A stretch of 64,000 bases of DNA from Halopseudomonas litoralis (GTDB lineage Bacteria > Pseudomonadota > Gammaproteobacteria > Pseudomonadales > Pseudomonadaceae): positions 1,674,001 through 1,738,000 of the forward strand of contig NZ_LT629748.1 in the NCBI RefSeq assembly GCF_900105005.1, given 5' to 3'. The position numbers and the translations under genes were made by a program. The notes under the pieces are model-generated. The model worked only from the letters and a program-made list of their open reading frames with translations. It was not told where the DNA came from and did no database searches. Below, piece after piece: positions 1-64,000 of this stretch (its first letter is position 1; the number at the start of each line of letters is the position of its first letter).

Positions 1-1861
1 TGGATGATCGCGCCATGGATTCCGCGCCGGCGTTGGTGGTCAACACAATGATGGCATTACGAAAATCCGCCTTGCGCCCATTGTTGTCAGTCAGTGTGCC
101 ATGATCCATGACCTGCAGCAGCAGGTTGAACACTTCCGGGTGGGCCTTCTCGATTTCGTCGAGCAACAGAACGCAATGCGGGGTCTTGTTGATAGCCTCG
201 GTGAGCAGCCCGCCCTGGTCAAAACCGACGTAGCCCGGAGGCGCGCCGATCAGCCGAGAGACGGTATGTCGCTCCATGTATTCAGACATGTCAAAACGAA
301 TCAACTCCACCCCGAGACTCTTGGCTAACTGGCGAGTCACTTCAGTCTTGCCCACCCCTGTAGGGCCGGAGAACAGGAATGACCCCACCGGTTTATCGGC
401 CGACTTCAGCCCCGCACGCGACAGCTTGATTGCCGTGCTCAGGGCGCCGATGGCTTGATCCTGACCGAAAACAACCAGCTTCAGATCGCGCTCGAGGTTC
501 TTCAGCTGTTCCTTGTCGCTGGTGGATACATGTTTTGGCGGGATCCGCGCGATTTTGGCGACAATAGCTTCGACTTCGGCGACGTCAATGCATTCGGGGC
601 GCTCGTTCTTTGGCTTCAGGCGCTGATAGGCACCCGCCTCGTCAATGACGTCAATCGCCTTGTCCGGCATATGCCGGTCATTGATGTACCTATCGGCCAA
701 CTCGGCGGCAGCCTTCAGCGACTCGTCGGTATAGCGAATGCTGTGGTGGTCCTCGAAGCGGCTGCGTAGACCCTTGAGAATCTGAATGGTATCGCTGACC
801 GAAGGCTCGATGACATCAACCTTCTGGAAGCGTCGGGCCAACGCACGATCCTTCTCGAAGATGCCGCGAAATTCCTGGAAGGTGGTCGAACCGATGCAGC
901 GGATCTCGCCGGACGAGAGCAACGGCTTGAGCAGGTTGGACGCATCCATAACCCCACCCGATGCCGCACCGGCCCCGATGATGGTGTGGATCTCATCGAT
1001 AAACAGGATAGCCTGGGGCCGCTTCTTCAGCTCCTTGAGCAACGCCTTGAAGCGCTTCTCGAAATCCCCACGGTATTTGGTCCCTGCCAACAATGCACCG
1101 AGGTCAAGCGAATAGACGACCGCCTCGTTGAGGATATCCGGTACTTCGCCGTCAACGATGCGTTTGGCCAGCCCTTCGGCAATGGCGGTCTTGCCCACCC
1201 CGGCCTCGCCGACCAGCAGCGGGTTGTTCTTGCGCCGGCGCACCAGAATCTGGGCTACGCGCTCGACTTCAGAGGCGCGCCCCACCAGCGGATCGATCCG
1301 CCCGAGCCGTGCCTGCTCATTCAGATTACTGGCGTAGGACTCCAGCGGATTGTTGGATGCAACCGCTTCGCCCGCCTCCTCGTCCATGCTCTCCGGATCG
1401 ACCTGCATGCCTTCATTGTCGTCGGCCACCTTGGAAATGCCGTGGGAGATGAAGTTGACAATATCGATTCGCGCAATATGTTGCTGCTTGAGGAAGAAGA
1501 CTGCCTGGCTTTCCTGCTCACTGAAGATCGCCGCCAGGACATTGGCCCCATTGACTTCGCCCTTGCCCGAACTCTGCACATGAAATACAGCACGCTGCAG
1601 AACGCGCTGGAAGCCTAGCGTAGGCTGGGTTTCACGTTCATTATCCTGAATGGGGATCAGCGGCGTGGTGGAGTCGATGAACTCCGCCAGGTCGCGCCGG
1701 AGCCGGTCCATGTCCGCACCGCAGGCGCGTAAGACCGCGAGCGCAGCCTGATTATCGAGCAAGGCGAGCAACAAATGCTCAACTGTCATGAATTCGTGGC
1801 GTTTGCTGCGAGCATCCTTGAACGCCAGGTTCAGGGTGATCTCCAGATCTCTATTAAGCAT
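1..1861 (-). CDS. clpA: ATP-dependent Clp protease ATP-binding subunit ClpA (C-terminus cut by window edge)
   Basis: ClpA is the AAA+ unfoldase that feeds substrates, including N-degron proteins brought by ClpS, into the ClpP peptidase. The ATG on the complementary strand begins [11 protein letters not shown], and about 620 codons are visible. The Clp N-domain occupies roughly residues 1-145. AAA module 1 follows, with Walker A GEAGVGKT and Walker B LFIDEIH. Module 2 has Walker A GPTGVGKT and LLLDEIE before the frame leaves the window. The family is about 755 residues, so roughly the last 135 are missing. clpS lies immediately upstream on the same strand, the usual pairing. Identification is very secure. 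Confidence 0.97.
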
Positions 1862-1895
1862 ACTGCCCCCTCATCATGCGACTCTGGTCGCTTTA

Positions 1896-2258
1896 TTACG
1901 CATCGCGTTCTATCTGACACATCAATGGGTGCTGGCATTCCCTGGCATATTCATTCACCTGGGCAGCCTTGGTTTCGGCAACATCCCGTGAATAGACCCC
2001 ACAAACCGCTCTGCCCTCAGTATGGACCCTCAGCATGATCTGTGTAGCCTTTTCCCGATTCAGCATGAAAAAGGTTTCCAGAACCTCCACGACAAAATCC
2101 ATCGGTGTGTAGTCATCATTGAGCATGATGACCTGATAGCGTGCGGGCGGCTGCAGTTCCGGCTTCCCGGTCTCGACCGCCAGGCCATCATCTTCCTCGT
2201 GCTCCGGTTGACCGGGGCTTTGCATAAAAGTTGGTTGAATTTCCATCGTTGCAAACAT
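1896..2258 (-). CDS. clpS: ATP-dependent Clp protease adaptor protein ClpS
   Basis: ClpS is a small adaptor that binds N-degron substrates and delivers them to ClpA. The core is clear: [20 protein letters not shown], then the [14 protein letters not shown] segment and a C-terminal helix. The N-terminal tail is acidic and variable, as in the family. The start is uncertain: an in-frame GTG lies at 2270 and ATGs at 2258, 2246 and 2225, none with a convincing ribosome-binding site. I chose 2258, giving 120 residues, close to the roughly 122 of P. aeruginosa. It ends 34 bases before clpA, so the two are probably co-transcribed. cspD is divergent. Confidence 0.93.
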
Positions 2259-2462
2259 CTTATGTGTCACTGGTGGATATGAGGCTACAGGTAAAATGTG
2301 CGCTGGTACACAGCTTGCCAGCTCTCAACTTGACTTATAGCGATTCAATGTTAATAAGTGTAACAAGCGTGATACGCAGGCGTTGTCCAGGCTGCCATGC
2401 GACACGTGAGGACGTACCGGGATCACTACCCATAGAGTATGGGGACAGCAGAGGAATGCAGT

Positions 2463-2726
2463 ATGGAGATAGGTAAGGTCAAATGGTTCAATAATGCCAA
2501 AGGCTATGGTTTTGTCGTGGCCGATGGTCGCACTGAAGACCTTTTTGCCCACTACTCAGCTATCCAGATGGATGGGTACCGAACACTCAAGGCAGGCCAG
2601 CCTGTACAGTTCGACATCATCCAGGGCCCAAAAGGCCTGCATGCAGTCAATATTCAAGCCGTTGGTGAGGCTGTGCGCAAGTCAGCTGAAGTAACGGAGG
2701 CGACTGAAATGGAGATAGTTGTTTAA
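2463..2726 (+). CDS. cspD: cold-shock-domain protein CspD
   Basis: This 87-residue protein carries one cold-shock OB-fold domain, with RNP1-like KGYGFV and RNP2-like DLFAHYS motifs that bind single-stranded nucleic acid. The divergent position next to clpS-clpA is the conserved location of cspD, whose E. coli product is a stationary-phase inhibitor of replication. The C-terminal extension beyond the 70-residue domain also fits CspD rather than CspA. The start at 2463 follows AGAGGA at good spacing. An upstream in-frame ATG at 2439 would only add a tail unlike the family. Confidence 0.92.
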   Translation: MEIGKVKWFNNAKGYGFVVADGRTEDLFAHYSAIQMDGYRTLKAGQPVQFDIIQGPKGLHAVNIQAVGEAVRKSAEVTEATEMEIVV

Positions 2727-2774
2727 CTGAGATACCTGCCCGCGTGTGTCCTCGCTGTACCGGGCATTTTCATG

Positions 2775-2804
2775 CACACAAGCCGGCATTTGCCGGCTTG
2801 TGTG
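2775..2804. terminator. hairpin between convergent cspD and icd
   Basis: A perfect 14-bp inverted repeat (CACACAAGCCGGCA and its complement) with a 2-base centre lies between the cspD and icd stops. On the plus strand it is followed by TTATTG, a weak U tract. It probably ends cspD transcription and may also limit icd read-through. Confidence 0.75.
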
Positions 2805-2827
2805 TTATTGCCTGCCTGATGTTGCGA

Positions 2828-4084
2828 TTACATTGCAGCGATCAGGTCATCACCAAACTCGGAACACTTGCGCAGCGTGGCGCCATCCATCAAGCGTTCA
2901 AAGTCATAGGTAACCGTCTTGTTGGCGATAGCGCCTTCGGTACCCTTGATGATCAGGTCTGCAGCTTCTACCCAGCCCATGTGACGCAGCATCATTTCAG
3001 CGGACAGGATCAGTGAGCCCGGGTTCACTTTATCCTGGCCTGCGTACTTGGGGGCTGTGCCGTGGGTCGCTTCGAACATGCCGATCGAGTCGGACAGGTT
3101 GGCACCCGGTGCGATGCCGATGCCGCCCACTTCCGCGGCCAGCGCGTCGGACAGGTAGTCACCGTTCAGGTTCAGGGTAGCGATAACGTCATACTCGGCC
3201 GGGCGCAGCAGGATCTGTTGCAGCATGGCATCAGCAATGGCGTCTTTCACCACGATGTTCTTGCCGGTGTTGGGGTTCTTGAACTGCATCCACGGACCGC
3301 CGTCCAGCAGCTCGGCGCCGAACTCGTCACGAGCGACTTCATAGCCCCAATCCTTGAAGGCACCTTCGGTGAACTTCATGATGTTGCCCTTGTGCACGAT
3401 GGTCACAGAGCTGCGATCGTTGTCCACTGCATACTGCAGCGCTTGGCGAACCAGACGCTTGGTGCCTTCCTGGGAAACCGGCTTGACGCCGATACCGCAG
3501 TTTTCAGTGAAGCGGATCTTGGTAACACCCATTTCCTCGGTGAGGAACTTGATTACCTTCTCGGCTTCCGGGGAGCCAGCCTTCCACTCAACGCCAGCGT
3601 AGATGTCTTCGGAGTTTTCACGGAAGATCACCATATCAACGTCGCCGGGGTTCTTGACCGGGCTAGGTACGCCGGTGAACCAGCGCACTGGGCGCTGACA
3701 GACATACAGGTCCAGCTGTTGACGCAGAGCAACGTTCAGGGAACGGATGCCTCCGCCTACCGGTGTGGTCAGCGGGCCTTTGATGGAAACGACGTAGTCC
3801 TTGACTGCGTGCAGGGTTTCTTCAGGGAGCCAGGTGTCCTGGTCGTAGACCTGAGTGGCCTTTTCGCCGGCGAAGACTTCCATCCAGGAAATCTTGCGCT
3901 TGCCACCGTAGGCTTTTTCCACGGCTGCATCGACGACTTTCATCATGACCGGGGAAATATCAACGCCGATACCATCGCCTTCGATAAAAGGGATGATCGG
4001 GTTGTCAGGAACATTCAGGGAAAGGTCGGCGTTAACGGTGATTTTGTCGCCGCTTGCCGGCACCTGGATCTTTTGGTATCCCAT
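2828..4084 (-). CDS. icd: NADP-dependent isocitrate dehydrogenase
   Basis: Icd oxidatively decarboxylates isocitrate to 2-oxoglutarate in the TCA cycle and competes with AceA, encoded near 11-12.7 kb, for isocitrate. The 418-residue length fits the dimeric E. coli-type enzyme. Visible features are the N-terminal IEGDGIG, the segment RSLNVALRQ holding the serine that AceK phosphorylates in relatives, the metal-binding NLNGDYLSD region, and [17 protein letters not shown], whose Lys-Tyr pair marks NADP specificity. In P. aeruginosa a monomeric idh lies beside icd; none is present here. Two RccR-like palindromes lie upstream, at 4171-4185 and 4275-4289. Confidence 0.97.
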
Positions 4085-4170
4085 TTTTGACTCCGTTGTG
4101 TGTCGTTGTCAGTGAAGATCCGGATGATTGACCCGGATCGGAAGAATACGGTTCTGGTGGACCGCATTGT

Positions 4171-4185
4171 TGTAGTTTTCCTACA
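4171..4185. promoter_or_regulatory. RccR-type 15-bp operator, icd-proximal
   Basis: TGTAGT, three bases, then CCTACA: one mismatch from the TGTAGT-N3-ACTACA palindrome reported as the short RccR site in Pseudomonas. It is 87 bases upstream of the icd start. HexR, a close relative of RccR, is the main alternative binder. Confidence 0.55.
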
Positions 4186-4274
4186 TAAAGTCACGTACTT
4201 TCTATCTGTGTCTGGCTTTCCACCGCAGAAAACTGCCTATCGAGGGCCGTCTACCGGAGATGACCGGAAGGTTT

Positions 4275-4289
4275 TGTAGTGAGACTACA
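4275..4289. promoter_or_regulatory. RccR-type 15-bp operator, perfect palindrome
   Basis: TGTAGT-GAG-ACTACA matches the short RccR operator exactly, and a further ACTACA half-site lies at 4295-4300. It sits in the 360-base divergent region between icd and nudJ, 191 bases upstream of icd and 156 upstream of nudJ, so either gene could be the target. The second site nearer icd favours icd. I see nothing else recognisable in this intergenic stretch apart from the nudJ ribosome-binding site. Confidence 0.6.
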
Positions 4290-4444
4290 TTTGCACTACA
4301 GCCTTCTGCGTCACAGCTTATGGCGGCTCCTGCCATCCTAGTCTTTTTCTACTCCAAATCCAGCCCCAGTCGCAATAGACCAACGAGGCATTCACCAGGC
4401 CCGCCGTTTACGGTAACCTATCGGGCCTGAATCAGGAGTCCTTC

Positions 4445-4879
4445 ATGCGCTTTTTACCCCACGTTACCGTCGCCACCATCGTTGAAGATCAAGGGCGGTT
4501 TCTCATGGTTGAGGAAGTCAGCCACGGCCGTGTCGTATTCAATCAGCCTGCCGGGCATTTGGAAGCCGACGAAAGTCTTATAGAAGCCGCCCGGCGCGAA
4601 ACGCTGGAAGAAACCGCCTGGACAGTTGAGATAACCGGGCTTACCGGCGTTTATCTGTTTCGCGGCGAGAACGGCGTCACCTATCAGCGCACCTGCTTTA
4701 CCGCACTGCCGGTGGCGCATCAGCCAGACCTGACGCTGGATGAAGGCATCCTCTGTGCCCACTGGCTGACACTCGATGAGATCGAGGCCAGACGGGCCGA
4801 GTTGCGCAGCCCGATGGTGCTGGAGTGTATTTTCGATTACCTGAATAAACCGCGGTATCCACTGGATCTGATTCGTTGA
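4445..4879 (+). CDS. nudJ: Nudix hydrolase, NudJ-like (nucleoside tri/diphosphatase)
   Basis: This 144-residue Nudix hydrolase has its Nudix box at residues 37-59, reading [20 protein letters not shown] with Ala where the final Gly of the consensus is usual. E. coli NudJ hydrolyses nucleoside tri- and diphosphates and HMP pyrophosphate. The order nudJ-mnmA-hflD-purB is the same in E. coli and Pseudomonas, which supports the name. AGGAG precedes the start. It ends one base before the mnmA ATG, so the two are translationally close. Confidence 0.88.
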
Positions 4880-4880
4880 G

Positions 4881-6008
4881 ATGAATATTCAAGCCAAAAC
4901 ACCCAGCCAGACCCGGGTTATCGTCGGCATGTCCGGCGGGGTCGACTCCTCCGTCTCTGCAGCTCTTCTCCTTGAACAAGGCTATCAAGTGGAAGGTTTG
5001 TTCATGAAGAACTGGGATGAGGACGACGGCACCGAATACTGCACCGCCATGGACGATCTGGCGGACGCGCAGGCGGTGAGTGATCGGCTGGGCATCAAGC
5101 TGCATACGGCGAACTTTGCCGCCGAGTATTGGGATAATGTGTTTGAACACTTCCTGGAAGAATACAAGGCTGGCCGCACCCCGAACCCCGATATCCTCTG
5201 TAACCGGGAAATCAAGTTCAAGGCGTTTCTCGACTACGCTCTGATGCTGGGCGCAGATCTGATCGCCACCGGACACTACACCCGCCGCGCCGATCGCGCT
5301 GGTCAGACACTGCTGCTGCGCGGTGTGGATACCAACAAGGACCAGAGCTACTTCCTGCATGCCGTCGGCGGCGAGCAGATTGCCCGCACACTGTTTCCCG
5401 TCGGTGAACTGGAGAAGCCTGAGGTCCGTCGTATCGCCGAGAAGTACCAACTGGCCACAGCGCGCAAGAAGGATTCCACCGGTATCTGTTTTATCGGTGA
5501 GCGGCGTTTCAGTGACTTTCTCAAGCAATACTTACCCGCCCAGCCCGGCGATATCGAAACCACCGACGGCCAGGTCATCGGCCGCCACCACGGCCTGATG
5601 TACCACACCATCGGTCAGCGTCAGGGCTTGGGGATTGGTGGCCTGCAAGGGGCAAATGACGATCCCTGGTATGTGCTGCGCAAGAACCTGGAACGTAATG
5701 TATTGATTGTCGGTCAGGGCAATGAACATCCCTGGCTGTTTTCCAGTGCATTGCGCTGCTCCGGAATATATTGGGTCAATCCCGTCGAGATTACCGAACC
5801 CATGCGACTGACGGCCAAGGTGCGCTATCGCCAAGCCGACCAAGCCTGCACCATCGAGCCCGCAGCAGACGGCTATCTGATCCGCTTCGATGAACCTCAG
5901 AGGGCGGTGACGCCCGGTCAGTCCGTGGTGCTGTATCAGGACGAAGTGTGCTTGGGCGGTGGCGTTATCGAACAGGCGATTCCCGCCTTTGAAGAGGGCG
6001 CCGCATGA
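4881..6008 (+). CDS. mnmA: tRNA-specific 2-thiouridylase MnmA
   Basis: MnmA adds sulfur to U34 of the tRNAs for Lys, Glu and Gln, using ATP activation and a persulfide. The 375-residue protein shows the PP-loop SGGVDSS near residue 18, catalytic Cys107 in NPDILCN, and the persulfide Cys203 in GICFIGE. Length and motifs match the bacterial family throughout. The stop overlaps the hflD start by four bases (ATGA), indicating translational coupling in a nudJ-mnmA-hflD unit. Confidence 0.97.
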
Positions 6009-6625
6009 CGCTTACAGAAGAACAGGTGTTGGCGCTGGGCGGGATATTCGAAGCGGCACTGCAGGTCGACAAGCTGGCCCGCAGCGGTCAATACAGCGAA
6101 GGCCCTGTCGGCTGTCTGATACAAAGCATCTTCGAGCGTTCACCGGATGACACCCTCGGTGTTTACGGCGGCTCTCACCACCAGATTCGCGGCGGACTGC
6201 AAGCCGTTGGCTCCATGCTCGATCGCGATACTGCAGCTCTGCAGCGGGACGCGCTGCGCTATGCGATGAATCTCATAGCGCTTGAACGGCAATTGGCCAA
6301 GCGCGACGACATGCTGGCCGTACTGGGTCAGCGGTTGGATCGCGCACAGCAGCAGATCGGTCATTTCGGATTGCTGCATGAGAATGTCATGGCTTCGCTG
6401 GGGAGTGCCTACCAGGACACCTTGAGCACGCTGCGCCTGCGCATCCAGGTGCATGGTGACATGCGTCATCTGCAGCAGCCAGACACCGCCAACCGCATCC
6501 GCGCCCTGCTGCTTGCCGGCATCCGCTCCGCGCGTTTGTGGCGGCAACTGGGCGGGCATCGCTGGCAGCTGCTGTTTTCCCGGGGCAAGCTGCTTGAAGC
6601 GACCCGAACAATCCTGAATAGCTGA
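6005..6625 (+). CDS. hflD: high-frequency lysogenization protein HflD homolog
   Basis: HflD is a peripheral inner-membrane protein, known in E. coli for binding lambda CII; its ordinary cellular role is unclear. The 206-residue, largely helical sequence and its position between mnmA and purB identify it. The N-terminal half has the family features [10 protein letters not shown] and the [14 protein letters not shown] region. It has no signal peptide and no obvious transmembrane segment. It overlaps mnmA by four bases. Confidence 0.93.
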
Positions 6626-6715
6626 CGGTCCGGTATAACATCGCCACGCTGGCCGGGCAGACCAAAGCCTCTCAGGATGGTGTATGATTTGCGGCTTTCA
6701 GCCAGCCTTTTATGA

Positions 6716-8095
<1,380 letters not shown>

Positions 8096-8103
8096 TCTGC
8101 GAT

Positions 8104-8130
8104 CCGCGCTCGGCTTCCTGCCGGGCGCGG
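8104..8130 (+). terminator. imperfect hairpin after purB
   Basis: CCGCGCTCGGC, a 5-base loop and GCCGGGCGCGG pair with one mismatch directly after the purB stop. The following GTCTGTTTGC is only mildly T-rich, so this may be a weak terminator or attenuator before roxA. Confidence 0.45.
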
Positions 8131-8182
8131 GTCTGTTTGCCCCTTGCTGTCCCTTCTGTAGCATTTTCATTCCGAGGCCATC

Positions 8183-9355
8183 ATGCCCTTCTCCGTCACC
8201 ACCCTGCCAGGCGGCATGTCCGCCGATGTATTTCTCCGGGATTACTGGCAGAAAAAGCCGCTGCTGATCCGCCAGGCGTTTCCAGACTTCGAAAACCCAT
8301 TGACGCCAGATGAGCTTGCCGGCCTGTCGCTGGAAGGCGAAGTGGAATCACGCATTGTCCTGGAACAGGGTGCGACGCCGTGGGAACTGCGCCATGGCCC
8401 TTTCGACGAAGACACCTACAAGACCCTGCCGGAAAAGGACTGGACGCTACTGGTACAAGCGGTGGACCAGTTCGTGCCTGAGGTCGCCGAGTTGCTGCAG
8501 GCGTTTCGCTTCTTACCCAACTGGCGAGTTGACGATGTGATGGTCAGCTATGCCGCGCCGGGCGGCAGCGTCGGCCCACATTACGACAACTACGATGTGT
8601 TCCTGTTGCAGGGTCACGGCCAACGGCGTTGGAAGGTCGGCCAACCCTGCAATCCTGATAGCCCCCTGCAGGAACATCCGGACCTGCGCATTCTCCGTGA
8701 TTTCGAGCAGCAGGAAGAGTGGGTTCTGAGGCCCGGCGACATGCTCTATCTGCCTCCAGGCCTGGCCCATTACGGCATCGCCGAAGATGACTGCATGACC
8801 TATTCGATCGGCTTCCGTGCCCCCAGCCATGCCGAAGTGCTTGCCCATTTCAGTGATTTTCTCGGTCAGTATCTGGGCGATCAGCAACGTTACAGCGATG
8901 CTGGAATGAGTACCCCTGACGACCCCGCACAAATCGACGAGCAGACTGTTGAGCGGCTGCAGAATCTCATTCTCGAGCTGGTGCACGACAAAGAGGCGCT
9001 AGGCACCTGGCTCGGACGCTTCATGACCGAGCCCCGCTATCCGGAGCTGATTGAAGCGCAGGAGCCTGACGAGGAAGTGCTGACCGAAGCACTGGATAAT
9101 GGATTTGGCCTGATACGCAATGCCAGCGCCCGGCTGGCTTGGCGCCAGGAGCAGGACCAATACCTGATGCTGTTTGCCTGCGGCGAACATTGCCTGCTAC
9201 CAACCCGTCTGCGACCACTGGTGCAACTGATCTGCAATCGGGAATACCTGGACGCAGATCAATTGCAGGATTGGCGTCAGGATGCCGAAGCCATGCAGTT
9301 GTTACAGCAGTTGCTAGCCAAGGGTGACCTGCTGCTGGAAGGTAACGATGAATGA
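8183..9355 (+). CDS. roxA: ribosomal oxygenase RoxA/YcfD, 50S L16 arginine hydroxylase
   Basis: RoxA is a JmjC/cupin-fold, Fe(II)- and 2-oxoglutarate-dependent oxygenase that hydroxylates an arginine of ribosomal protein L16 in E. coli. The 390-residue protein has the iron-binding triad visible as His133 and Asp135 in GPHYDNYD and His196 in PPGLAHYG. Winged-helix and dimerisation regions make up the C-terminal 150 residues. It lies between purB and a GNAT gene whose start overlaps its stop by 8 bases, so the two are coupled. Length and motifs are typical. Confidence 0.92.
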   Translation: MPFSVTTLPGGMSADVFLRDYWQKKPLLIRQAFPDFENPLTPDELAGLSLEGEVESRIVLEQGATPWELRHGPFDEDTYKTLPEKDWTLLVQAVDQFVPEVAELLQAFRFLPNWRVDDVMVSYAAPGGSVGPHYDNYDVFLLQGHGQRRWKVGQPCNPDSPLQEHPDLRILRDFEQQEEWVLRPGDMLYLPPGLAHYGIAEDDCMTYSIGFRAPSHAEVLAHFSDFLGQYLGDQQRYSDAGMSTPDDPAQIDEQTVERLQNLILELVHDKEALGTWLGRFMTEPRYPELIEAQEPDEEVLTEALDNGFGLIRNASARLAWRQEQDQYLMLFACGEHCLLPTRLRPLVQLICNREYLDADQLQDWRQDAEAMQLLQQLLAKGDLLLEGNDE

Positions 9356-9785
9356 AGTCGACATCCGTGTGGCGGAGTGGCGCAGTACCAACGCGCTGCG
9401 TGACATCCGCCAGACGGTATTCATCGACGAGCAACATGTGCCGCCGGAGTTGGAATGGGACGCAGAAGACGCGCGCGCGACGCACTTTCTGCTGACTGTT
9501 GAGCACGCACCGGTCGGCACCGCCCGTTTGCTACCGGATGGGCACATCGGCCGCGTCGCCCTTCTCTCCCAGGCCCGCAGCAAGGGCCTGGGCCAGCAGT
9601 TGATGCGCGCCGTCATGGCCTACGCCCGGCAACAGGGTATGGCGCGCCTGCAGCTTTCAGCGCAAACGCATGCCCTCGGCTTCTATAGCCAACTGGGCTT
9701 CGTCACCTGCTCGAATGTCTATCCCGAGGCCGGCATTCCCCATCAGGACATGAGCTGGGAGCCAGCAACCTCCGACCCCAGCTGA
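9348..9785 (+). CDS. GNAT family N-acetyltransferase
   Basis: This 145-residue single-domain GNAT enzyme transfers an acetyl group from acetyl-CoA to an unknown amine. It has the N-terminal VFIDEQHVPPELEWD segment seen in ElaA/YitI-like proteins, strand 4 with IGRVALLSQ, and the pyrophosphate-binding loop read as RSKGLGQQLM near residues 80-88. It ends with the GFYSQLGF segment. The start at 9348 follows GGAAGG and lies inside the end of roxA. P. aeruginosa carries a GNAT gene in the same stretch upstream of aceA. The substrate cannot be told from sequence. Confidence 0.88.
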   Translation: MNEVDIRVAEWRSTNALRDIRQTVFIDEQHVPPELEWDAEDARATHFLLTVEHAPVGTARLLPDGHIGRVALLSQARSKGLGQQLMRAVMAYARQQGMARLQLSAQTHALGFYSQLGFVTCSNVYPEAGIPHQDMSWEPATSDPS

Positions 9786-9872
9786 CACCTGCTGCCCTGG
9801 CGCGAAGACAGCCGCCCGCGCACAGGTCACTTCAGATGCTAAACTCAGGTTCGGTAACGAGGAGATCGCGCC

Positions 9873-10694
9873 ATGAACCTGCGAACCATGCTGGCAACGC
9901 TTGTCACTCTCGCGCTTGCCATCTGTTCTCTCCAGCTCGCTGCAGCGCCGAGAACCGAAGTCATTCCTCTGGGCTACAGCATGGCAGAAGACATGGTGCC
10001 GGTAATACAGCCCATGCTCCGCGCTGACGAACGCGTTTCCGCCTACGGCAATCAGTTGATCATCCGTGCCGAACCAGAGCGGCTGCAGGAGATTCGCGTA
10101 TTGCTTGCGGATCTTGATCGCCAGCCGGCAAAATTGCGTATCACGGTCAGCAACGCCGGCAGCGCGCTTGGCACCCAGAGTGGTTATCGTTTGGACGGAC
10201 GCCTGGAGACCGGCTCCGGCGATATCGTCGTCGGCCACGCCCGTGGCAACAACCAGGCCCGTATCATCCGCCGCGAAACCCGCGGCGCGAGTGATGGCGC
10301 GCGGGTGATCACTGCCAACGAAGGCTATCCCGTGCTGATCCAGACAGGTCAACGGGTTCCTCTGACCAGCACCTCAACCAATATCTACGGCCAAGTGGTC
10401 AATCAGACCGAATACCATGATGTGACCTCCGGCTTCTATGCCACCGTACGCCTGAGCGGCGACGTCGCAACCATCAGCCTGAGCGCCAATAATGATCGGA
10501 TGCATCCCGCCGGGAATGATGTGATCGATGTGCAACGAACCGACACCGTCGTCACCGCGCGCTTGGGTGAGTGGGTCACCATCGGTGGCTTCGATGATAC
10601 TGAAAGCCAGCGCAGACGAGACATAGGCAGGCGCACTACCACCCGCAGCTCACAACAACAGAGCGTTCGCTTGATGATTGAGCGCCTCGATTAG
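9873..10694 (+). CDS. short secretin-like periplasmic/outer-membrane protein, function unknown
   Basis: The 273-residue protein has a signal peptide (cleavage near Ala24-Ala25). Residues 28-90 then resemble a secretin N-domain: the PLGYSMAEDMVPVIQPML repeat, a central YGNQLIIRA strand, and VLLADLDRQPAKL. The C-terminal half, with a TVVTARLGEWVTIGGF segment and a Ser/Gln-rich tail, resembles the end of the secretin core, but the full barrel and gates are too long to fit in it. No pilus or secretion genes flank it. It may be a stand-alone secretin-domain protein conserved in Pseudomonas; I assign no function. A plausible ribosome-binding site (GAGGAGA) precedes the ATG. Confidence 0.75.
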   Translation: MNLRTMLATLVTLALAICSLQLAAAPRTEVIPLGYSMAEDMVPVIQPMLRADERVSAYGNQLIIRAEPERLQEIRVLLADLDRQPAKLRITVSNAGSALGTQSGYRLDGRLETGSGDIVVGHARGNNQARIIRRETRGASDGARVITANEGYPVLIQTGQRVPLTSTSTNIYGQVVNQTEYHDVTSGFYATVRLSGDVATISLSANNDRMHPAGNDVIDVQRTDTVVTARLGEWVTIGGFDDTESQRRRDIGRRTTTRSSQQQSVRLMIERLD

Positions 10695-10708
10695 GCTTTG
10701 TTGGAGTT

Positions 10709-10736
10709 TTGTAGTGTTTTATTAATTTCACTACAA
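10709..10736. promoter_or_regulatory. RccR-type 28-bp operator upstream of aceA
   Basis: TTGTAGTG, a 12-base AT-rich linker and CACTACAA form a perfect 8-bp-arm palindrome of 28 bases, the length I recall for the aceA RccR site in Pseudomonas. It ends 5 bases before the -35 of a sigma-70 promoter. Confidence 0.65.
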
Positions 10737-10741
10737 TGACA

Positions 10742-10770
10742 TTGACTTCTGTTTTCTTAAACTGCATTAT
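10742..10770 (+). promoter_or_regulatory. predicted sigma-70 promoter of aceA
   Basis: TTGACT at 10742-10747, a 17-base spacer and CATTAT at 10765-10770. Transcription from about 10777 would give aceA a leader of roughly 370 bases. I see no known riboswitch in that leader; it has small stem-loops only, and no convincing gene. Confidence 0.6.
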
Positions 10771-11150
10771 TGCCCCGCTCCCGCTAGCCAGAGCCCCTTA
10801 ACAGGGTCTCCGGATGTTTGCCTGAACCTAAGGCAGCATCTGTGTCTTAACAGCCCACAAGGCAGTTCGACGAGGTTGCGACTGGAACGAAGTTGTCCTG
10901 AGGGACGGGGAAGCGATTTAAACGTAGCAGCTTGCATGACCCGGAAGTGGTTGCATGTTCTGCCGAGCCAATCAGCTTGGGCAAAGTGCGCCAACCAGCT
11001 CATCGACTGTTCGTCACTCTCCTATCTTCATGTCATTCTTCAATTCAGTCACTGTTTCGACGCACTGCGGAGTGCCGCAACCCAGGCTCTGGCTGGTGGG
11101 TTCGGGGTCGACTAACGTCAGAACCAAACGCAAACTTTGAAGGATTGACC

Positions 11151-12746
11151 ATGTCAGCATATCAGAACGATATCAAAGCAGTTGCCGCGCTCAAAGAAAC
11201 CGCCGGTAACGGCTGGAACGCCATCAACCCGGAATCCGTGGCACGCATGCGTGCACAGAACCGCTTCCAGACCGGTCTGGATATCGCCAAGTACACCGCT
11301 GCTATCATGCGCAAGGATATGGCTGAATACGACGCCGATTCGTCTGTTTACACTCAGTCTCTGGGCTGCTGGCACGGTTTCATCGGCCAACAGAAGCTGA
11401 TCTCCATCAAGAAGCACCTGAAAACCACCAACAAACGCTACCTGTACCTGTCCGGCTGGATGGTTGCTGCCCTGCGCTCCGAGTTCGGCCCCCTGCCCGA
11501 CCAGTCCATGCACGAGAAGACCGCCGTTTCCGGCCTGATCGAAGAGCTCTACACCTTCCTGCGCCAGGCTGATGCCCGCGAACTGGATCTGCTGTTCACT
11601 GCTCTGGACGAAGCACGCGCTGCAGGCAACACTGCCAAGGCAGAAGAAATCCAGGCTCAGGTCGACAACTTCGAAACTCACGTTGTGCCGATCATCGCCG
11701 ATATCGATGCCGGTTTCGGTAACGCCGAAGCTACCTACCTGCTGGCCAAGCAGATGATCGAAGCGGGTGCATGCTGCATCCAGATCGAGAACCAGGTTTC
11801 TGATGAGAAGCAGTGCGGTCACCAGGACGGCAAGGTAACAGTTCCGCATTCCGACTTCCTGGCCAAGATCAACGCTGTTCGCTACGCGTTCCTCGAGCTG
11901 GGCGTGGACGACGGTGTTATCGTTGCCCGTACCGACTCCCTGGGCGCTGGCCTGACCAAGCAGATCGCTGTCACCAACGAGCCAGGTGACCTGGGCGACC
12001 TGTATAACGGTTTCCTGGATGGTGATTACATCGAGAATGCCGACGCCATCGAGAACGGTGACGTGGTCATCAAGGCCAACGGCAAGCTGCTCAAGCCCAA
12101 GCGCCTGGCTTCCGGTCTGTTCCAGTTCCGCAAGGACACCGGCATCGACCGCGTTGTGCTGGATTGCATCACTTCCCTGCAACACGGCGCCGACCTGCTG
12201 TGGATCGAAACCGAGAAGCCGCACGTTGGCCAGATCGCCGAGATGGTCAACCGTATCCGCGAAGTGGTTCCGAATGCCAAGCTGGTTTACAACAACAGCC
12301 CGTCCTTCAACTGGACGCTGAACTTCCGTCAGCAGGTATTCGACGCCATGGTTGAAGAAGGCAAGGATGTTTCCGCCTACGACCGTGCCGGCCTGATGAG
12401 CATCGAGTACGACGAGACTGAACTGGCCCAGCTGGCTGACGAGAAGATCCGCACCTTCCAGGCTGATGCAGCCCGTGAAGCCGGTATCTTCCACCACCTG
12501 ATCACCTTGCCGACTTACCACACTGCCGCACTGTCTACCGACAACCTGGCAAAAGGGTACTTCGACAAGGAAGGCATGCTGGCCTACGTGAAAGGTGTTC
12601 AGCGTCAGGAGATCCGTCAGGGTATCGCCTGCGTCAAGCACCAGAACATGGCTGGCTCCGATCTTGGTGATAACCATAAAGAGTACTTCGCTGGCGAAGC
12701 TGCACTGAAAGCTGGCGGTAAAGACAACACCATGAACCAGTTCTGA
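11151..12746 (+). CDS. aceA: isocitrate lyase
   Basis: AceA cleaves isocitrate to glyoxylate and succinate, the first step of the glyoxylate shunt used on acetate and fatty acids. The 531-residue protein is of the longer Pseudomonas type, and its catalytic cysteine is Cys222 in KQCGHQ. Metal- and substrate-binding segments ADIDAGFGN and VYNNSPSFNW are present. The start at 11151 follows AAGGA. An in-frame upstream extension to 10932 exists but lacks family similarity and would include non-coding leader. Regulation is likely through the 28-bp RccR-type palindrome upstream. Confidence 0.97.
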   Translation: MSAYQNDIKAVAALKETAGNGWNAINPESVARMRAQNRFQTGLDIAKYTAAIMRKDMAEYDADSSVYTQSLGCWHGFIGQQKLISIKKHLKTTNKRYLYLSGWMVAALRSEFGPLPDQSMHEKTAVSGLIEELYTFLRQADARELDLLFTALDEARAAGNTAKAEEIQAQVDNFETHVVPIIADIDAGFGNAEATYLLAKQMIEAGACCIQIENQVSDEKQCGHQDGKVTVPHSDFLAKINAVRYAFLELGVDDGVIVARTDSLGAGLTKQIAVTNEPGDLGDLYNGFLDGDYIENADAIENGDVVIKANGKLLKPKRLASGLFQFRKDTGIDRVVLDCITSLQHGADLLWIETEKPHVGQIAEMVNRIREVVPNAKLVYNNSPSFNWTLNFRQQVFDAMVEEGKDVSAYDRAGLMSIEYDETELAQLADEKIRTFQADAAREAGIFHHLITLPTYHTAALSTDNLAKGYFDKEGMLAYVKGVQRQEIRQGIACVKHQNMAGSDLGDNHKEYFAGEAALKAGGKDNTMNQF

Positions 12747-12783
12747 TCGAACTGACTCGCGGGCCTCGGCCCGGGTGTTGATG

Positions 12784-12809
12784 AAAAGGCCACCTCCGGG
12801 TGGCCTTTT
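12784..12809 (+). terminator. intrinsic terminator after aceA
   Basis: AAAAGGCCACC, loop TCCG, then GGTGGCCTTTT: an 11-bp stem with the U tract inside the 3' arm, 38 bases after the aceA stop. Confidence 0.9.
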
Positions 12810-12917
12810 CCGTATAGGTCTTGAGCGGCGAACGGCGAAGTCGCGTACAATGCGCGCTCCATTGCCGGCCATGTTATATCTCGTGGCGGCGCCTCATGCA
12901 GCAGCAGGTTTTAGAGA

Positions 12918-13364
12918 ATGGCACGTTTACATCTGGAATTTCCGGAAGATCAGTTCTACTTCACCACTCAACTGACCGTCCGCATCACCGATATCAACTC
13001 CGGTAAGCATCTGGCCAACGACTCCATGGTGTCGATGATTTCGGAAGCGCGAGCACGCTTCCTGTATCAGTTCGGCATAGAAGAAGTCAGCGTCAATGAT
13101 GTCGGCATCATCGTTACCGACCTGGCCACCACCTATCGCAGAGAAGCCTTCGCCCGCGAAGCATTGACCTTCGAAGTTGGCCTGATGGACTTGAACAGAT
13201 ATGGCGGGGATATCATCTTCCGTATCACCAAGGCGCAGGACGGAGAGTTGGTTGCCTTGGCGAAGTCCGGTTTCGTATTCTATAACTTCCTCGCGGCGCG
13301 GGTGACACTCATGCCTGAAGATTTCCGATTGCGCTTTCCCGGTGTCAATCAGATTGAAGATTGA
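12918..13364 (+). CDS. acyl-CoA thioesterase, 4HBT hot-dog family
   Basis: The 148-residue hot-dog-fold protein has the family pattern DINSGKHLANDSMV near residue 25, where the Asp/Asn/His region forms the active site in 4-hydroxybenzoyl-CoA thioesterase relatives. It is followed by the long central helix SEARARFLYQFG. It probably hydrolyses a short acyl-CoA thioester, but the substrate is unknown. Its end and oprF are convergent and share a bidirectional terminator. Confidence 0.85.
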   Translation: MARLHLEFPEDQFYFTTQLTVRITDINSGKHLANDSMVSMISEARARFLYQFGIEEVSVNDVGIIVTDLATTYRREAFAREALTFEVGLMDLNRYGGDIIFRITKAQDGELVALAKSGFVFYNFLAARVTLMPEDFRLRFPGVNQIED

Positions 13365-13387
13365 TAGCGAGAAGAAACTGAGCGATA

Positions 13388-13417
13388 AAAAAACCCGGTC
13401 AATTGACCGGGTTTTTT
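13388..13417. terminator. bidirectional terminator between thioesterase gene and oprF
   Basis: A13 pairs with T: AAAAAACCCGGTC, loop AATT, GACCGGGTTTTTT. The symmetric A/T tracts let it act on both strands between two convergent genes. Confidence 0.92.
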
Positions 13418-13432
13418 ATTGCCGAAGATCGA

Positions 13433-14398
13433 TTAACGAACTTCAACTTCTGTTTCAACTTCTGCTTCAACACGACGGTTCATGGCGCGGCCGTCATCAG
13501 TGCTGTTGTCAGCGATCGGATTAGATTCACCGTGACCGGCAGCGTTCACGCGGGAGGACTCAACGCCTTCGGCGATCAGTGCTTCGCGAACCGAGTTGGC
13601 GCGGCGCTCGGACAGATCCTTGTTGTACGCATCAGTACCGACGGAGTCAGTATGACCTTCAACGGTAGTGGTTACCGATGGGTAGGTCTTCATGAACTCA
13701 GCCAGGCTCTGGATGTCCTGACGGAACTCTGGACGAATAGTGTCGCGGTCGAAGTCGAACTTGACGTCCAGCTCAACGCGAACAGACTGCATTTCCGGAG
13801 CCGGTTCAGGAGCCGGGGCCGGAGCTGGTGCAGGCTCAGCCTGGGCAACAACCGGAGCAGCGCCACCAAAGTTCAGACCTACGCCAACGCCAGCCTGCCA
13901 TTCAGTGTTGCCATGGTCCAGACCGTACAGCGCATCAACACCTGCCTTGACGAAGAAGTTTTCGTTCAGGTAGTTCTTGATACCGAAACCAGCCACCGCC
14001 ATGGTGGTGCGGTCGTCTTGGCTGGTACCGATCTGCTCCAGCTCCTGATGGGCAAAACCACCGGAAACGTAGGGACGCAGTGCACCTTCGCCGAAGTGGT
14101 AAACGGCTTCAACGTGGGCCAGCTTGCCATCGATGTCTTCGCCATCGTTCGGGCCGCCATCGACTTCCAGGCTCTTATACGTACCCAGGCCGATATTCAA
14201 CAGTACGTCGTCGGTGACGAAATAACCAAGGCTACCACCGACCAGTGTACCGTCGCTCAGGTTGTGGCGGCTATCGGTGAAGTAACGCTTGGCAAAAGCC
14301 TCGACTTCAACCGAACCAGCGCTCTGAGCCATGACCGGCACACCAGAGGCTGCTATAGCAGCACCTACAACGATACCTACTGTGTTTTTCAATTTCAT
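13433..14398 (-). CDS. oprF: major outer-membrane porin OprF (OmpA family)
   Basis: OprF is the major structural porin of pseudomonads, linking the outer membrane to peptidoglycan. The 321-residue precursor has a signal peptide cut after Ala24, an N-terminal eight-stranded barrel to about residue 180, an Ala-Pro hinge (residues 188-202) and an OmpA peptidoglycan-binding domain to the end, with VEGHTDSVGTDAYN. The gene order cmpX-sigX-oprF is that of P. aeruginosa. It contains no cysteine, whereas P. aeruginosa OprF has four. The last residues are an unusual acidic run of EVE repeats. GGGGA precedes the start. Confidence 0.95.
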   Translation of the reverse strand: MKLKNTVGIVVGAAIAASGVPVMAQSAGSVEVEAFAKRYFTDSRHNLSDGTLVGGSLGYFVTDDVLLNIGLGTYKSLEVDGGPNDGEDIDGKLAHVEAVYHFGEGALRPYVSGGFAHQELEQIGTSQDDRTTMAVAGFGIKNYLNENFFVKAGVDALYGLDHGNTEWQAGVGVGLNFGGAAPVVAQAEPAPAPAPAPEPAPEMQSVRVELDVKFDFDRDTIRPEFRQDIQSLAEFMKTYPSVTTTVEGHTDSVGTDAYNKDLSERRANSVREALIAEGVESSRVNAAGHGESNPIADNSTDDGRAMNRRVEAEVETEVEVR

Positions 14399-14453
14399 TT
14401 TGAATCCCCGTTAAATCCATTCGGACGTTTGGTTTTGCGCAAAACTCGGAAGG

Positions 14454-14459
14454 AGTATA
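14454..14459 (-). promoter_or_regulatory. oprF: extended -10 of a predicted oprF promoter
   Basis: On the complementary strand TGCTATACT carries an extended -10 (TG, one base, TATACT), about 55 bases upstream of the oprF ATG. A TTGCGA lies 15 bases further upstream. It would give oprF a constitutive promoter in addition to any SigX promoter, which I could not recognise. Confidence 0.5.
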
Positions 14460-14492
14460 GCAGAGACTGGAGCATCGCAAGAAAATCCTGAA

Positions 14493-15074
14493 CTAAAAGG
14501 GGTTGTTTATATGCCTTTTCAGCTTTTCCAGTGCACGCTTGTATCGCATCTTCGTAGCACTCAAGCCCATGTTCATGATGTCGGATATTTCCTGAAACTC
14601 CAGCTCGGCCACGAAGCGTAATACCAGAATCTCCCGATCCACCTGATTTACATGCACGAGCCAATGGTCAAGGCCCTTACTGTCTACAGCTGGACTTTCA
14701 GGTTCCTGGGCTTCCTCTTGGCCATCCAGGCTCAGCGCATCGTACAACCGTCGTTTCCGCTTCTCTTTTCGATACTGAGTGATGCACTCATTGTAAGTAA
14801 TACTATATAGCCATGTCTTGAACTTGGCCTTACCCTCAAAGTGCTTGAGCCCGTTCAGCACCTTCAGCATTACCTCCTGACATACATCATCAGCATCCCT
14901 TTCGTTGCCAAGATATCGAGCACATACATTGAAGAGTGTGCGTTGATATCTTCGCATCAGCTCCTCATAGGCAACGGTAGTGTGAAAAAGTTCACGATTG
15001 GCGCGCGATACCAGCTCTTCATCCGTCATCTCGGATAATTGGCTGCGGCTGCGTGATGCTGAAGTCTCAGTCAA
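14493..15074 (-). CDS. sigX: ECF RNA polymerase sigma factor SigX
   Basis: SigX is an extracytoplasmic-function sigma factor controlling envelope fluidity, fatty-acid synthesis and oprF in P. aeruginosa. The 193-residue protein shows sigma region 2 (LFNVCARYLGNERDADDVCQ, then FKTWLYSITYNEC) and region 4 (VDREILVLRFVAELEFQEIS followed by the helix-turn-helix). No anti-sigma gene lies next to it, which matches SigX elsewhere. It sits 37 bases after cmpX and 94 before oprF, all on one strand. Confidence 0.95.
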   Translation of the reverse strand: MTETSASRSRSQLSEMTDEELVSRANRELFHTTVAYEELMRRYQRTLFNVCARYLGNERDADDVCQEVMLKVLNGLKHFEGKAKFKTWLYSITYNECITQYRKEKRKRRLYDALSLDGQEEAQEPESPAVDSKGLDHWLVHVNQVDREILVLRFVAELEFQEISDIMNMGLSATKMRYKRALEKLKRHINNPF

Positions 15075-15111
15075 AACGGGTTATCACTCAGTTGGCTGGG
15101 CCGTGCCGCAA

Positions 15112-15933
15112 TCAGCGCGACACCGGTTTATCGATCAGAGTACGGTTGGCTACGGAAATAAGCCGCCCCTCATCATCCATGAGTGTGGTTTTAACGGTGC
15201 CGATTTCCTCAATCACACCCTCAGCATCCTCGACCCGGATTCTGTCACCCACTTCATACAGTTCGCGCAGATAGACACCGGCAATGATCTGACTGACGGT
15301 TTCCCGGCTGCCCAACCCCATGGCCAATGCCGCGGCTGCGCCGAAGGACACCAGCACGATGGCAATGACGGTGTTGAGCAACTGCGTCTCGATCTGTAAC
15401 TGTCCGATGGCCAGCGACACCGTGATAATGACCAGCAGGCCCTGCACCAGCCGGCTTATGCCGCCGGCGTAATCAGCGCCGATACTTTCGACGGTACCAC
15501 GTACCACACCAGCGACCAGGTGTGACAGCAGCAGCCCGGCCAGCAGGATGAGCGCAGCACCGAACACCTTGGGCAAGTAAAGAGTAAAGGCATCCAGCGT
15601 CGATGATACCCGCGCCAGGCCAAGGGTCTCGGCGGCGGACACCACAAAGGTGAGAATGATGAACCAGTAGACGATCTTGCCGATGACTGCCGAGACCGGT
15701 GAGGCGATGCCGATCCGTCCGAGCATCTTGGTCACCCCCGCTCCGGCCATCAGCCGATCAAGCCCGAGCTTGGCCAATCCCTTACTCAGAACCGCATCGA
15801 TAATTCGGGCGATGACAAAGCCGAGCAAGACAATGATCAGTGCCGTTATCAGGTCGGGTATGAAGGAGGCTACTTTGGTCCACAAAGCAGTCATCGCAGC
15901 CACAAAACTCTGGCTCCAGGTTTCTTGTTCCAT
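15112..15933 (-). CDS. cmpX: mechanosensitive ion channel family protein CmpX
   Basis: CmpX is a small inner-membrane MscS-related protein that influences SigX activity in Pseudomonas. The 273-residue protein has hydrophobic helices near residues 25-48, 85-105, 122-147 and 165-190. A glycine/alanine-rich pore-like helix follows (GAAAALAMGLGSRETVSQI), then the short MscS beta domain with VGDRIRVEDAEGVIEEIG. It lies between crfX and sigX as in P. aeruginosa. The channel activity itself is inferred from family. Confidence 0.93.
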   Translation of the reverse strand: MEQETWSQSFVAAMTALWTKVASFIPDLITALIIVLLGFVIARIIDAVLSKGLAKLGLDRLMAGAGVTKMLGRIGIASPVSAVIGKIVYWFIILTFVVSAAETLGLARVSSTLDAFTLYLPKVFGAALILLAGLLLSHLVAGVVRGTVESIGADYAGGISRLVQGLLVIITVSLAIGQLQIETQLLNTVIAIVLVSFGAAAALAMGLGSRETVSQIIAGVYLRELYEVGDRIRVEDAEGVIEEIGTVKTTLMDDEGRLISVANRTLIDKPVSR

Positions 15934-15948
15934 GGGATAGGCTCGCTA

Positions 15949-16200
15949 TTAATTCAGATCAGTGGAAGAAGGACCGCGCTGCTCGCGGCGCATGGTGCGG
16001 GCTTGTCGCAGCCCCCGTGCACCGCCCTCGCCGATGACCCAGCCCCAACGTGCGAACAGACTGAGCAGATCAAACAAACCGGTGCGCACATGTGCTCGAT
16101 GCAGGACACGCTCCAACCGCTTGTCGTCCTCACCGGATGGCTGCCCGGCAGCATCCTTTTGCATCAGGCTGCGCAGATGTTGCTCAAAGGGATCGTCCAT
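15949..16200 (-). CDS. crfX: CrfX, small conserved protein upstream of cmpX
   Basis: This 83-residue protein begins MDDPFEQHLRSLMQK and contains a central LFDLLSLFARWGWVIGEG segment that is only moderately hydrophobic, with a basic C-terminus. It corresponds by position and size to CrfX of the crfX-cmpX-sigX-oprF cluster; its function is unknown. GGAG precedes the chosen ATG at 16200. The open frame continues upstream to 16344 but passes through the rraA terminator, so the longer version is rejected. It is 15 bases from cmpX and probably in one operon with it. Confidence 0.82.
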   Translation of the reverse strand: MDDPFEQHLRSLMQKDAAGQPSGEDDKRLERVLHRAHVRTGLFDLLSLFARWGWVIGEGGARGLRQARTMRREQRGPSSTDLN

Positions 16201-16230
16201 GGCTATCTCCGAATCAGTGAATACAGACGC

Positions 16231-16262
16231 ACATCGGCCGGGTGATGCCACCCGGCCGATGT
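16231..16262. terminator. hairpin after rraA
   Basis: A perfect 14-bp stem (ACATCGGCCGGGTG and complement) with a 4-base loop separates the rraA stop from crfX. It lacks a strong U tract, so it may be a partial terminator or a 3'-end stabiliser. Confidence 0.6.
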
Positions 16263-16288
16263 ATTCATTGAAACACCCGGAGTAGAAC

Positions 16289-16774
16289 TTACTCGGGCAT
16301 CTGCAATGCAACGGGCGAAACGATAATACCGTTATTGTCGGCATATACGTATTCGCCCGGGCGGAAGGTCACACCAGCGAACGTGACTGCAACATTACGA
16401 TCACCAATACCGCGCTTGTCGGTTTTCATTGGGTGACTGGCCAATGCCTGAATTCCCAATGCAGTCTGAATCAGCACGTCGACATCACGCACACAGCCGT
16501 AGATGATGATGCCTTCCCAACCATTGCGTGCGGCCTTTTCCGCCAGCATGTCACCGAGCAGAGCGCGGCGCAGGGAACCACCGCCATCAACCACCATGAC
16601 CTTGCCGGTGCCATCTTCGTCAACCAGCTCTTTGACTACCGAGTTGTCTTCGAAACATTTTACCGTGACGATCTCGCCACCAAATGAATCATGGCCACCG
16701 AAGTTGCCGAACATGGGCTCGACAACGTCGACGTCGGGATAGGCATCACACAGATCCGGCGTTACATAGTGCAT
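16289..16774 (-). CDS. rraA: RraA family protein (regulator of RNase E activity / putative hydroxymethylglutarate aldolase fold)
   Basis: This 161-residue RraA-family protein begins [20 protein letters not shown]. RraA inhibits RNase E in E. coli; close relatives in pseudomonads are often annotated as oxaloacetate decarboxylase or HMG aldolase. The glycine-rich [21 protein letters not shown] and the YGCVRDVD region with the conserved Arg-Asp are visible. AGGAGC precedes the ATG; a longer open frame extends into ppsA and is rejected. It starts 20 bases after ppsA, so the two are probably co-transcribed. In P. aeruginosa another gene lies between them. Confidence 0.9.
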
Positions 16775-16794
16775 GATTTCTGCTCCTGTACTGA

Positions 16795-19164
16795 TCAGCT
16801 GTTGTTTTCCGCAAGGAAGAACCAGGTATCCATCACCGAGTCGGGGTTGAGCGATACGCTCTCGATGCCCTGCTCCATCAACCAGCGCGCCAGGTCCGGA
16901 TGGTCCGATGGACCCTGACCACAAATACCAATGTACTTGTCAGCCTTGCGGCAGGCGGCGATGGCATTGGCCAGCAACTTCTTGACCGCTGGATTACGTT
17001 CGTCGAACAGGTGAGCGATGATGCCGGAGTCCCGATCCAGCCCCAGTGTCAGCTGGGTCAGGTCATTGGAGCCGATGGAGAAACCATCGAAATGCTCCAG
17101 GAACTCATCAGCCAACAGCGCGTTGGCCGGCAGCTCGCACATCATGATCAGGCGCAGGCCATTCTCGCCGCGCTTGAGACCGTTCTCGGCCAGCAGCTCG
17201 ACCACCTGCTGGGCTTCACCGACGGTGCGCACGAAGGGCACCATGATTTCGACGTTGGTCAGCCCCATCTCATCGCGCACCCGCTTCATCGCGCGGCATT
17301 CGAGTTCGAAGCAATCACGGAATGCTTCGCTGATGTAACGCGAAGCGCCGCGGAAGCCGAGCATGGGGTTTTCTTCTTCAGGCTCGTACAGACGTCCGCC
17401 GATCAGGTTGGCGTATTCATTCGACTTGAAATCGGACAGGCGCACGATGACTTTCTTCGGCCAGAAGGCTGCAGCCAGGGTGCTGACGCCTTCTACCAGC
17501 TTATCGACATAGAAGCCGACCGGGTCGCTGTAGCCGGCGATGCGCTTTTCCACGCTGTCCTTGACTTCTGCAGGCAGGCTGTCGAAGTTCAGCAGTGCCT
17601 TGGGATGCACACCAATCATGCGATTGATGATGAATTCCAGGCGCGCCAGGCCAACACCTTCATTGGGCAGGTTGGCGAAGTCGAAGGCGCGATCCGGGTT
17701 GCCGACGTTCATCATGATCTTGAACGGCAGCGGCGGCATGGCGTCGACGCTGTTGGTGCGAATATCAAAGGACAGACGGCCGGCGTAGATCATGCCAGCG
17801 TCACCTTCGGCGCAGGAAACCGTTACTTCCTGGCCGTCGCTCAGCTCGCTGGTGGCATTGCCGCAACCCACCACCGCAGGAATACCCAGTTCGCGTGCAA
17901 TGATCGCCGCATGACAGGTACGACCACCGCGGTTGGTGACGATGGCGCTGGCGCGCTTCATTACCGGCTCCCAATCAGGGTCGGTCATGTCGGAAACCAG
18001 TACGTCGCCCGGCTGGACCTTGTCCATCTCGGATGCGTCGCGAATAATCTTGACTGGACCTGCGCCGATACGCTGACCGATTGCGCGGCCTTCAACCAGC
18101 ACGGTGCCTTTTTCTTTCAGCAGGTAACGCTCCATGACGTTGACGTTGCTGCGGCTCTTCACGGTTTCAGGGCGCGCCTGAACAATGTACAGCTGCTGGT
18201 CGTCACCGTCCTTGGCCCACTCGATATCCATCGGGCAGCCATAGTGTTTCTCGATGATCACCGCCTGACGGGCCAGATTGACCACTTCTTCATCAGACAG
18301 GCAGAAACGCGCCCGTTCGGCAGCGTCCACGTCCACGGTCTTGATCGAACGACCGGCGGAAGCTTCCTCGCCGTAGATCATCTTCAGCGCCTTGCTGCCC
18401 AGGTTACGGCGCAGAATCGATGGGCGACCCGCTTCCAGAGTGGGCTTGTGCACATAGAACTCGTCAGGGTTGACCGCACCCTGCACAACGGTTTCACCCA
18501 AACCGTAGGCACCGGTGATGAATACCACATCACGGAAACCGGATTCGGTATCCAGCGTGAACATCACACCAGCGGTGCCGGTCTCGGAGCGCACCATGCG
18601 CTGTACACCGACCGACAGAGCAACCAGCTTGTGATCAAAACCCTGGTGAACGCGGTAGGAAATGGCGCGGTCATTGAACAGCGAAGCGAATACTTCCTTG
18701 GCCGCGCGGATGACGTTATCCACGCCACGGATATTCAGGAAGGTTTCCTGCTGACCGGCAAAAGAGGCATCGGGCAGATCTTCGGCGGTAGCGGAAGAAC
18801 GTACGGCTACCGCCAGGTTTTCGTTGCCGGCTGAAAGCTCGGCAAAGGCGCCACGAATGGCTTGATCCAGAGCCGCAGGGAACTCGGCGTCCATGATCCA
18901 TTCACGTATCTGCGCACCGGTGCGAGCCAGGGCGTTCACATCGTCCACGTCAAGCGTGTCCAGTGCGGCATTGATACGGTCATTGAGACCACTTTGTTCG
19001 AGAAAGTCGCGGTAGGCATCAGCAGTAGTAGCAAAGCCACCCGGTACGGATACACCGGCACCGGCCAGATTGCTGATCATTTCACCGAGCGAGGCATTCT
19101 TGCCGCCAACGCGCTCAACATCTCCAACACCCAGTTGCTCAAAGGACACTACGTACTCTAGCAA
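16795..19164 (-). CDS. ppsA: phosphoenolpyruvate synthase
   Basis: PpsA makes PEP from pyruvate and ATP for gluconeogenesis. The 789-residue protein has an N-terminal ATP-binding domain, a swivelling phosphohistidine domain with [14 protein letters not shown] (His near residue 420), and a C-terminal PEP-binding barrel with [11 protein letters not shown] and [12 protein letters not shown] chose a TTG start at 19164, because it follows GGAGAG at proper spacing and the protein then begins [11 protein letters not shown] after the initiator, as in Pseudomonas. An upstream TTG at 19185 is unlikely. The gene is divergent from its own regulator, ppsR. Confidence 0.96.
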
Positions 19165-19319
19165 GGTGATCTCTCCGTCAATCAATGAATAGGTTAGCAG
19201 CGCGGGCTTTGCCGTCTGGTCTGCAAGTCACAAATACGCCACAATGCCACTTTGACGCTCAATTCTGGGGGCTCAGGACCGCTGTCCCCGGTAAATTCCG
19301 ATATCTTAAGGCTTCGCGC

Positions 19320-20138
19320 ATGAAACGCACTGCTTTTTTCATTTCCGATGGTACAGGCATCACTGCCGAGACGCTTGGCCAGAGTCTGCTCTCGCAATTC
19401 GAAAATATCCAATTCAGCAAACTGCTGCGGCCTTACGTGGATACCGTGGAAAAAGCGCGGGACATGGTACAACAAATCGATGCTGCTGCCGAGACGGATG
19501 GTCATCCGCCGATCATTTTTGAAACCGTGGTCAACCGGGACATCCATCAGGAGCTGGCCCGATCCAAAGGCTACATGATCGACATCTTCTCCACCTTTCT
19601 CGCGCCACTGGAGCAGGAATTGGGCGCCGGGTCATCCTATTCGGTAGGCAAATCCCATTCAATTCAGCATAACAGCAACTATCAGGACCGCATCGACTCC
19701 GTGCATTTTGCCATGGATAACGATGACGGCGCCCGCACCCATCACTATAAGGAAGCGGACATCATTCTGGTCGGCGTCTCCCGCTGCGGCAAAACGCCCT
19801 CCTGCCTCTATATGGCGCTGCAATATGGAATACGCGCTGCGAACTACCCGCTGACCGATGACGACATGGAAAGCCTGCAGCTGCCCGCCGCGCTGAAGCC
19901 CTACAAGCAAAAGCTGTTTGGTCTGACCATTGATGCCGATAGACTGGCCAGCATCCGCAACGAACGCCGCCCCAACAGTCGCTATGCCAGCTTCGCCCAG
20001 TGCGAGTTCGAGATTCGCGAAGTCGAAAACCTGTTCCGCCGGGAAAACATCCCACACATCAACTCGACGCATTTCTCGGTCGAGGAGATCTCCGCCAAAA
20101 TCCTGGTACACATGGGCATCGAACGCCGCCTGAAATAA
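19320..20138 (+). CDS. ppsR: PEP synthase regulatory protein (bifunctional kinase/pyrophosphorylase)
   Basis: This DUF299 protein inactivates PEP synthase by ADP-dependent threonine phosphorylation and reactivates it by Pi-dependent dephosphorylation. The 272-residue sequence starts [17 protein letters not shown] and contains the P-loop [10 protein letters not shown] near residue 155. Divergent pairing with ppsA is the standard arrangement and settles the identity. An upstream in-frame start at 19185 would add a tail running toward ppsA and is not supported. Both genes probably use promoters in the 155-base gap. Confidence 0.94.
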
Positions 20139-20289
20139 CCCGCTACTGCTTTCTCTCTCCCCCGGGGAGCCGGCGGAGCTGGGCGTGCCCAGACAGCGTC
20201 GCTCCCCTTATCCTTCGGTATCTCTCCTTTCGAAACATTTACATTTGCCGGTTGAAATTTACAAATTGAGATGTAATATTGCCAGCGTC

Positions 20290-20304
20290 TGATAATCATT
20301 ATCA
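20290..20304. promoter_or_regulatory. Fur box upstream of the first TonB-dependent receptor
   Basis: TGATAAT-C-ATTATCA is a perfect 15-base palindrome matching the core of the Fur consensus, 55 bases upstream of the receptor ATG. It predicts iron-repressed expression. Confidence 0.85.
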
Positions 20305-20358
20305 ATCTTGTTGGTAGACATACTCTATTGTCTCTCATCCATCCGAAAGGAGTTTCTG

Positions 20359-22545
20359 ATGTTGTCGAACCGTCCTGCCTTTGCAGCACACTATGCCCTT
20401 GTCGGCAGTCTTGGCCTCTTGGCAAGCAGCGTTGCGCTGGCCAATGAAGAGACCATCCGCCTGTCCGACACCGTCGTGACCGCCTCGGGCTTCGAGCAGA
20501 AGATCACCGAAGCGCCGGCCAGCATCAGTGTGATCAGTCAGGAAGATTTGCAGCAGAATCGGTACAGCAACTTGGCTCAGGTGCTGGAAAATGTGGAAGG
20601 CATCGACACCAATCAGAGCACCGGAAAGACCGGTGGCCTCAATATCAGTATTCGTGGCATGGAAAGTCAGCACACGCTGATTCTGATCGACGGCCGCCGG
20701 CAGAACGCACCGGGCAACATCGCTCCTAATGGTTTTGGTGAAACCTCAACCAGCTTCATTCCGCCAATGTCCGCCATTGAGCGCATCGAGGTCATCCGTG
20801 GCCCGATGTCCACTCTCTATGGTTCAGATGCCCTGGGCGGTGTAGTCAACATCATTACAAAAAAGGTCGGTGATGAATGGAGTGGAACTGTAAGCCTTGA
20901 TCACACCTTCCAGGAAAATCGCGATTACGGTGATGCCAGCAAAACCAGTTTCTATACCAGCGGCCCGCTGGTGGACGGACTGCTCGGCTTGGCGGTACGT
21001 GGCAGCCTCTACAATCGAGAAGAATCCGATCTGATGTTCGACAACGACTCAGAGGTCAGCAAGCGCGGTGCTTCTCCGGTTGAAGGTCGCAATTACACTA
21101 TCGGTGGCCGTCTGAATCTGACTCCGGTTGCCAACCACGACTTCTATCTTGATTTCGAACGTGGCCGTCAGGTTTACGAGAATGATGAATGTCAGCTGGG
21201 TACATTGGATGGCAGGGATAGAAACTGTCAGGGTAATCCTGGTACGGCTAATGGGTATTCTGACCAGCTGCGCTTTGAGCGTGAACAGTATGCCTTGGGC
21301 CACAATGCTCATCTGAGCTTTGGTAATCTGAATAGTAGTGTTACGCATAGTACTACTGAGACTCTTGGCCGCACCATCCCTGGCGATATTGGCGTTCCTT
21401 ACGCGGGCTTCCCGTCAATTATCGGCGGCAATGATCGTGAGCTGGAAACAACCGACCTGATACTCGACTCCAAGCTGGTAGCGCCCCTCGGTGAAGCCAA
21501 TCTATTCACCATTGGTGGCCAATACCGCGACTCTGAAATGACCGACGGGATTGCCGGCGAGTATTTCGAGCAAGACTCCTGGGCACTGTTTGCGGAAAAC
21601 GAATGGCGTATGCGCCATGACCTGGCTCTGACGCTGGGTGGCCGGTATGAAGACCACGAAGCCTTCGGTGGTCACTTCACCCCTCGTGCTTACCTGGTTT
21701 GGAACACCAATGATAACTGGACTCTGAAAGGGGGCGTCAGCAAGGGCTATAGAACGCCTGACCTGAACGACCTGCATGATGGAATCAACGGTATCACCGG
21801 CCAAGGCACGACCATCACTATCGGCAGCCCTGATCTTGATCCGGAAGAAAGCACCAATACCGAGTTCGGCGTTTACTATGACAACCTGACCGGCTTCAAT
21901 GCCAATGCCACTGTGTTTCATAACAAATTCAAGGACAAAATTTCGGATGGCAATGATATTACCGTCACCGGCCACCCGACCATTTCCGATGGCGACTACT
22001 CACAGTTGACCAACATCGGCAAGGCCGAAACCCAGGGGCTGGAACTGGCCGCAAGCTGGATGTTTGCCCCCCGCTGGACCTTGAGCGGGAACTACACCTA
22101 CAGCGACAGCGAGCAGAAAAGCGGACCGGACAAAGGCGAGCGTCTGAATAACACACCAGAGCATTTGCTCAATGCCAAGCTCAACTGGCATGCAACTGAG
22201 CGTCTTTCCATGTGGCTGCGTGGGGAATACCGTGGGGAGCGGACCCGCTTCACCCAACGCTATGCGAACTTGAATGCGGATGACCAGGCAATCGAGCGCC
22301 AGGTGGGCGACATGGATGCCTATGAACTGTTCCATCTAGGCGGCGCATACCGCGCCTCAGACAACGTTACTCTGACAGCCACTATCTACAACCTGTTCGA
22401 CAAGGACTTTCTTGAAGGAACCACCTATGTCGATAGCGCCGGTGATACTCAGTGGTCTTCGAATTATGCCCATATAACACGCGGCACCAGCGGCACTATT
22501 CAGGAAGGCCGCCGCCTCTGGCTGTCCGCTACCGTCGACTTCTAA
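20359..22545 (+). CDS. TonB-dependent outer-membrane siderophore receptor, CirA/FepA-like (receptor 1)
   Basis: The 728-residue receptor imports an iron chelate across the outer membrane using TonB energy. A signal peptide ends at Ala28. The TonB-box-like DTVVTAS is followed by the plug domain (APASISVISQEDL, NISIRGM, LILIDGRRQN, IERIEVIRGPMSTLYGSDAL) and a 22-strand barrel ending in Phe, the assembly signal. The ligand is unknown; a catecholate is a reasonable guess from CirA/FepA-like features. AAGGAG precedes the ATG, and a Fur box lies upstream. It is a clear paralog of the next gene. A stretch near 21160-21360, encoding an extracellular-loop region, has many T-ending codons unlike the rest. 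Confidence 0.9.
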   Translation: MLSNRPAFAAHYALVGSLGLLASSVALANEETIRLSDTVVTASGFEQKITEAPASISVISQEDLQQNRYSNLAQVLENVEGIDTNQSTGKTGGLNISIRGMESQHTLILIDGRRQNAPGNIAPNGFGETSTSFIPPMSAIERIEVIRGPMSTLYGSDALGGVVNIITKKVGDEWSGTVSLDHTFQENRDYGDASKTSFYTSGPLVDGLLGLAVRGSLYNREESDLMFDNDSEVSKRGASPVEGRNYTIGGRLNLTPVANHDFYLDFERGRQVYENDECQLGTLDGRDRNCQGNPGTANGYSDQLRFEREQYALGHNAHLSFGNLNSSVTHSTTETLGRTIPGDIGVPYAGFPSIIGGNDRELETTDLILDSKLVAPLGEANLFTIGGQYRDSEMTDGIAGEYFEQDSWALFAENEWRMRHDLALTLGGRYEDHEAFGGHFTPRAYLVWNTNDNWTLKGGVSKGYRTPDLNDLHDGINGITGQGTTITIGSPDLDPEESTNTEFGVYYDNLTGFNANATVFHNKFKDKISDGNDITVTGHPTISDGDYSQLTNIGKAETQGLELAASWMFAPRWTLSGNYTYSDSEQKSGPDKGERLNNTPEHLLNAKLNWHATERLSMWLRGEYRGERTRFTQRYANLNADDQAIERQVGDMDAYELFHLGGAYRASDNVTLTATIYNLFDKDFLEGTTYVDSAGDTQWSSNYAHITRGTSGTIQEGRRLWLSATVDF

Positions 22546-22568
22546 ACGAGTCTGACCTGCTTCGGCAG

Positions 22569-22592
22569 ACGCCCGCTTCGGCGGGCGTTTTC
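22569..22592 (+). terminator. intrinsic terminator after receptor 1
   Basis: ACGCCCGC, loop TTCG, GCGGGCGT followed by TTTTC, 23 bases after the stop. It separates the two receptor genes into two transcription units. Confidence 0.88.
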
Positions 22593-22719
22593 ATTTCTCC
22601 CGTTTCCTCTCCCTCCTCCCTTCCCGCTTTCCTCGTGATAAACGAGAAATATTCCTGTTTATACGCAAAAAACGATAGCCCTTTCGCTCTTGGCTCCTTA
22701 TACTTCCGCGCACAACCAA

Positions 22720-22738
22720 TAATGATAATGATTCCGTT
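22720..22738. promoter_or_regulatory. Fur-box-like site upstream of the second receptor
   Basis: AATAATGATAATGATTCCG agrees with the 19-base Fur consensus at most positions of its left two thirds. It lies 56 bases before the receptor 2 ATG, at a similar distance to the first Fur box from receptor 1. Confidence 0.7.
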
Positions 22739-22793
22739 TAGCATGATGATCACATCAGAAGCCCTTCGGGCAAGGATCAAGGAGCAGCAACAG

Positions 22794-25148
22794 ATGTCGA
22801 TCAGAACCAGCCTTCCCTCCTACTTCACCGGTGGCGCTGCATTGCTTGCAGCCAGCGTTGCGTTAGCCAATCAGGACGCGGTACAGCTACCGGACGTCAC
22901 CGTAGTATCGGCTACCGGCTTCGAGCAGAAGATCGCCGATGCGCCTGCCAGTATCAGCGTCATCAGTCGTGAACAGCTTCAGAGCAAACCCTATGCCGGA
23001 CTGGCAGATGCCCTGCGCGATGTCGAAGGCGTTGACGTGGGTGCGGATCTGGACAAGAACGGCAATATCAGCATCACCATGCGTGGCTTGCCCAAGGATT
23101 ACACCCTTGTTCTGATCGACGGGCGCAGGCAGAGCGATATCGGCGATATCGGGCCGAACAACTTCGGTAACAGCCAGTTCATGTACATGCCTTCGATGGA
23201 TGCCATTGAACGTATCGAGGTGATTCGTGGGCCGATGTCCACCCTGTACGGTGCCGACGCCATGGGTGGTGTGATCAATATCATCACACGCAAGGTGCAG
23301 GATAACTGGGGTGGGTCGATCAGCCACGCGCTGAGCATCCAGGAAAACTCCCAGTTCGGGGATGACAAGAAAACCGATCTGTTCGCCAGCGGGCCATTGA
23401 TCGAAGGGCTGCTCGGCCTGGGGTTACGCGCCAGTCTGTATGACCGTGAGCAGAGCGATCCGGGATATAGCGTAGGCACACTGATCAATGGCGACGGCTC
23501 GCTGTTCGAGGATGGCGGCAGCTTCGGCGACAAGAAGATCGTTGCTGCGAAGAACTGGAATGCCGGCTTCACCCTGAACCTGACCCCACTGGAAGATCAC
23601 GATTTCCAGTTCGAATACGATATCGCCAAGCAGCGCTACGACAATACCGAAGGCCAGACCGGCACGCTGGATTCAGTGGATAGTTTGTGGCGTGCCCGTG
23701 GCGGCATCATCCAGCCTCGGGTCGGCTATGCGGAAAATCAGCGTGTCGAGCGCGAGCAGTTCGTACTGGCTCACACTGGCCGCTGGAGCTTCGGCACCAG
23801 CGATACCAGTCTGACGCGCAGCACCAGCAGTAACCTCGGGCGCTCTTTGCCGCTGACCGTGCAGGAACGAGGCGCCCTGCAGGATATCTGGAATCAGGCC
23901 TCCGCAGACCAGGGCGTCGGTACACCCGAACTCACCGATGAGTTGCGCGCAGAGCTGGAAAACACCTTCCTGCCGCGCAACCGCCGCGAACTGGAGATCC
24001 GCAACACCATCTTCGATACCAAACTGTCGAGCTCCATTGGTAGTCACCACTTCACCCTGGGCGGTCAGTATTTTCTCGCCGAGATGGAGGATGGTGTGTT
24101 CGGCATGGATGGCTCCGCCTATCAGTCCGGCGCGACTCAGGATCATAAACAGTGGGCGCTGTTTGCCGAAGATAACTGGGACCTCACCGAGAAGCTGACC
24201 TTCACCTACGGCGCCCGCTACGATGACCACAACATCTTCGGTGCCGAAGTCAGCCCCCGCGGCTATCTCACCTGGCGGACCACGGATAACTGGACGCTGA
24301 AGGGCGGCGTCAGCACGGGCTACAAGACCCCGAAACCAAACCAGCTGTTCCCGGGCATCGTTGGCTTTGGCGGCCAGGGCGTAAATCCGATGGCTGGCTC
24401 ACCGGATCTGCAGCCGGAAACCAGCACCAACTACGAGATTGCGGCGTACTACGACAATCTGACCAACTTCAATGCCAACGCGACGCTGTTCTTCAACGAG
24501 TTCAAGGACAAGATCGCGCGCGCCGATGCCATCCCCAACTGCTACAACGCCAGCGGTGTGAAATACCTCAGTTCGGGCTGCGTGGACGTCGGTCCTGGTT
24601 GGGCTGAACTGGGATATGACAGCTTCAGCCAGAGCACCAACGTGGACAAGGCGCAGACCAAGGGCATCGAACTGGCGGCACGCTGGGAGATTATTCCCAC
24701 ACTCAGCCTCAGCGGTAACTACACCTATACCGACAGCGAGCAGAAAAGCGGCGCGCAAAAGGGCTTGCCTCTGGTCAACACGCCCGAGCACATGCTCAAC
24801 GGCACGCTCAGCTGGGACGTACTGCCGCGTCTGAATGTAGCCTTGATCGCCGAACTGCGGGACGAGCGCTACCGCGGCACCGCCGTCAGCGCAGGTCCGA
24901 CCCCGGTTACCCGCAAGCTGTATTACAAATCCTACGACATCTACCACCTGGGCATGCGCTTTCAGGCCAGCAACGATCTGACGCTGCATGGTCGCGTCAA
25001 CAACCTGTTGGACAAGGACATGGCGGGGCGTAACTGTGAACCGACCTTCGATGATCTGGGCAATCACGACACCTGGTCCTGCTCGAACGATTACAACGTG
25101 ACGGAAAAAGCACGCAGCTTGTGGCTGTCGGCCAACTACCGTTTCTGA
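22794..25148 (+). CDS. TonB-dependent outer-membrane siderophore receptor, CirA/FepA-like (receptor 2)
   Basis: The 784-residue receptor has a signal peptide ending at Ala25, a plug domain with APASISVISREQL, LVLIDGRRQS and IERIEVIRGPMSTLYGADAM, and a barrel ending in Phe. It aligns over its length with receptor 1, sharing for example TLKGGVS.GY and DNLT.FNANAT, so the pair arose by duplication. An added cysteine pair occurs in a late loop (NCYNAS and SSGCVD), and a second near the C-terminus (NCEPTF and WSCSND). AAGGAG precedes the ATG. It heads a five-gene group with the PepSY, DUF2271, DUF4198 and flavoreductase genes, suggesting that its ligand is reduced inside the cell by that system. 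Confidence 0.9.
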   Translation: MSIRTSLPSYFTGGAALLAASVALANQDAVQLPDVTVVSATGFEQKIADAPASISVISREQLQSKPYAGLADALRDVEGVDVGADLDKNGNISITMRGLPKDYTLVLIDGRRQSDIGDIGPNNFGNSQFMYMPSMDAIERIEVIRGPMSTLYGADAMGGVINIITRKVQDNWGGSISHALSIQENSQFGDDKKTDLFASGPLIEGLLGLGLRASLYDREQSDPGYSVGTLINGDGSLFEDGGSFGDKKIVAAKNWNAGFTLNLTPLEDHDFQFEYDIAKQRYDNTEGQTGTLDSVDSLWRARGGIIQPRVGYAENQRVEREQFVLAHTGRWSFGTSDTSLTRSTSSNLGRSLPLTVQERGALQDIWNQASADQGVGTPELTDELRAELENTFLPRNRRELEIRNTIFDTKLSSSIGSHHFTLGGQYFLAEMEDGVFGMDGSAYQSGATQDHKQWALFAEDNWDLTEKLTFTYGARYDDHNIFGAEVSPRGYLTWRTTDNWTLKGGVSTGYKTPKPNQLFPGIVGFGGQGVNPMAGSPDLQPETSTNYEIAAYYDNLTNFNANATLFFNEFKDKIARADAIPNCYNASGVKYLSSGCVDVGPGWAELGYDSFSQSTNVDKAQTKGIELAARWEIIPTLSLSGNYTYTDSEQKSGAQKGLPLVNTPEHMLNGTLSWDVLPRLNVALIAELRDERYRGTAVSAGPTPVTRKLYYKSYDIYHLGMRFQASNDLTLHGRVNNLLDKDMAGRNCEPTFDDLGNHDTWSCSNDYNVTEKARSLWLSANYRF

Positions 25149-25173
25149 TAACCCCCGTAAACAAGAGAAGGCA

Positions 25174-25770
25174 ATGAAATACCTGCTGATCGGCACATTG
25201 CGTCAATGGCACTGGATCAGTTCCGCCCTGTGCCTGGCCGCAATGCTGCTGTTCGCCGTCACCGGCATCACCTTGAATCATGCCGGCAGTATCGAGGCGC
25301 AACCCGATGTCCGCACGCTGAAATTGCAACTGCCGGAGGAGCTCGCGCCCCTGCTGGCAGTGGCTGCAGAGCAGCAGCAGCTCCCTGCCCCACTGCACCA
25401 TTGGCTGGAGAGCATGCTGGCGGTCCGCTTCGATGAGCATGCCGCGGAATGGTCGGATGCTGAGGTCTACGTGGGGATGCCCAAGCCCGGCGGCGATGCC
25501 TGGCTGACTCTGGACCTGCACTCCGGCGAGGTGTTTTTCGAAGCCACCGACAGAGGCTGGATTGCCTATGCCAACGACCTGCACAAGGGCCGCCACAGTG
25601 GCGCAGCGTGGAGTTGGTTCATCGATATCTTTGCCGGAGTCTGTGTGCTCTTCACGCTGACCGGGCTATTGCTGCTTGGTCGGCAGGCACGCAACCGCCC
25701 CAGCACCTGGCCGGTTACCGCCCTGGGTCTGCTGATTCCGGTACTCATTGCCTTGCTGTTCATTCATTGA
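25174..25770 (+). CDS. PepSY-associated transmembrane protein
   Basis: The 198-residue inner-membrane protein has an N-terminal helix (residues 15-37), a periplasmic PepSY-like domain with LTLDLHSGEVFFE, a helix at about 148-170 and a last helix at 178-196. The histidines in RQWHWISS and in NDLHKGRH flank membrane helices, as in PepSY-TM proteins thought to bind heme and pass electrons across the membrane. It follows receptor 2 by 25 bases. In PiuB/FoxB-type proteins such a PepSY module belongs to one large polypeptide that reduces ferric siderophores; here it is separate. The function is inferred from family and neighbours. Confidence 0.82.
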   Translation: MKYLLIGTLRQWHWISSALCLAAMLLFAVTGITLNHAGSIEAQPDVRTLKLQLPEELAPLLAVAAEQQQLPAPLHHWLESMLAVRFDEHAAEWSDAEVYVGMPKPGGDAWLTLDLHSGEVFFEATDRGWIAYANDLHKGRHSGAAWSWFIDIFAGVCVLFTLTGLLLLGRQARNRPSTWPVTALGLLIPVLIALLFIH

Positions 25771-25784
25771 AAAGAGGATTGTTA

Positions 25785-26294
25785 ATGCGTAAATGGCTTT
25801 TATTACCATTGGCTGCTGTTTTCGTCGCGCACTCGGGCGCGGCGCAGCTGGACGTTTCGGTAGAGGTGCCGCGGCTGACAGTCGCGGAATATCACCGCCC
25901 CTACGTAGCGATCTGGATCGAGAATACCGAGGGGCACGTCGCCGATCTGGCTGTCTGGTATGACCTGAAGCTGCGAGACAGCGAGGGTGAGAAATGGCTG
26001 AAGGACATGCGTCAGTGGTGGCGGCGCAGCGGGCGCTCACTGGAGCTCCCGGTGGATGGGCTTTCCGGCGCCACGCGCGCGGTAGGCGAGCATTCACTGT
26101 CGTTCGCTGGAGACCACCCTGCCCTGGCTGCGCTGCAACCCGGGGATTATCAATTACTGGTCGAAGCAGCCCGCGAGGTCGGTGGCCGCGAGCTGGTCCG
26201 CGTCCCCTTCAGCTGGCCCATTAACGAACAGATCAAACATCAGGGCACTGGAGAAACCGAACTGGGCAGAATCAGCCTGACCCTCACCCCCTGA
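25785..26294 (+). CDS. DUF2271 domain periplasmic protein
   Basis: This 169-residue secreted protein has a signal peptide cut near Ala20 and a compact beta-rich domain (YVAIWIENTEGHVADLAVWY, then a KWLKDMRQWWRR segment and VDGLSGATR). DUF2271 has no established function, but is often next to PepSY and flavoreductase genes in iron-regulated operons. AGAGG precedes the ATG, and it begins 14 bases after the PepSY gene. An upstream open extension into that gene is rejected. Confidence 0.8.
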   Translation: MRKWLLLPLAAVFVAHSGAAQLDVSVEVPRLTVAEYHRPYVAIWIENTEGHVADLAVWYDLKLRDSEGEKWLKDMRQWWRRSGRSLELPVDGLSGATRAVGEHSLSFAGDHPALAALQPGDYQLLVEAAREVGGRELVRVPFSWPINEQIKHQGTGETELGRISLTLTP

Positions 26295-26366
26295 ACGTCC
26301 GATACCGCTGTCGACGCTCTTGTGCTGCGACATTGAAATAAAACCATTCTGGAACAGAACAATATC

Positions 26367-27248
26367 ATGCTGAAACAACTCACTCGCTGGACCGCAATTG
26401 CCCTCGCCATCACCCTGCCGCTGTCGGCCAATGCCCATCGCGCCTGGATGCTACCCTCCACCACCGTGCTTTCAGGTGACGATGCCTGGATCACCGTGGA
26501 TGCCGCCGTCGCCAATGACCTGTTCTATTTCGAGCATCATCCGCTGGTACTGGAAGGTATAGGCCAGTCGCCAGTCCGGGCCAACGGGCCAGGCGAGCCA
26601 GCCAGACCCCGCGCCGCCAACCGCCTGGTCATCACCGCCCCGGACGGTAAAGAAGTACCGGCGCAAAATGGCCACGTTGGAAAATACCGCAGCGTATTCG
26701 ATGTGGAGCTCAGCCAGAAAGGGACTTACAAACTCGCGGTAGCCGGTGCCCCACGCTACTTCGCCCGCTATCAAGAGAACGGTGAGGACCGCCGCTGGAT
26801 GGGTGATCTGGCTGATATAGGTCAGGCCATACCGGCCGATGTGCAGGAGCTGCAGGTCAGCCAGATGGAATCGCGTATGGAGGTGTTCGTCACCTCCGGA
26901 CAACCCACCAACAGCGTGTTCACTCCCACCGGGCGTGGCCTTGAACTGCAGCCAGTGACCCATCCCAATGACCTTTTTGCCACGGAAACAGCGGAATTCA
27001 TCTTCCTGCTGGATGGCAAGCCCGCCGCGGGCGTAGAGGTGAATATCATTCCCGGAGGCATCCGCCATCGCGACCAGCTCAATGACATCAAGCAGACCAG
27101 TGGAGCTGACGGCAAGGTCGCCATCACCTGGCCGAGCGCCGGTTTCTGGTGGCTGGAAGCCAAACTGGTGCAGAAAGACGGTGTTCAGCCGCCGCTGACC
27201 CAGCGTCGCGTTACTTATACCGCGACCCTTGAAGTCATGGCTCCCTGA
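26367..27248 (+). CDS. DUF4198 domain periplasmic protein (NikM-like)
   Basis: The 293-residue exported protein is cleaved after Ala23, leaving a mature protein that begins HRAWMLPSTTVL. The N-terminal His and the later FEHHPL pair could bind a metal; DUF4198 proteins include the periplasmic NikM components of metal transporters. The C-terminal third has an Ig-like GKVAITWPSAGFWWLEA segment. In this setting it may bind the imported metal or chelate in the periplasm, which is inference. Its stop overlaps the next start by one base. Confidence 0.82.
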   Translation: MLKQLTRWTAIALAITLPLSANAHRAWMLPSTTVLSGDDAWITVDAAVANDLFYFEHHPLVLEGIGQSPVRANGPGEPARPRAANRLVITAPDGKEVPAQNGHVGKYRSVFDVELSQKGTYKLAVAGAPRYFARYQENGEDRRWMGDLADIGQAIPADVQELQVSQMESRMEVFVTSGQPTNSVFTPTGRGLELQPVTHPNDLFATETAEFIFLLDGKPAAGVEVNIIPGGIRHRDQLNDIKQTSGADGKVAITWPSAGFWWLEAKLVQKDGVQPPLTQRRVTYTATLEVMAP

Positions 27249-28597
27249 TGAGTATGCCGGAGCTGTCGGAGCTGCACTGGTTATTCAACAAGCGTGCGCT
27301 ATGGGCTGCTCTGGCCATGAGTGGCTGGCTGATGCTGTGCTGGATCTGCCTGGGTAAATCCCGGCGCCCTGCGGTAATAAAGTCCGCAGCCGCGCCGGAC
27401 TGGCTTATTGCCTACGCCAGCCAGTCCGGCGCGGCCCGAGAGATTGCCGAACGGCTTGCTCGGACCTTCCAGCAATGCAACCTGACACCCGTGCTGATGC
27501 CGCTCAATACTATTCAGCCGCAGGAGCTGGCCGGTTACTCCCGGGCACTGTTGATCATCAGCACCTATGGCGAAGGCGAGGCACCGGATAACGCTGCTGC
27601 ATTCTGGCGCAAGGCTGAAGGTACCGAGCCCGACCTGAGCAGCCTTAATTATTCGATGTTGGCTTTGGGTGACGATCAGTACGCTGATTTCTGCGGCTTT
27701 GGTCGACGCCTGGCGCATTGGCTCAACGCAGCGGGCGCAACGGCTGCCACACCACGTCAGGATGTGAATCGGTTGGAACCAGGCAGCATCCAGAGCTGGT
27801 CTCGCCAGGCTTCGACCTGGGCCGGCGTGCCGCTGTACGATGCAGAGACATCAGGCGCGTTCGAGCAATGGAGGCTACTCGAACGCCTGCAACTCAACCC
27901 CAACAGCCCGGGCTCACCGGCCTGGCTGATACGTCTGGCACCCGTTGCCGATATGCCGATCTGGCAGGCCGGAGACCTGGCACAGCTGAGTATTGGTTCG
28001 GCCCTGCGCACCTACTCCATCGCCAGTCTTCCGGAAGACGGTGTATTGGAGTTGATTGTGCGTCAGGTCGTCAGTGCGCAAGGCGTCGCCGGCCACGGCT
28101 CCGGATGGCTATGCTGCCATGCAGAGCTCGGGGCGACGTTAGATGTCCGGTTGCAGTCCAATCCGGCGTTCCACTTGCCGGAGGGCGATGCTCCGGGGAT
28201 TTTCATCGGTGCCGGAACCGGGCTGGCCGGCTTGCGCGGCTTGCTCAGGCAGCGCCAACATCAAGGTCGTGGGGATAACTGGTTGATCTTCGGTGAACGC
28301 TGCCTGCAGCATGATCTATGGCTGAACGAGGAGCTGGATTCCTGGGCCGCGCAGGGCAAGTTGCTTCTGGATAGATGTTTTTCTCGAGCGGAGCATCGCC
28401 CGGAGTATGTGCAACACCGCCTCGCCGCCAAAGCCGACCAACTGCGTCAGTGGGTCGACCGCGGGGCGAGTATCCATGTATGCGGCAGTCTGGCCGGCAT
28501 GGGCCGGGAGATCCACCGCCTGTTACAGGAGCTGCTGACGGCAGAGCAATGGATGAAACTGCATCAGCAACAGCGCTATCGCCGAGATCTGTACTGA
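27248..28597 (+). CDS. membrane-anchored flavodoxin/FNR reductase (sulfite-reductase flavoprotein alpha-like, PiuB/FoxB C-terminal type)
   Basis: The 449-residue protein has one membrane helix (residues 18-35). A flavodoxin domain follows, with FMN-loop YASQSGAAREIAE and STYGEGEAPDNA, then a ferredoxin-NADP-reductase half with FAD motif RTYSIAS and NADPH-binding GAGTGLAGLRGLL. It resembles the cytoplasmic half of PiuB/FoxB proteins. It would take electrons from NADPH and hand them to the PepSY membrane protein encoded three genes upstream, reducing an iron chelate. An ATG at 27254 is an alternative start. The last gene of the island. Confidence 0.86.
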   Translation: MSMPELSELHWLFNKRALWAALAMSGWLMLCWICLGKSRRPAVIKSAAAPDWLIAYASQSGAAREIAERLARTFQQCNLTPVLMPLNTIQPQELAGYSRALLIISTYGEGEAPDNAAAFWRKAEGTEPDLSSLNYSMLALGDDQYADFCGFGRRLAHWLNAAGATAATPRQDVNRLEPGSIQSWSRQASTWAGVPLYDAETSGAFEQWRLLERLQLNPNSPGSPAWLIRLAPVADMPIWQAGDLAQLSIGSALRTYSIASLPEDGVLELIVRQVVSAQGVAGHGSGWLCCHAELGATLDVRLQSNPAFHLPEGDAPGIFIGAGTGLAGLRGLLRQRQHQGRGDNWLIFGERCLQHDLWLNEELDSWAAQGKLLLDRCFSRAEHRPEYVQHRLAAKADQLRQWVDRGASIHVCGSLAGMGREIHRLLQELLTAEQWMKLHQQQRYRRDLY

Positions 28598-28696
28598 GCC
28601 GGAACCTCGAAACGGCGCTGGAACCATAGAGCCTTGGGGTAGTCACATAACCTGACGACCCGCTTCGTTAGTTATCGATAATTCAGGAGTACATAC

Positions 28697-28855
28697 ATGG
28701 ACATCATCAGAATCATCATTGCCATTCTGCTGCCGCCGCTGGGGGTATTTCTGCAGGTCGGGTTTGCCGGTGCGTTCTGGCTCAACATTCTGCTGACGCT
28801 GTTCGGCTATCTGCCAGGCATCATTCACGCGGTGTGGATCATTGCTCGTCGCTGA
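28697..28855 (+). CDS. YqaE/Pmp3 family small membrane protein
   Basis: The 52-residue protein reads as two hydrophobic helices separated by a short turn: MDIIRIIIAILLPPLGVFLQ, then NILLTLFGYLPGIIHAVWII and a basic end ARR. This is the Pmp3/YqaE proteolipid pattern, linked to membrane potential and salt stress. CAGGAG precedes the ATG at good spacing. Its last 17 bases overlap the 3' end of the convergent diguanylate cyclase gene. Confidence 0.88.
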   Translation: MDIIRIIIAILLPPLGVFLQVGFAGAFWLNILLTLFGYLPGIIHAVWIIARR

Positions 28856-30593
28856 GTACCGATTCAACACGTAGCGCGACTCGATTCCTACCCAGCCTCT
28901 TGGCTTCATAGAGCACGGCATCGGCGGTTTTCATCAAACCGTCGATCACCTCCTCCATTTCTCCCGGCCCGCTCCAGCTGGCACATCCGATACTGACAGT
29001 CACCTTGCCCCAGATTGACCCTTCATGATGTACGCCCAGCGCCTGTACCGCCCGGCGTAATGAGTCCGCCGCTTCGCCGGCGCCATCGAGATCATATCCT
29101 GGAAGCAGTACGGCAAACTCTTCACCACCGACCCGCGCTGGCAGCTCGCCGGTGCGTTTGAAACTGGCATCGAGCAGCCGCGCCAGTGATTTCAGGCACT
29201 CATCGCCGGCGGCGTGCCCGTAGAGATCATTGAACCCCTTGAAATAGTCGACATCGATCATCAAAAGACTAACGGGATAACCCAGTCGCAGCGCGCGCCG
29301 CAGCTCGCCAATCTGGTGCTCTTCAAAGCGCCGCCGATTGGCCAGACCGGTCAGCGGATCGGTCCGTGATAGCTGTACCAATTCCTGTCTCGCTTGCTCC
29401 AGACCAACGACATGATCCCAATGCTGCACCAGACTGAACAACCATTGCCCCGCGCCCAGCAGCAGCTCCTCGCGCTCGGGGGTGAGCTGCGAGTCGCTGT
29501 GGCGGCTGCGCACGATATAGCAAAAACTGCGCTGCGGGTTGATGAAGCGGATGAGCCAGGTTCTGCTATTGTGCCGTGATACCGACCACCCCATCTGCCC
29601 CGCCCAGAGATTGATATTGCTTGCTTGGTCCAGCCAGTGGTTATCGTCTTCCTTCATCCAGCTGGCACGGACCTTGTTGCTGCCTCGAACATGCGTATCA
29701 AGCAACATGCCACCATCCAGCTGCAGATATTGGCCAAGGGCACGCAACCTCTGGCGCATGGCCTGGGGATATTGAGCATGATCGAGGTGCATCAATTTCA
29801 GACTGGAGCCGGAAATGAGTTTCAGATAACCGTTGAGGTAAGCCAGTTCAGCGGTGCGCTCATCGACCCGTCGATCCAGATTGTCGCGTTCATTGGCCAG
29901 AGCTTCGATCGCACACTCGTGCTGCTCGGCATGATGGGACATGCCTTGCCGCAGGGTATCGAAGCCGCGTGCAACCAGATCGATTTCGTCATACCAGTCG
30001 CGCTGCTCCCGCGAAAGAACCAAGCGTGGCGCCCGCTTCTGGGGTTTCAGTGAACCGACATATTCGGCAATCAACTGCAGCGGTCGGCCAACCTCCTTAT
30101 GCAACGTGCGAAACAGCACAAAAAACAACAGCATGGTGTACAGGGAAAATTCCAGAACACGCTGCAGGACGGAGTTTATTATCCGCTGACTGATCAGATC
30201 GTGACGGTAAAACACCTGCAACTCACCCAGTTGTCGCCCACCACCGGAAGGCGAATGAATAGCCAGGACGGAGTCCGCTTCAGCTCCCGCGACGGTCGCT
30301 TCACCCGCCTGCAACTGCAGTCCGGTTTCAGCATGCAAGCGCACCGCAGCAACCGACGGGAGCTCCACAATCTGAACAAGCTGCCCTTGCAGCGCGCTGA
30401 TCTCGATATCCCACAGCGCCGTTTGCAGTAGCGGTATCTGTGTAGAGGTCAATTGACTCTGCAGGAGAGCATAGTCCTGCCTCTGCTCTCGCGTGATCAC
30501 CAGCACCTGGACGATGGAGACCAGCAGCATGGCAATCAGCGCAAGCATTGTCAGACGCGCAAGCAGGCGCCGGCGAAGCGACTGAAATCTCAT
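28839..30593 (-). CDS. membrane diguanylate cyclase with periplasmic sensor region
   Basis: The 584-residue protein makes cyclic di-GMP. Helix 1 (about 13-33) and helix 2 (about 145-163) flank a periplasmic sensor; a HAMP-like region, a coiled-coil stretch (ERDNLDRRVDERTAEL), a GAF-like segment and a C-terminal GGDEF domain follow. The active-site motif is GGEEF and the domain starts DPLTGLANRR. Five residues upstream of GGEEF the inhibitory-site position reads RTGE, not RxxD, so product inhibition is probably lost. Its ATG overlaps the stop of a 78-codon frame (ATGA), and its 3' end overlaps the pmp3 gene. Confidence 0.92.
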   Translation of the reverse strand: MRFQSLRRRLLARLTMLALIAMLLVSIVQVLVITREQRQDYALLQSQLTSTQIPLLQTALWDIEISALQGQLVQIVELPSVAAVRLHAETGLQLQAGEATVAGAEADSVLAIHSPSGGGRQLGELQVFYRHDLISQRIINSVLQRVLEFSLYTMLLFFVLFRTLHKEVGRPLQLIAEYVGSLKPQKRAPRLVLSREQRDWYDEIDLVARGFDTLRQGMSHHAEQHECAIEALANERDNLDRRVDERTAELAYLNGYLKLISGSSLKLMHLDHAQYPQAMRQRLRALGQYLQLDGGMLLDTHVRGSNKVRASWMKEDDNHWLDQASNINLWAGQMGWSVSRHNSRTWLIRFINPQRSFCYIVRSRHSDSQLTPEREELLLGAGQWLFSLVQHWDHVVGLEQARQELVQLSRTDPLTGLANRRRFEEHQIGELRRALRLGYPVSLLMIDVDYFKGFNDLYGHAAGDECLKSLARLLDASFKRTGELPARVGGEEFAVLLPGYDLDGAGEAADSLRRAVQALGVHHEGSIWGKVTVSIGCASWSGPGEMEEVIDGLMKTADAVLYEAKRLGRNRVALRVESVLSDEQ

Positions 30594-30826
30594 TCGTTCA
30601 GCTCCAGCCAGCGGTCGAAGGAGAAGTCATAATGGGGTTCACTACTGGTGCCGGAGTTGATGAAGGTGATGCTCAACGCGATGCCGCTCCCGGCATCAGC
30701 GTTGAGCATATCAGTACTGCGCGAAGCAGTAGGCAAACCCGGGTTATCGCAGGGTTCAAAAAGCGCACAAGCAAGAGACTCCACCATGAAGGCAAAATGA
30801 TACCAGAGTCTTGGAGGTCCGTTCAT
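30590..30826 (-). CDS. small ORF of unknown function between two diguanylate cyclase genes
   Basis: This 78-codon frame starts inside the stop of the upstream cyclase gene (ATGA) and stops inside the start of the downstream one (ATGA). The product begins MNGPPRLWYHFAFMVESLACALF, a poor signal-like hydrophobic stretch, and ends with SEPHYDFSFDRWLELNE. The second half uses C/G-ending codons like true genes here, whereas the first half does not. It could be a real small protein or the 3' remnant of a larger gene, perhaps a periplasmic partner, whose start was lost. I do not recognise a family. Confidence 0.45.
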   Translation of the reverse strand: MNGPPRLWYHFAFMVESLACALFEPCDNPGLPTASRSTDMLNADAGSGIALSITFINSGTSSEPHYDFSFDRWLELNE

Positions 30827-31857
30827 CCGATTAAAGCTGAAACCTCATCGGCCAGATGAACAACACAGCGGTTGCGCCCACCATGCTTCGCGCGATACAT
30901 GCATGCATCCGCTTTGTTCAGCCAGCTGATGCTGTCGTCTCCGGCATCCAGCAGAGCACCACCGATGGATACGGTCACCGGCCGACCGGCACTGCGCAAA
31001 TGCGTGGAAATAGTCCTGACGATACTATTGGCCGCGCTTTCCAGGCCGGCCTGATCAATGTTGGACATCAATAATACGAACTCTTCCCCACCCAGACGAA
31101 ACAACCGGTCCGAACGACGACTGGCGTTGCGAGTAAGCTGAGCGAACTCGACCAGAACTCGATCGCCTTCGACATGCCCTTGCCGGTCGTTGATACATTT
31201 GAAATTATCGAGGTCCAGCAACAACAAGCCAAACGGTGTGCCATGGCGGTTGTGGCTGGCCAGCGCGATTTCCATTTCTCTGGTCAGGGTTCGCCGGTTA
31301 CCCACGCCGGTCAAGGGATCCATGTTGGCCAGGGTCCGCAAGCGTTGGCGCTGTCGCCCGGTGCGCCAGGCGAAGGTGAAGGCAAACAGACTGCACAAGA
31401 GACAGGTCGCAGTGAAGATCAGCATCTGCTGCAGATCGACAAATACCTCGCCAGGGTGCATAACGCCATAGATGCAGAGAAACGACAGGGCCAGCAAGGT
31501 CGCGATGGTGCTCTGAAGGGGTGGGATGACAAAGAAGTTGAACAGGATCAGACAATAGAACCAGAACAGACCGCCGGCCTGCACGTGGATGGATACAATG
31601 ACCGCCGCAGTGCCGTATACAGCCGCGAGTATCTGTCCGGCCAGTCTGGTGCTGCCATAGCGCCAGGATATGGCAACGGCTATCAAGGTGGTCAGCAGCA
31701 ATATTATGTCAACCGCAACCACTAACCAATTATCCTGCCACATCCGGTAAATCGCGAAGGGAGTGACACTGACAATGCCAAACACGCCGACGGTCGAGAC
31801 TACCGCCAGCTGGGTATCACTCTTCAGTCGGCTCCAGACATCGTGCATCTTGTACAT
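30823..31857 (-). CDS. membrane diguanylate cyclase (GGDEF, MASE-like N-terminus)
   Basis: This cyclic di-GMP synthase has about six hydrophobic helices in its first 160 residues, a MASE-type membrane sensor with short loops, then a GGDEF domain starting DPLTGVGNRR. The active-site motif GGEEF is preceded five residues earlier by RRSD, an intact inhibitory RxxD site. So this cyclase should be product-inhibited, unlike its neighbour. The start is uncertain: TTG 31908, ATG 31857 and ATG 31848 are in frame without strong ribosome-binding sites; I used 31857 (344 residues). It is the first gene of a three-frame overlapping unit. Confidence 0.9.
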   Translation of the reverse strand: MYKMHDVWSRLKSDTQLAVVSTVGVFGIVSVTPFAIYRMWQDNWLVVAVDIILLLTTLIAVAISWRYGSTRLAGQILAAVYGTAAVIVSIHVQAGGLFWFYCLILFNFFVIPPLQSTIATLLALSFLCIYGVMHPGEVFVDLQQMLIFTATCLLCSLFAFTFAWRTGRQRQRLRTLANMDPLTGVGNRRTLTREMEIALASHNRHGTPFGLLLLDLDNFKCINDRQGHVEGDRVLVEFAQLTRNASRRSDRLFRLGGEEFVLLMSNIDQAGLESAANSIVRTISTHLRSAGRPVTVSIGGALLDAGDDSISWLNKADACMYRAKHGGRNRCVVHLADEVSALIG

Positions 31858-31935
31858 CCATGTATTTATTCTGGCGGTAAAAATACTCTGATCAAGATGC
31901 GAAAACAATAGCGGTGTGCCACCATCCAGGGAGGC

Positions 31936-32355
31936 TTACATGGCTTCGGCGGTATCCCTTATACGCTTGACCATAGCGCGCAGACCGTTGCCGCGGGTCA
32001 CACTCAGGTGTTTCAGCAGATTGAGGCGGGTGAAATAGGCCTCGATATCGAAAGCCAGAATGGCTTCCGGTGTCTTGCCGTTGTAGGCAGCCAAGACCAC
32101 AGCGAGCAGCCCCTTGACGATGAAGGCATCACTGTCGGCATCGAAAAACAACTTGCCGTCCTGCGCCCGGCTGGTCAGCCAGACCTGGCTCTGACAGCCG
32201 CGTACGATGTTCTGTTCGGTGCGCTGACTGTCATCCAGCGGTGGCAGCTCGCGACCAAGATCAATGATGTATTTGTAGCGATCTTCCCAGCTGTCAAAAA
32301 ATGACAGCGTGTCGATAATGTCGTCGCTGCTGATATCTGTGCCGAATTGGCTCAT
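31936..32355 (-). CDS. sufE: cysteine desulfuration protein SufE
   Basis: SufE accepts persulfide sulfur from SufS and passes it to the SufBCD scaffold. The 139-residue protein has the acceptor cysteine Cys54 in VRGCQSQVW and the fold-typical segments LSFFDSWEDRYKYIIDLGR and AILAFDIEAYFTRL. It is the last gene of the suf operon, 15 bases after sufT. Confidence 0.94.
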   Translation of the reverse strand: MSQFGTDISSDDIIDTLSFFDSWEDRYKYIIDLGRELPPLDDSQRTEQNIVRGCQSQVWLTSRAQDGKLFFDADSDAFIVKGLLAVVLAAYNGKTPEAILAFDIEAYFTRLNLLKHLSVTRGNGLRAMVKRIRDTAEAM

Positions 32356-32370
32356 GAAAAATCCTTGCCC

Positions 32371-32904
32371 CTAGAAAAACATACCGGTTTCAAGCTGTGC
32401 TTCTTCGCTCATCATCTCGCGACCCCACGGTGGGTCGAACACCAGGTCCACGTGCACCGTCTCGACATTGGGCACCCGACGCACCCGATACTCGACATCC
32501 CCGACCAATACCGGCCCCATGCCACAGCCGGGCGCCGTCAGGGTCATGCTGATGTCCACCCGCTTGGCCTGCTGATCGATGATCACCGAATAGATCAGCC
32601 CCAGGTTCACCAGGTCCACCGGGATTTCCGGATCGTAAACGGTTTTGAGCGCGGTCCAGACATCCGCTTCGCGGATCAGGTCGTCGGTTGGCTCGGGGAA
32701 GGTCAGCAGCTCCGGTTCAAGGCCGAGATTTGCTGCGTCGGTACCATCCACACGGACCATCTGGCCGTTGTAGGTAACCGTGTAATTGCCACCCAGCGCC
32801 TGGGTAATGGTTACAAAAGTATCTTTCGGGATCGTCAGCTCTGTGCCATCGGGGACCCGTCGCGCCGGGCAATCTGCCTGGGCGACAACCATACGTCTTT
32901 CCAT
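32371..32904 (-). CDS. sufT: Fe-S assembly protein SufT (MIP18/DUF59)
   Basis: SufT is an accessory factor for iron-sulfur cluster maturation. The 177-residue protein has a variable N-terminal domain and a DUF59 domain at about 80-175: DVWTALKTVYDPEIPVDLVN, then TLTAPGCGMGP and VFDPPWGREMMSEEA. The cysteine in the APGCGMG loop is the family's reactive residue. Its place after the sufA-type gene and before sufE is typical of sufBCDS operons carrying this gene. Confidence 0.9.
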   Translation of the reverse strand: MERRMVVAQADCPARRVPDGTELTIPKDTFVTITQALGGNYTVTYNGQMVRVDGTDAANLGLEPELLTFPEPTDDLIREADVWTALKTVYDPEIPVDLVNLGLIYSVIIDQQAKRVDISMTLTAPGCGMGPVLVGDVEYRVRRVPNVETVHVDLVFDPPWGREMMSEEAQLETGMFF

Positions 32905-32905
32905 G

Positions 32906-33262
32906 TCAACTCACACTGAAGCTTTCGCCGCAACCGCATTGGTCTTTGACGTTGGGGTTAATGAAGCGGATCTGGCGGTTGATGCCTTCCTGCACGATAT
33001 CGATCTGAGTGCCGGAAAGAACCGCCAAGCTGTTCTGATCGACCAGCAATTCAACCTGGTCATCCAGCTGGTAATGCACGTCGCTCTCGGCGCCCTGCTC
33101 TACCATGTCGATGACATACATGAAGCCGGTACAACCGCTCTTCTTGATGCTGACCCGTACCGACTTACCCGGTTGATTGGTCAGCTGACGCCGGAAGTGT
33201 GCGAGCGCAGCCGGGGTGACAGACACCGCCTGGCTGGTTGGATCAAATGATTCGACACTCAT
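32906..33262 (-). CDS. sufA: A-type iron-sulfur carrier (SufA/IscA family)
   Basis: This 118-residue A-type carrier takes an Fe-S cluster from the SufBCD scaffold to apoproteins. The three ligand cysteines are visible: one in KKSGCTGFMY and two in DQCGCGES near the C-terminus. Position between sufS and sufT supports the SufA role; the sequence alone does not separate it from IscA. It begins three bases after sufS ends. Confidence 0.9.
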   Translation of the reverse strand: MSVESFDPTSQAVSVTPAALAHFRRQLTNQPGKSVRVSIKKSGCTGFMYVIDMVEQGAESDVHYQLDDQVELLVDQNSLAVLSGTQIDIVQEGINRQIRFINPNVKDQCGCGESFSVS

Positions 33263-33265
33263 ATT

Positions 33266-34519
33266 CTACTCCTCGACAAGAAACTGTTTCGCCTTGGCCA
33301 ATGCTTCGAACAGACGATCGATGTCGGCTCTGGTGTTGTAGAAACAGAAGCTGGCGCGCACCGTGCCCGGAATACCCAGCTGGTCCATGATCGGCTGGGC
33401 ACAATGGTTTCCGGTGCGCACTGCAACACCCTGCTGGTCCAGCAGCATGCCCACGTCATGTGGGTGGGTACCATCCATGAGAAAGCTCAGCACACCGGTA
33501 CGCTCCGCCGCGGTACCAACCAGAGTGATTCCGGGCATGGCCCGGGCCTTGGCCTCGGCATACTCGAGCAGATCCCGTTCATGGCGTTCTGCTGCGTCGC
33601 GGTCAATGCTCTGCAGGTAATCCACCGCCGCGCCCAGAGCGATCACTCCAGCGATATCCGGCGTACCGGCTTCGAATTTGTATGGCAACTGATTGTAGGT
33701 AGTGCCGGCAAAGCTGACCGTCTCGATCATCTCGCCACCGCCCTGGTAAGGCGGCATGGTCTCCAGCAGTTCAACCTTGCCATAGAGCACACCAACGCCG
33801 GTCGGGCCGAACATCTTGTGTGCTGAAAACACATAAAAATCACAGTCCAGCGCCTGCACGTCCACCTGCAGATGGCTCATGGCCTGAGCACCATCAATCA
33901 GGCATACCGCACCGGCAGCATGGGCCAGGCGGATTATCTGCTCGACCGGGTTGACGCTGCCCAGTGCATTGGACACATGCCCGCAGGCAACCATGCGCAC
34001 ACTGTCATCAAGCATGGCTTCGAATGCAGCCAGATCGATGCTGCCGGTATTATCGACCGGGATCGGCTCGACGGTCGCACCCATCTGGGCCGCAATCATC
34101 TGCCACGGCACGATATTGGAGTGGTGCTCCATGGCCGAGACCAGTATCCGATCACCTTCCTTCAGTTGGCTACGCCCCCAGCTGGCGGCGATCAGGTTGA
34201 TGCTTTCGGAGGTGCCGCGAGTCCAGATGACCTGCCGCGCTTCAGGAGCATTGATCAGCCCGGCCACCTTGACACGAGCGTTCTCGAATTTCTCGGTAGC
34301 ACGTTCGGCAAGGGTATGCGCGCCGCGGTGCACGTTGCTGTTGTCCTGACGGTAGTAGTCCACGATGGCCTGAATGACCGCCTCTGGCTTCTGCGTTGTC
34401 GCTGCATTGTCCAGATACACCAGGGGCTTGCCATGAACTTCCTGATGCAGAATCGGGAAGTCCTGGCGCACCTGCTCGGCATTGAAGGTGTTGTGGGTGT
34501 CCACTGCCAGATCAGTCAT
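33266..34519 (-). CDS. sufS: cysteine desulfurase SufS
   Basis: SufS is the PLP enzyme that releases sulfur from cysteine as a protein persulfide. The 417-residue group II desulfurase has its PLP lysine in FSAHKMFGPTGVG and its catalytic Cys373 in RTGNHCAQP. The N-terminus VRQDFPILHQEVHGKPLVYL is typical. It overlaps the end of sufD by eight bases, so translation is coupled. SufE at the end of the operon is its partner. Confidence 0.96.
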   Translation of the reverse strand: MTDLAVDTHNTFNAEQVRQDFPILHQEVHGKPLVYLDNAATTQKPEAVIQAIVDYYRQDNSNVHRGAHTLAERATEKFENARVKVAGLINAPEARQVIWTRGTSESINLIAASWGRSQLKEGDRILVSAMEHHSNIVPWQMIAAQMGATVEPIPVDNTGSIDLAAFEAMLDDSVRMVACGHVSNALGSVNPVEQIIRLAHAAGAVCLIDGAQAMSHLQVDVQALDCDFYVFSAHKMFGPTGVGVLYGKVELLETMPPYQGGGEMIETVSFAGTTYNQLPYKFEAGTPDIAGVIALGAAVDYLQSIDRDAAERHERDLLEYAEAKARAMPGITLVGTAAERTGVLSFLMDGTHPHDVGMLLDQQGVAVRTGNHCAQPIMDQLGIPGTVRASFCFYNTRADIDRLFEALAKAKQFLVEE

Positions 34520-35819
34520 AGTTCAACTGCCCCAGTTGCTCATCGCCCTGACCGAAAAGGGTGGTCAGCCGCGGACGCAGATAGTCCTGTATCGCCTGCT
34601 CGGGAACCTGATTGAGCAGCTCGTTGATGAAGCCGAAGCTGAGCATACGAATCGCTTCGGTACGCGTGACACCGCGACTCTGCAGGTAGAACACAGATGT
34701 TTCATCAAGCTGACTGATGGTCGCGCCATGGGCGCAGCGCACGTCGTCGGCGTAGATTTCCAGTTCCGGCTTGGTATTGATTTCCGCCTTGGGCGAGGTC
34801 AGCAGATTCTTGTTGCTGAGTTCGGCCAGGGTCTTCTGTGCCTGCGGATGGATATGTATCCGACCATTGAATACAGCCTTGGCCGAGTCGCCGATAATGC
34901 CGCGGAACACTTCGTTGCTGGTGCAGTTGGGCACCCGGTGTTCAACGTTGGTGTGATAATCGATCAGCTGTTTGTTGCGCGGCAGATAAACACCGTGCAA
35001 CTCCAGGTGAGCGCCCTCTCCGCGCATATTGACGTGGTAGTCGATACGCTTGAGGCGGCTGCCCTGAGCCAGGGTGAAGCCATGCAGGCGCGCATCGCGG
35101 TGCAGGTTCACGTGTACCCCACCCACATGCAGCAGGTCTTCCTGCTCCAGGTTGATGCGGTAGTGCTGCAACTGGGCATTGTTGCCGACCACGATTTCAG
35201 TATGGCTGTTGACGAACAGGTTCTGTTGCTCGTCGCCGGAGACGTAGTGTTCTATCAGTTCTGCCTGGCTACTGTCTTCGAGTAGCACCAGCACACGCTG
35301 GTTGCTGACCGCCGGCTGCGCTTCCGGAGTGGCTACGTTGAGGATATAGACCGGTTTCTCCAGCTTCGTACCGCGGGGTACATGCAGCAAAATGCCGTCG
35401 GCGACCCAAGCGTTGCTCAGGGCGGCGAACAGGTGCTCCGCGGTATTGGCCACGGTACCCAGATGCTGACGAATCAGCGCTTGCTGAGCGGTATCGGCAT
35501 TGGCGAAGCACACGACACCGACGGGCAGCTCGCTGGAATGTTCAGCGGAAAAATGTCCGTTGATGAACACCAGCCGAGTCGCATCCAGTTCGATGGGATC
35601 AATCGCCTGCTGCCACGCACAATTATCAACCTGCGCCCACTGCGCCGGATTGTCATTTTGCAACGCAGTCAGCGGTGTGTATTTCCATAATTCGGTCTTG
35701 CGGGTCGGCCATTTGGCGGACGACCAGATGTCAGCGCCACGCACGCGCAAGTCAGCCAGCCATTCAGGGCTGTGCTGACTTGCGGCCAGCGTCAGGGCCT
35801 GTTGTTGAAAGTCAGACAT
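34512..35819 (-). CDS. sufD: Fe-S cluster assembly protein SufD
   Basis: SufD pairs with SufB and the SufC ATPase to form the SufBC2D scaffold that builds Fe-S clusters. The 435-residue protein is mostly a right-handed beta-helix, and the C-terminal part shows VEHRVPNCTSNEVFRGI and a DVRCAHGATISQLD region with the conserved Cys/His used at the SufB-SufD interface. Two bases separate it from sufC. Confidence 0.95.
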   Translation of the reverse strand: MSDFQQQALTLAASQHSPEWLADLRVRGADIWSSAKWPTRKTELWKYTPLTALQNDNPAQWAQVDNCAWQQAIDPIELDATRLVFINGHFSAEHSSELPVGVVCFANADTAQQALIRQHLGTVANTAEHLFAALSNAWVADGILLHVPRGTKLEKPVYILNVATPEAQPAVSNQRVLVLLEDSSQAELIEHYVSGDEQQNLFVNSHTEIVVGNNAQLQHYRINLEQEDLLHVGGVHVNLHRDARLHGFTLAQGSRLKRIDYHVNMRGEGAHLELHGVYLPRNKQLIDYHTNVEHRVPNCTSNEVFRGIIGDSAKAVFNGRIHIHPQAQKTLAELSNKNLLTSPKAEINTKPELEIYADDVRCAHGATISQLDETSVFYLQSRGVTRTEAIRMLSFGFINELLNQVPEQAIQDYLRPRLTTLFGQGDEQLGQLNYD

Positions 35820-35821
35820 GT

Positions 35822-36571
35822 TCAGCCTTCCCCGTTTTCCAACCAGCCGTAGCCTTTGGCTTCCAGTTCCAGAGCCAGGCTTTTATCGCCCGACTTGACG
35901 ATACGGCCGCCGGCCAGTACGTGTACGTAATCCGGCACTATGTAGTCCAGCAGGCGCTGGTAATGAGTGACCACGATAAAGCTGCGCTTGCCGTCACGCA
36001 TGGAGTTCACGCCGTCGGCAACCACCTGCAGAGCATCGATATCCAGACCGGAGTCGGTTTCGTCGAGGATGCACAGGTCGGGCTCGAGCAGCATCATCTG
36101 CATGATCTCGTTGCGCTTCTTCTCGCCGCCGGAAAAGCCTTCGTTGACGCCACGCTTCAGGAAGCTGGCATCCAGATCAACGCGCTTGGTGGTTTCCCGG
36201 GCCAACTTCATGAACTCGACTGCCGACAGTTCCGGCAGACCGGCGTGTTTACGCTTGGCATCGACGGATACCTTGAGGAATTCCATGTTGCTGACACCGG
36301 GGATTTCCACCGGATACTGGAAGGCAAGGAAGATACCTTCACGAGCGCGCTCTTCGGTATCCAGCTCGAGCAGATCCTTCCCCTTGAAGTTCACGCTACC
36401 GCCGGTTGCTTCGTAGCCAGGGCGGCCGGATAGTACGTTTCCGAGGGTGCTCTTGCCGGAACCGTTCGGCCCCATGATCGCATGCACTTCACCCGGTTTG
36501 ATATCGATATCCAGCCCCTTGAGGATATCTTTCTCTTCAACTTTCGCGCACAACCCTTTGATCGATAACAT
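35822..36571 (-). CDS. sufC: Fe-S cluster assembly ATPase SufC
   Basis: SufC is the ABC-type ATPase of the SufBC2D complex. The 249-residue protein carries Walker A GPNGSGKST, signature motif FSGGEKKRNE and Walker B LCILDETDSGLDIDAL, in which Asp-Glu-Thr-Asp-Ser-Gly-Leu-Asp is specific to SufC. It lies between sufB and sufD in the standard order. Confidence 0.97.
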   Translation of the reverse strand: MLSIKGLCAKVEEKDILKGLDIDIKPGEVHAIMGPNGSGKSTLGNVLSGRPGYEATGGSVNFKGKDLLELDTEERAREGIFLAFQYPVEIPGVSNMEFLKVSVDAKRKHAGLPELSAVEFMKLARETTKRVDLDASFLKRGVNEGFSGGEKKRNEIMQMMLLEPDLCILDETDSGLDIDALQVVADGVNSMRDGKRSFIVVTHYQRLLDYIVPDYVHVLAGGRIVKSGDKSLALELEAKGYGWLENGEG

Positions 36572-36621
36572 ATTTTACGCCTGATAATCTGTATGAATTC
36601 GTCTCGACAACCTACAGTGGA

Positions 36622-38058
36622 TCAACCCACCGAGCCTTCCAGGCTGACTTCCAGCAATTTACCCGCCTCTACCGCAAACTCCATCGGCAGCTCCTTGAAT
36701 ACATCACGGCAGAAGCCGTTGACGATCATGGAGACCGCTTTCTCGGCATCCAGCCCACGCTGCTGACAGAGGAACATCTGGTCGTCGCTGACTTTGGAGG
36801 TGGTCGCCTCGTGCTCGACTACCGCACTGGGGTTCTTGCTCTCGATGTATGGGAAGGTATGCGCACCGCAGCGGTCGCCGATCAGCAGCGAGTCACACTG
36901 GGTAAAGTTGCGGGCACCCTCGGCACCGGGGTTGATACGCACCAGTCCGCGGTAGGAACTGTTGCTGCGTCCGGCAGAAATGCCCTTGGCAACAATGGTC
37001 GAGCGCGTGTTCTTGCCAAGATGGATCATCTTGGTGCCGGTATCGGCCTGCTGGAAATTATTGGTCAGAGCCACCGAGTAGAACTCACCGACGCTGTTGT
37101 CGCCTTTAAGAATGCAGCTGGGGTACTTCCAGGTCACTGCTGAGCCGGTTTCCACCTGGGTCCAGGAGATCTTCGCGTTGGTATGAGCGACACCGCGCTT
37201 GGTTACGAAGTTGTAGATACCACCCTTGCCTTCGGCATCGCCGGGGTACCAGTTCTGTACCGTGGAGTATTTGATCTGGGCATTATCCAGAGCCACCAGT
37301 TCCACTACCGCTGCGTGCAGTTGGTTCTCATCACGCATTGGCGCGGTGCAGCCTTCGAGATAACTGACGTGAGAACCCTCATCAGCGATGATCAACGTGC
37401 GTTCGAACTGTCCGGTGTTCAGTTCGTTGATGCGGAAGTAGGTAGACAGTTCCATCGGGCAGCGCACGCCCTTGGGGATATAAACAAAGGAGCCATCGGA
37501 GAACACCGCTGAGTTCAGCGCGGCATAATAGTTGTCCTTCTGCGGCACCACAGTGCCGAGGTATTTCCTGACCAGATCTGGGAAGCGGCGAATCGCTTCG
37601 CTGATCGGGCAGAAAAGCACCCCCGCCTCTTCCAGCTTCTCGCGGAAAGTGGTGACAACGGATACCGAGTCAAAGACCACGTCCATCGCCACGCCGGCCA
37701 GCGCTTCCTGCTCATGCAGCGGGATGCCCAGTTTTTCGTAGGTCGCCAGCAGCTCCGGATCGACCTCGGCCAGACTCTTGGGTCGATCAGCCATGCTCTT
37801 GGGAGCCGAGTAAAAGGACACGTTCTGGAAGTCGATTTCCGGATAATGCACATGGGCCCAGGTCGGCTCATCCATTTCCAGCCAGGCGCGATAGGCCTTC
37901 AGGCGCCATTCGAGCATCCACTCAGGCTCTTCCTTGCGTGCCGAGATAAAGCGAATGACGTTTTCATCAAGGCCAGGTGGCAAGGTGTCGGATTCGATGT
38001 CGGTATGGAAGCCGGCGGCGTAATCCGTCTTGATAAGGTTCTCGACTTCTTGAGTCAC
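36622..38058 (-). CDS. sufB: Fe-S cluster assembly scaffold SufB
   Basis: SufB receives sulfur from SufE and holds the nascent cluster. The 478-residue protein shows the family segments [37 protein letters not shown] and the core beta-helix, ending with [16 protein letters not shown]. First structural gene of the suf operon, 108 bases after iscR; a small AATACC/GGTATT hairpin lies in that gap at 38118-38135. Confidence 0.97.
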
Positions 38059-38166
38059 GGTATCACCTCAGTCCCGCAGCCAGCACTATGGCAGTGACTG
38101 CATTGTGTATCAGGCTGCAATACCTCTTGGGGTATTACTCTTCAATTCATACGGCCAAGGGCCGTT

Positions 38167-38646
38167 TCAGATGATGCGTTCCAGATTGACGACATTCTGA
38201 CTGGAGCAGGTACCCTTGTCCTGCCGGGTGCGTACTCGCTGAATATCGTCACGGGAAACCAGGTCGGACAGCGTTATGCCTGCGAGAAAGTCGTGCAGAC
38301 GCTCACTCAGATCAGTCCATAGATAGTGTGTCAGGCAGACGTCGCCATGTTGGCAGTCACCCTTGCCCAGGCAACGAGTGGCGTCCATGGAGTCGTTCAC
38401 CGCTTCCACTATCTGCGCTACATTGATGGCATCAGGACCACCGGCCAGACGGTAACCGCCACCTGGACCACGCACACTCTCAACCAGCTTGCTGCGCCGC
38501 AGCTTGGCAAACAGTTGCTCCAGATAGGACACCGATACGCCCTGGCGCTGGGATATATCTGCCAGGGTGATGGGCCCCTGGTCCTCATGGAGGGCCAGGT
38601 CCAGCATGGCTGTAACAGCGTAACGGCCTTTGGTGGTCAGACGCAT
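38167..38646 (-). CDS. iscR: Fe-S cluster assembly transcriptional regulator IscR
   Basis: IscR is an Rrf2-family [2Fe-2S] regulator that, when loaded, represses Fe-S assembly genes. The 159-residue protein has an N-terminal winged helix ([20 protein letters not shown]) and the cluster-binding cysteines Cys92, Cys98 and Cys104 in [13 protein letters not shown]. It heads a suf operon here, whereas in P. aeruginosa iscR heads the isc operon. An IscR type-1-like box covers its promoter, implying autoregulation. Confidence 0.93.
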
Positions 38647-38688
38647 AACGGTACCCGATTCAGGTTTTCACATGGCCGAAACTATGCA

Positions 38689-38713
38689 ATATCCAACCAA
38701 TTTAGTCAAGTAT
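38689..38713 (-). promoter_or_regulatory. IscR type-1-like box over the iscR-suf promoter
   Basis: The complementary strand reads ATACTTGACTAAATTGG and continues to ATAT. It matches the 25-base IscR type-1 consensus perfectly in the left half and at most positions on the right. TTGACT within it is a candidate -35, so bound IscR would block RNA polymerase. Confidence 0.7.
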
Positions 38714-38926
38714 TAACCCCTCTTCCTGATAAGGACGTATTACAGATCCACATGGACGAGCGCAGTCGTTTTCCGGCGCATAGTATAGAGTCATTGTCAG
38801 AGCCCTTGAAGCAAAAGCGGGAGCATGTTCTGCTTGGGTGAATTCGCGCGAAACAGCTGATACAGGCCGAAATTACGTGTATTGTTCTGTCACTTTTCAA
38901 TTATGTCCCACCAGGAGTCTTGATCG

Positions 38927-40363
38927 ATGAGCCATGAAAAACAATTCTATATCAACGGCCAATGGGTAGAGCCCAACGGCGATCGCACCGTTGATGTGAT
39001 CAATCCCGCCACCGAAGAGGTAGCAGCTACCATTGCGCTGGGTAACGAGCAGGATGTTGATGCTGCTGTTGCCGCTGCACGCGAGGCGTTCGAGTCCTTC
39101 TCCAAGACCAGCCGTGAAGAGCGTATCGCTCTGCTGGAGCGCGTTCTCGAGGTCTATCAGCGCCGCTCCGATGAGTTTGCCAAGGCCATTTCCATTGAGA
39201 TGGGTGCCCCGGCCAAGCTGTCGAAATACGCCCAGGCCCCCTCTGGCACCGGTCATTTCGCTGCGGCATTGAAAGCTCTGAAAGAGTTCGAGTTCGAAGA
39301 GCGCATCGGCAATACCCTGGTGGTCAAGGAGCCGATCGGCGTATGCGGTCTGATTACCCCGTGGAACTGGCCGATCAACCAACTGGCTTGCAAGATCGCC
39401 CCTGCCCTGGCCACCGGCTGCACCATGGTGCTCAAGCCCTCGGAAGTGGCTCCACTTTCTGCGCTGCTGCTCGCCGAAGTACTGGACGAAGCCGGCGTGC
39501 CTGCCGGGGTGTTCAACCTGGTCAACGGCGACGGCCCCACTGTCGGCTCGGCCATGTCAGGCCATCCGGATATCGACATGATGTCCTTTACCGGCTCCAC
39601 CGGTGCCGGCCGCCAGGTTATGAAGAACGGCGCCGAGACCATCAAACGCGTGGCACTGGAACTGGGCGGCAAGTCGGCCAACATCCTGCTGGATGATGCG
39701 GATTTCGAGAAGATGGTCGCCCACGGCGTCATGTCTTGCATGAATAACAGCGGTCAGTCCTGTAACGCCCCGACCCGCATGCTGGTACCCAACAGCCGCA
39801 TGGATGAAGTCGCTGCCATCGCCAAAGCCGTTTCGGCCAAGGTCAAGGCCGGTGCACCGGACGGCGCGGATACGGTCATCGGGCCGGTCGTCTCCAAGGT
39901 TCAGTGGAGCAAGATCCAGGACTTGATCGGCAAGGGCATCGAAGAAGGCGCCAAACTGGTGGTCGGCGGTACCGGTCGCCCAGAGGGACTGGACAAGGGC
40001 TACTATGTACAACCGACCATCTTCAGCCACGTCACCCCCGACATGACCATTGCCCGCGAAGAAATTTTCGGGCCGGTACTGTCCATCATCGGTTACAAAG
40101 ATGAGGCCGATGCCATTCGCATCGCGAACGACACCCGGTATGGCCTGTCTGGCTATATCTCCTCCGCTGACCTGGATCGTGCCCGCAACGCTGCCCGCCA
40201 GATCCGCACCGGCATGGTCCATCTCAACGGCGCTCCGCTGGATAACAACGCCCCCTTCGGTGGCTACAAGGAATCCGGCAACGGTCGCGAATGGGGCCAT
40301 TATGGCCTGGAAGATTTCCTTGAAGTGAAATCTATCTTCGGCTATTACGCCGCCGATAAGTAA
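38927..40363 (+). CDS. NAD(P)-dependent aldehyde dehydrogenase
   Basis: The 478-residue aldehyde dehydrogenase oxidises an unknown aldehyde to its acid. The catalytic residues are Glu245 in LELGGKSA and Cys279 in SGQSCNAPTR, and the cofactor-binding TPWNWPINQL and SFTGSTGAG segments are present. The length and sequence suit the broad betaine/succinate-semialdehyde group, but the substrate cannot be named. AGGAG lies 10 bases before the ATG. It is divergent from iscR, and a tandem repeat follows it. Confidence 0.92.
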   Translation: MSHEKQFYINGQWVEPNGDRTVDVINPATEEVAATIALGNEQDVDAAVAAAREAFESFSKTSREERIALLERVLEVYQRRSDEFAKAISIEMGAPAKLSKYAQAPSGTGHFAAALKALKEFEFEERIGNTLVVKEPIGVCGLITPWNWPINQLACKIAPALATGCTMVLKPSEVAPLSALLLAEVLDEAGVPAGVFNLVNGDGPTVGSAMSGHPDIDMMSFTGSTGAGRQVMKNGAETIKRVALELGGKSANILLDDADFEKMVAHGVMSCMNNSGQSCNAPTRMLVPNSRMDEVAAIAKAVSAKVKAGAPDGADTVIGPVVSKVQWSKIQDLIGKGIEEGAKLVVGGTGRPEGLDKGYYVQPTIFSHVTPDMTIAREEIFGPVLSIIGYKDEADAIRIANDTRYGLSGYISSADLDRARNAARQIRTGMVHLNGAPLDNNAPFGGYKESGNGREWGHYGLEDFLEVKSIFGYYAADK

Positions 40364-40379
40364 TATCCGGCGCATTGCC

Positions 40380-40512
40380 TGATCGTTCCCGCGCTCCCGC
40401 GTGGGAACGCCTGCCGGGACGCTCTGCGTCCCAATCCCGCCGCCATGCAAGCTGCCAATTCGGACGCGGGAGCGTCCAGGGCGCGGCTCCCACGCAGAGC
40501 ATGGGAGCCATC
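40380..40512. repeat. structured 133-bp intergenic repeat, copy 1
   Basis: The unit contains four adjacent inverted repeats: GTTCCCGCG/CGTGGGAAC, GGGACGC/GCGTCCC, GGACGC/GCGTCC and GGCTCCC/GGGAGCC. It resembles the GTTCCCACGC-type dispersed elements of many gamma-proteobacterial genomes. Open frames across it are spurious. It lies in the 401-base gap between the dehydrogenase and AsmA genes. Confidence 0.88.
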
Positions 40513-40537
40513 GAAAACCGAGTACTGGCTCCAAAGC

Positions 40538-40670
40538 TGATCGTTCCCGCGCTCCCGCGTGGGAATGCCTGTCGGGACGCTCTGCGTCCCAATCCCGCCG
40601 CTATGCAAGCTGCCAATTCGGACGCCGGAGCATCCAAGGCGCGGTTCCCACGCAGAGCATGGGAACCATC
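40538..40670. repeat. structured 133-bp intergenic repeat, copy 2
   Basis: The second tandem copy has the same length, a 158-base period and 8 substitutions by my count. In the last stem both arms changed (GGCTCCC/GGGAGCC to GGTTCCC/GGGAACC), so pairing is kept. Confidence 0.88.
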
Positions 40671-40764
40671 GGTAGTCGTATATTGGTGCCTGCCTGTTCC
40701 GCAGACTTTGCTAGTCTGAACCTGACGCATTCTTATCGGATGCATGATGAAAGGCGAATAAGGT

Positions 40765-42807
40765 ATGGCGCGCATTGGTGGTTTTTTCATCTGGATATTG
40801 ACCGGTCTGGTGCTGCTGGTGGCAGCATTGGCGTTGTTTCTGGTGCTGTTCGACTGGAATCTGCTCAAGCCGACGATCAATGAACGGGTTTCCGAGGCCC
40901 TTGATCGGCCCTTTGCCATTGAAGGTGACCTGTCGGTGGCTTGGCGGCGCGAGCCGGAGACGGACGGCGGGCGGGCTTGGCTGCCCTGGCCACACATTGC
41001 CGCCGAGCAGATGATACTGGGCAATCCGGAATGGGCCGAAGGCGACACCTTTGTCAGTCTGCAGCAGGTGAAGTTGCGCCTGGCGCTGCTACCGCTGCTA
41101 TCAAAGACCGTACACATCCCACGCATCGATGTGCAGGGACCGGTAGTGAACGCGCAACGCCTGGCTGACGGGCGCGACAACTGGACCTTCGATCTGGGCA
41201 GCGAGGATGATGCCTCGGCCGAGGAGTCAGCACCCTGGAAGCTGGATATCGGCACCATTGGTTTTGATCAGGGACAGATAATGGTCGATGACGCGATCAG
41301 CAAGCTTCAGCTCGATATGCAGGTCGAGCCCCTGGGTGAACCCATCGCCTTTGATGAGATTGTCGGCAAACCGGAGGAGTCGGCGACGGCCGCTCCCCAG
41401 GAATACGTCTTCGCCTGGCGCGCCGAGGGGCGTTACCAGGGACAGACGGTGCAAGGCGAAGGCAAGGTCGGCGGTCTGCTGGCACTGCAGGACGCAGCCC
41501 TGCCGTTTCCGCTGGAGGCGGATGTCCGCGCCGGATCCACCCGCATCCGCCTGGCCGGCACCCTGACCGATCCGCAGAATCTGGGCGCGTTGGACCTGAA
41601 CCTGCGACTCTCGGGCACCAGTCTGGGCAACCTTTATCCTCTGACCGGGGTGACCCTGCCCGATAGCCCACCCTACTCCACCGACGGCCGCCTGAGTGCG
41701 CAGCTGCAGGCTGCCGAAGGTGCTACCTACCGCTATCAGGACTTCAATGGCAGCATTGGCGACAGTGATATCCATGGCGATCTGACTTATGTGGCCGGCG
41801 AGCCCCGCCCCAAGCTGTCCGGCAGCCTCGTGTCCAACCAGCTGCTGTTCAGCGATCTGGCGCCGTTGATCGGGGCCGACTCCAATGCCGAGAAAGAGGC
41901 CCGCGGCAGCAGCGCTCGGCAGCCGGCCGACAAGGTACTTCCAGTCGAGGAATTCCGCACCGAGCGCTGGCGGGCGATGGATGCCGATGTGCACGTGCGC
42001 GGTCGGCACATTGTACACAGCGAACAACTGCCGATCACCGACCTCGACGCCCAGGTTCTGCTTGAAGATGGTCGGCTGCATCTGGCACCCCTCAAGTTCG
42101 GCATGGCCGGCGGCGAGTTGCAGGCCGATATTCGGCTGAACGGCGGTACCACGCCACTGCAGGGGCAGGCCAAACTGAATGCCCGTGGCTTCAAGCTCAA
42201 GGAACTGGCACCCAGTTTTGCACCGATGCAGACCAGCCTCGGCGAGCTGAACGGCGACGCCGACCTGAGCGGGCACGGCAATTCGGTGGCGGCGCTGTTG
42301 GGCAGTGCCGATGGCTCGGTGCAGCTGGTAATCAATGATGGCACGGTAAGTCGCAGCCTGATGGAAATTGCCGGACTCAATGTCGGTAATTATCTGATCA
42401 CTAAAATGTTCGGCGACGAGGACGTGCAAATCAATTGCGCAGTGGCGGATCTGGCACTTGATGATGGACTGATGACTACGCCGATATTCATCATCGATAC
42501 CGAGAATGCACTGATCCGAGTCGACGGCGAGGTGAACTTCGCCAGCGAAGAGCTGGATCTGGATATCTCCCCCGACTCCAAGGGCATGCGTATCTTCTCC
42601 CTGCGCTCGCCCTTGTATGTCCGCGGCTCCTTCAGCGACCCCAACCCGGGCGTACATGCCGGGCCGCTGGCATTGCGGGGTACCGGCATGCTGGCTTTGG
42701 GCGCAGTGACCCCGGCTGCTGCGCTGCTGGCGCTCATCGCGCCCAGCGGCGAGCAGACCAGTCAGTGCCAGGAACTGCTGGAGGAAATGCGTAACGACCA
42801 GCGCTGA
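40765..42807 (+). CDS. AsmA family protein
   Basis: The 680-residue protein has one N-terminal membrane helix (residues 7-28) and a long periplasmic part, with the AsmA pattern FLVLFDWNLLKPTINERVSE near the membrane and an AsmA_2-type C-terminal region (DLSGHGNSVAALLGSADGSV, MEIAGLNVGNYL). AsmA-like proteins are thought to move phospholipids between the two membranes. The C-terminus (TPAAALLALIAPSGEQTSQC) is typical of the family. It stands alone between the repeats and a terminator. Confidence 0.88.
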   Translation: MARIGGFFIWILTGLVLLVAALALFLVLFDWNLLKPTINERVSEALDRPFAIEGDLSVAWRREPETDGGRAWLPWPHIAAEQMILGNPEWAEGDTFVSLQQVKLRLALLPLLSKTVHIPRIDVQGPVVNAQRLADGRDNWTFDLGSEDDASAEESAPWKLDIGTIGFDQGQIMVDDAISKLQLDMQVEPLGEPIAFDEIVGKPEESATAAPQEYVFAWRAEGRYQGQTVQGEGKVGGLLALQDAALPFPLEADVRAGSTRIRLAGTLTDPQNLGALDLNLRLSGTSLGNLYPLTGVTLPDSPPYSTDGRLSAQLQAAEGATYRYQDFNGSIGDSDIHGDLTYVAGEPRPKLSGSLVSNQLLFSDLAPLIGADSNAEKEARGSSARQPADKVLPVEEFRTERWRAMDADVHVRGRHIVHSEQLPITDLDAQVLLEDGRLHLAPLKFGMAGGELQADIRLNGGTTPLQGQAKLNARGFKLKELAPSFAPMQTSLGELNGDADLSGHGNSVAALLGSADGSVQLVINDGTVSRSLMEIAGLNVGNYLITKMFGDEDVQINCAVADLALDDGLMTTPIFIIDTENALIRVDGEVNFASEELDLDISPDSKGMRIFSLRSPLYVRGSFSDPNPGVHAGPLALRGTGMLALGAVTPAAALLALIAPSGEQTSQCQELLEEMRNDQR

Positions 42808-42821
42808 AAGGCGGATACAAA

Positions 42822-42852
42822 AAAGGGGCTTCGTTCAAGACGAAGCCCCTTT
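42822..42852. terminator. bidirectional terminator between asmA-like gene and pntB
   Basis: AAAGGGGCTTCGT, a 5-base loop and ACGAAGCCCCTTT form a 13-bp stem between convergent genes. Confidence 0.92.
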
Positions 42853-42869
42853 CGTTTTCAGCTACAGAA

Positions 42870-44288
42870 TCAACCCAGCGATTTCACCGCGTCGATCATC
42901 TGTACCATCACCTTCTGCGCATCACCGTAGACCATGGAAGTGTTCTCGGCGTAGAACAGTTCGTTCTCCACGCCGGAGTAACCCTTGCCCTGACCACGCT
43001 TGACTACATAAGCCTGCTGCGCCATGTCGACGTTGAGGATCGGCATGCCATAGATCGGACTGGATTTGCGATGACGAGCAGCCGGGTTGACCACGTCGTT
43101 GGCACCCAGAACGATGGCCACGTCGGCCTGCGGGAAGTCCTCGTTGATATCTTCCAGGTCATGGATGATGTCGTAGGGGACACCGGCTTCGGCCAGCAAC
43201 ACGTTCATGTGCCCCGGCATACGACCGGCGACCGGGTGGATAGCGAACGCCACATCCACACCCTGCTTCTGCAGCAGCTTCACGAATTCATACAGCTTGT
43301 GCTGCGCCTGCGCTACCGCCAGACCGTAGCCTGGAACGATGATCACCTTGCTGGCGTAGTACATGGCGATTGCCGCGTCGGAGGCATCCGCTGCTTTCAT
43401 GGTGCCTTCGATGTCGCCATCTTCGCCACCATCATCACCGCCAAACTGGCTGAAGATCACGTTGCTGACCGGGCGGTTCATGGCCTTGGCCATCATCAGC
43501 GTCAGCAGGGTACCTGCCGAGCCAACCACGGTACCGGCAATGATCATCGCCGGGTTCTGCAGCACGAAACCTTCGAAGGCAACAGCCAGGCCGGTGAACG
43601 CGTTATACAGAGAGATCACTACCGGCATGTCCGCGCCACCGATAGGGGTAGTCAGCAACACGCCCAGCAGCAGCGCCAGAATAAAGAACAGCGCGATCAA
43701 CGGCAAGGAAATCACACCATTGATGCCGGTGACCACAATGTAGGCACCCAAGGCCAGCGAGCCGAGGAAAAGCACGCCGTTGATCAACTGTTGCGCTGGC
43801 AGGCGGATCACACCGTTCATGCGGCCGTCGAGCTTGGCCCAGGCGACCAGGGAACCGGACAGTGCTACTGCACCGATCAGGCCACCCAATACCGCCAGTA
43901 CCGAGACCACAACGCCGTGGGACTGGGCGTTGCCGGAAAACAGCTCGGTCGCCGCAATGGCTGCTGCTGCACCGCCACCCATACCGTTATACAGAGCAAC
44001 CATTTGTGGCATATCGGTCATGGCGACCTTCTTGCCGCTGTACCAGGCCCAACCCAGACCCAGGCCCAATGCGATCAGTACCAGCGCCACGTTCATGGTC
44101 AGGTGTTCCTGCGCCGCTTCGCGTACATCAAAGCCGTACAGGAAGGCAGCCAATACCGCCAGCACCATGCCGACGCCGGCAATCAGGATACCGGAGCGCG
44201 CGGTGACCGGGCTGGCCATGCGCTTGAGACCATAGATAAATAGCAGTGCCGTGAGAAAGTAAACGGCTTCGATTATAAATTGACTCAT
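42870..44288 (-). CDS. pntB: NAD(P) transhydrogenase subunit beta
   Basis: PntB is the beta subunit of the proton-translocating transhydrogenase that moves hydride between NADH and NADP. The 472-residue protein has about nine membrane helices in its first 260 residues and a C-terminal NADP-binding domain (VIIVPGYGLAVAQAQHKL, then HPVAGRMPGHMNVLLAEAGV and the KRGQGKGYSGVENELFY loop). Six bases separate it from pntAB. Confidence 0.96.
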   Translation of the reverse strand: MSQFIIEAVYFLTALLFIYGLKRMASPVTARSGILIAGVGMVLAVLAAFLYGFDVREAAQEHLTMNVALVLIALGLGLGWAWYSGKKVAMTDMPQMVALYNGMGGGAAAAIAATELFSGNAQSHGVVVSVLAVLGGLIGAVALSGSLVAWAKLDGRMNGVIRLPAQQLINGVLFLGSLALGAYIVVTGINGVISLPLIALFFILALLLGVLLTTPIGGADMPVVISLYNAFTGLAVAFEGFVLQNPAMIIAGTVVGSAGTLLTLMMAKAMNRPVSNVIFSQFGGDDGGEDGDIEGTMKAADASDAAIAMYYASKVIIVPGYGLAVAQAQHKLYEFVKLLQKQGVDVAFAIHPVAGRMPGHMNVLLAEAGVPYDIIHDLEDINEDFPQADVAIVLGANDVVNPAARHRKSSPIYGMPILNVDMAQQAYVVKRGQGKGYSGVENELFYAENTSMVYGDAQKVMVQMIDAVKSLG

Positions 44289-44294
44289 TGGATG

Positions 44295-44618
44295 TTATTC
44301 CTTGTCCGCTGTACCTTGGCGCTTGTTGCTGGGCTTGAACATCTCCAGCATGCGCTCAGTCACCACATAACCGCCGGCAGCGTTACCCGCGCCGAGCAGT
44401 ACGCCGAAAAAGCCGATGACCTGTTCCAGAGTGGAGCCCGCGTTCAACAGTGCCCACATGGCGCCGACCACAACAATGCCGTGGACGAAATTGGAACCGG
44501 ACATCAGCGGCGTGTGCAGGATGGCCGGAACACGGCCAATGATTTCGTACCCGGTGAAAGCGGCCAGCATGAAGATATACAGAGCCACAAAGCCGGTAAT
44601 GGTAGTTACTGGATCCAT
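44295..44618 (-). CDS. pntAB: NAD(P) transhydrogenase subunit alpha, part 2 (membrane)
   Basis: This 107-residue protein supplies the alpha-subunit membrane helices, which in E. coli are fused to the NAD domain but in pseudomonads are a separate gene. Three hydrophobic helices are visible (about 7-27, 41-60 and 62-85). The C-terminus is short and basic. It lies two bases after pntAA and just before pntB, the standard split order. Confidence 0.94.
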   Translation of the reverse strand: MDPVTTITGFVALYIFMLAAFTGYEIIGRVPAILHTPLMSGSNFVHGIVVVGAMWALLNAGSTLEQVIGFFGVLLGAGNAAGGYVVTERMLEMFKPSNKRQGTADKE

Positions 44619-44620
44619 GA

Positions 44621-45748
44621 TTATTCCTCGCCAGGTTCAAGGGCCTTGCGTGCGGCCTCGTTACGGATTTCACCAGCGTGCGTCAGTACCGCGCCGGCCA
44701 GGATCTCGTCCTCCCAGTCGATGGCCAGTTCGCCATCCTTGACCATCAGGCCGACCAGGTTCTGCAGGTTGCGCGCATAGAGCTCCGACGCGTGCTCGGC
44801 CAGTCGGCTCGGTACGTTCAGCGGCGCGACAATGGTCACAGGACCGACTTCGACGGTTTCGCCAGGGACCGTGAGTGGCGTGTTACCACCCCCTTCAGCC
44901 GCCAGATCGATGATCACCGAGCCGGGCTTCATGCCCATGATCTGCGCTTCGCTGATGATTTTCGGGCTGGGGCGACCGGGAATGGCGGCGGTGGTGATCA
45001 CGGCATCGGCTTGCTGGATATGCCGAGTGACGACCTTCTCCACCTGAGCTTTTTCCTCGTCGGTCAGTTCGCGCGCATAACCGCCCTGCCCGCTGGCAGA
45101 AACGCCGGTATCGACGAACTTGCCGCCAACCGATTCGACCTGTTCCTTCACCTCGGCACGCACGTCATAGCCTTCGATCATGGCCCCCAGACGTTTGGCT
45201 GTCGCCAGCGCCTGCAGACCAGCGACCCCTGCACCCATGACCAATACCTTGGCCGGACGCAGAGAGCCAACGGCTGTGGTCATCATGGGAAGAATGCGGT
45301 TGAGGCTGGTAGCTGCCATGAGACCCGCGGCATAGCCGGTCAGCGCAGCCTGGGAGGACAGAGCGTCCATCGCCTGGGCGCGAGTGATACGCGGTACCAG
45401 TTCCATGGCAAAACAGGTGATCTGGCGATCACGCAGTGCCTTGACGATCTCCGGCTCGCGATGAGCATAGACGAAACAGCACAGAACCGTACCTGGTGCC
45501 ATTTGTTCGATCTCGGCCAGCTCCGGTGGCTGTACGCGGAAGATCAGCTGGGGTGCTGACGGGGTGGAAGTAATCTGTACGCCTTCGTTCTCGAAGGCGC
45601 TGTCGGGAATTCTCGCCGCCAGGCCTGCACCTGGTTGTAAAGAACATTCAATACCCAGTTTCGCCAGCTTACTGGCGACAGAAGGGACCAGAGCGACACG
45701 CTTTTCATTCTCGCGCGTCTCCCCGGGAATAAACAGACTGACCGACAT
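44621..45748 (-). CDS. pntAA: NAD(P) transhydrogenase subunit alpha, part 1 (NAD-binding)
   Basis: PntAA is the soluble NAD(H)-binding subunit. The 375-residue protein has an alanine-dehydrogenase-like fold with the Rossmann motif VMGAGVAGLQALATAKRLGA, preceded by PETRENEKRVALVPS-like N-terminal residues (GETRENEKRVALVPSVASKL). AAGGAGACC precedes the ATG. A perfect Anr/FNR box lies about 105 bases upstream. In P. fluorescens pntAA is reported in the RccR regulon, but I find no RccR-type palindrome here. Confidence 0.96.
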   Translation of the reverse strand: MSVSLFIPGETRENEKRVALVPSVASKLAKLGIECSLQPGAGLAARIPDSAFENEGVQITSTPSAPQLIFRVQPPELAEIEQMAPGTVLCCFVYAHREPEIVKALRDRQITCFAMELVPRITRAQAMDALSSQAALTGYAAGLMAATSLNRILPMMTTAVGSLRPAKVLVMGAGVAGLQALATAKRLGAMIEGYDVRAEVKEQVESVGGKFVDTGVSASGQGGYARELTDEEKAQVEKVVTRHIQQADAVITTAAIPGRPSPKIISEAQIMGMKPGSVIIDLAAEGGGNTPLTVPGETVEVGPVTIVAPLNVPSRLAEHASELYARNLQNLVGLMVKDGELAIDWEDEILAGAVLTHAGEIRNEAARKALEPGEE

Positions 45749-45852
45749 GGGGGTCTCCTTTTCCTACTTGTTTGTTTTATTCAATCCAAAAATCCGGGCA
45801 AGGATACACTAAGAGCAAGTAGACTTTTGTATGGTATTTGAAAAAAAAAGCA

Positions 45853-45866
45853 TTGATTGCGATCAA
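45853..45866. promoter_or_regulatory. perfect Anr/FNR box upstream of pntAA
   Basis: TTGAT-TGCG-ATCAA matches the FNR/Anr consensus TTGATNNNNATCAA exactly. The only gene reading away from it downstream is pntAA, about 105 bases away. A weak CATACA -10-like hexamer lies at 45828-45833 on that strand. Confidence 0.65.
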
Positions 45867-45955
45867 TTTTCCCGCGATACAGAAGTCAAGCAGGTGATTC
45901 CCTTTGTTTTTTGATGAATAAAGGTATTTTCACTTCCCATATGGTGCATCAAGGA

Positions 45956-46861
45956 TCAGGCAGCGAGTACAAGCAACCAGACTGGCAAGGTAATAGCGGC
46001 CATCACCGTCGACAGGAAGATCACCGAGCCGAGGATGCGGGTGTCCTCCTGCCCCATGGCGAAAGCCAGAACATTGATGCCCGTGGGACAGGCCGCCATC
46101 AACACCAGAACCGTGCGCGCATCCGCGGTCAACCCCGGCAACAGCCATCCCATGCCCAGGACCAGTAGCGGAAATATCACCAGCTTGGCGGTGGTTAGCA
46201 TCGCCATGGTGCCACTCAGGTATAGCCGGTAGCTGGCCAGGCTCATACCGAGCATCAGCAAAGCGGTAGGCAGAGCTGCCGCGGCGAGCATTTCCACGAT
46301 ATGCCACAGCGGGCCGGGAACAGGCAGGCCGGACAGGTTCACCAAGGCGCCCAGGAATAGCCCGATGATCAGCGGGTTGGCCAGGCTGGAGAGCAACGCC
46401 TTCCAATCGACCTTCTCGCCACGGTTACCCCAGAAAGCGTTATAGATGCTCTGCAAGGTAAACAGCAGCAGACTGTGGAATACCAGGACGGCAAACAGGT
46501 AGACCAGACTTTCCACGCCCAGCATGACCGTAATCAGCGGTATGCCCACCAGCACATTATTCGAATAGCTGGCTGCGAGCCCCATGGAAGAAGGGCGCCC
46601 CAGCCGCCGATGCACCCACATGTTGACCGCAATAAACACTGCGAAGGCCGGAATGAAATAGAGCATCAACAGCAAGGGAGAGAGCGCCTCGAGCAGATCC
46701 GCCCGGGCCAGCCCGGAGAACAGCAATACGGGCATGAACAGCTTGAAGGTGATAATGCCCAGGGTCTTGTGACCCTCGGTCGGGATAATGCGGCGAGCAC
46801 CGAGAAACCAACCCAGGAATATCAGACCGAAAACAGGCACCAGGGCGTTAACAACAACCAT
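45956..46861 (-). CDS. AEC family transporter (auxin efflux carrier-like permease)
   Basis: The 301-residue permease has about ten hydrophobic helices in two halves, with the family's central NPLIIGLFLGALVNLSGLP and the late VLMAACPTGINVLAFAMG segments. AEC proteins in bacteria export or import organic acids such as malate; the substrate here is unknown. I chose the ATG at 46861 because GGGGAA precedes it. Longer frames to 46879 or 47113 run into the divergent symporter's leader. Confidence 0.88.
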   Translation of the reverse strand: MVVVNALVPVFGLIFLGWFLGARRIIPTEGHKTLGIITFKLFMPVLLFSGLARADLLEALSPLLLMLYFIPAFAVFIAVNMWVHRRLGRPSSMGLAASYSNNVLVGIPLITVMLGVESLVYLFAVLVFHSLLLFTLQSIYNAFWGNRGEKVDWKALLSSLANPLIIGLFLGALVNLSGLPVPGPLWHIVEMLAAAALPTALLMLGMSLASYRLYLSGTMAMLTTAKLVIFPLLVLGMGWLLPGLTADARTVLVLMAACPTGINVLAFAMGQEDTRILGSVIFLSTVMAAITLPVWLLVLAA

Positions 46862-46996
46862 CGACGTTTCCCCAAACATGTCGGAAAATGCCTCCCGACC
46901 AAGCGGGCAAGTGTAGCAGTCTCGCACCCCAGTTTGCCGATGGCGCATTCCAGCCCAGCGACTACATTTATAGCGACAACTGCGAAAGGATCGCCA

Positions 46997-48409
46997 ATGA
47001 GCGCAATAATCGATTTCCTGAATACGATTTTCTGGGGCTACGTCCTCATTTACGGGCTGCTGGCCGTCGGGGTGTTTTTCACCCTGCGGCTCGGGTTCAT
47101 CCAGTTTCGCCATTTCGGGGAGATGGTACGTTCCATTCTAGGCTCGCGGCAGAGCGACCAACACGGTATTTCACCATTCCAGGCGCTGTGCACCAGCCTT
47201 GCCTCCCGCGTCGGGACCGGTAACATCGCCGGTGTTGCGGTCGCGCTGTATCTTGGCGGTGCCGGTGCAATTTTCTGGATGTGGGTGGTAGCGCTGGTCG
47301 GCATGGCCACCGGTTATGCCGAGAGCACCCTGGCTCAGCTGTACAAGGTTCAGGATCGCAAAGGTCAGTATCGCGGCGGCCCGGCCTTCTATATAGCCAA
47401 GGGCCTGAAAGCGCCCTGGGCTGGGGCCATTTTTGCGGTCAGCCTGATCATCTCCTTCGGCCTGATCTTCAATGCGGTGCAGGCCAACTCGATTGCCGAT
47501 GCCATGGAAAGCGCCTTTGGCCTGCCGAAGACATGGGTCGGGCTGGTGATTGCCATCTTTGCGGGTATCGTAATCTTTGGTGGATTGCGCTCGATCGCGC
47601 GATTTGCCGAGTATGTCGTACCCTTCATGGCCGGTGCCTATGTACTGCTGGCACTGTTCGTACTGGCGATGAACATCACTGAGGTGCCCGCCGCCTTCAT
47701 GTCGATCATCCGCGGCGCCTTTGGTCTGGATGAAGCTGTCGGCGGGGCTGCCGGCTCGATTACCGCAGCGATGCTCAACGGCATCAAGCGCGGTCTGTTC
47801 TCCAACGAAGCAGGTATGGGATCGGCGCCGAACGTGGCCGCTACCGCAACCCCGGCACCGCACCATCCTTCATCGCAAGGGTTGGTACAGGCTGCAGGGG
47901 TGTTCATCGATACCCTGATAGTCTGCACCGCTACCGCCATCATGATTCTGCTGTCAGGTATTCTCGAGCCGGGTAACGGCGTTACCGGCATTCAGCTGAC
48001 CCAACAGGCGCTTGAGTCCCATATTGGTAGCGCCGGCAGCTATTTCATTGCCATCGCCATTCTATTTTTCGCCTTCACCTCGATCGTGGCGAACTACACC
48101 TATGCAGAAAACGCGATGATCTATCTGGGCATGGGCAATACCCTCGGAATCACCCTGCTCCGGGTGGCCGCATTGGCGATGGTGATCTGGGGTGCCAGGG
48201 AGGCAGTACTGACGGTATTCAATGCCGCAGACGCCTCGATGGGTCTGATGGCGACAATCAACCTGATTGCCATTGCGCTGTTGTCCGGCACGGTATCAAA
48301 GCTGACCAAGGATTATTTCGAACAACGTAAACAAGGGATCACACCCAAGTTCAAATCAGCTGACTATCCGGAGCTGCACGAAAAGATCGACAGCAATATC
48401 TGGAAGTAA
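46997..48409 (+). CDS. alanine/glycine:cation symporter family protein (AGCS)
   Basis: The 470-residue permease has about eleven membrane helices and AGCS family motifs: SLASRVGTGNIAGVAVALYL, FMAGAYVLLALFV and KRGLFSNEAGMGSAPNVAAT. It imports alanine or glycine with sodium or protons; the exact ion is unknown. AAAGGA precedes the ATG, and the open extension upstream of 46997 crosses the divergent AEC gene and is rejected. Confidence 0.92.
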   Translation: MSAIIDFLNTIFWGYVLIYGLLAVGVFFTLRLGFIQFRHFGEMVRSILGSRQSDQHGISPFQALCTSLASRVGTGNIAGVAVALYLGGAGAIFWMWVVALVGMATGYAESTLAQLYKVQDRKGQYRGGPAFYIAKGLKAPWAGAIFAVSLIISFGLIFNAVQANSIADAMESAFGLPKTWVGLVIAIFAGIVIFGGLRSIARFAEYVVPFMAGAYVLLALFVLAMNITEVPAAFMSIIRGAFGLDEAVGGAAGSITAAMLNGIKRGLFSNEAGMGSAPNVAATATPAPHHPSSQGLVQAAGVFIDTLIVCTATAIMILLSGILEPGNGVTGIQLTQQALESHIGSAGSYFIAIAILFFAFTSIVANYTYAENAMIYLGMGNTLGITLLRVAALAMVIWGAREAVLTVFNAADASMGLMATINLIAIALLSGTVSKLTKDYFEQRKQGITPKFKSADYPELHEKIDSNIWK

Positions 48410-48413
48410 CTGC

Positions 48414-48454
48414 CATTCTGACCCGCTCCGTCTTGCACGGAGCGGGTCAGAATG
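48414..48454. terminator. long hairpin between symporter gene and cysS
   Basis: A perfect 18-bp stem (CATTCTGACCCGCTCCGT and complement) with a 5-base loop fills the gap between two convergent genes, 4 bases from each stop codon. There is no clear U tract. Confidence 0.8.
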
Positions 48455-48457
48455 TAC

Positions 48458-49843
48458 TCAGTCCTGCAAACGCCAGGTCGTTCCGCCCTTGGCATCTTCC
48501 AGTACCACACCCATGCCGGTCAGCTGATCACGAATACGATCAGACTCGGCCCAGTTCTTGTCCGCACGCGCCTGCAGACGCGCCTGGATGAGGGCTTCCA
48601 CTTCTGCCGCATCGACCTTGCCGGCTGCTCCGCCCTGCAGGAAGCTATCGGCCTCCAGCTGCAGAATGCCGATGACACTGGCCAGCTCGCGCAGCCGCGC
48701 AGCCAGCGCCGCAGCCGCTTGCAGATCAGACTCCTTCAGTCGGTTGACCTCGCGAATCATGTCAAACAGGACAGCGCAGGCTTCAGGCGTATTGAAGTCG
48801 TCATCCATGGCAGCGGCAAAACGCTCGGCAAACTCGTCACCACCCGCAGGCGCCGCCTCGGGCAGCCCTTTCAGGGAACGGTAGAAACGCTCCAGCGCGC
48901 TCTTCGCTTCCTTGAGGTTGTCTTCCGAATAGTTGATCGGGCTGCGGTAATGGCTGGCGACCAGCAGATAACGCACCACTTCCGGGTGATACTTATCCAG
49001 TACCTCGCGGATACTGAAGAAGTTACCCAGGGATTTGGACATCTTCTCGCCATCCACCCGCACCGCCCCGGCATGCATCCAGGACATGGCATAGGTCTTG
49101 CCGGTGGCCGCTTCGCTCTGAGCAATCTCGTTTTCATGGTGCGGGAATACCAGATCCGGGCCGCCACCATGAATATCGAAAGTGTCACCCAAGCAGCAGG
49201 TAGACATCACCGAGCACTCGATATGCCAGCCAGGACGACCATCGCCCCAGGGCGATGACCAGCTCGGCTCGCCGGGTTTGACGCCCTTCCACAGCACGAA
49301 ATCCAGCGGGTCCTCCTTGGCTTCGTCGACCTCGATGCGCGCACCGATCTTCAGGTCCTCGATACGCTTGCGCGACAACTTGCCGTAACCGGCAAATTTG
49401 CCCACCCGGTAATACACATCGCCGTTGCCTGGCGCATAGGCATACCCCTTGTCGATCAGGGTCTGGATCATGCTGTGCATGCCCTCGACATGATCACTGG
49501 CACGTGGCTCCTGGTCCGGGGGCAGTACATTCAACTGCGCCTCGTCCTCGTGCATTGCGGCAATCATGCGATTGGTCAGTTGCTGAAAGCTCTCACCGTT
49601 CTCATTGGCTCGACGGATGATCTTGTCATCGATATCGGTAATATTGCGCACGTAGGTCAGATCGTAGCCGCGAGCACGCAGCCAGCGGGAGACCACATCA
49701 AAGGCGACCATGACCCGCGCATGGCCGATATGACAGTAGTCATACACCGTCATGCCGCAAACATACATGCGCACGCTGTTGCCTTCCAGCGGCTTGAATA
49801 CTTCCTTGGTCTTGCTCAGCGTGTTGTAGACATGCAAGGCCAT
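48458..49843 (-). CDS. cysS: cysteinyl-tRNA synthetase
   Basis: CysS charges tRNA-Cys. The 461-residue class I enzyme has HIGH in CHIGHARV near residue 37, KMSKS in [11 protein letters not shown] near residue 268, and zinc-ligand cysteines including those in [10 protein letters not shown] and IECSVM. It begins three bases downstream of glnS on the same strand; this pairing is conserved in pseudomonads. Confidence 0.97.
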
Positions 49844-49846
49844 CGC

Positions 49847-51514
49847 TTATTGCCCCCAGGAGTCGCGCAGCGTGACAGTGCGGTTGAATACCAGGTTTCC
49901 GGGCTGGGAATCCTTGCTGTCAGCGCAGAAGTAACCTTCACGTTCGAACTGGAAGCGCTCGTCCGGCGTAGCGTCGGCCAGGGATGGCTCTGCGCGGCAG
50001 CCTTTGAGCACAACCAGCGAATCTGGGTTGATGTTATCCAGGAAGGTACCGCCCTCCTCGCCCTTGTCGGGATTTGCCGAGGTGAACAGTCGGTCGTACA
50101 GACGCACTTCACACTCGACGCTTTCTGCCGCTGGCACCCAATGAATCACGCCTTTGACCTTGCGGCCCTCTGGGTTCTTGCCGAGGGTGTCCGGGTCGTA
50201 GGAACACAGCAGCTCGACAATATTGCCGTCAGCATCGGTGATCGCCTCATCAGCGCGGATCACGTAGCTGCCGCGCAGACGCACTTCGCCACCCGGCACC
50301 AGACGCTTGTAGCCCTTGGGCGGGTCGACCATGTAGTCATCCTGATCGATATACAGCTCACGACTGAACGGCAGTACCCGCTCACCGATATCCTGCTTCG
50401 GATGGCGCGGCAGCGTCAGCTGTTCCACCTGGCCTTCGGGATAGTTGGTGATGGTGATCTTGAGCGGGCGCAGCACGCACATGGCGCGCGGCGCATGGTT
50501 GTCCAGGTCATCACGAATGCAAAACTCGAGAACGCCCATATCGACCACACCGTCAGAACGGGTAACACCGATCCGCTCGCAGAACTCTCGAATCGACGCC
50601 GGGGTATAACCGCGGCGGCGGAAGGCGCTGAGTGTGGACATCCGCGGATCATCCCAACCACTCACATGACCTTCATCAACCAGCAGCTTGAGCTTGCGCT
50701 TACTGGTCACGGTGTAGTTCAGATTCAGCCGGGCAAACTCGTACTGACGCGGCTTGGCCGGCACCGGCAGGTGCTCCAGAAACCACTCGTACAGTGGACG
50801 GTGATCCTCAAATTCCAGAGTACAGATCGAATGGGTGATCTGCTCGATGGCGTCCGACTGACCATGGGTGAAGTCATAGCTGGGATACACGCACCACTTG
50901 TCACCGGTCTGGTGGTGATGGGCGTGGCGAATGCGATACAGAATCGGATCACGCAGGTTCATGTTGGGCGCAGCCATATCGATCTTGGCCCGCAGCGCCT
51001 TGGCCCCGTCGGGGAACTCCCCGGCGGTCATGCGAGCGAACTGGTCCAGGTTTTCCTCGACACTGCGCTCACGGAACGGACTGTTCTTGCCCGGCTCGGT
51101 CAGGTTGCCGCGGTATTCGCGCGCCTGCTCCGGCGTCAGGTCACAGACATAGGCTTTACCCGCCTTGATCAATTCGATGGCCCAGGCATGCAGTTGATCG
51201 AAGTAATCCGAGGCATAGCGCACCTCGCCGTCCCACTGAAACCCCAGCCACTCTACATCCTGCTTGATGGCATCGATGTATTCCTGCTCTTCCTTGGCCG
51301 GGTTGGTATCATCAAACCGCAGATGGCAGACACCACCGAATTCCTGGGCCAGCCCGAAATTCAGACAGATCGACTTGGCATGGCCGATGTGCAGATAGCC
51401 GTTGGGCTCCGGTGGAAAGCGCGTCACGATGTTCGTGTGCTTGCCGCTTTGCAGGTCGGCCTGAACGATCTGGCGCAGAAAATGAGCTGGAGGCGTGGAT
51501 TCCGGTTTATTCAT
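49847..51514 (-). CDS. glnS: glutaminyl-tRNA synthetase
   Basis: GlnS charges tRNA-Gln. The 555-residue class I enzyme has HIGH in [14 protein letters not shown], the KMSKS-equivalent [10 protein letters not shown], and the C-terminal anticodon-binding beta-barrels with [19 protein letters not shown] chose the ATG at 51514 (MNKPESTPP), which gives the family length; in-frame starts upstream, including 51532 and 51628, would add an unmatched tail. Presence of GlnRS fits a gamma-proteobacterium. Confidence 0.96.
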
Positions 51515-51708
51515 AAGTATTTCAGGACTCATCTCGGGCAATGCCGCAGGCATTACGGTATGTATCAGTGGGAGAAGGATCGCGTAATCAGGCAGCCCCG
51601 ATCCCTCCGGCCAAAAGACGTCTATCATACCCTAAACTCATGGATGCCTGAATCCGCCTCAGCTGATAGCATTGCACCTTTCATCCCAACCAATCCGAGG
51701 ATCATCGC

Positions 51709-52203
51709 ATGGTCAAGCTGCATACCAATTTTGGTGTCATCACCCTGGAACTGTTCGCCGACAAAGCGCCGGAAACAGTCGAAAACTTCAAGCAGTACGT
51801 GCGTGACGGCCATTATGACAACACCATCTTCCACCGCGTGATCAGCAACTTCATGGTTCAGGGCGGTGGTTTCGAGCCGGGCATGCAACAGAAAGACACC
51901 CGCGCACCGATCAAGAACGAAGCCAACAACGGCGTCAGCAATGACATCGGCACCGTCGCCATGGCCCGTACCATGGACCCGCATTCCGCCAGCGCCCAGT
52001 TCTTCATCAACGTTTCCGATAACAGCTTCCTCAACCACACCGCCCCGACGTCACAGGGCTGGGGTTATGCGGTATTCGGCAAGGTTGCCGAAGGTATGGA
52101 CGTAGTCGAGAAGATCAAAGGCGTACAGACAACCAGCCGCGCCGGTCATCAGGACGTACCCGCTGATGATGTGGTCATCGAACGCGCCGAAGTAGTCGAG
52201 TAA
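51709..52203 (+). CDS. ppiB: cytoplasmic-type cyclophilin peptidyl-prolyl isomerase
   Basis: This 164-residue cyclophilin catalyses cis-trans isomerisation of prolyl bonds in protein folding. Active-site residues are visible in [15 protein letters not shown] and in [16 protein letters not shown] text ([14 protein letters not shown]). There is no signal peptide, so it should be cytoplasmic. It is divergent from glnS and nine bases before lpxH. Confidence 0.96.
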
Positions 52204-52212
52204 TACCTGCGG

Positions 52213-52938
52213 ATGCGCTATCTGTTCGTATCAGATCTGCATCTGGAAGCTGAACGCCCGGATATAACCCGGGCGTTTTTGCGTTTTCTTGATGGACAGG
52301 CCGGCCAGGCCGACGCCCTTTATATATTGGGCGACTTCTTTGAAGTCTGGCTGGGTGACGACAACCCCAACCCGCTGGCTGACAAGATCAGCGCTGCCCT
52401 GCTTGGGCTGTCCCACCAAGGCACGGCCGTGTACCTGATGCACGGCAACCGCGACTTTCTGCTCGGTACGGACTTCTGCCGCCGAGCAGGCGCCACCTTG
52501 CTGAAGGACCCTACCCTGCTCGATATCAACAGCGAGCGGGTATTGTTGATGCACGGCGACAGCCTATGCATTGATGACACCGGCTACATGCGCATGCGCC
52601 GTTGGCTGCGTAATCCGCTGAGCCTGTTCATTCTACGCAACCTGCCACTGCAGACCCGTCATAAGATCGGTCGCAAATTGCGCAATGAAAGCCAGACCCG
52701 TACTCGTTACAAGGCGGCGGATATCACCGACGTCAACCATGACGAGGTCTTGCGGGTAATGCGTGAACACCAGACTACCACTCTGATTCACGGTCATACC
52801 CACCGCCCTGCCGTGCATCCGCTGGAGATCGACGGCACACCCGCGCAGCGGATTGTACTGGGAGATTGGGACAAGGCTGGATGGGTGTTGGAGGCGGATG
52901 GCCAGGGGTATCGGTTGGAGAGTTTTGTGTTGGAGTGA
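52213..52938 (+). CDS. lpxH: UDP-2,3-diacylglucosamine diphosphatase LpxH
   Basis: LpxH makes lipid X in lipid A synthesis. The 241-residue metallophosphoesterase has the two-metal motifs in order: [38 protein letters not shown] and GHTHRP. It follows ppiB closely, as in P. aeruginosa. Confidence 0.96.
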
Positions 52939-52973
52939 TGACCTCCTCGCGAAACACCCCTCTCAAAAAACAA

Positions 52974-53001
52974 AACCCCCAGCTCTCGCAAGCCGGGGGT
53001 T
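52974..53001. terminator. terminator between lpxH and etfA
   Basis: AACCCCCAGC and GCCGGGGGTT pair, with one A-C mismatch, around an 8-base loop between convergent genes. An A-rich run lies on one side and TTCTATTGTT on the other. Confidence 0.8.
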
Positions 53002-53025
53002 CTATTGTTGCTGGCAGTCAGGCTC

Positions 53026-53955
53026 TTACAGCTTGCCTTCCAGCTCAGGTACCGCTTCAAACAGATCAGCTACCAGGCCGTAATCAGCCACCTGGAAGAT
53101 CGGCGCTTCTTCATCCTTGTTGATCGCGACGATCACCTTGGAGTCCTTCATGCCGGCCAGATGCTGGATCGCGCCGGAGATACCGACGGCGATGTACAGA
53201 CCCGGAGCAACGATCTTGCCGGTCTGACCGACCTGCATGTCGTTGGGTACGAAGCCGGCGTCAACCGCGGCGCGGGAGGCGCCAACCGCTGCACCCAGCT
53301 TGTCGGCCAGGCTGTACAGCAGTTTGAAGTTGTCACCGTTCTGCATGCCGCGGCCGCCGGAAACGACGATCTTGGCACCAGCCAGTTCGGGCCGGTCGGA
53401 CTTGGCCAGTTCTTCGCCAACGAAGCTGGACAGACCAGCGTCCTGGGCCGAAGCAACAGCTTCAACCGCAGCACTGCCACCTTCGGCAGCCACGGCGTCA
53501 AAGCCGGTGCCGCGCACGGTGATGACCTTGATCGCCGCGTCGGATTTGACGGTGGCGATGGCGTTACCGGCATAGATCGGACGCTTGAAGGTATCGGCGC
53601 TTTCGACGGCGATGATCTCGGAGATCTGATCCACGTCCAGCAGGGCAGCAACGCGTGGCAGGTAGTTCTTGCCGTTGGTGCTGGCGGCAGCCAGGATGTG
53701 AGTGTAGTTCTTGCCCAGCTCGGCGATCAGCAGGGAGATGTTCTCCGGCAGCTGGTGAGCATAGGCAGCGTTGTCAGCCAGCAGTACCTTGGATACACCA
53801 GCGATCTTGGCGGCGGCGTCAGCGACGGCAGCGCAGCCAGCGCCGGCAACCAGTACGTCGATGTCACCACCGATAGCCTGGGCGGCAGCCACGGTGTTCA
53901 GGGTGGCGGCATTCAGTTCGGTGTTGTTGTGTTCAGCAATAACCAGAATCGTCAT
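53026..53955 (-). CDS. etfA: electron transfer flavoprotein subunit alpha
   Basis: EtfA binds FAD in the EtfAB heterodimer, which takes electrons from acyl-CoA and other dehydrogenases. The 309-residue protein has the C-terminal FAD-binding domain with [23 protein letters not shown] and [13 protein letters not shown]. It lies one base after etfB and receives the next electron partner, etf-QO, from the divergent side. Confidence 0.96.
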
Positions 53956-53956
53956 G

Positions 53957-54706
53957 TCAGATCACCTTGGCTTCGTTCTTCAGTTTGTCGACCAGCTCAT
54001 CAACGCTCTTGACCTTGATGCCGGCGCTGCGGGCAGCCGGAGCTTCGACCTTGACGGTGCTCAGGGTGGAAGCGGTGCTCACGCCCAGATCTTCCGGCTT
54101 GACGGTTTCCAGCGGCTTCTTCTTGGCCTTCATGATGTTCGGCAGAGAAGCGTAGCGCGGCTCGTTCAGGCGCAGGTCGGTGGTGACGATGGCTGGCAGT
54201 TTCAGCTCAACGGTCTGCAGGCCGCCGTCGATTTCACGGGTGACCTTGACGCTTTCGCCTTCCACATTGACCGCAGAAGCGAAGGTGCCCTGGGCGTAGC
54301 CGCTCAGCGCAGCCAGCATCTGGCCGGTCTGGTTGTTGTCGGAGTCGATCGCCTGCTTGCCGAGGATCACCAGCTGCGGCTGCTCCTTGTCGACCACAGC
54401 CTTGAGCAGCTTGGCGATGGCCAGCGAGTTCAGTTCGTCGGTGGACTCGACCAGCACGGCGCGGTCGGCACCCAGTGCCAATGCAGTACGCAGCTGCTCC
54501 TGGGCAGCAGTCGGGCCTACGGTGACGGCAACGATTTCAGTCGCAACACCCTTTTCCTTCAGGCGTACGGCTTCTTCCACGGCGATTTCGCAGAAGGGGT
54601 TCATGGACATCTTGACGTTGGCCAGATCGACGCCGGAGTTGTCCGCTTTCACGCGAACCTTGACGTTGTAATCGACGACCCGTTTAACCGCTACTAATAC
54701 CTTCAT
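53957..54706 (-). CDS. etfB: electron transfer flavoprotein subunit beta
   Basis: EtfB is the AMP-binding partner of EtfA. The 249-residue protein begins [20 protein letters not shown] and contains the subunit signature around [38 protein letters not shown] residues and [16 protein letters not shown]. First gene of the etfBA unit, divergent from etf-QO. Confidence 0.96.
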
Positions 54707-54765
54707 GGTTACCTCGTTGTTGTCGCGTGTTTTCGCGTAACTGCAGGCGAAGCCTGTCTTGAAAA

Positions 54766-54791
54766 GTGACTACTCAATCACTTATAGTCAC
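54766..54791. promoter_or_regulatory. inverted repeat in the etfB/etf-QO divergent region
   Basis: GTGACTA (54766-54772) and TAGTCAC (54785-54791) form a 7-bp-arm palindrome with 12 bases between. It lies 60 bases upstream of the etfB ATG and could be an operator; I do not recognise the regulator. The rest of this 304-base gap holds the promoter noted next. Confidence 0.45.
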
Positions 54792-54930
54792 AAAAGGACT
54801 AAAGCCCGCTTTTCGTAAAGCCCCTTATCATGCCGAGGCTCTTTTGGCGGGTCAATAGCCTTGCAGCAAAAGTAGTATTGAAAAAAAGCCAGCTTTACAT
54901 CTTTACACTGGTGTGGAGAGGCATGATTGA

Positions 54931-54936
54931 TATAAT
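54931..54936 (+). promoter_or_regulatory. extended -10 of a predicted etf-QO promoter
   Basis: TGATATAAT is a perfect extended -10 (TG, one base, TATAAT), about 75 bases before the etf-QO start. No good -35 is seen at the normal distance, as is common for extended -10 promoters. Confidence 0.6.
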
Positions 54937-55010
54937 GCGCCGCTATGTATTCAAGGAAGATCTCTAAATAAAGCGATTTTCGATTCGGCCTGAGAGTGGA
55001 GATAAAAATA

Positions 55011-56675
55011 GTGGAACGCGAATTCATGGAATTCGATGTCGTCATCGTGGGAGCAGGCCCTGCCGGTCTGTCGGCCGCATGCCGCATCAAACAGCAAGCA
55101 GCTGATGCCAACCAGGAAATCAGCGTCTGTGTCGTGGAAAAAGGCTCCGAAGTCGGTGCCCATATCCTGTCCGGTGCGGTGTTCGAGCCCCGCGCTCTGG
55201 AAGAGCTGTTCCCCGACTGGAAAGAGCTGGGCGCTCCGCTGAACACCCCGGTCAAGCGCGACGACATCTACATGCTGACCAGCGAGCAGAAGTCCACAAA
55301 GCTGCCAGATCTCCTTGTGCCGAAAACCATGCACAACGAGGGCAACTACATTATCTCCCTGGGCAATCTGTGTCGCTGGCTCGCTCAGCAGGCCGAGAAC
55401 CTGGGCGTTGAGGTCTACCCGGGCTTTGCTGCTCAAGAAGCTTTGATCGATGAAAACGGGGTGGTTGGCGGTATCCTCACCGGCGACCTGGGTGTCGACC
55501 GTGAAGGTAATCCGAAGGACGGCATGTACACACCGGGTATGGAGCTGCGTGCCAAGTACACTCTGTTCGCCGAAGGCTGTCGCGGACACATCGGCAAGCA
55601 ACTGATCAAGCGCTACAATCTGGCTTCCGACGCTGATGCCCAGCATTACGGTATCGGCATCAAGGAAATCTGGGACATCGATCCCAGCAAACACGAGCAG
55701 GGCCTGGTGGTTCATACCGCTGGCTGGCCGCTGGATATCTCCGGCAGCGAAAATACCGGTGGTTCCTTCCTGTACCATATCGAGAACAACCAGGTGGTTG
55801 TCGGCCTGATTGTAGACCTGTCCTACAGCAACCCGCATCTGTCGCCGTTCGATGAGTTCCAGCGCTACAAGCACCACCCGGTGGTCAAGCAGTACCTGGA
55901 AGGCGGCAAGCGCGTTTCCTACGGTGCCCGCGCGATCTGCAAGGGTGGTTTGAACTCCCTGCCGAAAATGGTCTTCCCCGGCGGCGCGCTGATCGGTTGC
56001 GATCTGGGCACGCTGAACTTCGCCAAGATCAAGGGCAGCCACACCGCCATGAAGTCCGGCATGCTTGCCGCTGACGCAGTGGTTGAAGCACTCAAGGCCG
56101 GCCGTGAAGGTGGCGATGAGTTGACCGGTTATGTGGACAGCTTCAAGTCCAGCTGGCTGTATGATGAGCTGTTCCGCTCGCGCAACTTCGGCCCCGCAAT
56201 TCACAAGTTCGGCGTACTGTTCGGCGGTGCGTTCAACTACGTCGACCAGAACTGGTTCGGTGGCAAGATCCCGGTTACCCTGCATGACACCACGCCAGAT
56301 CACAAGCGCCTGAAGAAAGCCTCAGAAGCAGAGAAGATCGCCTACCCGAAACCGGATGGCGTGCTCAGTTTCGACAAGCTGTCCTCGGTCTTCATGTCCA
56401 ACACCAACCATGAAGAAGAGCAGCCGGTTCACCTGAAACTGGCTGACCCGAGCATCCCGATCGAGCACAACCTGCCATTGTATGACGAGCCTGCGCAGCG
56501 CTACTGCCCGGCCGGAGTATATGAAGTTGTGAGCAATGATGACGGCAGCAAGCGCTTCCAGATCAACGCGCAGAACTGCGTGCATTGCAAGACCTGCGAC
56601 ATCAAGGATCCTGCCCAGAACATTACCTGGGTTGCACCTGAGGGTGCCGGTGGCCCGAACTATCCGAACATGTAA
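55011..56675 (+). CDS. electron transfer flavoprotein-ubiquinone oxidoreductase
   Basis: ETF-QO passes electrons from reduced EtfAB to the ubiquinone pool at the membrane. The 554-residue protein has an N-terminal FAD motif VGAGPAGLSAACR, and a C-terminal [4Fe-4S] segment with Cys in RYCPAGVYE and QNCVHCKTCDIKDP. I chose a GTG start at 55011 (EREFMEFDVV follows the initiator), because GGAG precedes it and the sequence then matches Pseudomonas homologs. It is divergent from etfBA, so the complete pathway is encoded here. Confidence 0.95.
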   Translation: MEREFMEFDVVIVGAGPAGLSAACRIKQQAADANQEISVCVVEKGSEVGAHILSGAVFEPRALEELFPDWKELGAPLNTPVKRDDIYMLTSEQKSTKLPDLLVPKTMHNEGNYIISLGNLCRWLAQQAENLGVEVYPGFAAQEALIDENGVVGGILTGDLGVDREGNPKDGMYTPGMELRAKYTLFAEGCRGHIGKQLIKRYNLASDADAQHYGIGIKEIWDIDPSKHEQGLVVHTAGWPLDISGSENTGGSFLYHIENNQVVVGLIVDLSYSNPHLSPFDEFQRYKHHPVVKQYLEGGKRVSYGARAICKGGLNSLPKMVFPGGALIGCDLGTLNFAKIKGSHTAMKSGMLAADAVVEALKAGREGGDELTGYVDSFKSSWLYDELFRSRNFGPAIHKFGVLFGGAFNYVDQNWFGGKIPVTLHDTTPDHKRLKKASEAEKIAYPKPDGVLSFDKLSSVFMSNTNHEEEQPVHLKLADPSIPIEHNLPLYDEPAQRYCPAGVYEVVSNDDGSKRFQINAQNCVHCKTCDIKDPAQNITWVAPEGAGGPNYPNM

Positions 56676-56699
56676 TTTCAGATAGCCACTGCAATAGCA

Positions 56700-56735
56700 A
56701 AAAGCCCCGGCAGAGTGATTTGCCGGGGCTTTTTG
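56700..56735. terminator. terminator between etf-QO and ykgJ-like gene
   Basis: A perfect 14-bp stem (AAAAAGCCCCGGCA and complement) with an 8-base loop ends in TTTTT, between convergent genes. Confidence 0.93.
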
Positions 56736-56750
56736 TTGGTGGTCACCGGA

Positions 56751-57125
56751 TCAGGCAGCTACCGGCGGCTCCTGCCCCGGCCCGCGCGGATTCGACGGCA
56801 GCGGCGGCAAGCCGTGCAAGGCCCGAGCACGCTGACAGTCGGGGCTGTCCTGACCATCTTCCCCATGAAAAGGGAATTCACGGCAAGTGCTCGAGCGCTT
56901 TTCATAAATGCTGCAGCGTACTCCACCCCCGACCTCGCCCATCAGCGCGACACAGCGCGGCGATGGCTGGTTGGTGCCCTGCATGCAGCTTAGATGGGGT
57001 GTCACCTGCTCGGTCAGTCGCTGGGGCACCAATCCTCCCGGCACCTCATCGCTTTCGCCCCAGTAAAAAGAAACCCTGAAAGTGGCACAACAAGCGCCGC
57101 AATTCAGACAGGGTGAGTCGCTCAT
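56751..57125 (-). CDS. YkgJ family cysteine cluster protein
   Basis: The 124-residue protein has the cysteine pattern CLNCGACC at residues 6-13, then single cysteines in [28 protein letters not shown] and DCQRAR. This UPF0153/YkgJ pattern is thought to bind zinc or an Fe-S cluster. Its function is unknown. It is divergent from the serine hydrolase gene; the C-terminal 20 residues are proline-rich. Confidence 0.88.
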
Positions 57126-57282
57126 TTCATCGCAATCCTCATTCGTTTTGATTGCGATTTTTTACGCCTGTCCCGCTTTCTGCGCAAGAGGGCAAAAAAA
57201 ATATTCCTCGCCAACGCCCTGGCCAACCCTGCCCTTCACAGGTGCTTTCACGATACTATTCAATGACCCTTGCCCAGTTGCC

Positions 57283-58512
57283 ATGGATATTCCGATGTCA
57301 GATTCTTCTCTTCTCGCCGGTATGGACCTGCACCGGCTCAGCCGTATTGCCGATCACCTTGAAACCAACTACCTGAGCCCCGGCAAGCTGCCTTGCGCGG
57401 TGACACTGGTGGCGCGGCGTGGCCAAGTGGTCTGGCAGCAAGCCCAGGGTCTGATGGATGTCGAGCGGGCCAGACCGGCGACCAGCGATACCCTGTTCCG
57501 CATCTACTCGATGACCAAGCCCGTCACCTCCATCGCCTTGATGCAACTATACGAGCAAGGGCGCTTTCTGCTTGATGATCCAGTACACAAATACATTCCC
57601 TCCTGGCGCGACCTGCAGGTCTACCAGTCGGGCATTCATCCCAGCTTCGTGACCAGGCCGCCGGCCCGCGCCATGACCATCCGGGACCTGCTTACCCATC
57701 AAGCCGGATTGAGCTATGGGTTTTCCTGCCGTACCAATATCGACGCAGCCTATCGCCAGCTCAAGCTGGACGGCCACTCGGGACTGACCCTGGAAAGCCT
57801 GATCGACGAGCTGTCGCGTCTGCCTCTGGAGTTCTCGCCCGGCAGCGCCTGGAATTACTCTCTGGCAACCGACGTATGTGGATACCTGGTGCAGCTGTTG
57901 TCCGGCATGCCGCTGGATGATTACTTTGCCAAGAACATCTTCCGGCCGCTGGGCATGCAGGACACCTTCTTCACCGTGCCGGGTGACAAGCTGCCGCGCT
58001 TCGCAGCCTGTTATCAACATCAGCCGGGCGACACCTTCAGCCTGCAGGATGACCCGCAAACGTCGCACTTCGCCAAACGTCATGGCTATCTGTCCGGGGG
58101 CGGTGGGTTGATTTCCACCATCGGCGATTATTATCGCTTTGCCCAGGCCCTGGCCAGTGGCGGCGAGCTGGACGGCGCACGCATCATCGGTCGCAAGACC
58201 CTGGAGTTCATGCGCCTGAATCATTTGCCCAACGGCACCGACCTGCCCAGCGTGTCAGTCGGCGGTTTCAGTGAGACGCCCTACGACGGCTCCGGCTTCG
58301 GTCTGGGTTTTGCGGTAAAGACCGACATCGCCAAATCTCAGACCATCGGCTCTGTCGGTGAATACGGCTGGGGCGGTATGGCCGGCACCACTTTCTTCAT
58401 TGATCCAGTGGAGGATCTGCTGGTGGTGTTCATGACGCAACTGATCCCCTCCTCCAGCTACATGATCCGCCAGGAACTGCGGGCTCTGGTATATGCGGCG
58501 CTGGTCGACTGA
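57283..58512 (+). CDS. serine hydrolase, beta-lactamase/EstB family (class C-like fold)
   Basis: The 409-residue enzyme has the class C-like SxxK motif as Ser76 to Lys79 in YSMTKP, a Tyr in WNYSLATDV corresponding to the EstB/YxN position, and [14 protein letters not shown] near the C-terminus in place of a KTG-type motif. This pattern is typical of EstB-like esterases or peptidases rather than true antibiotic beta-lactamases. No signal peptide is seen, so it is likely cytoplasmic. An ATG at 57295 is an alternative start with a slightly better ribosome-binding site. The open extension to 57082 overlaps the ykgJ-like gene and is rejected. Confidence 0.85.
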
Positions 58513-58567
58513 GCAGTGCAGCAACAAGAGCCTTATAAAGTAAGGCAAATCAGGGTATAAGGTCGCT

Positions 58568-59425
58568 ATGAAAATACCCCCACGCATTCAACCTCTGGTC
58601 GACGACGGATTGGTCGACGAAGTCATTCGGCCTCTGATGAGCGGCAAGGAAGCTGCCGTCTATGTCGTCCGCTGCGGTAATGAAATCCGCTGCGCAAAAG
58701 TCTATAAGGAAGCCGACAAGCGCAGCTTCAAGCAAGCCGTGCTATATCAGGAAGGCCGCAAGGTCCGCAGCAGTCGCCGCGCCCGCGCCATGGAAAAAGG
58801 CTCGCGCTTCGGTCGGGAGCAACAGGAGAGTGCCTGGCAGAACGCCGAGGTCGATGCGCTCTATCGTCTGGCCGCCGCTGGCGTACGCGTACCCACACCC
58901 TATGGTTGTTTTGATGGCGTGCTGTTGATGGAACTGGTCACCGACGACGATGGCCTGGTCGCTCCTCGCCTGAATGACGTCTCCATGTCCGCTGAGCAGG
59001 CCGAAGAAGACCATGCGGTGGTCATGGAGTATGTCAAGCGCATGTTGTGCGTCGGGCTGGTGCACGGCGATCTATCGGAGTTCAACGTGCTGGTGGATGC
59101 CTGGGGGCCGGTCATCATCGATCTGCCGCAGGCTGTCGATGCCGCCGCCAACAACAATGCTTTCAGCATGCTGCGCCGGGACGTGGCCAACATGACCGCC
59201 TACTATGGCCAATACGCCCCGGCGCTGCTGGGCACCCGCTACGCCGAAGAAATGTGGGCGTTGTATGAAGCCGGCGAATTGGATACCGAGACCGCGCTTA
59301 CCGGCGAGTTTGCCGAAGAGGGAGGTGAAGCGGATATTGATGCCGTGATGGAAGAGATCAAGGCGGTCCAAGCCGAAGAGCAGGCTCGGCGCGAACGTCT
59401 GCTGCAGGCCGAACAGGACGACTGA
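58568..59425 (+). CDS. RIO1-type serine protein kinase
   Basis: The 285-residue atypical kinase has a RIO fold: ATP-binding MSGKEAAVYVVRCG, catalytic loop HGDLSEFN with Asp168, and metal-binding IIDLPQ with Asp185. The C-terminal 40 residues are acidic with a coiled-coil look. In eukaryotes and archaea RIO kinases act in ribosome maturation; the bacterial substrate is unknown. Its end lies one base from the convergent arfB gene. Confidence 0.9.
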   Translation: MKIPPRIQPLVDDGLVDEVIRPLMSGKEAAVYVVRCGNEIRCAKVYKEADKRSFKQAVLYQEGRKVRSSRRARAMEKGSRFGREQQESAWQNAEVDALYRLAAAGVRVPTPYGCFDGVLLMELVTDDDGLVAPRLNDVSMSAEQAEEDHAVVMEYVKRMLCVGLVHGDLSEFNVLVDAWGPVIIDLPQAVDAAANNNAFSMLRRDVANMTAYYGQYAPALLGTRYAEEMWALYEAGELDTETALTGEFAEEGGEADIDAVMEEIKAVQAEEQARRERLLQAEQDD

Positions 59426-59426
59426 G

Positions 59427-59840
59427 TCAGTCGTCCACCCTACCGCGCAGCGACTTGATCTTGCCCCGCTGGGTCTTGCCGTCCACCCGGCGCTTTTGCG
59501 AAGCCTTGGTCGGTCTGGTCGGCCGCCGTGCTTTCTCCACCACGGTCGCCGCCTGAATCAGCTGTACCAGACGCGAGATAGCATCTTCCCGATTCTTTTC
59601 CTGAGTCCGATACTGCTGCGCCTTGATCACCACGATGCCGTCCTTGTTGATACGCGCATCGCGAAATTGCAGCAGCCGTTCCTTGTAGAAATCCGGCAGG
59701 CTTGAGGCCTGGATATCAAAGCGCAGATGAATCGCGCTGGACACCTTGTTGACGTTCTGCCCACCCGCTCCCTGGGATCGGATGGCGCTGATATCCAACT
59801 CGTTTTCATCCAGCTCGACGGTGTTGGACAGCTTGATCAC
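59427..59840 (-). CDS. arfB: alternative ribosome-rescue factor ArfB (YaeJ)
   Basis: ArfB hydrolyses peptidyl-tRNA on ribosomes stalled without a stop codon. The 137-residue protein has the GGQ motif at residues 26-28 in RSQGAGGQNVNKV and a basic C-terminal tail (KARRPTRPTKASQKRRVDGK), which enters the empty mRNA channel in homologs. It lacks the codon-recognition domains of true release factors. Its start overlaps the amidotransferase stop by four bases. Confidence 0.94.
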   Translation of the reverse strand: MIKLSNTVELDENELDISAIRSQGAGGQNVNKVSSAIHLRFDIQASSLPDFYKERLLQFRDARINKDGIVVIKAQQYRTQEKNREDAISRLVQLIQAATVVEKARRPTRPTKASQKRRVDGKTQRGKIKSLRGRVDD

Positions 59841-60550
59841 TTTGCTCCTGCCTCCTGCAGGAAGCGGACAATCCAGCGCATCATCAACAGGCTGTCTGCT
59901 TCAGCGCTGAGCGAAGCCATGCCCGCACGCAGGCGGGCCGGTGGCAGGGTCTGCTGGCGCATTACCATCAGATCGCGACAATATCCTTCGCAGAACTCCG
60001 GATGGCCCTGCACGCTGAGGAAACAGTCATCGTACTGAACCAGATAATAAGGACAGAAATCGCTGCTCGCCAGCACCTCGGCCTGGGGCGGCAGGATCGT
60101 CACCTGGTCCTGATGGCTGACCAGCAGATCCAGATGCAGCTGGAAGGGTTCCATCCAGGGCTTGCGTTCGATCACCTGATTGAACGACATGCCGATGCCC
60201 CAGCCCTTCTCGGACTTCTGTACCGCGCCGCCCAGCGCCTTGGCTATCACTTGATGGCCGAAGCACACACCGATCAAAGGCGCTTTGTGCTGCCAAAGTG
60301 TGCGCACGAATTCACATAGCGCTTCAATCCAGGGCAGATCATCATTGACACCGAATTTGCTGCCGGTGATCAGCCAGGCGTCGCAAGCATCGATTGAGTC
60401 GGGCAATTCCCCGTCCAGAACCCGGTAAACCGGCAATTCGCAATCAGGAATCAGCTCCTGCAACAGCACCGAAAACATCTCCGGATAATTGCCATAACTG
60501 GGCTGCAGGCTGGCTCTCACATCATCACACTGAAGGATACCGATCTTCAC
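59837..60550 (-). CDS. class I glutamine amidotransferase-like protein
   Basis: The 237-residue stand-alone GATase1 domain has nucleophile Cys96 in GVCFGHQV and the His-x-Glu pair in VQGHPEF. Such single-domain proteins are often annotated as GMP synthase-like; the real substrate could be gamma-glutamyl compounds. Its stop overlaps the arfB start (ATGA), giving a two-gene unit, with a divergent promoter region shared with the AI-2E permease gene. Confidence 0.88.
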   Translation of the reverse strand: MKIGILQCDDVRASLQPSYGNYPEMFSVLLQELIPDCELPVYRVLDGELPDSIDACDAWLITGSKFGVNDDLPWIEALCEFVRTLWQHKAPLIGVCFGHQVIAKALGGAVQKSEKGWGIGMSFNQVIERKPWMEPFQLHLDLLVSHQDQVTILPPQAEVLASSDFCPYYLVQYDDCFLSVQGHPEFCEGYCRDLMVMRQQTLPPARLRAGMASLSAEADSLLMMRWIVRFLQEAGAK

Positions 60551-60661
60551 GTTTCACCTCGCTACGGTTGCACTTGGCTCATTGTACGTTGGAAAGCGCC
60601 GTATGGATGTCATTTCAATTATCATGCTCACGGACATGCTCATACAGCTACAGGAAGATAC

Positions 60662-61720
60662 ATGCAATTAACGCCCCGCTTGGCCCGACAGGTTCCCGCA
60701 TCATTGCAGTGGCTGATCGGCGCCGCCGCACTGATCATCGTGCTGGGCGGCCTCAAGGCCATCAATCATATTCTGACGCCTTTTCTGTTGGCCGCCTTTC
60801 TGGCAATCATCTGCGGACCGCCCCTGGGGTGGTTGCAGCGCCGGGGCATTCCCGGCCCGATCTCGGTCCTGCTGCTGTTCTCGGTGGTCGGCCTGTCCTT
60901 TTTCCTGCTGTTTCTGGCATTGAAAGACGCTGCTGAAAGCCTTGCGACGCAAGCTCCCATATATCAATACCGCTTTTCCGGCTGGCTGGATGGTATACGC
61001 CTGATGTTGCTGGAGAGAGGCCTGCCCAGGGAATTTCTTCCCGAAGCAATCCCTCTGCCCGCCACTGCAACGATCACCGGCATGGCCCGCGGCATCGCCG
61101 CCGAAATCGGACAGCTTACCGCGAGCACCTTCATGGTACTGCTGATCTTCATGTTCATGTTGCTGGAAGAGCGCACCCTGTCAGACAAACTCAACGCAGC
61201 TTTTCCCAGCAAACCACGGGCCAGAGTCCGTGCCCGGCGCTTTCTTCGCTCGGTCTATCGGTACCTGCTGATCAAAACCGGTGCCAGTGCAACCAGCGGC
61301 CTGCTGGTTGGCGCGGGTCTGACCTGGCTGGGCGTGGACTTTGCGATTCTCTGGGGCATCGTTGCCGGCGTGCTGAATTTCATTCCCACCATCGGCTCGA
61401 TTATAGCGGCGATACCTGGTGTGCTGGTGGCCTTGCTCGGCCTGGGGATTGGCGAAGCTGTTCTGGCACTGGCGCTGTATCTTGCGGTCAACGTCAGTAT
61501 CGGCAATATCATCGAGCCGCGCCTGCTCGGACGCAGTCTGGGCCTGTCCCCCCTGGTGGTGCTGGTGTCGCTGATGATCTGGGGCTACGTCTTCGGCCCG
61601 GTGGGGATGCTGCTGGCCGTCCCTCTGACGATGATCGCCAAACTGGCTCTGGATTCATCGCCCCAGACCCGCTGGGCGGGCATCATGATGAGCGATGAGG
61701 TCAGGCCGAATCGACAGTAG
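60662..61720 (+). CDS. AI-2E family transporter
   Basis: The 352-residue membrane protein has about eight helices and a long soluble loop after helix 3, with family features such as GVLNFIPTIGSIIAAIPGVL and IEPRLLGRSLGLSPLVVLVS. Members export autoinducer-2 (TqsA) or exchange sodium and protons; the role here cannot be told from sequence. It ends 10 bases from the convergent DUF4105 gene. Confidence 0.9.
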   Translation: MQLTPRLARQVPASLQWLIGAAALIIVLGGLKAINHILTPFLLAAFLAIICGPPLGWLQRRGIPGPISVLLLFSVVGLSFFLLFLALKDAAESLATQAPIYQYRFSGWLDGIRLMLLERGLPREFLPEAIPLPATATITGMARGIAAEIGQLTASTFMVLLIFMFMLLEERTLSDKLNAAFPSKPRARVRARRFLRSVYRYLLIKTGASATSGLLVGAGLTWLGVDFAILWGIVAGVLNFIPTIGSIIAAIPGVLVALLGLGIGEAVLALALYLAVNVSIGNIIEPRLLGRSLGLSPLVVLVSLMIWGYVFGPVGMLLAVPLTMIAKLALDSSPQTRWAGIMMSDEVRPNRQ

Positions 61721-61730
61721 GCCCTGAGCC

Positions 61731-62726
61731 TCAATTCCAGCCCGGCACACCCTGACGGATCAACGCCGAGAAGGCCGGGTCATCCGCCGCATCACGGGCG
61801 CGCTGGGTGATCTGTCCTCTGCGTTGCAGTTCCTGCAACGCCATCCCGGGTTCCATACCACCGACCTCATGAACGTAGGACGGCAGATAGCCTGTCAACA
61901 ACAGCCGGTGATCCAGCGGCAAGCCATCCACTATCTTTTTCATCATGGAAAATACGATAGTGGTGCAGTTGCCGGTCACCGTATGGTAGAAACGCGGGTG
62001 CTCAGCGAGGCGATTGGCTTGAACAACGAAGGAGCGAAACAGCTCCCGCGCATCGGTCGGGCTGAGATTGATGTGGTACAGCTCCAGGTCTTCGTTGCGT
62101 ACATTACTGCGCACCCGCACCACATCGCGCTCATCCGAGGCGATGATGCTGAGTTCGAACTGCTTGAAAAACCCGCCCAGCTCAGAAAACTTTTCGTGCT
62201 TCTCCCGGCGGATTTCCACTGAAAACGCCACGTGCTCGCCGTCATCAAAACCGAATGACACCAACACATGGGAAATCGCCGGGAAGCCCCAGTTCGACGT
62301 GATCATATCCACCGAGCGCAGCCGAGACAGGTCGTACTCCCGACTTTCCCAATGGATGTCATAATCTTTCTGGCTACGCCAATTGAAGTTGCGTACATGC
62401 TGCAGGGTAGCTCGCCGCCCTTCCACTGAGCCGGTGGTGATGTGGGTCAGATCATCAGCCCAGTCGCGCTGATTGCTCGGTTTGATGCTCGCCCACCAGA
62501 GCATCAGCAAGGCAAAGAGGACAAGATAGACCAGAATGCTTTGCCACCAGGCGCCTCCCACCCACGACCAATACAGCAGCGCAGACAGACCGCATAACCA
62601 CAATACCGGCAACCCGTAACGCCCCACGCTGCCCCCCGGAGCCTGAAACCATAGCGCCAGCAGCGCCCATATGCTGCTGAGTAACAGGATGAGCGTGGTC
62701 AGAGAGAGTAGGAGCGTTCGGAGCAT
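61731..62726 (-). CDS. DUF4105 domain membrane protein
   Basis: The 331-residue protein has three N-terminal hydrophobic helices (about 5-28, 38-58 and 62-82) and a C-terminal DUF4105 domain with YHTVTGNCTTIVF, in which Cys resembles a papain-like nucleophile. A conserved RFYHTVTGN region and a GYLPSYVHEVGGM tail are visible. The function is unknown; a periplasmic or membrane-associated peptidase is only a suggestion. It is 98 bases from the CsgG-like gene on the same strand. Confidence 0.85.
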   Translation of the reverse strand: MLRTLLLSLTTLILLLSSIWALLALWFQAPGGSVGRYGLPVLWLCGLSALLYWSWVGGAWWQSILVYLVLFALLMLWWASIKPSNQRDWADDLTHITTGSVEGRRATLQHVRNFNWRSQKDYDIHWESREYDLSRLRSVDMITSNWGFPAISHVLVSFGFDDGEHVAFSVEIRREKHEKFSELGGFFKQFELSIIASDERDVVRVRSNVRNEDLELYHINLSPTDARELFRSFVVQANRLAEHPRFYHTVTGNCTTIVFSMMKKIVDGLPLDHRLLLTGYLPSYVHEVGGMEPGMALQELQRRGQITQRARDAADDPAFSALIRQGVPGWN

Positions 62727-62793
62727 GCCACGATCTGCAAGGGAAATTCGGGTTCATCCTACGCCAAACACGGGAAACAGGTACAGAGGGGAT

Positions 62794-62817
62794 GAACGCG
62801 AGCCGCAACTCGCGTTC
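62794..62817. terminator. hairpin after the CsgG-like gene
   Basis: GAACGCGAG, a 6-base loop and CTCGCGTTC form a perfect 9-bp stem just after the stop of the upstream gene on the complementary strand. U-tract support is weak. Confidence 0.6.
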
Positions 62818-62824
62818 GGCACAA

Positions 62825-64000
62825 TCAGCGGCGAACGATTGCGCCATTGCCAACGAGTGCGGCGTCGCCGCCAACTACCTTGGCGTAGGTGGTTTTGGCA
62901 TTGACTCTGACGACCTGAATATCCGCGACTTTTTCTTCCAATTGTCCCAGAGACTCATGGGTGTAAGGGTCGAACATTTCCTCGCCCAGAAAGAAAACGC
63001 TCAGTTTATCTCCGACATTCATCGTCTTGCCGCCCTGGTTGAGGACCACAGTCGCGCCATTGACCGCCACCACCCGCATCGGATAGATATTCGCCAGCGC
63101 AGCCTGCACCAGCTCTTCCGCCAACAGCGAGGTGATGCCGGCCTGGGATGAGCCGTATTTGCTGAGCATCGAACGAATATCACGGTCACCGAACCTCAGG
63201 GCTACCGAATCAGACCATTTCACCTGCCGGGTCGGTGCCAGAATGATCTTGTAGTCCAGTTGCGCCGAACCAGTATAGGTGGTGATGGTTTCGCCCGTCA
63301 GCTGCAAGGTGCGTGTTGAACGGGTACTGCGAACATCCCGGATATGACCGACCACTATGTAATCCGCCCCCAGCACATTCCCGGCTCTCGCCTGTTCGGT
63401 CAGCGCGCTGTCATCGCCGACCCAGAGAGCCTTCTCTTGCTGAAACTCGTCACCGAACTCACGATCAAGCACGTTCATCCTGCGGGACTGGGTGAATTGA
63501 TCGATTATCTTGTTACGCAACTCGGATTCGATACGGGACGCAGGCGTGCTGTCCCCCAGCAACGAGAAGCTGCGGCTGTTGTAATGAAACGGCATGACCG
63601 CCAGCGTGCGCCGGCTGTCAGTGGGGAGCCCGGGACGCTCATAACGCGCAACATGAACCCTGACGTCCGCGCGGAAGCTGCCATCACCCTCGGGCTGGAC
63701 GTCAATCACGTCGTAGCGGGAAACAACCCCGCCGGTCTGCAGATTGAGCGCCCCCTCACGGGCCACCTCAAAACTTGAAGTATGCGTGACCTCCTCGCCG
63801 GAGCTGACGCTCTGACGACCGGAAATGGACTGCAAGACCTCCCGGCTTTCAATACTGACACCCGTTACCTGGCGCAGTCCCTGTACCAGCGCGTCCGTTA
63901 TGGCCAGGGTGCGGTTTGCTCCATACCCGGTGGCATCCACAGCCTGCTCTGCCGCCAGCACCAGTGCGCTGGACAGCAGCAATATTGCTGTCAGAGCAGT
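62825..64000 (-). CDS. CsgG/FlgT-like secreted protein (start beyond window edge)
   Basis: About 392 codons are in frame to the window end. The visible N-terminus (LTAILLLSSALVLAAEQAV) is the hydrophobic part of a signal peptide, whose start lies off the window; an internal TTG at 63982 is not the true start. The mature protein has a CsgG-like core: TLAVMPFHYNSRSFSL, DQFTQSRRMNVLDREF and GADYIVVGHIRDVR. It ends in a small beta domain (VVAVNGATVVLNQGGKTMNV), as in FlgT-like flagellar and curli-type proteins. No curli or flagellar genes are visible here, so the function is open. Confidence 0.75.
   Translation of the reverse strand, partial: TALTAILLLSSALVLAAEQAVDATGYGANRTLAITDALVQGLRQVTGVSIESREVLQSISGRQSVSSGEEVTHTSSFEVAREGALNLQTGGVVSRYDVIDVQPEGDGSFRADVRVHVARYERPGLPTDSRRTLAVMPFHYNSRSFSLLGDSTPASRIESELRNKIIDQFTQSRRMNVLDREFGDEFQQEKALWVGDDSALTEQARAGNVLGADYIVVGHIRDVRSTRSTRTLQLTGETITTYTGSAQLDYKIILAPTRQVKWSDSVALRFGDRDIRSMLSKYGSSQAGITSLLAEELVQAALANIYPMRVVAVNGATVVLNQGGKTMNVGDKLSVFFLGEEMFDPYTHESLGQLEEKVADIQVVRVNAKTTYAKVVGGDAALVGNGAIVRR

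Follow-up and report, generated by a model that had tools for sequence, protein, structure and literature searches.

Probable control of both isocitrate-competing enzymes by a single sugar-sensing regulator in a Halopseudomonas-like bacterium

Introduction

The closest described system is the RccR regulon of Pseudomonas fluorescens SBW25 and Pseudomonas aeruginosa PAO1. As far as it is set out in the parts of the reports drawn on here (PMC5489143, PMC10810197, PMC6922535), it has the regulator, half-sites, and 15-bp and 28-bp spacings of the locus described below, and the 28-bp site at aceA, the paired 15-bp sites at aceE, and the 15-bp site at rccR are likewise common to both. In the same portions of these sources, KDPG tightens RccR binding at aceA and loosens it at aceE, the crystallised protein is a tetramer (PMC10810197), and there are indications of cooperativity and bending at the paired aceE sites (PMC5489143).

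Here, we analyse the isocitrate branch point in a 64,000-nucleotide stretch of the Halopseudomonas litoralis genome (the window). One sugar-sensing regulator, RccR, probably controls both isocitrate-competing enzymes, the products of icd and aceA, in this Halopseudomonas-like bacterium. Control sites on icd are found almost only in family members without idh, which encodes a second, monomeric form of isocitrate dehydrogenase. What appears to be new, judging from sequence, is a lineage-specific RccR target whose operators, one of them composite, form a helically phased pair nearly exclusive with idh.

Materials and Methods

Where loci had an identical icd and agreed in whether idh was present, they were treated as one, which gave 201 rows. 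The idh-less set comprises 82 genomes without a listed idh match, with one genome (G171) left out and the H. litoralis genome read directly. Among the sampled two-enzyme genomes, 50 of 54 were examined at icd. The 80 idh-bearing genomes are a non-random draw, 22 of which were picked as no icd was seen beside idh, and the fraction 26/80 from this set is not a rate. One locus collection consists of the 80 best loci out of at least 589. The tree is an unrooted, single-gene FastTree tree.

Results

In the window, two candidate operators lie upstream of icd and one lies upstream of aceA (Table 1). The distal icd site is composite, combining both RccR operator classes in one (exact N3 and exact N14), while the core box falls within the spacer of a promoter-like core, in a conserved context represented by AAAgTGCGTGACtTTcTGTAGnAAAACTACAAnAAT in 65 loci. 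We infer the two hexamers of this core, which went undetected in a promoter scan. This missing call and the single mismatch of the core box, constant across loci, count against the explanation that we favour. A motif scan recovered all three sites listed in the initial annotation. The exact N14 match at the distal site is absent from that annotation. Its assignment of icd to the short operator type is only partly right. At the distal site the 28-bp register is exact as well, which makes this site composite, and the copy covering the promoter-like core is the weaker one; a plain short-type reading of icd is rejected.

Table 1. Positions of genes and candidate control elements in the window
Feature	Position	Strand	Evidence
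icd, NADP-dependent isocitrate dehydrogenase, 418 aa	2828..4084	-	NF005425 793 bits, TIGR00183 737 bits, both above cut-off
icd promoter-like core, in icd sense GTGACT (4189-4194), 17-bp spacer, AACAAT (4166-4171)	4166..4194	-	conserved context
Core box, TGTAGGAAAACTACA in icd sense (TGTAGTTTTCCTACA), 15-bp class, 1 mismatch	4171..4185	-	within core spacer
Distal operator, exact 15-bp class TGTAGT-N3-ACTACA, TGTAGTGAGACTACA, 0 mismatches	4275..4289	.	
Distal operator, exact 28-bp class core TGTAGT-N14-ACTACA, left half common with 15-bp site	4275..4300	.	
NUDIX-domain gene, divergent to icd	4445..4879	+	PF00293 55.8 bits
aceA operator, 28-bp class, 8-bp arms, TTGTAGTG-N12-CACTACAA	10709..10736	+	
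aceA promoter-like pair TTGACT-17-CATTAT, just after operator	10742..10770	+	consensus match only
aceA, isocitrate lyase, 531 aa	11151..12746	+	NF005074 1055 bits, above cut-off

Across the whole genome, exact TGTAGT-N0..24-ACTACA occurs at five places, all N3 or N14 (icd, aceA, aceE twice, and rccR), in a scan that reports one match per start and may mask a longer overlapping match; the reversed-motif control gives six matches over all 25 gaps. Specifically, two 15-bp sites precede aceE, where the initial annotation had suggested looking, and one precedes rccR. Sites with up to two mismatches are rarer in the genome than their reversed controls (47 vs 91 for N14 and 52 vs 221 for N3), so only exact or near-exact sites are given weight. 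The genome scan found no N14 site with zero or one mismatch besides those at icd and aceA. Of the two-mismatch N14 sites, 44 of 45 were checked and eight lie outside open reading frames of at least 200 aa; none has glcB, pckA, gap or pntAA as a recognisable neighbour, a judgement made from the neighbours of the N14 sites.

The genome encodes a single RpiR protein, which is the RccR ortholog and the only HTH_6 gene product, and which matches 8K3B (P. aeruginosa RccR with KDPG) with 463 bits, bearing out the expectation of an rccR homolog. Seven of the nine KDPG contacts are identical to those of RccR and the other two are conservative Ser-to-Thr changes (S185T and S188T). The protein also scores above the cut-off of the NCBIfam HexR model (309.9 bits against 296), a label that does not separate HexR from RccR. 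Membership of the HexR clade is not supported, the protein being nearest RccR: RccR orthologs outside Halopseudomonas are 59–78 percent identical to it, and the HexR-like paralogs of relatives 40–43 percent. A HexR-like second match is present in 14 of 31 genomes; there is none in the H. litoralis genome. Since edd, an eda-type aldolase gene, and zwf are all present, KDPG can be made, and a missing Entner–Doudoroff pathway is ruled out. No second isocitrate dehydrogenase (idh) was found in the genome, which leaves icd as the only isocitrate dehydrogenase gene found; aceK is present.

Within the Pseudomonadaceae, the distal operator is found in 73 of 86 idh-less icd rows and in 1 of 110 idh-bearing rows, counts that omit five rows from outside the family. 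The distal match occurs in 3 of 4020 base-shuffled regions. The conservation of the sites is strong evidence that they are real. By itself the window is weak evidence, as 12 of 100 window shuffles give at least two N3 matches; the idea that the icd sites are chance palindromes draws on this figure, and in view of their conservation at the same place we regard it as almost certainly wrong. In most idh-less relatives, the distal site combines N3 with N14 or N15. The initial annotation had suggested checking whether the icd sites are kept in related genomes, which is largely the case where idh is lacking; at nearly all idh-bearing icd loci the sites are absent, which marks them as a feature of certain lineages and not of Pseudomonas as a whole. 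Outside the family, Balneatrix (L053) is idh-less and has an exact 15-bp site at −95. Several observations count against the favoured explanation: the distal site is missing in 13 of the 86 idh-less rows, the core box is lacking in most g18 rows, where a distal N14 site is present, one metagenome-assembled genome (G005) has the icd sites while rccR was not found in it, perhaps reflecting incompleteness, and an independent-pairs test of operator against idh gives a median p of 0.0625.

Gene order at the named loci indicates where the difference arises. In relatives that have it, idh sits between icd and the NUDIX gene, divergent from icd and 351–552 bp away in all 106 loci with idh detected beside icd, and its position is the place where the icd promoter differs between loci. 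Two ends of the promoter alignment appear unrelated in idh-bearing and idh-less loci, and TGCGTGAC occurs in 0 of 110 idh-bearing and 52 of 91 idh-less rows. These features would all be expected if idh moves together with intergenic DNA, giving the mutual exclusion with no selection on icd control, a reading that we take seriously without favouring it; it leaves unexplained the conservation of the boxes and their phasing in idh-less lineages. No idh-bearing genome with idh elsewhere and an operator-less icd was seen. For the window itself, exchange of intergenic DNA is compatible with RccR control of icd. Relocation of idh in genomes lacking it beside icd is ruled out (0/21). In IDH-only genomes, none of 22 idh loci has an RccR site within 640 bp upstream, and control of their idh by RccR is rejected. 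Among chosen genomes, all 20 with two enzymes and 47 of the 48 that are ICD-only have aceK, and none of the 12 IDH-only ones does; its presence in ICD-only genomes rules out that AceK was lost and replaced by transcriptional control.

The spacing of the two icd sites is restricted. In 60 loci, the distal–core distance is 92–94, 103–105, 113–114 or, once, 154 bp, in classes one helical turn apart and near whole turns (vector length 0.93 at 10.25 bp, with class centres picked after the data were seen). The distal site could instead serve the divergent NUDIX gene, lying 145 bp upstream of its start in the window, which would leave the core box alone, or nothing, to act on icd; we consider this improbable, since the site can be anywhere from 96 to 184 bp from the NUDIX start (vector length 0.39) while the distal–core distance is confined to helical-turn classes.

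Discussion

The sequence data are best explained, with somewhat better than even confidence, by the icd promoter being a direct, lineage-specific RccR target at which cooperating operators lower icd expression at low KDPG, opposite to aceA. RccR would occupy the distal composite operator in a 15-bp register, which is tight without KDPG, or in a 28-bp one, which KDPG makes tighter. It would cooperate, perhaps via a loop, with RccR bound to the weaker core box on the same helix face. At low KDPG, RccR on the core box would lower icd transcription and aceA would be free; with KDPG present, RccR would leave the core box and may remain at the distal site, with aceA repressed. The direction that we infer for icd agrees with that of the initial annotation. 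Complete shut-off of icd, as worded there, is unlikely given that no other isocitrate dehydrogenase gene was found; RccR would rather supplement AceK with control at the level of transcription.

Alternatively, RccR could stay on the composite site with or without KDPG, giving steady damping of icd with no switch. Constant repression was proposed for the composite site at rccR, as described in the part of PMC5489143 drawn on here, and a constant supply is plausible for a seemingly sole isocitrate dehydrogenase; the core box, being of the 15-bp class only, should nevertheless be KDPG-sensitive by analogy to aceE, and we judge steady damping unlikely. A more elaborate version of ligand-dependent control is conceivable, if rather doubtful: one RccR tetramer may bridge the distal operator and the core box, KDPG may move the tetramer out of the 15-bp register of the distal operator into the 28-bp one, opening icd as aceA closes, and in lineages of the Pseudomonadaceae a second isocitrate dehydrogenase may take the place of this promoter, making regulation and isozyme alternative answers to one branch-point problem.

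If RccR does control icd, one metabolite and one regulator would act on both sides of the isocitrate branch, the RccR regulon would extend to a TCA-cycle gene, and repeated exchange at one locus would reveal whether a lineage relies on a single, regulated enzyme or on two. The helical-turn spacing makes the loop model directly testable. By the pattern described here, work in P. fluorescens or P. aeruginosa could not show icd as a target, because species with both enzymes are without the site.

Compared with the RccR regulon, the Halopseudomonas genome has exact sites at icd, aceA, aceE, and rccR only. Searches of the open-access literature turned up no description of icd as an RccR target, in keeping with the initial annotation, where icd is not known as an established direct one, and icd is not among the targets named in the portions of PMC5489143, PMC10810197 and PMC6922535 drawn on here, whereas in this genome it has a composite distal site and a core box. 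The distal site resembles the composite 15-in-28 operator of P. fluorescens rccR, as given in the part of PMC5489143 drawn on here, with TGTAGT-N3-ACTACA and a third half-site creating N14 or N15. A composite operator is present at rccR in 22 of 30 rccR loci; all seven Halopseudomonas-type loci, including that of H. litoralis, have a 15-bp site only at rccR, with the composite site at icd, ~94, 104 or 114 bp from the core box. HexR shares the RpiR family and the ligand with RccR; its operator, TTGT-N7-8-ACAA as given in the same portion of PMC5489143, is unlike the RccR sites here. AceK acts at the same branch point by phosphorylation, whereas the control proposed for RccR would be transcriptional.

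RccR-type operators at icd and aceA

The initial annotation had proposed three RccR-type operators, two upstream of icd and one upstream of aceA, and all three lie exactly where they were reported (see the table). The distal icd site was under-read: besides an exact 15-bp-class site (TGTAGT-N3-ACTACA), it holds an exact 28-bp-class site (TGTAGT-N14-ACTACA) with the left half-site in common, and the composite reads TGTAGT-N5-TGTAGT-N3-ACTACA in the icd sense. The icd product shares 97 percent identity with its Halopseudomonas pertucinogena counterpart.

Genes and candidate operators of the icd-aceA region
Feature	Coordinates	Strand	Remark
icd	2828-4084	minus	NCBIfam match
core box	4171-4185		15-bp class, one mismatch
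distal icd site	4275-4289		15-bp class, exact
distal icd site	4275-4300		28-bp class, exact
aceA operator	10709-10736		28-bp class, exact
aceA promoter-like pair to aceA start	10771-11150		about 380 bases
aceA	11151-12746	plus	NCBIfam match

In the genome that contains the window (one contig of 3,987,842 bases), TGTAGT/ACTACA half-sites with any gap of 0-24 occur at five places, namely icd, aceA, upstream of aceE (two) and upstream of rccR (one), and every gap is 3 or 14; the reversed-motif control, with the same gaps, occurs at 6 places. The aceE identification rests on a TIGR00759 match of 766 bits over 453 residues of sequence, under the full-length cut-off. There are two exact N14 sites (icd and aceA) and none with one mismatch, while the N3 sites comprise four exact copies and two with one mismatch, one of the latter being the core box. 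Two-mismatch sites are rarer than in the controls and were left out of the evidence. Because of this low count, an N14 site with two mismatches that lies 212 bp upstream of the citrate synthase gene gltA (L020 1501-1526; genome 966038-966063) may be due to chance. Another lies between a GntR-type regulator gene (PdhR/LldR-like, match under cut-off) and a divergent transporter-like ORF (L331, near genome position 2836147).

The regulator and its ligand

The genome has a single HTH_6 gene, whose 291-residue product matches 8K3B, the P. aeruginosa RccR/KDPG complex (PMC10810197), with 463 bits over residues 1-284; a search of the genome for a second RpiR-type gene found none. Seven of the nine KDPG contacts named in PMC10810197 are identical, and the other two, 185 and 188, are changed from Ser to Thr in all seven Halopseudomonas-type rccR loci (L118-L124), this one included. 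These seven loci carry the 15-bp site alone; the composite is present at 22 of 23 other rccR loci. Among 31 genomes searched, 30 have an rccR ortholog, the metagenome-assembled genome G005 giving a weak match only, and 14 have a HexR-like second match of 40-43 percent identity. The NCBIfam HexR model also labels the RccR ortholog studied here HexR (L006 1498-2373; 309.9 bits, cut-off 296), so automatic annotation may misname RccR.

The genes zwf and rccR are divergent, and their 94-bp gap (L115 8507-8600) contains one exact 15-bp site; in this genome, where no HexR-like gene was found, RccR control may therefore extend to zwf. Since edd is present (919 bits, over cut-off) and clusters with a KHG/KDPG aldolase gene, KDPG should be formed.

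Architecture of the icd promoter

Across 65 loci, the core box is embedded in AAAgTGCGTGACtTTcTGTAG[A/G]AAAACTACAA[G/C]AAT, with about 2 bits at most box positions, and DNA upstream of the conserved core block carries 0-0.3 bits. From the sequence, we infer that GTGACT-17-AA[C/G]AAT is the icd core promoter; the promoter scan did not call it.

The distance from the core box to the distal 15-bp site (60 loci) is 92-94 (30), 103-105 (21), 113-114 (8) or 154 (1), with none between, and the spacing class changes at least eight times on the icd tree. At 10.25 bp, the vector length is 0.93 for box spacing; over the same 60 rows, the distance to the NUDIX start gives 0.39 (a row being an icd locus after merging of loci with identical icd and the same state of idh, the monomeric isocitrate dehydrogenase gene). 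The four class centres were picked after the data; their phase was equalled by 33 of 20,000 random sets, and that of the first three by 282 of 20,000. Such helically phased spacing fits cooperative or looped binding of RccR on one helix face. The crystal form of RccR is a tetramer (PMC10810197), and there are signs of both cooperativity and bending at the aceE pair (PMC5489143).

The icd operator and idh are nearly exclusive

Among Pseudomonadaceae, idh is present in 316 of 398 genomes and absent from 82. All 80 of the idh-less genomes searched have icd, as do 54 of 80 idh-bearing genomes at E 1e-100 (26 lack it; a chosen, non-random sample). Three genome classes are seen: ICD only, ICD plus monomeric IDH, and IDH only. 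The aceK gene tracks ICD: among the genomes chosen, it is present in 67 of 68 that have ICD and in 0 of 12 with IDH only. For the dimeric enzyme of P. aeruginosa, activity is reported to be lowered through phosphorylation (PMC10574006).

For named and unnamed loci alike, the 500-600 bp preceding icd were scanned for operators. In merged, corrected counts, the distal operator is present in 73 of 86 idh-less rows versus 1 of 110 idh-bearing rows, the lone exception (L304) being a single N3 match with one mismatch at -263; shuffled versions of the same region matched in 3 of 4020 cases. The Fisher value for this comparison takes no account of kinship. The icd tree requires a minimum of 12 changes for idh and 13 for the operator. 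In seven supported independent pairs differing in idh, the operator differs in the opposite direction in 4-5, in the same direction in none, and is equal in 2-3 (median p 0.0625); the direction is consistent, and the test is underpowered. The 13 idh-less rows without the distal site belong to Ventosimonas, Denitrificimonas and genera g2, g6, g12, g14, g15, g18 and g19; the core box persists in those of g2 and g14. The distal site occurs with no core box in six g18 rows. Outside the family, Balneatrix alpica (L053) lacks idh and has an exact 15-bp site at -95 before icd and an RccR-like gene (59 percent), whose product carries both Ser-to-Thr changes and Arg in place of Lys 270.

The order icd-(idh)-NUDIX-mnmA-purB is common to most named loci, in which the NUDIX start is 280-408 bp away from icd where idh is missing and mostly 2.7-3.3 kb away where it is present. 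Wherever idh was detected beside icd (106 of 106 loci), it is divergent and 351-552 bp away. In the displayed part of the alignment, promoters of idh-bearing loci look unrelated to those of loci without idh, and TGCGTGAC is found in 0 of 110 idh-bearing versus 52 of 91 idh-less rows. Given these differences and the shared idh position, promoter and isozyme seem to have been swapped together, more than once. The locus data fit selection and simple mechanics alike, and set neither apart.

Predicted control of icd and comparison with the known RccR regulon

KDPG loosens RccR binding at aceE and tightens it at aceA and glcB (PMC10810197, PMC5489143). Because the core box of icd belongs to the 15-bp class, icd and aceA are predicted to respond oppositely: at low KDPG, RccR would repress icd and leave aceA free, and at high KDPG icd would be released and aceA repressed. 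The composite distal site may keep RccR close by in both states. As the genome lacks idh and retains aceK, a graded lowering of icd would be expected, not a shut-off. The initial annotation, which had icd switched off at low KDPG through short sites, had the kind of control right, with too simple a site class and too strong an outcome; its sites were correctly observed, and the real picture is richer. RccR binding at icd, the KDPG effect and its direction are all predictions.

The long stretch before the aceA start resembles the long aceA leader of P. aeruginosa (PMC6922535). RccR targets named in PMC5489143 are aceEF, aceA, glcB, pntAA, pckA, gap, PFLU2154 and rccR, and all sites found there across Pseudomonas genomes lie upstream of genes in that regulon; in that paper, isocitrate dehydrogenase, icd and idh appear in the introduction and reference list only. 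The same terms are absent from PMC10810197 and PMC6922535, and searches of the open literature, PMC9755347 and PMC10574006 included, found no report of icd as an RccR target. What is new relative to the known regulon is a lineage-specific, predicted RccR target whose distal operator is composite, phased to the core box and nearly exclusive with idh.
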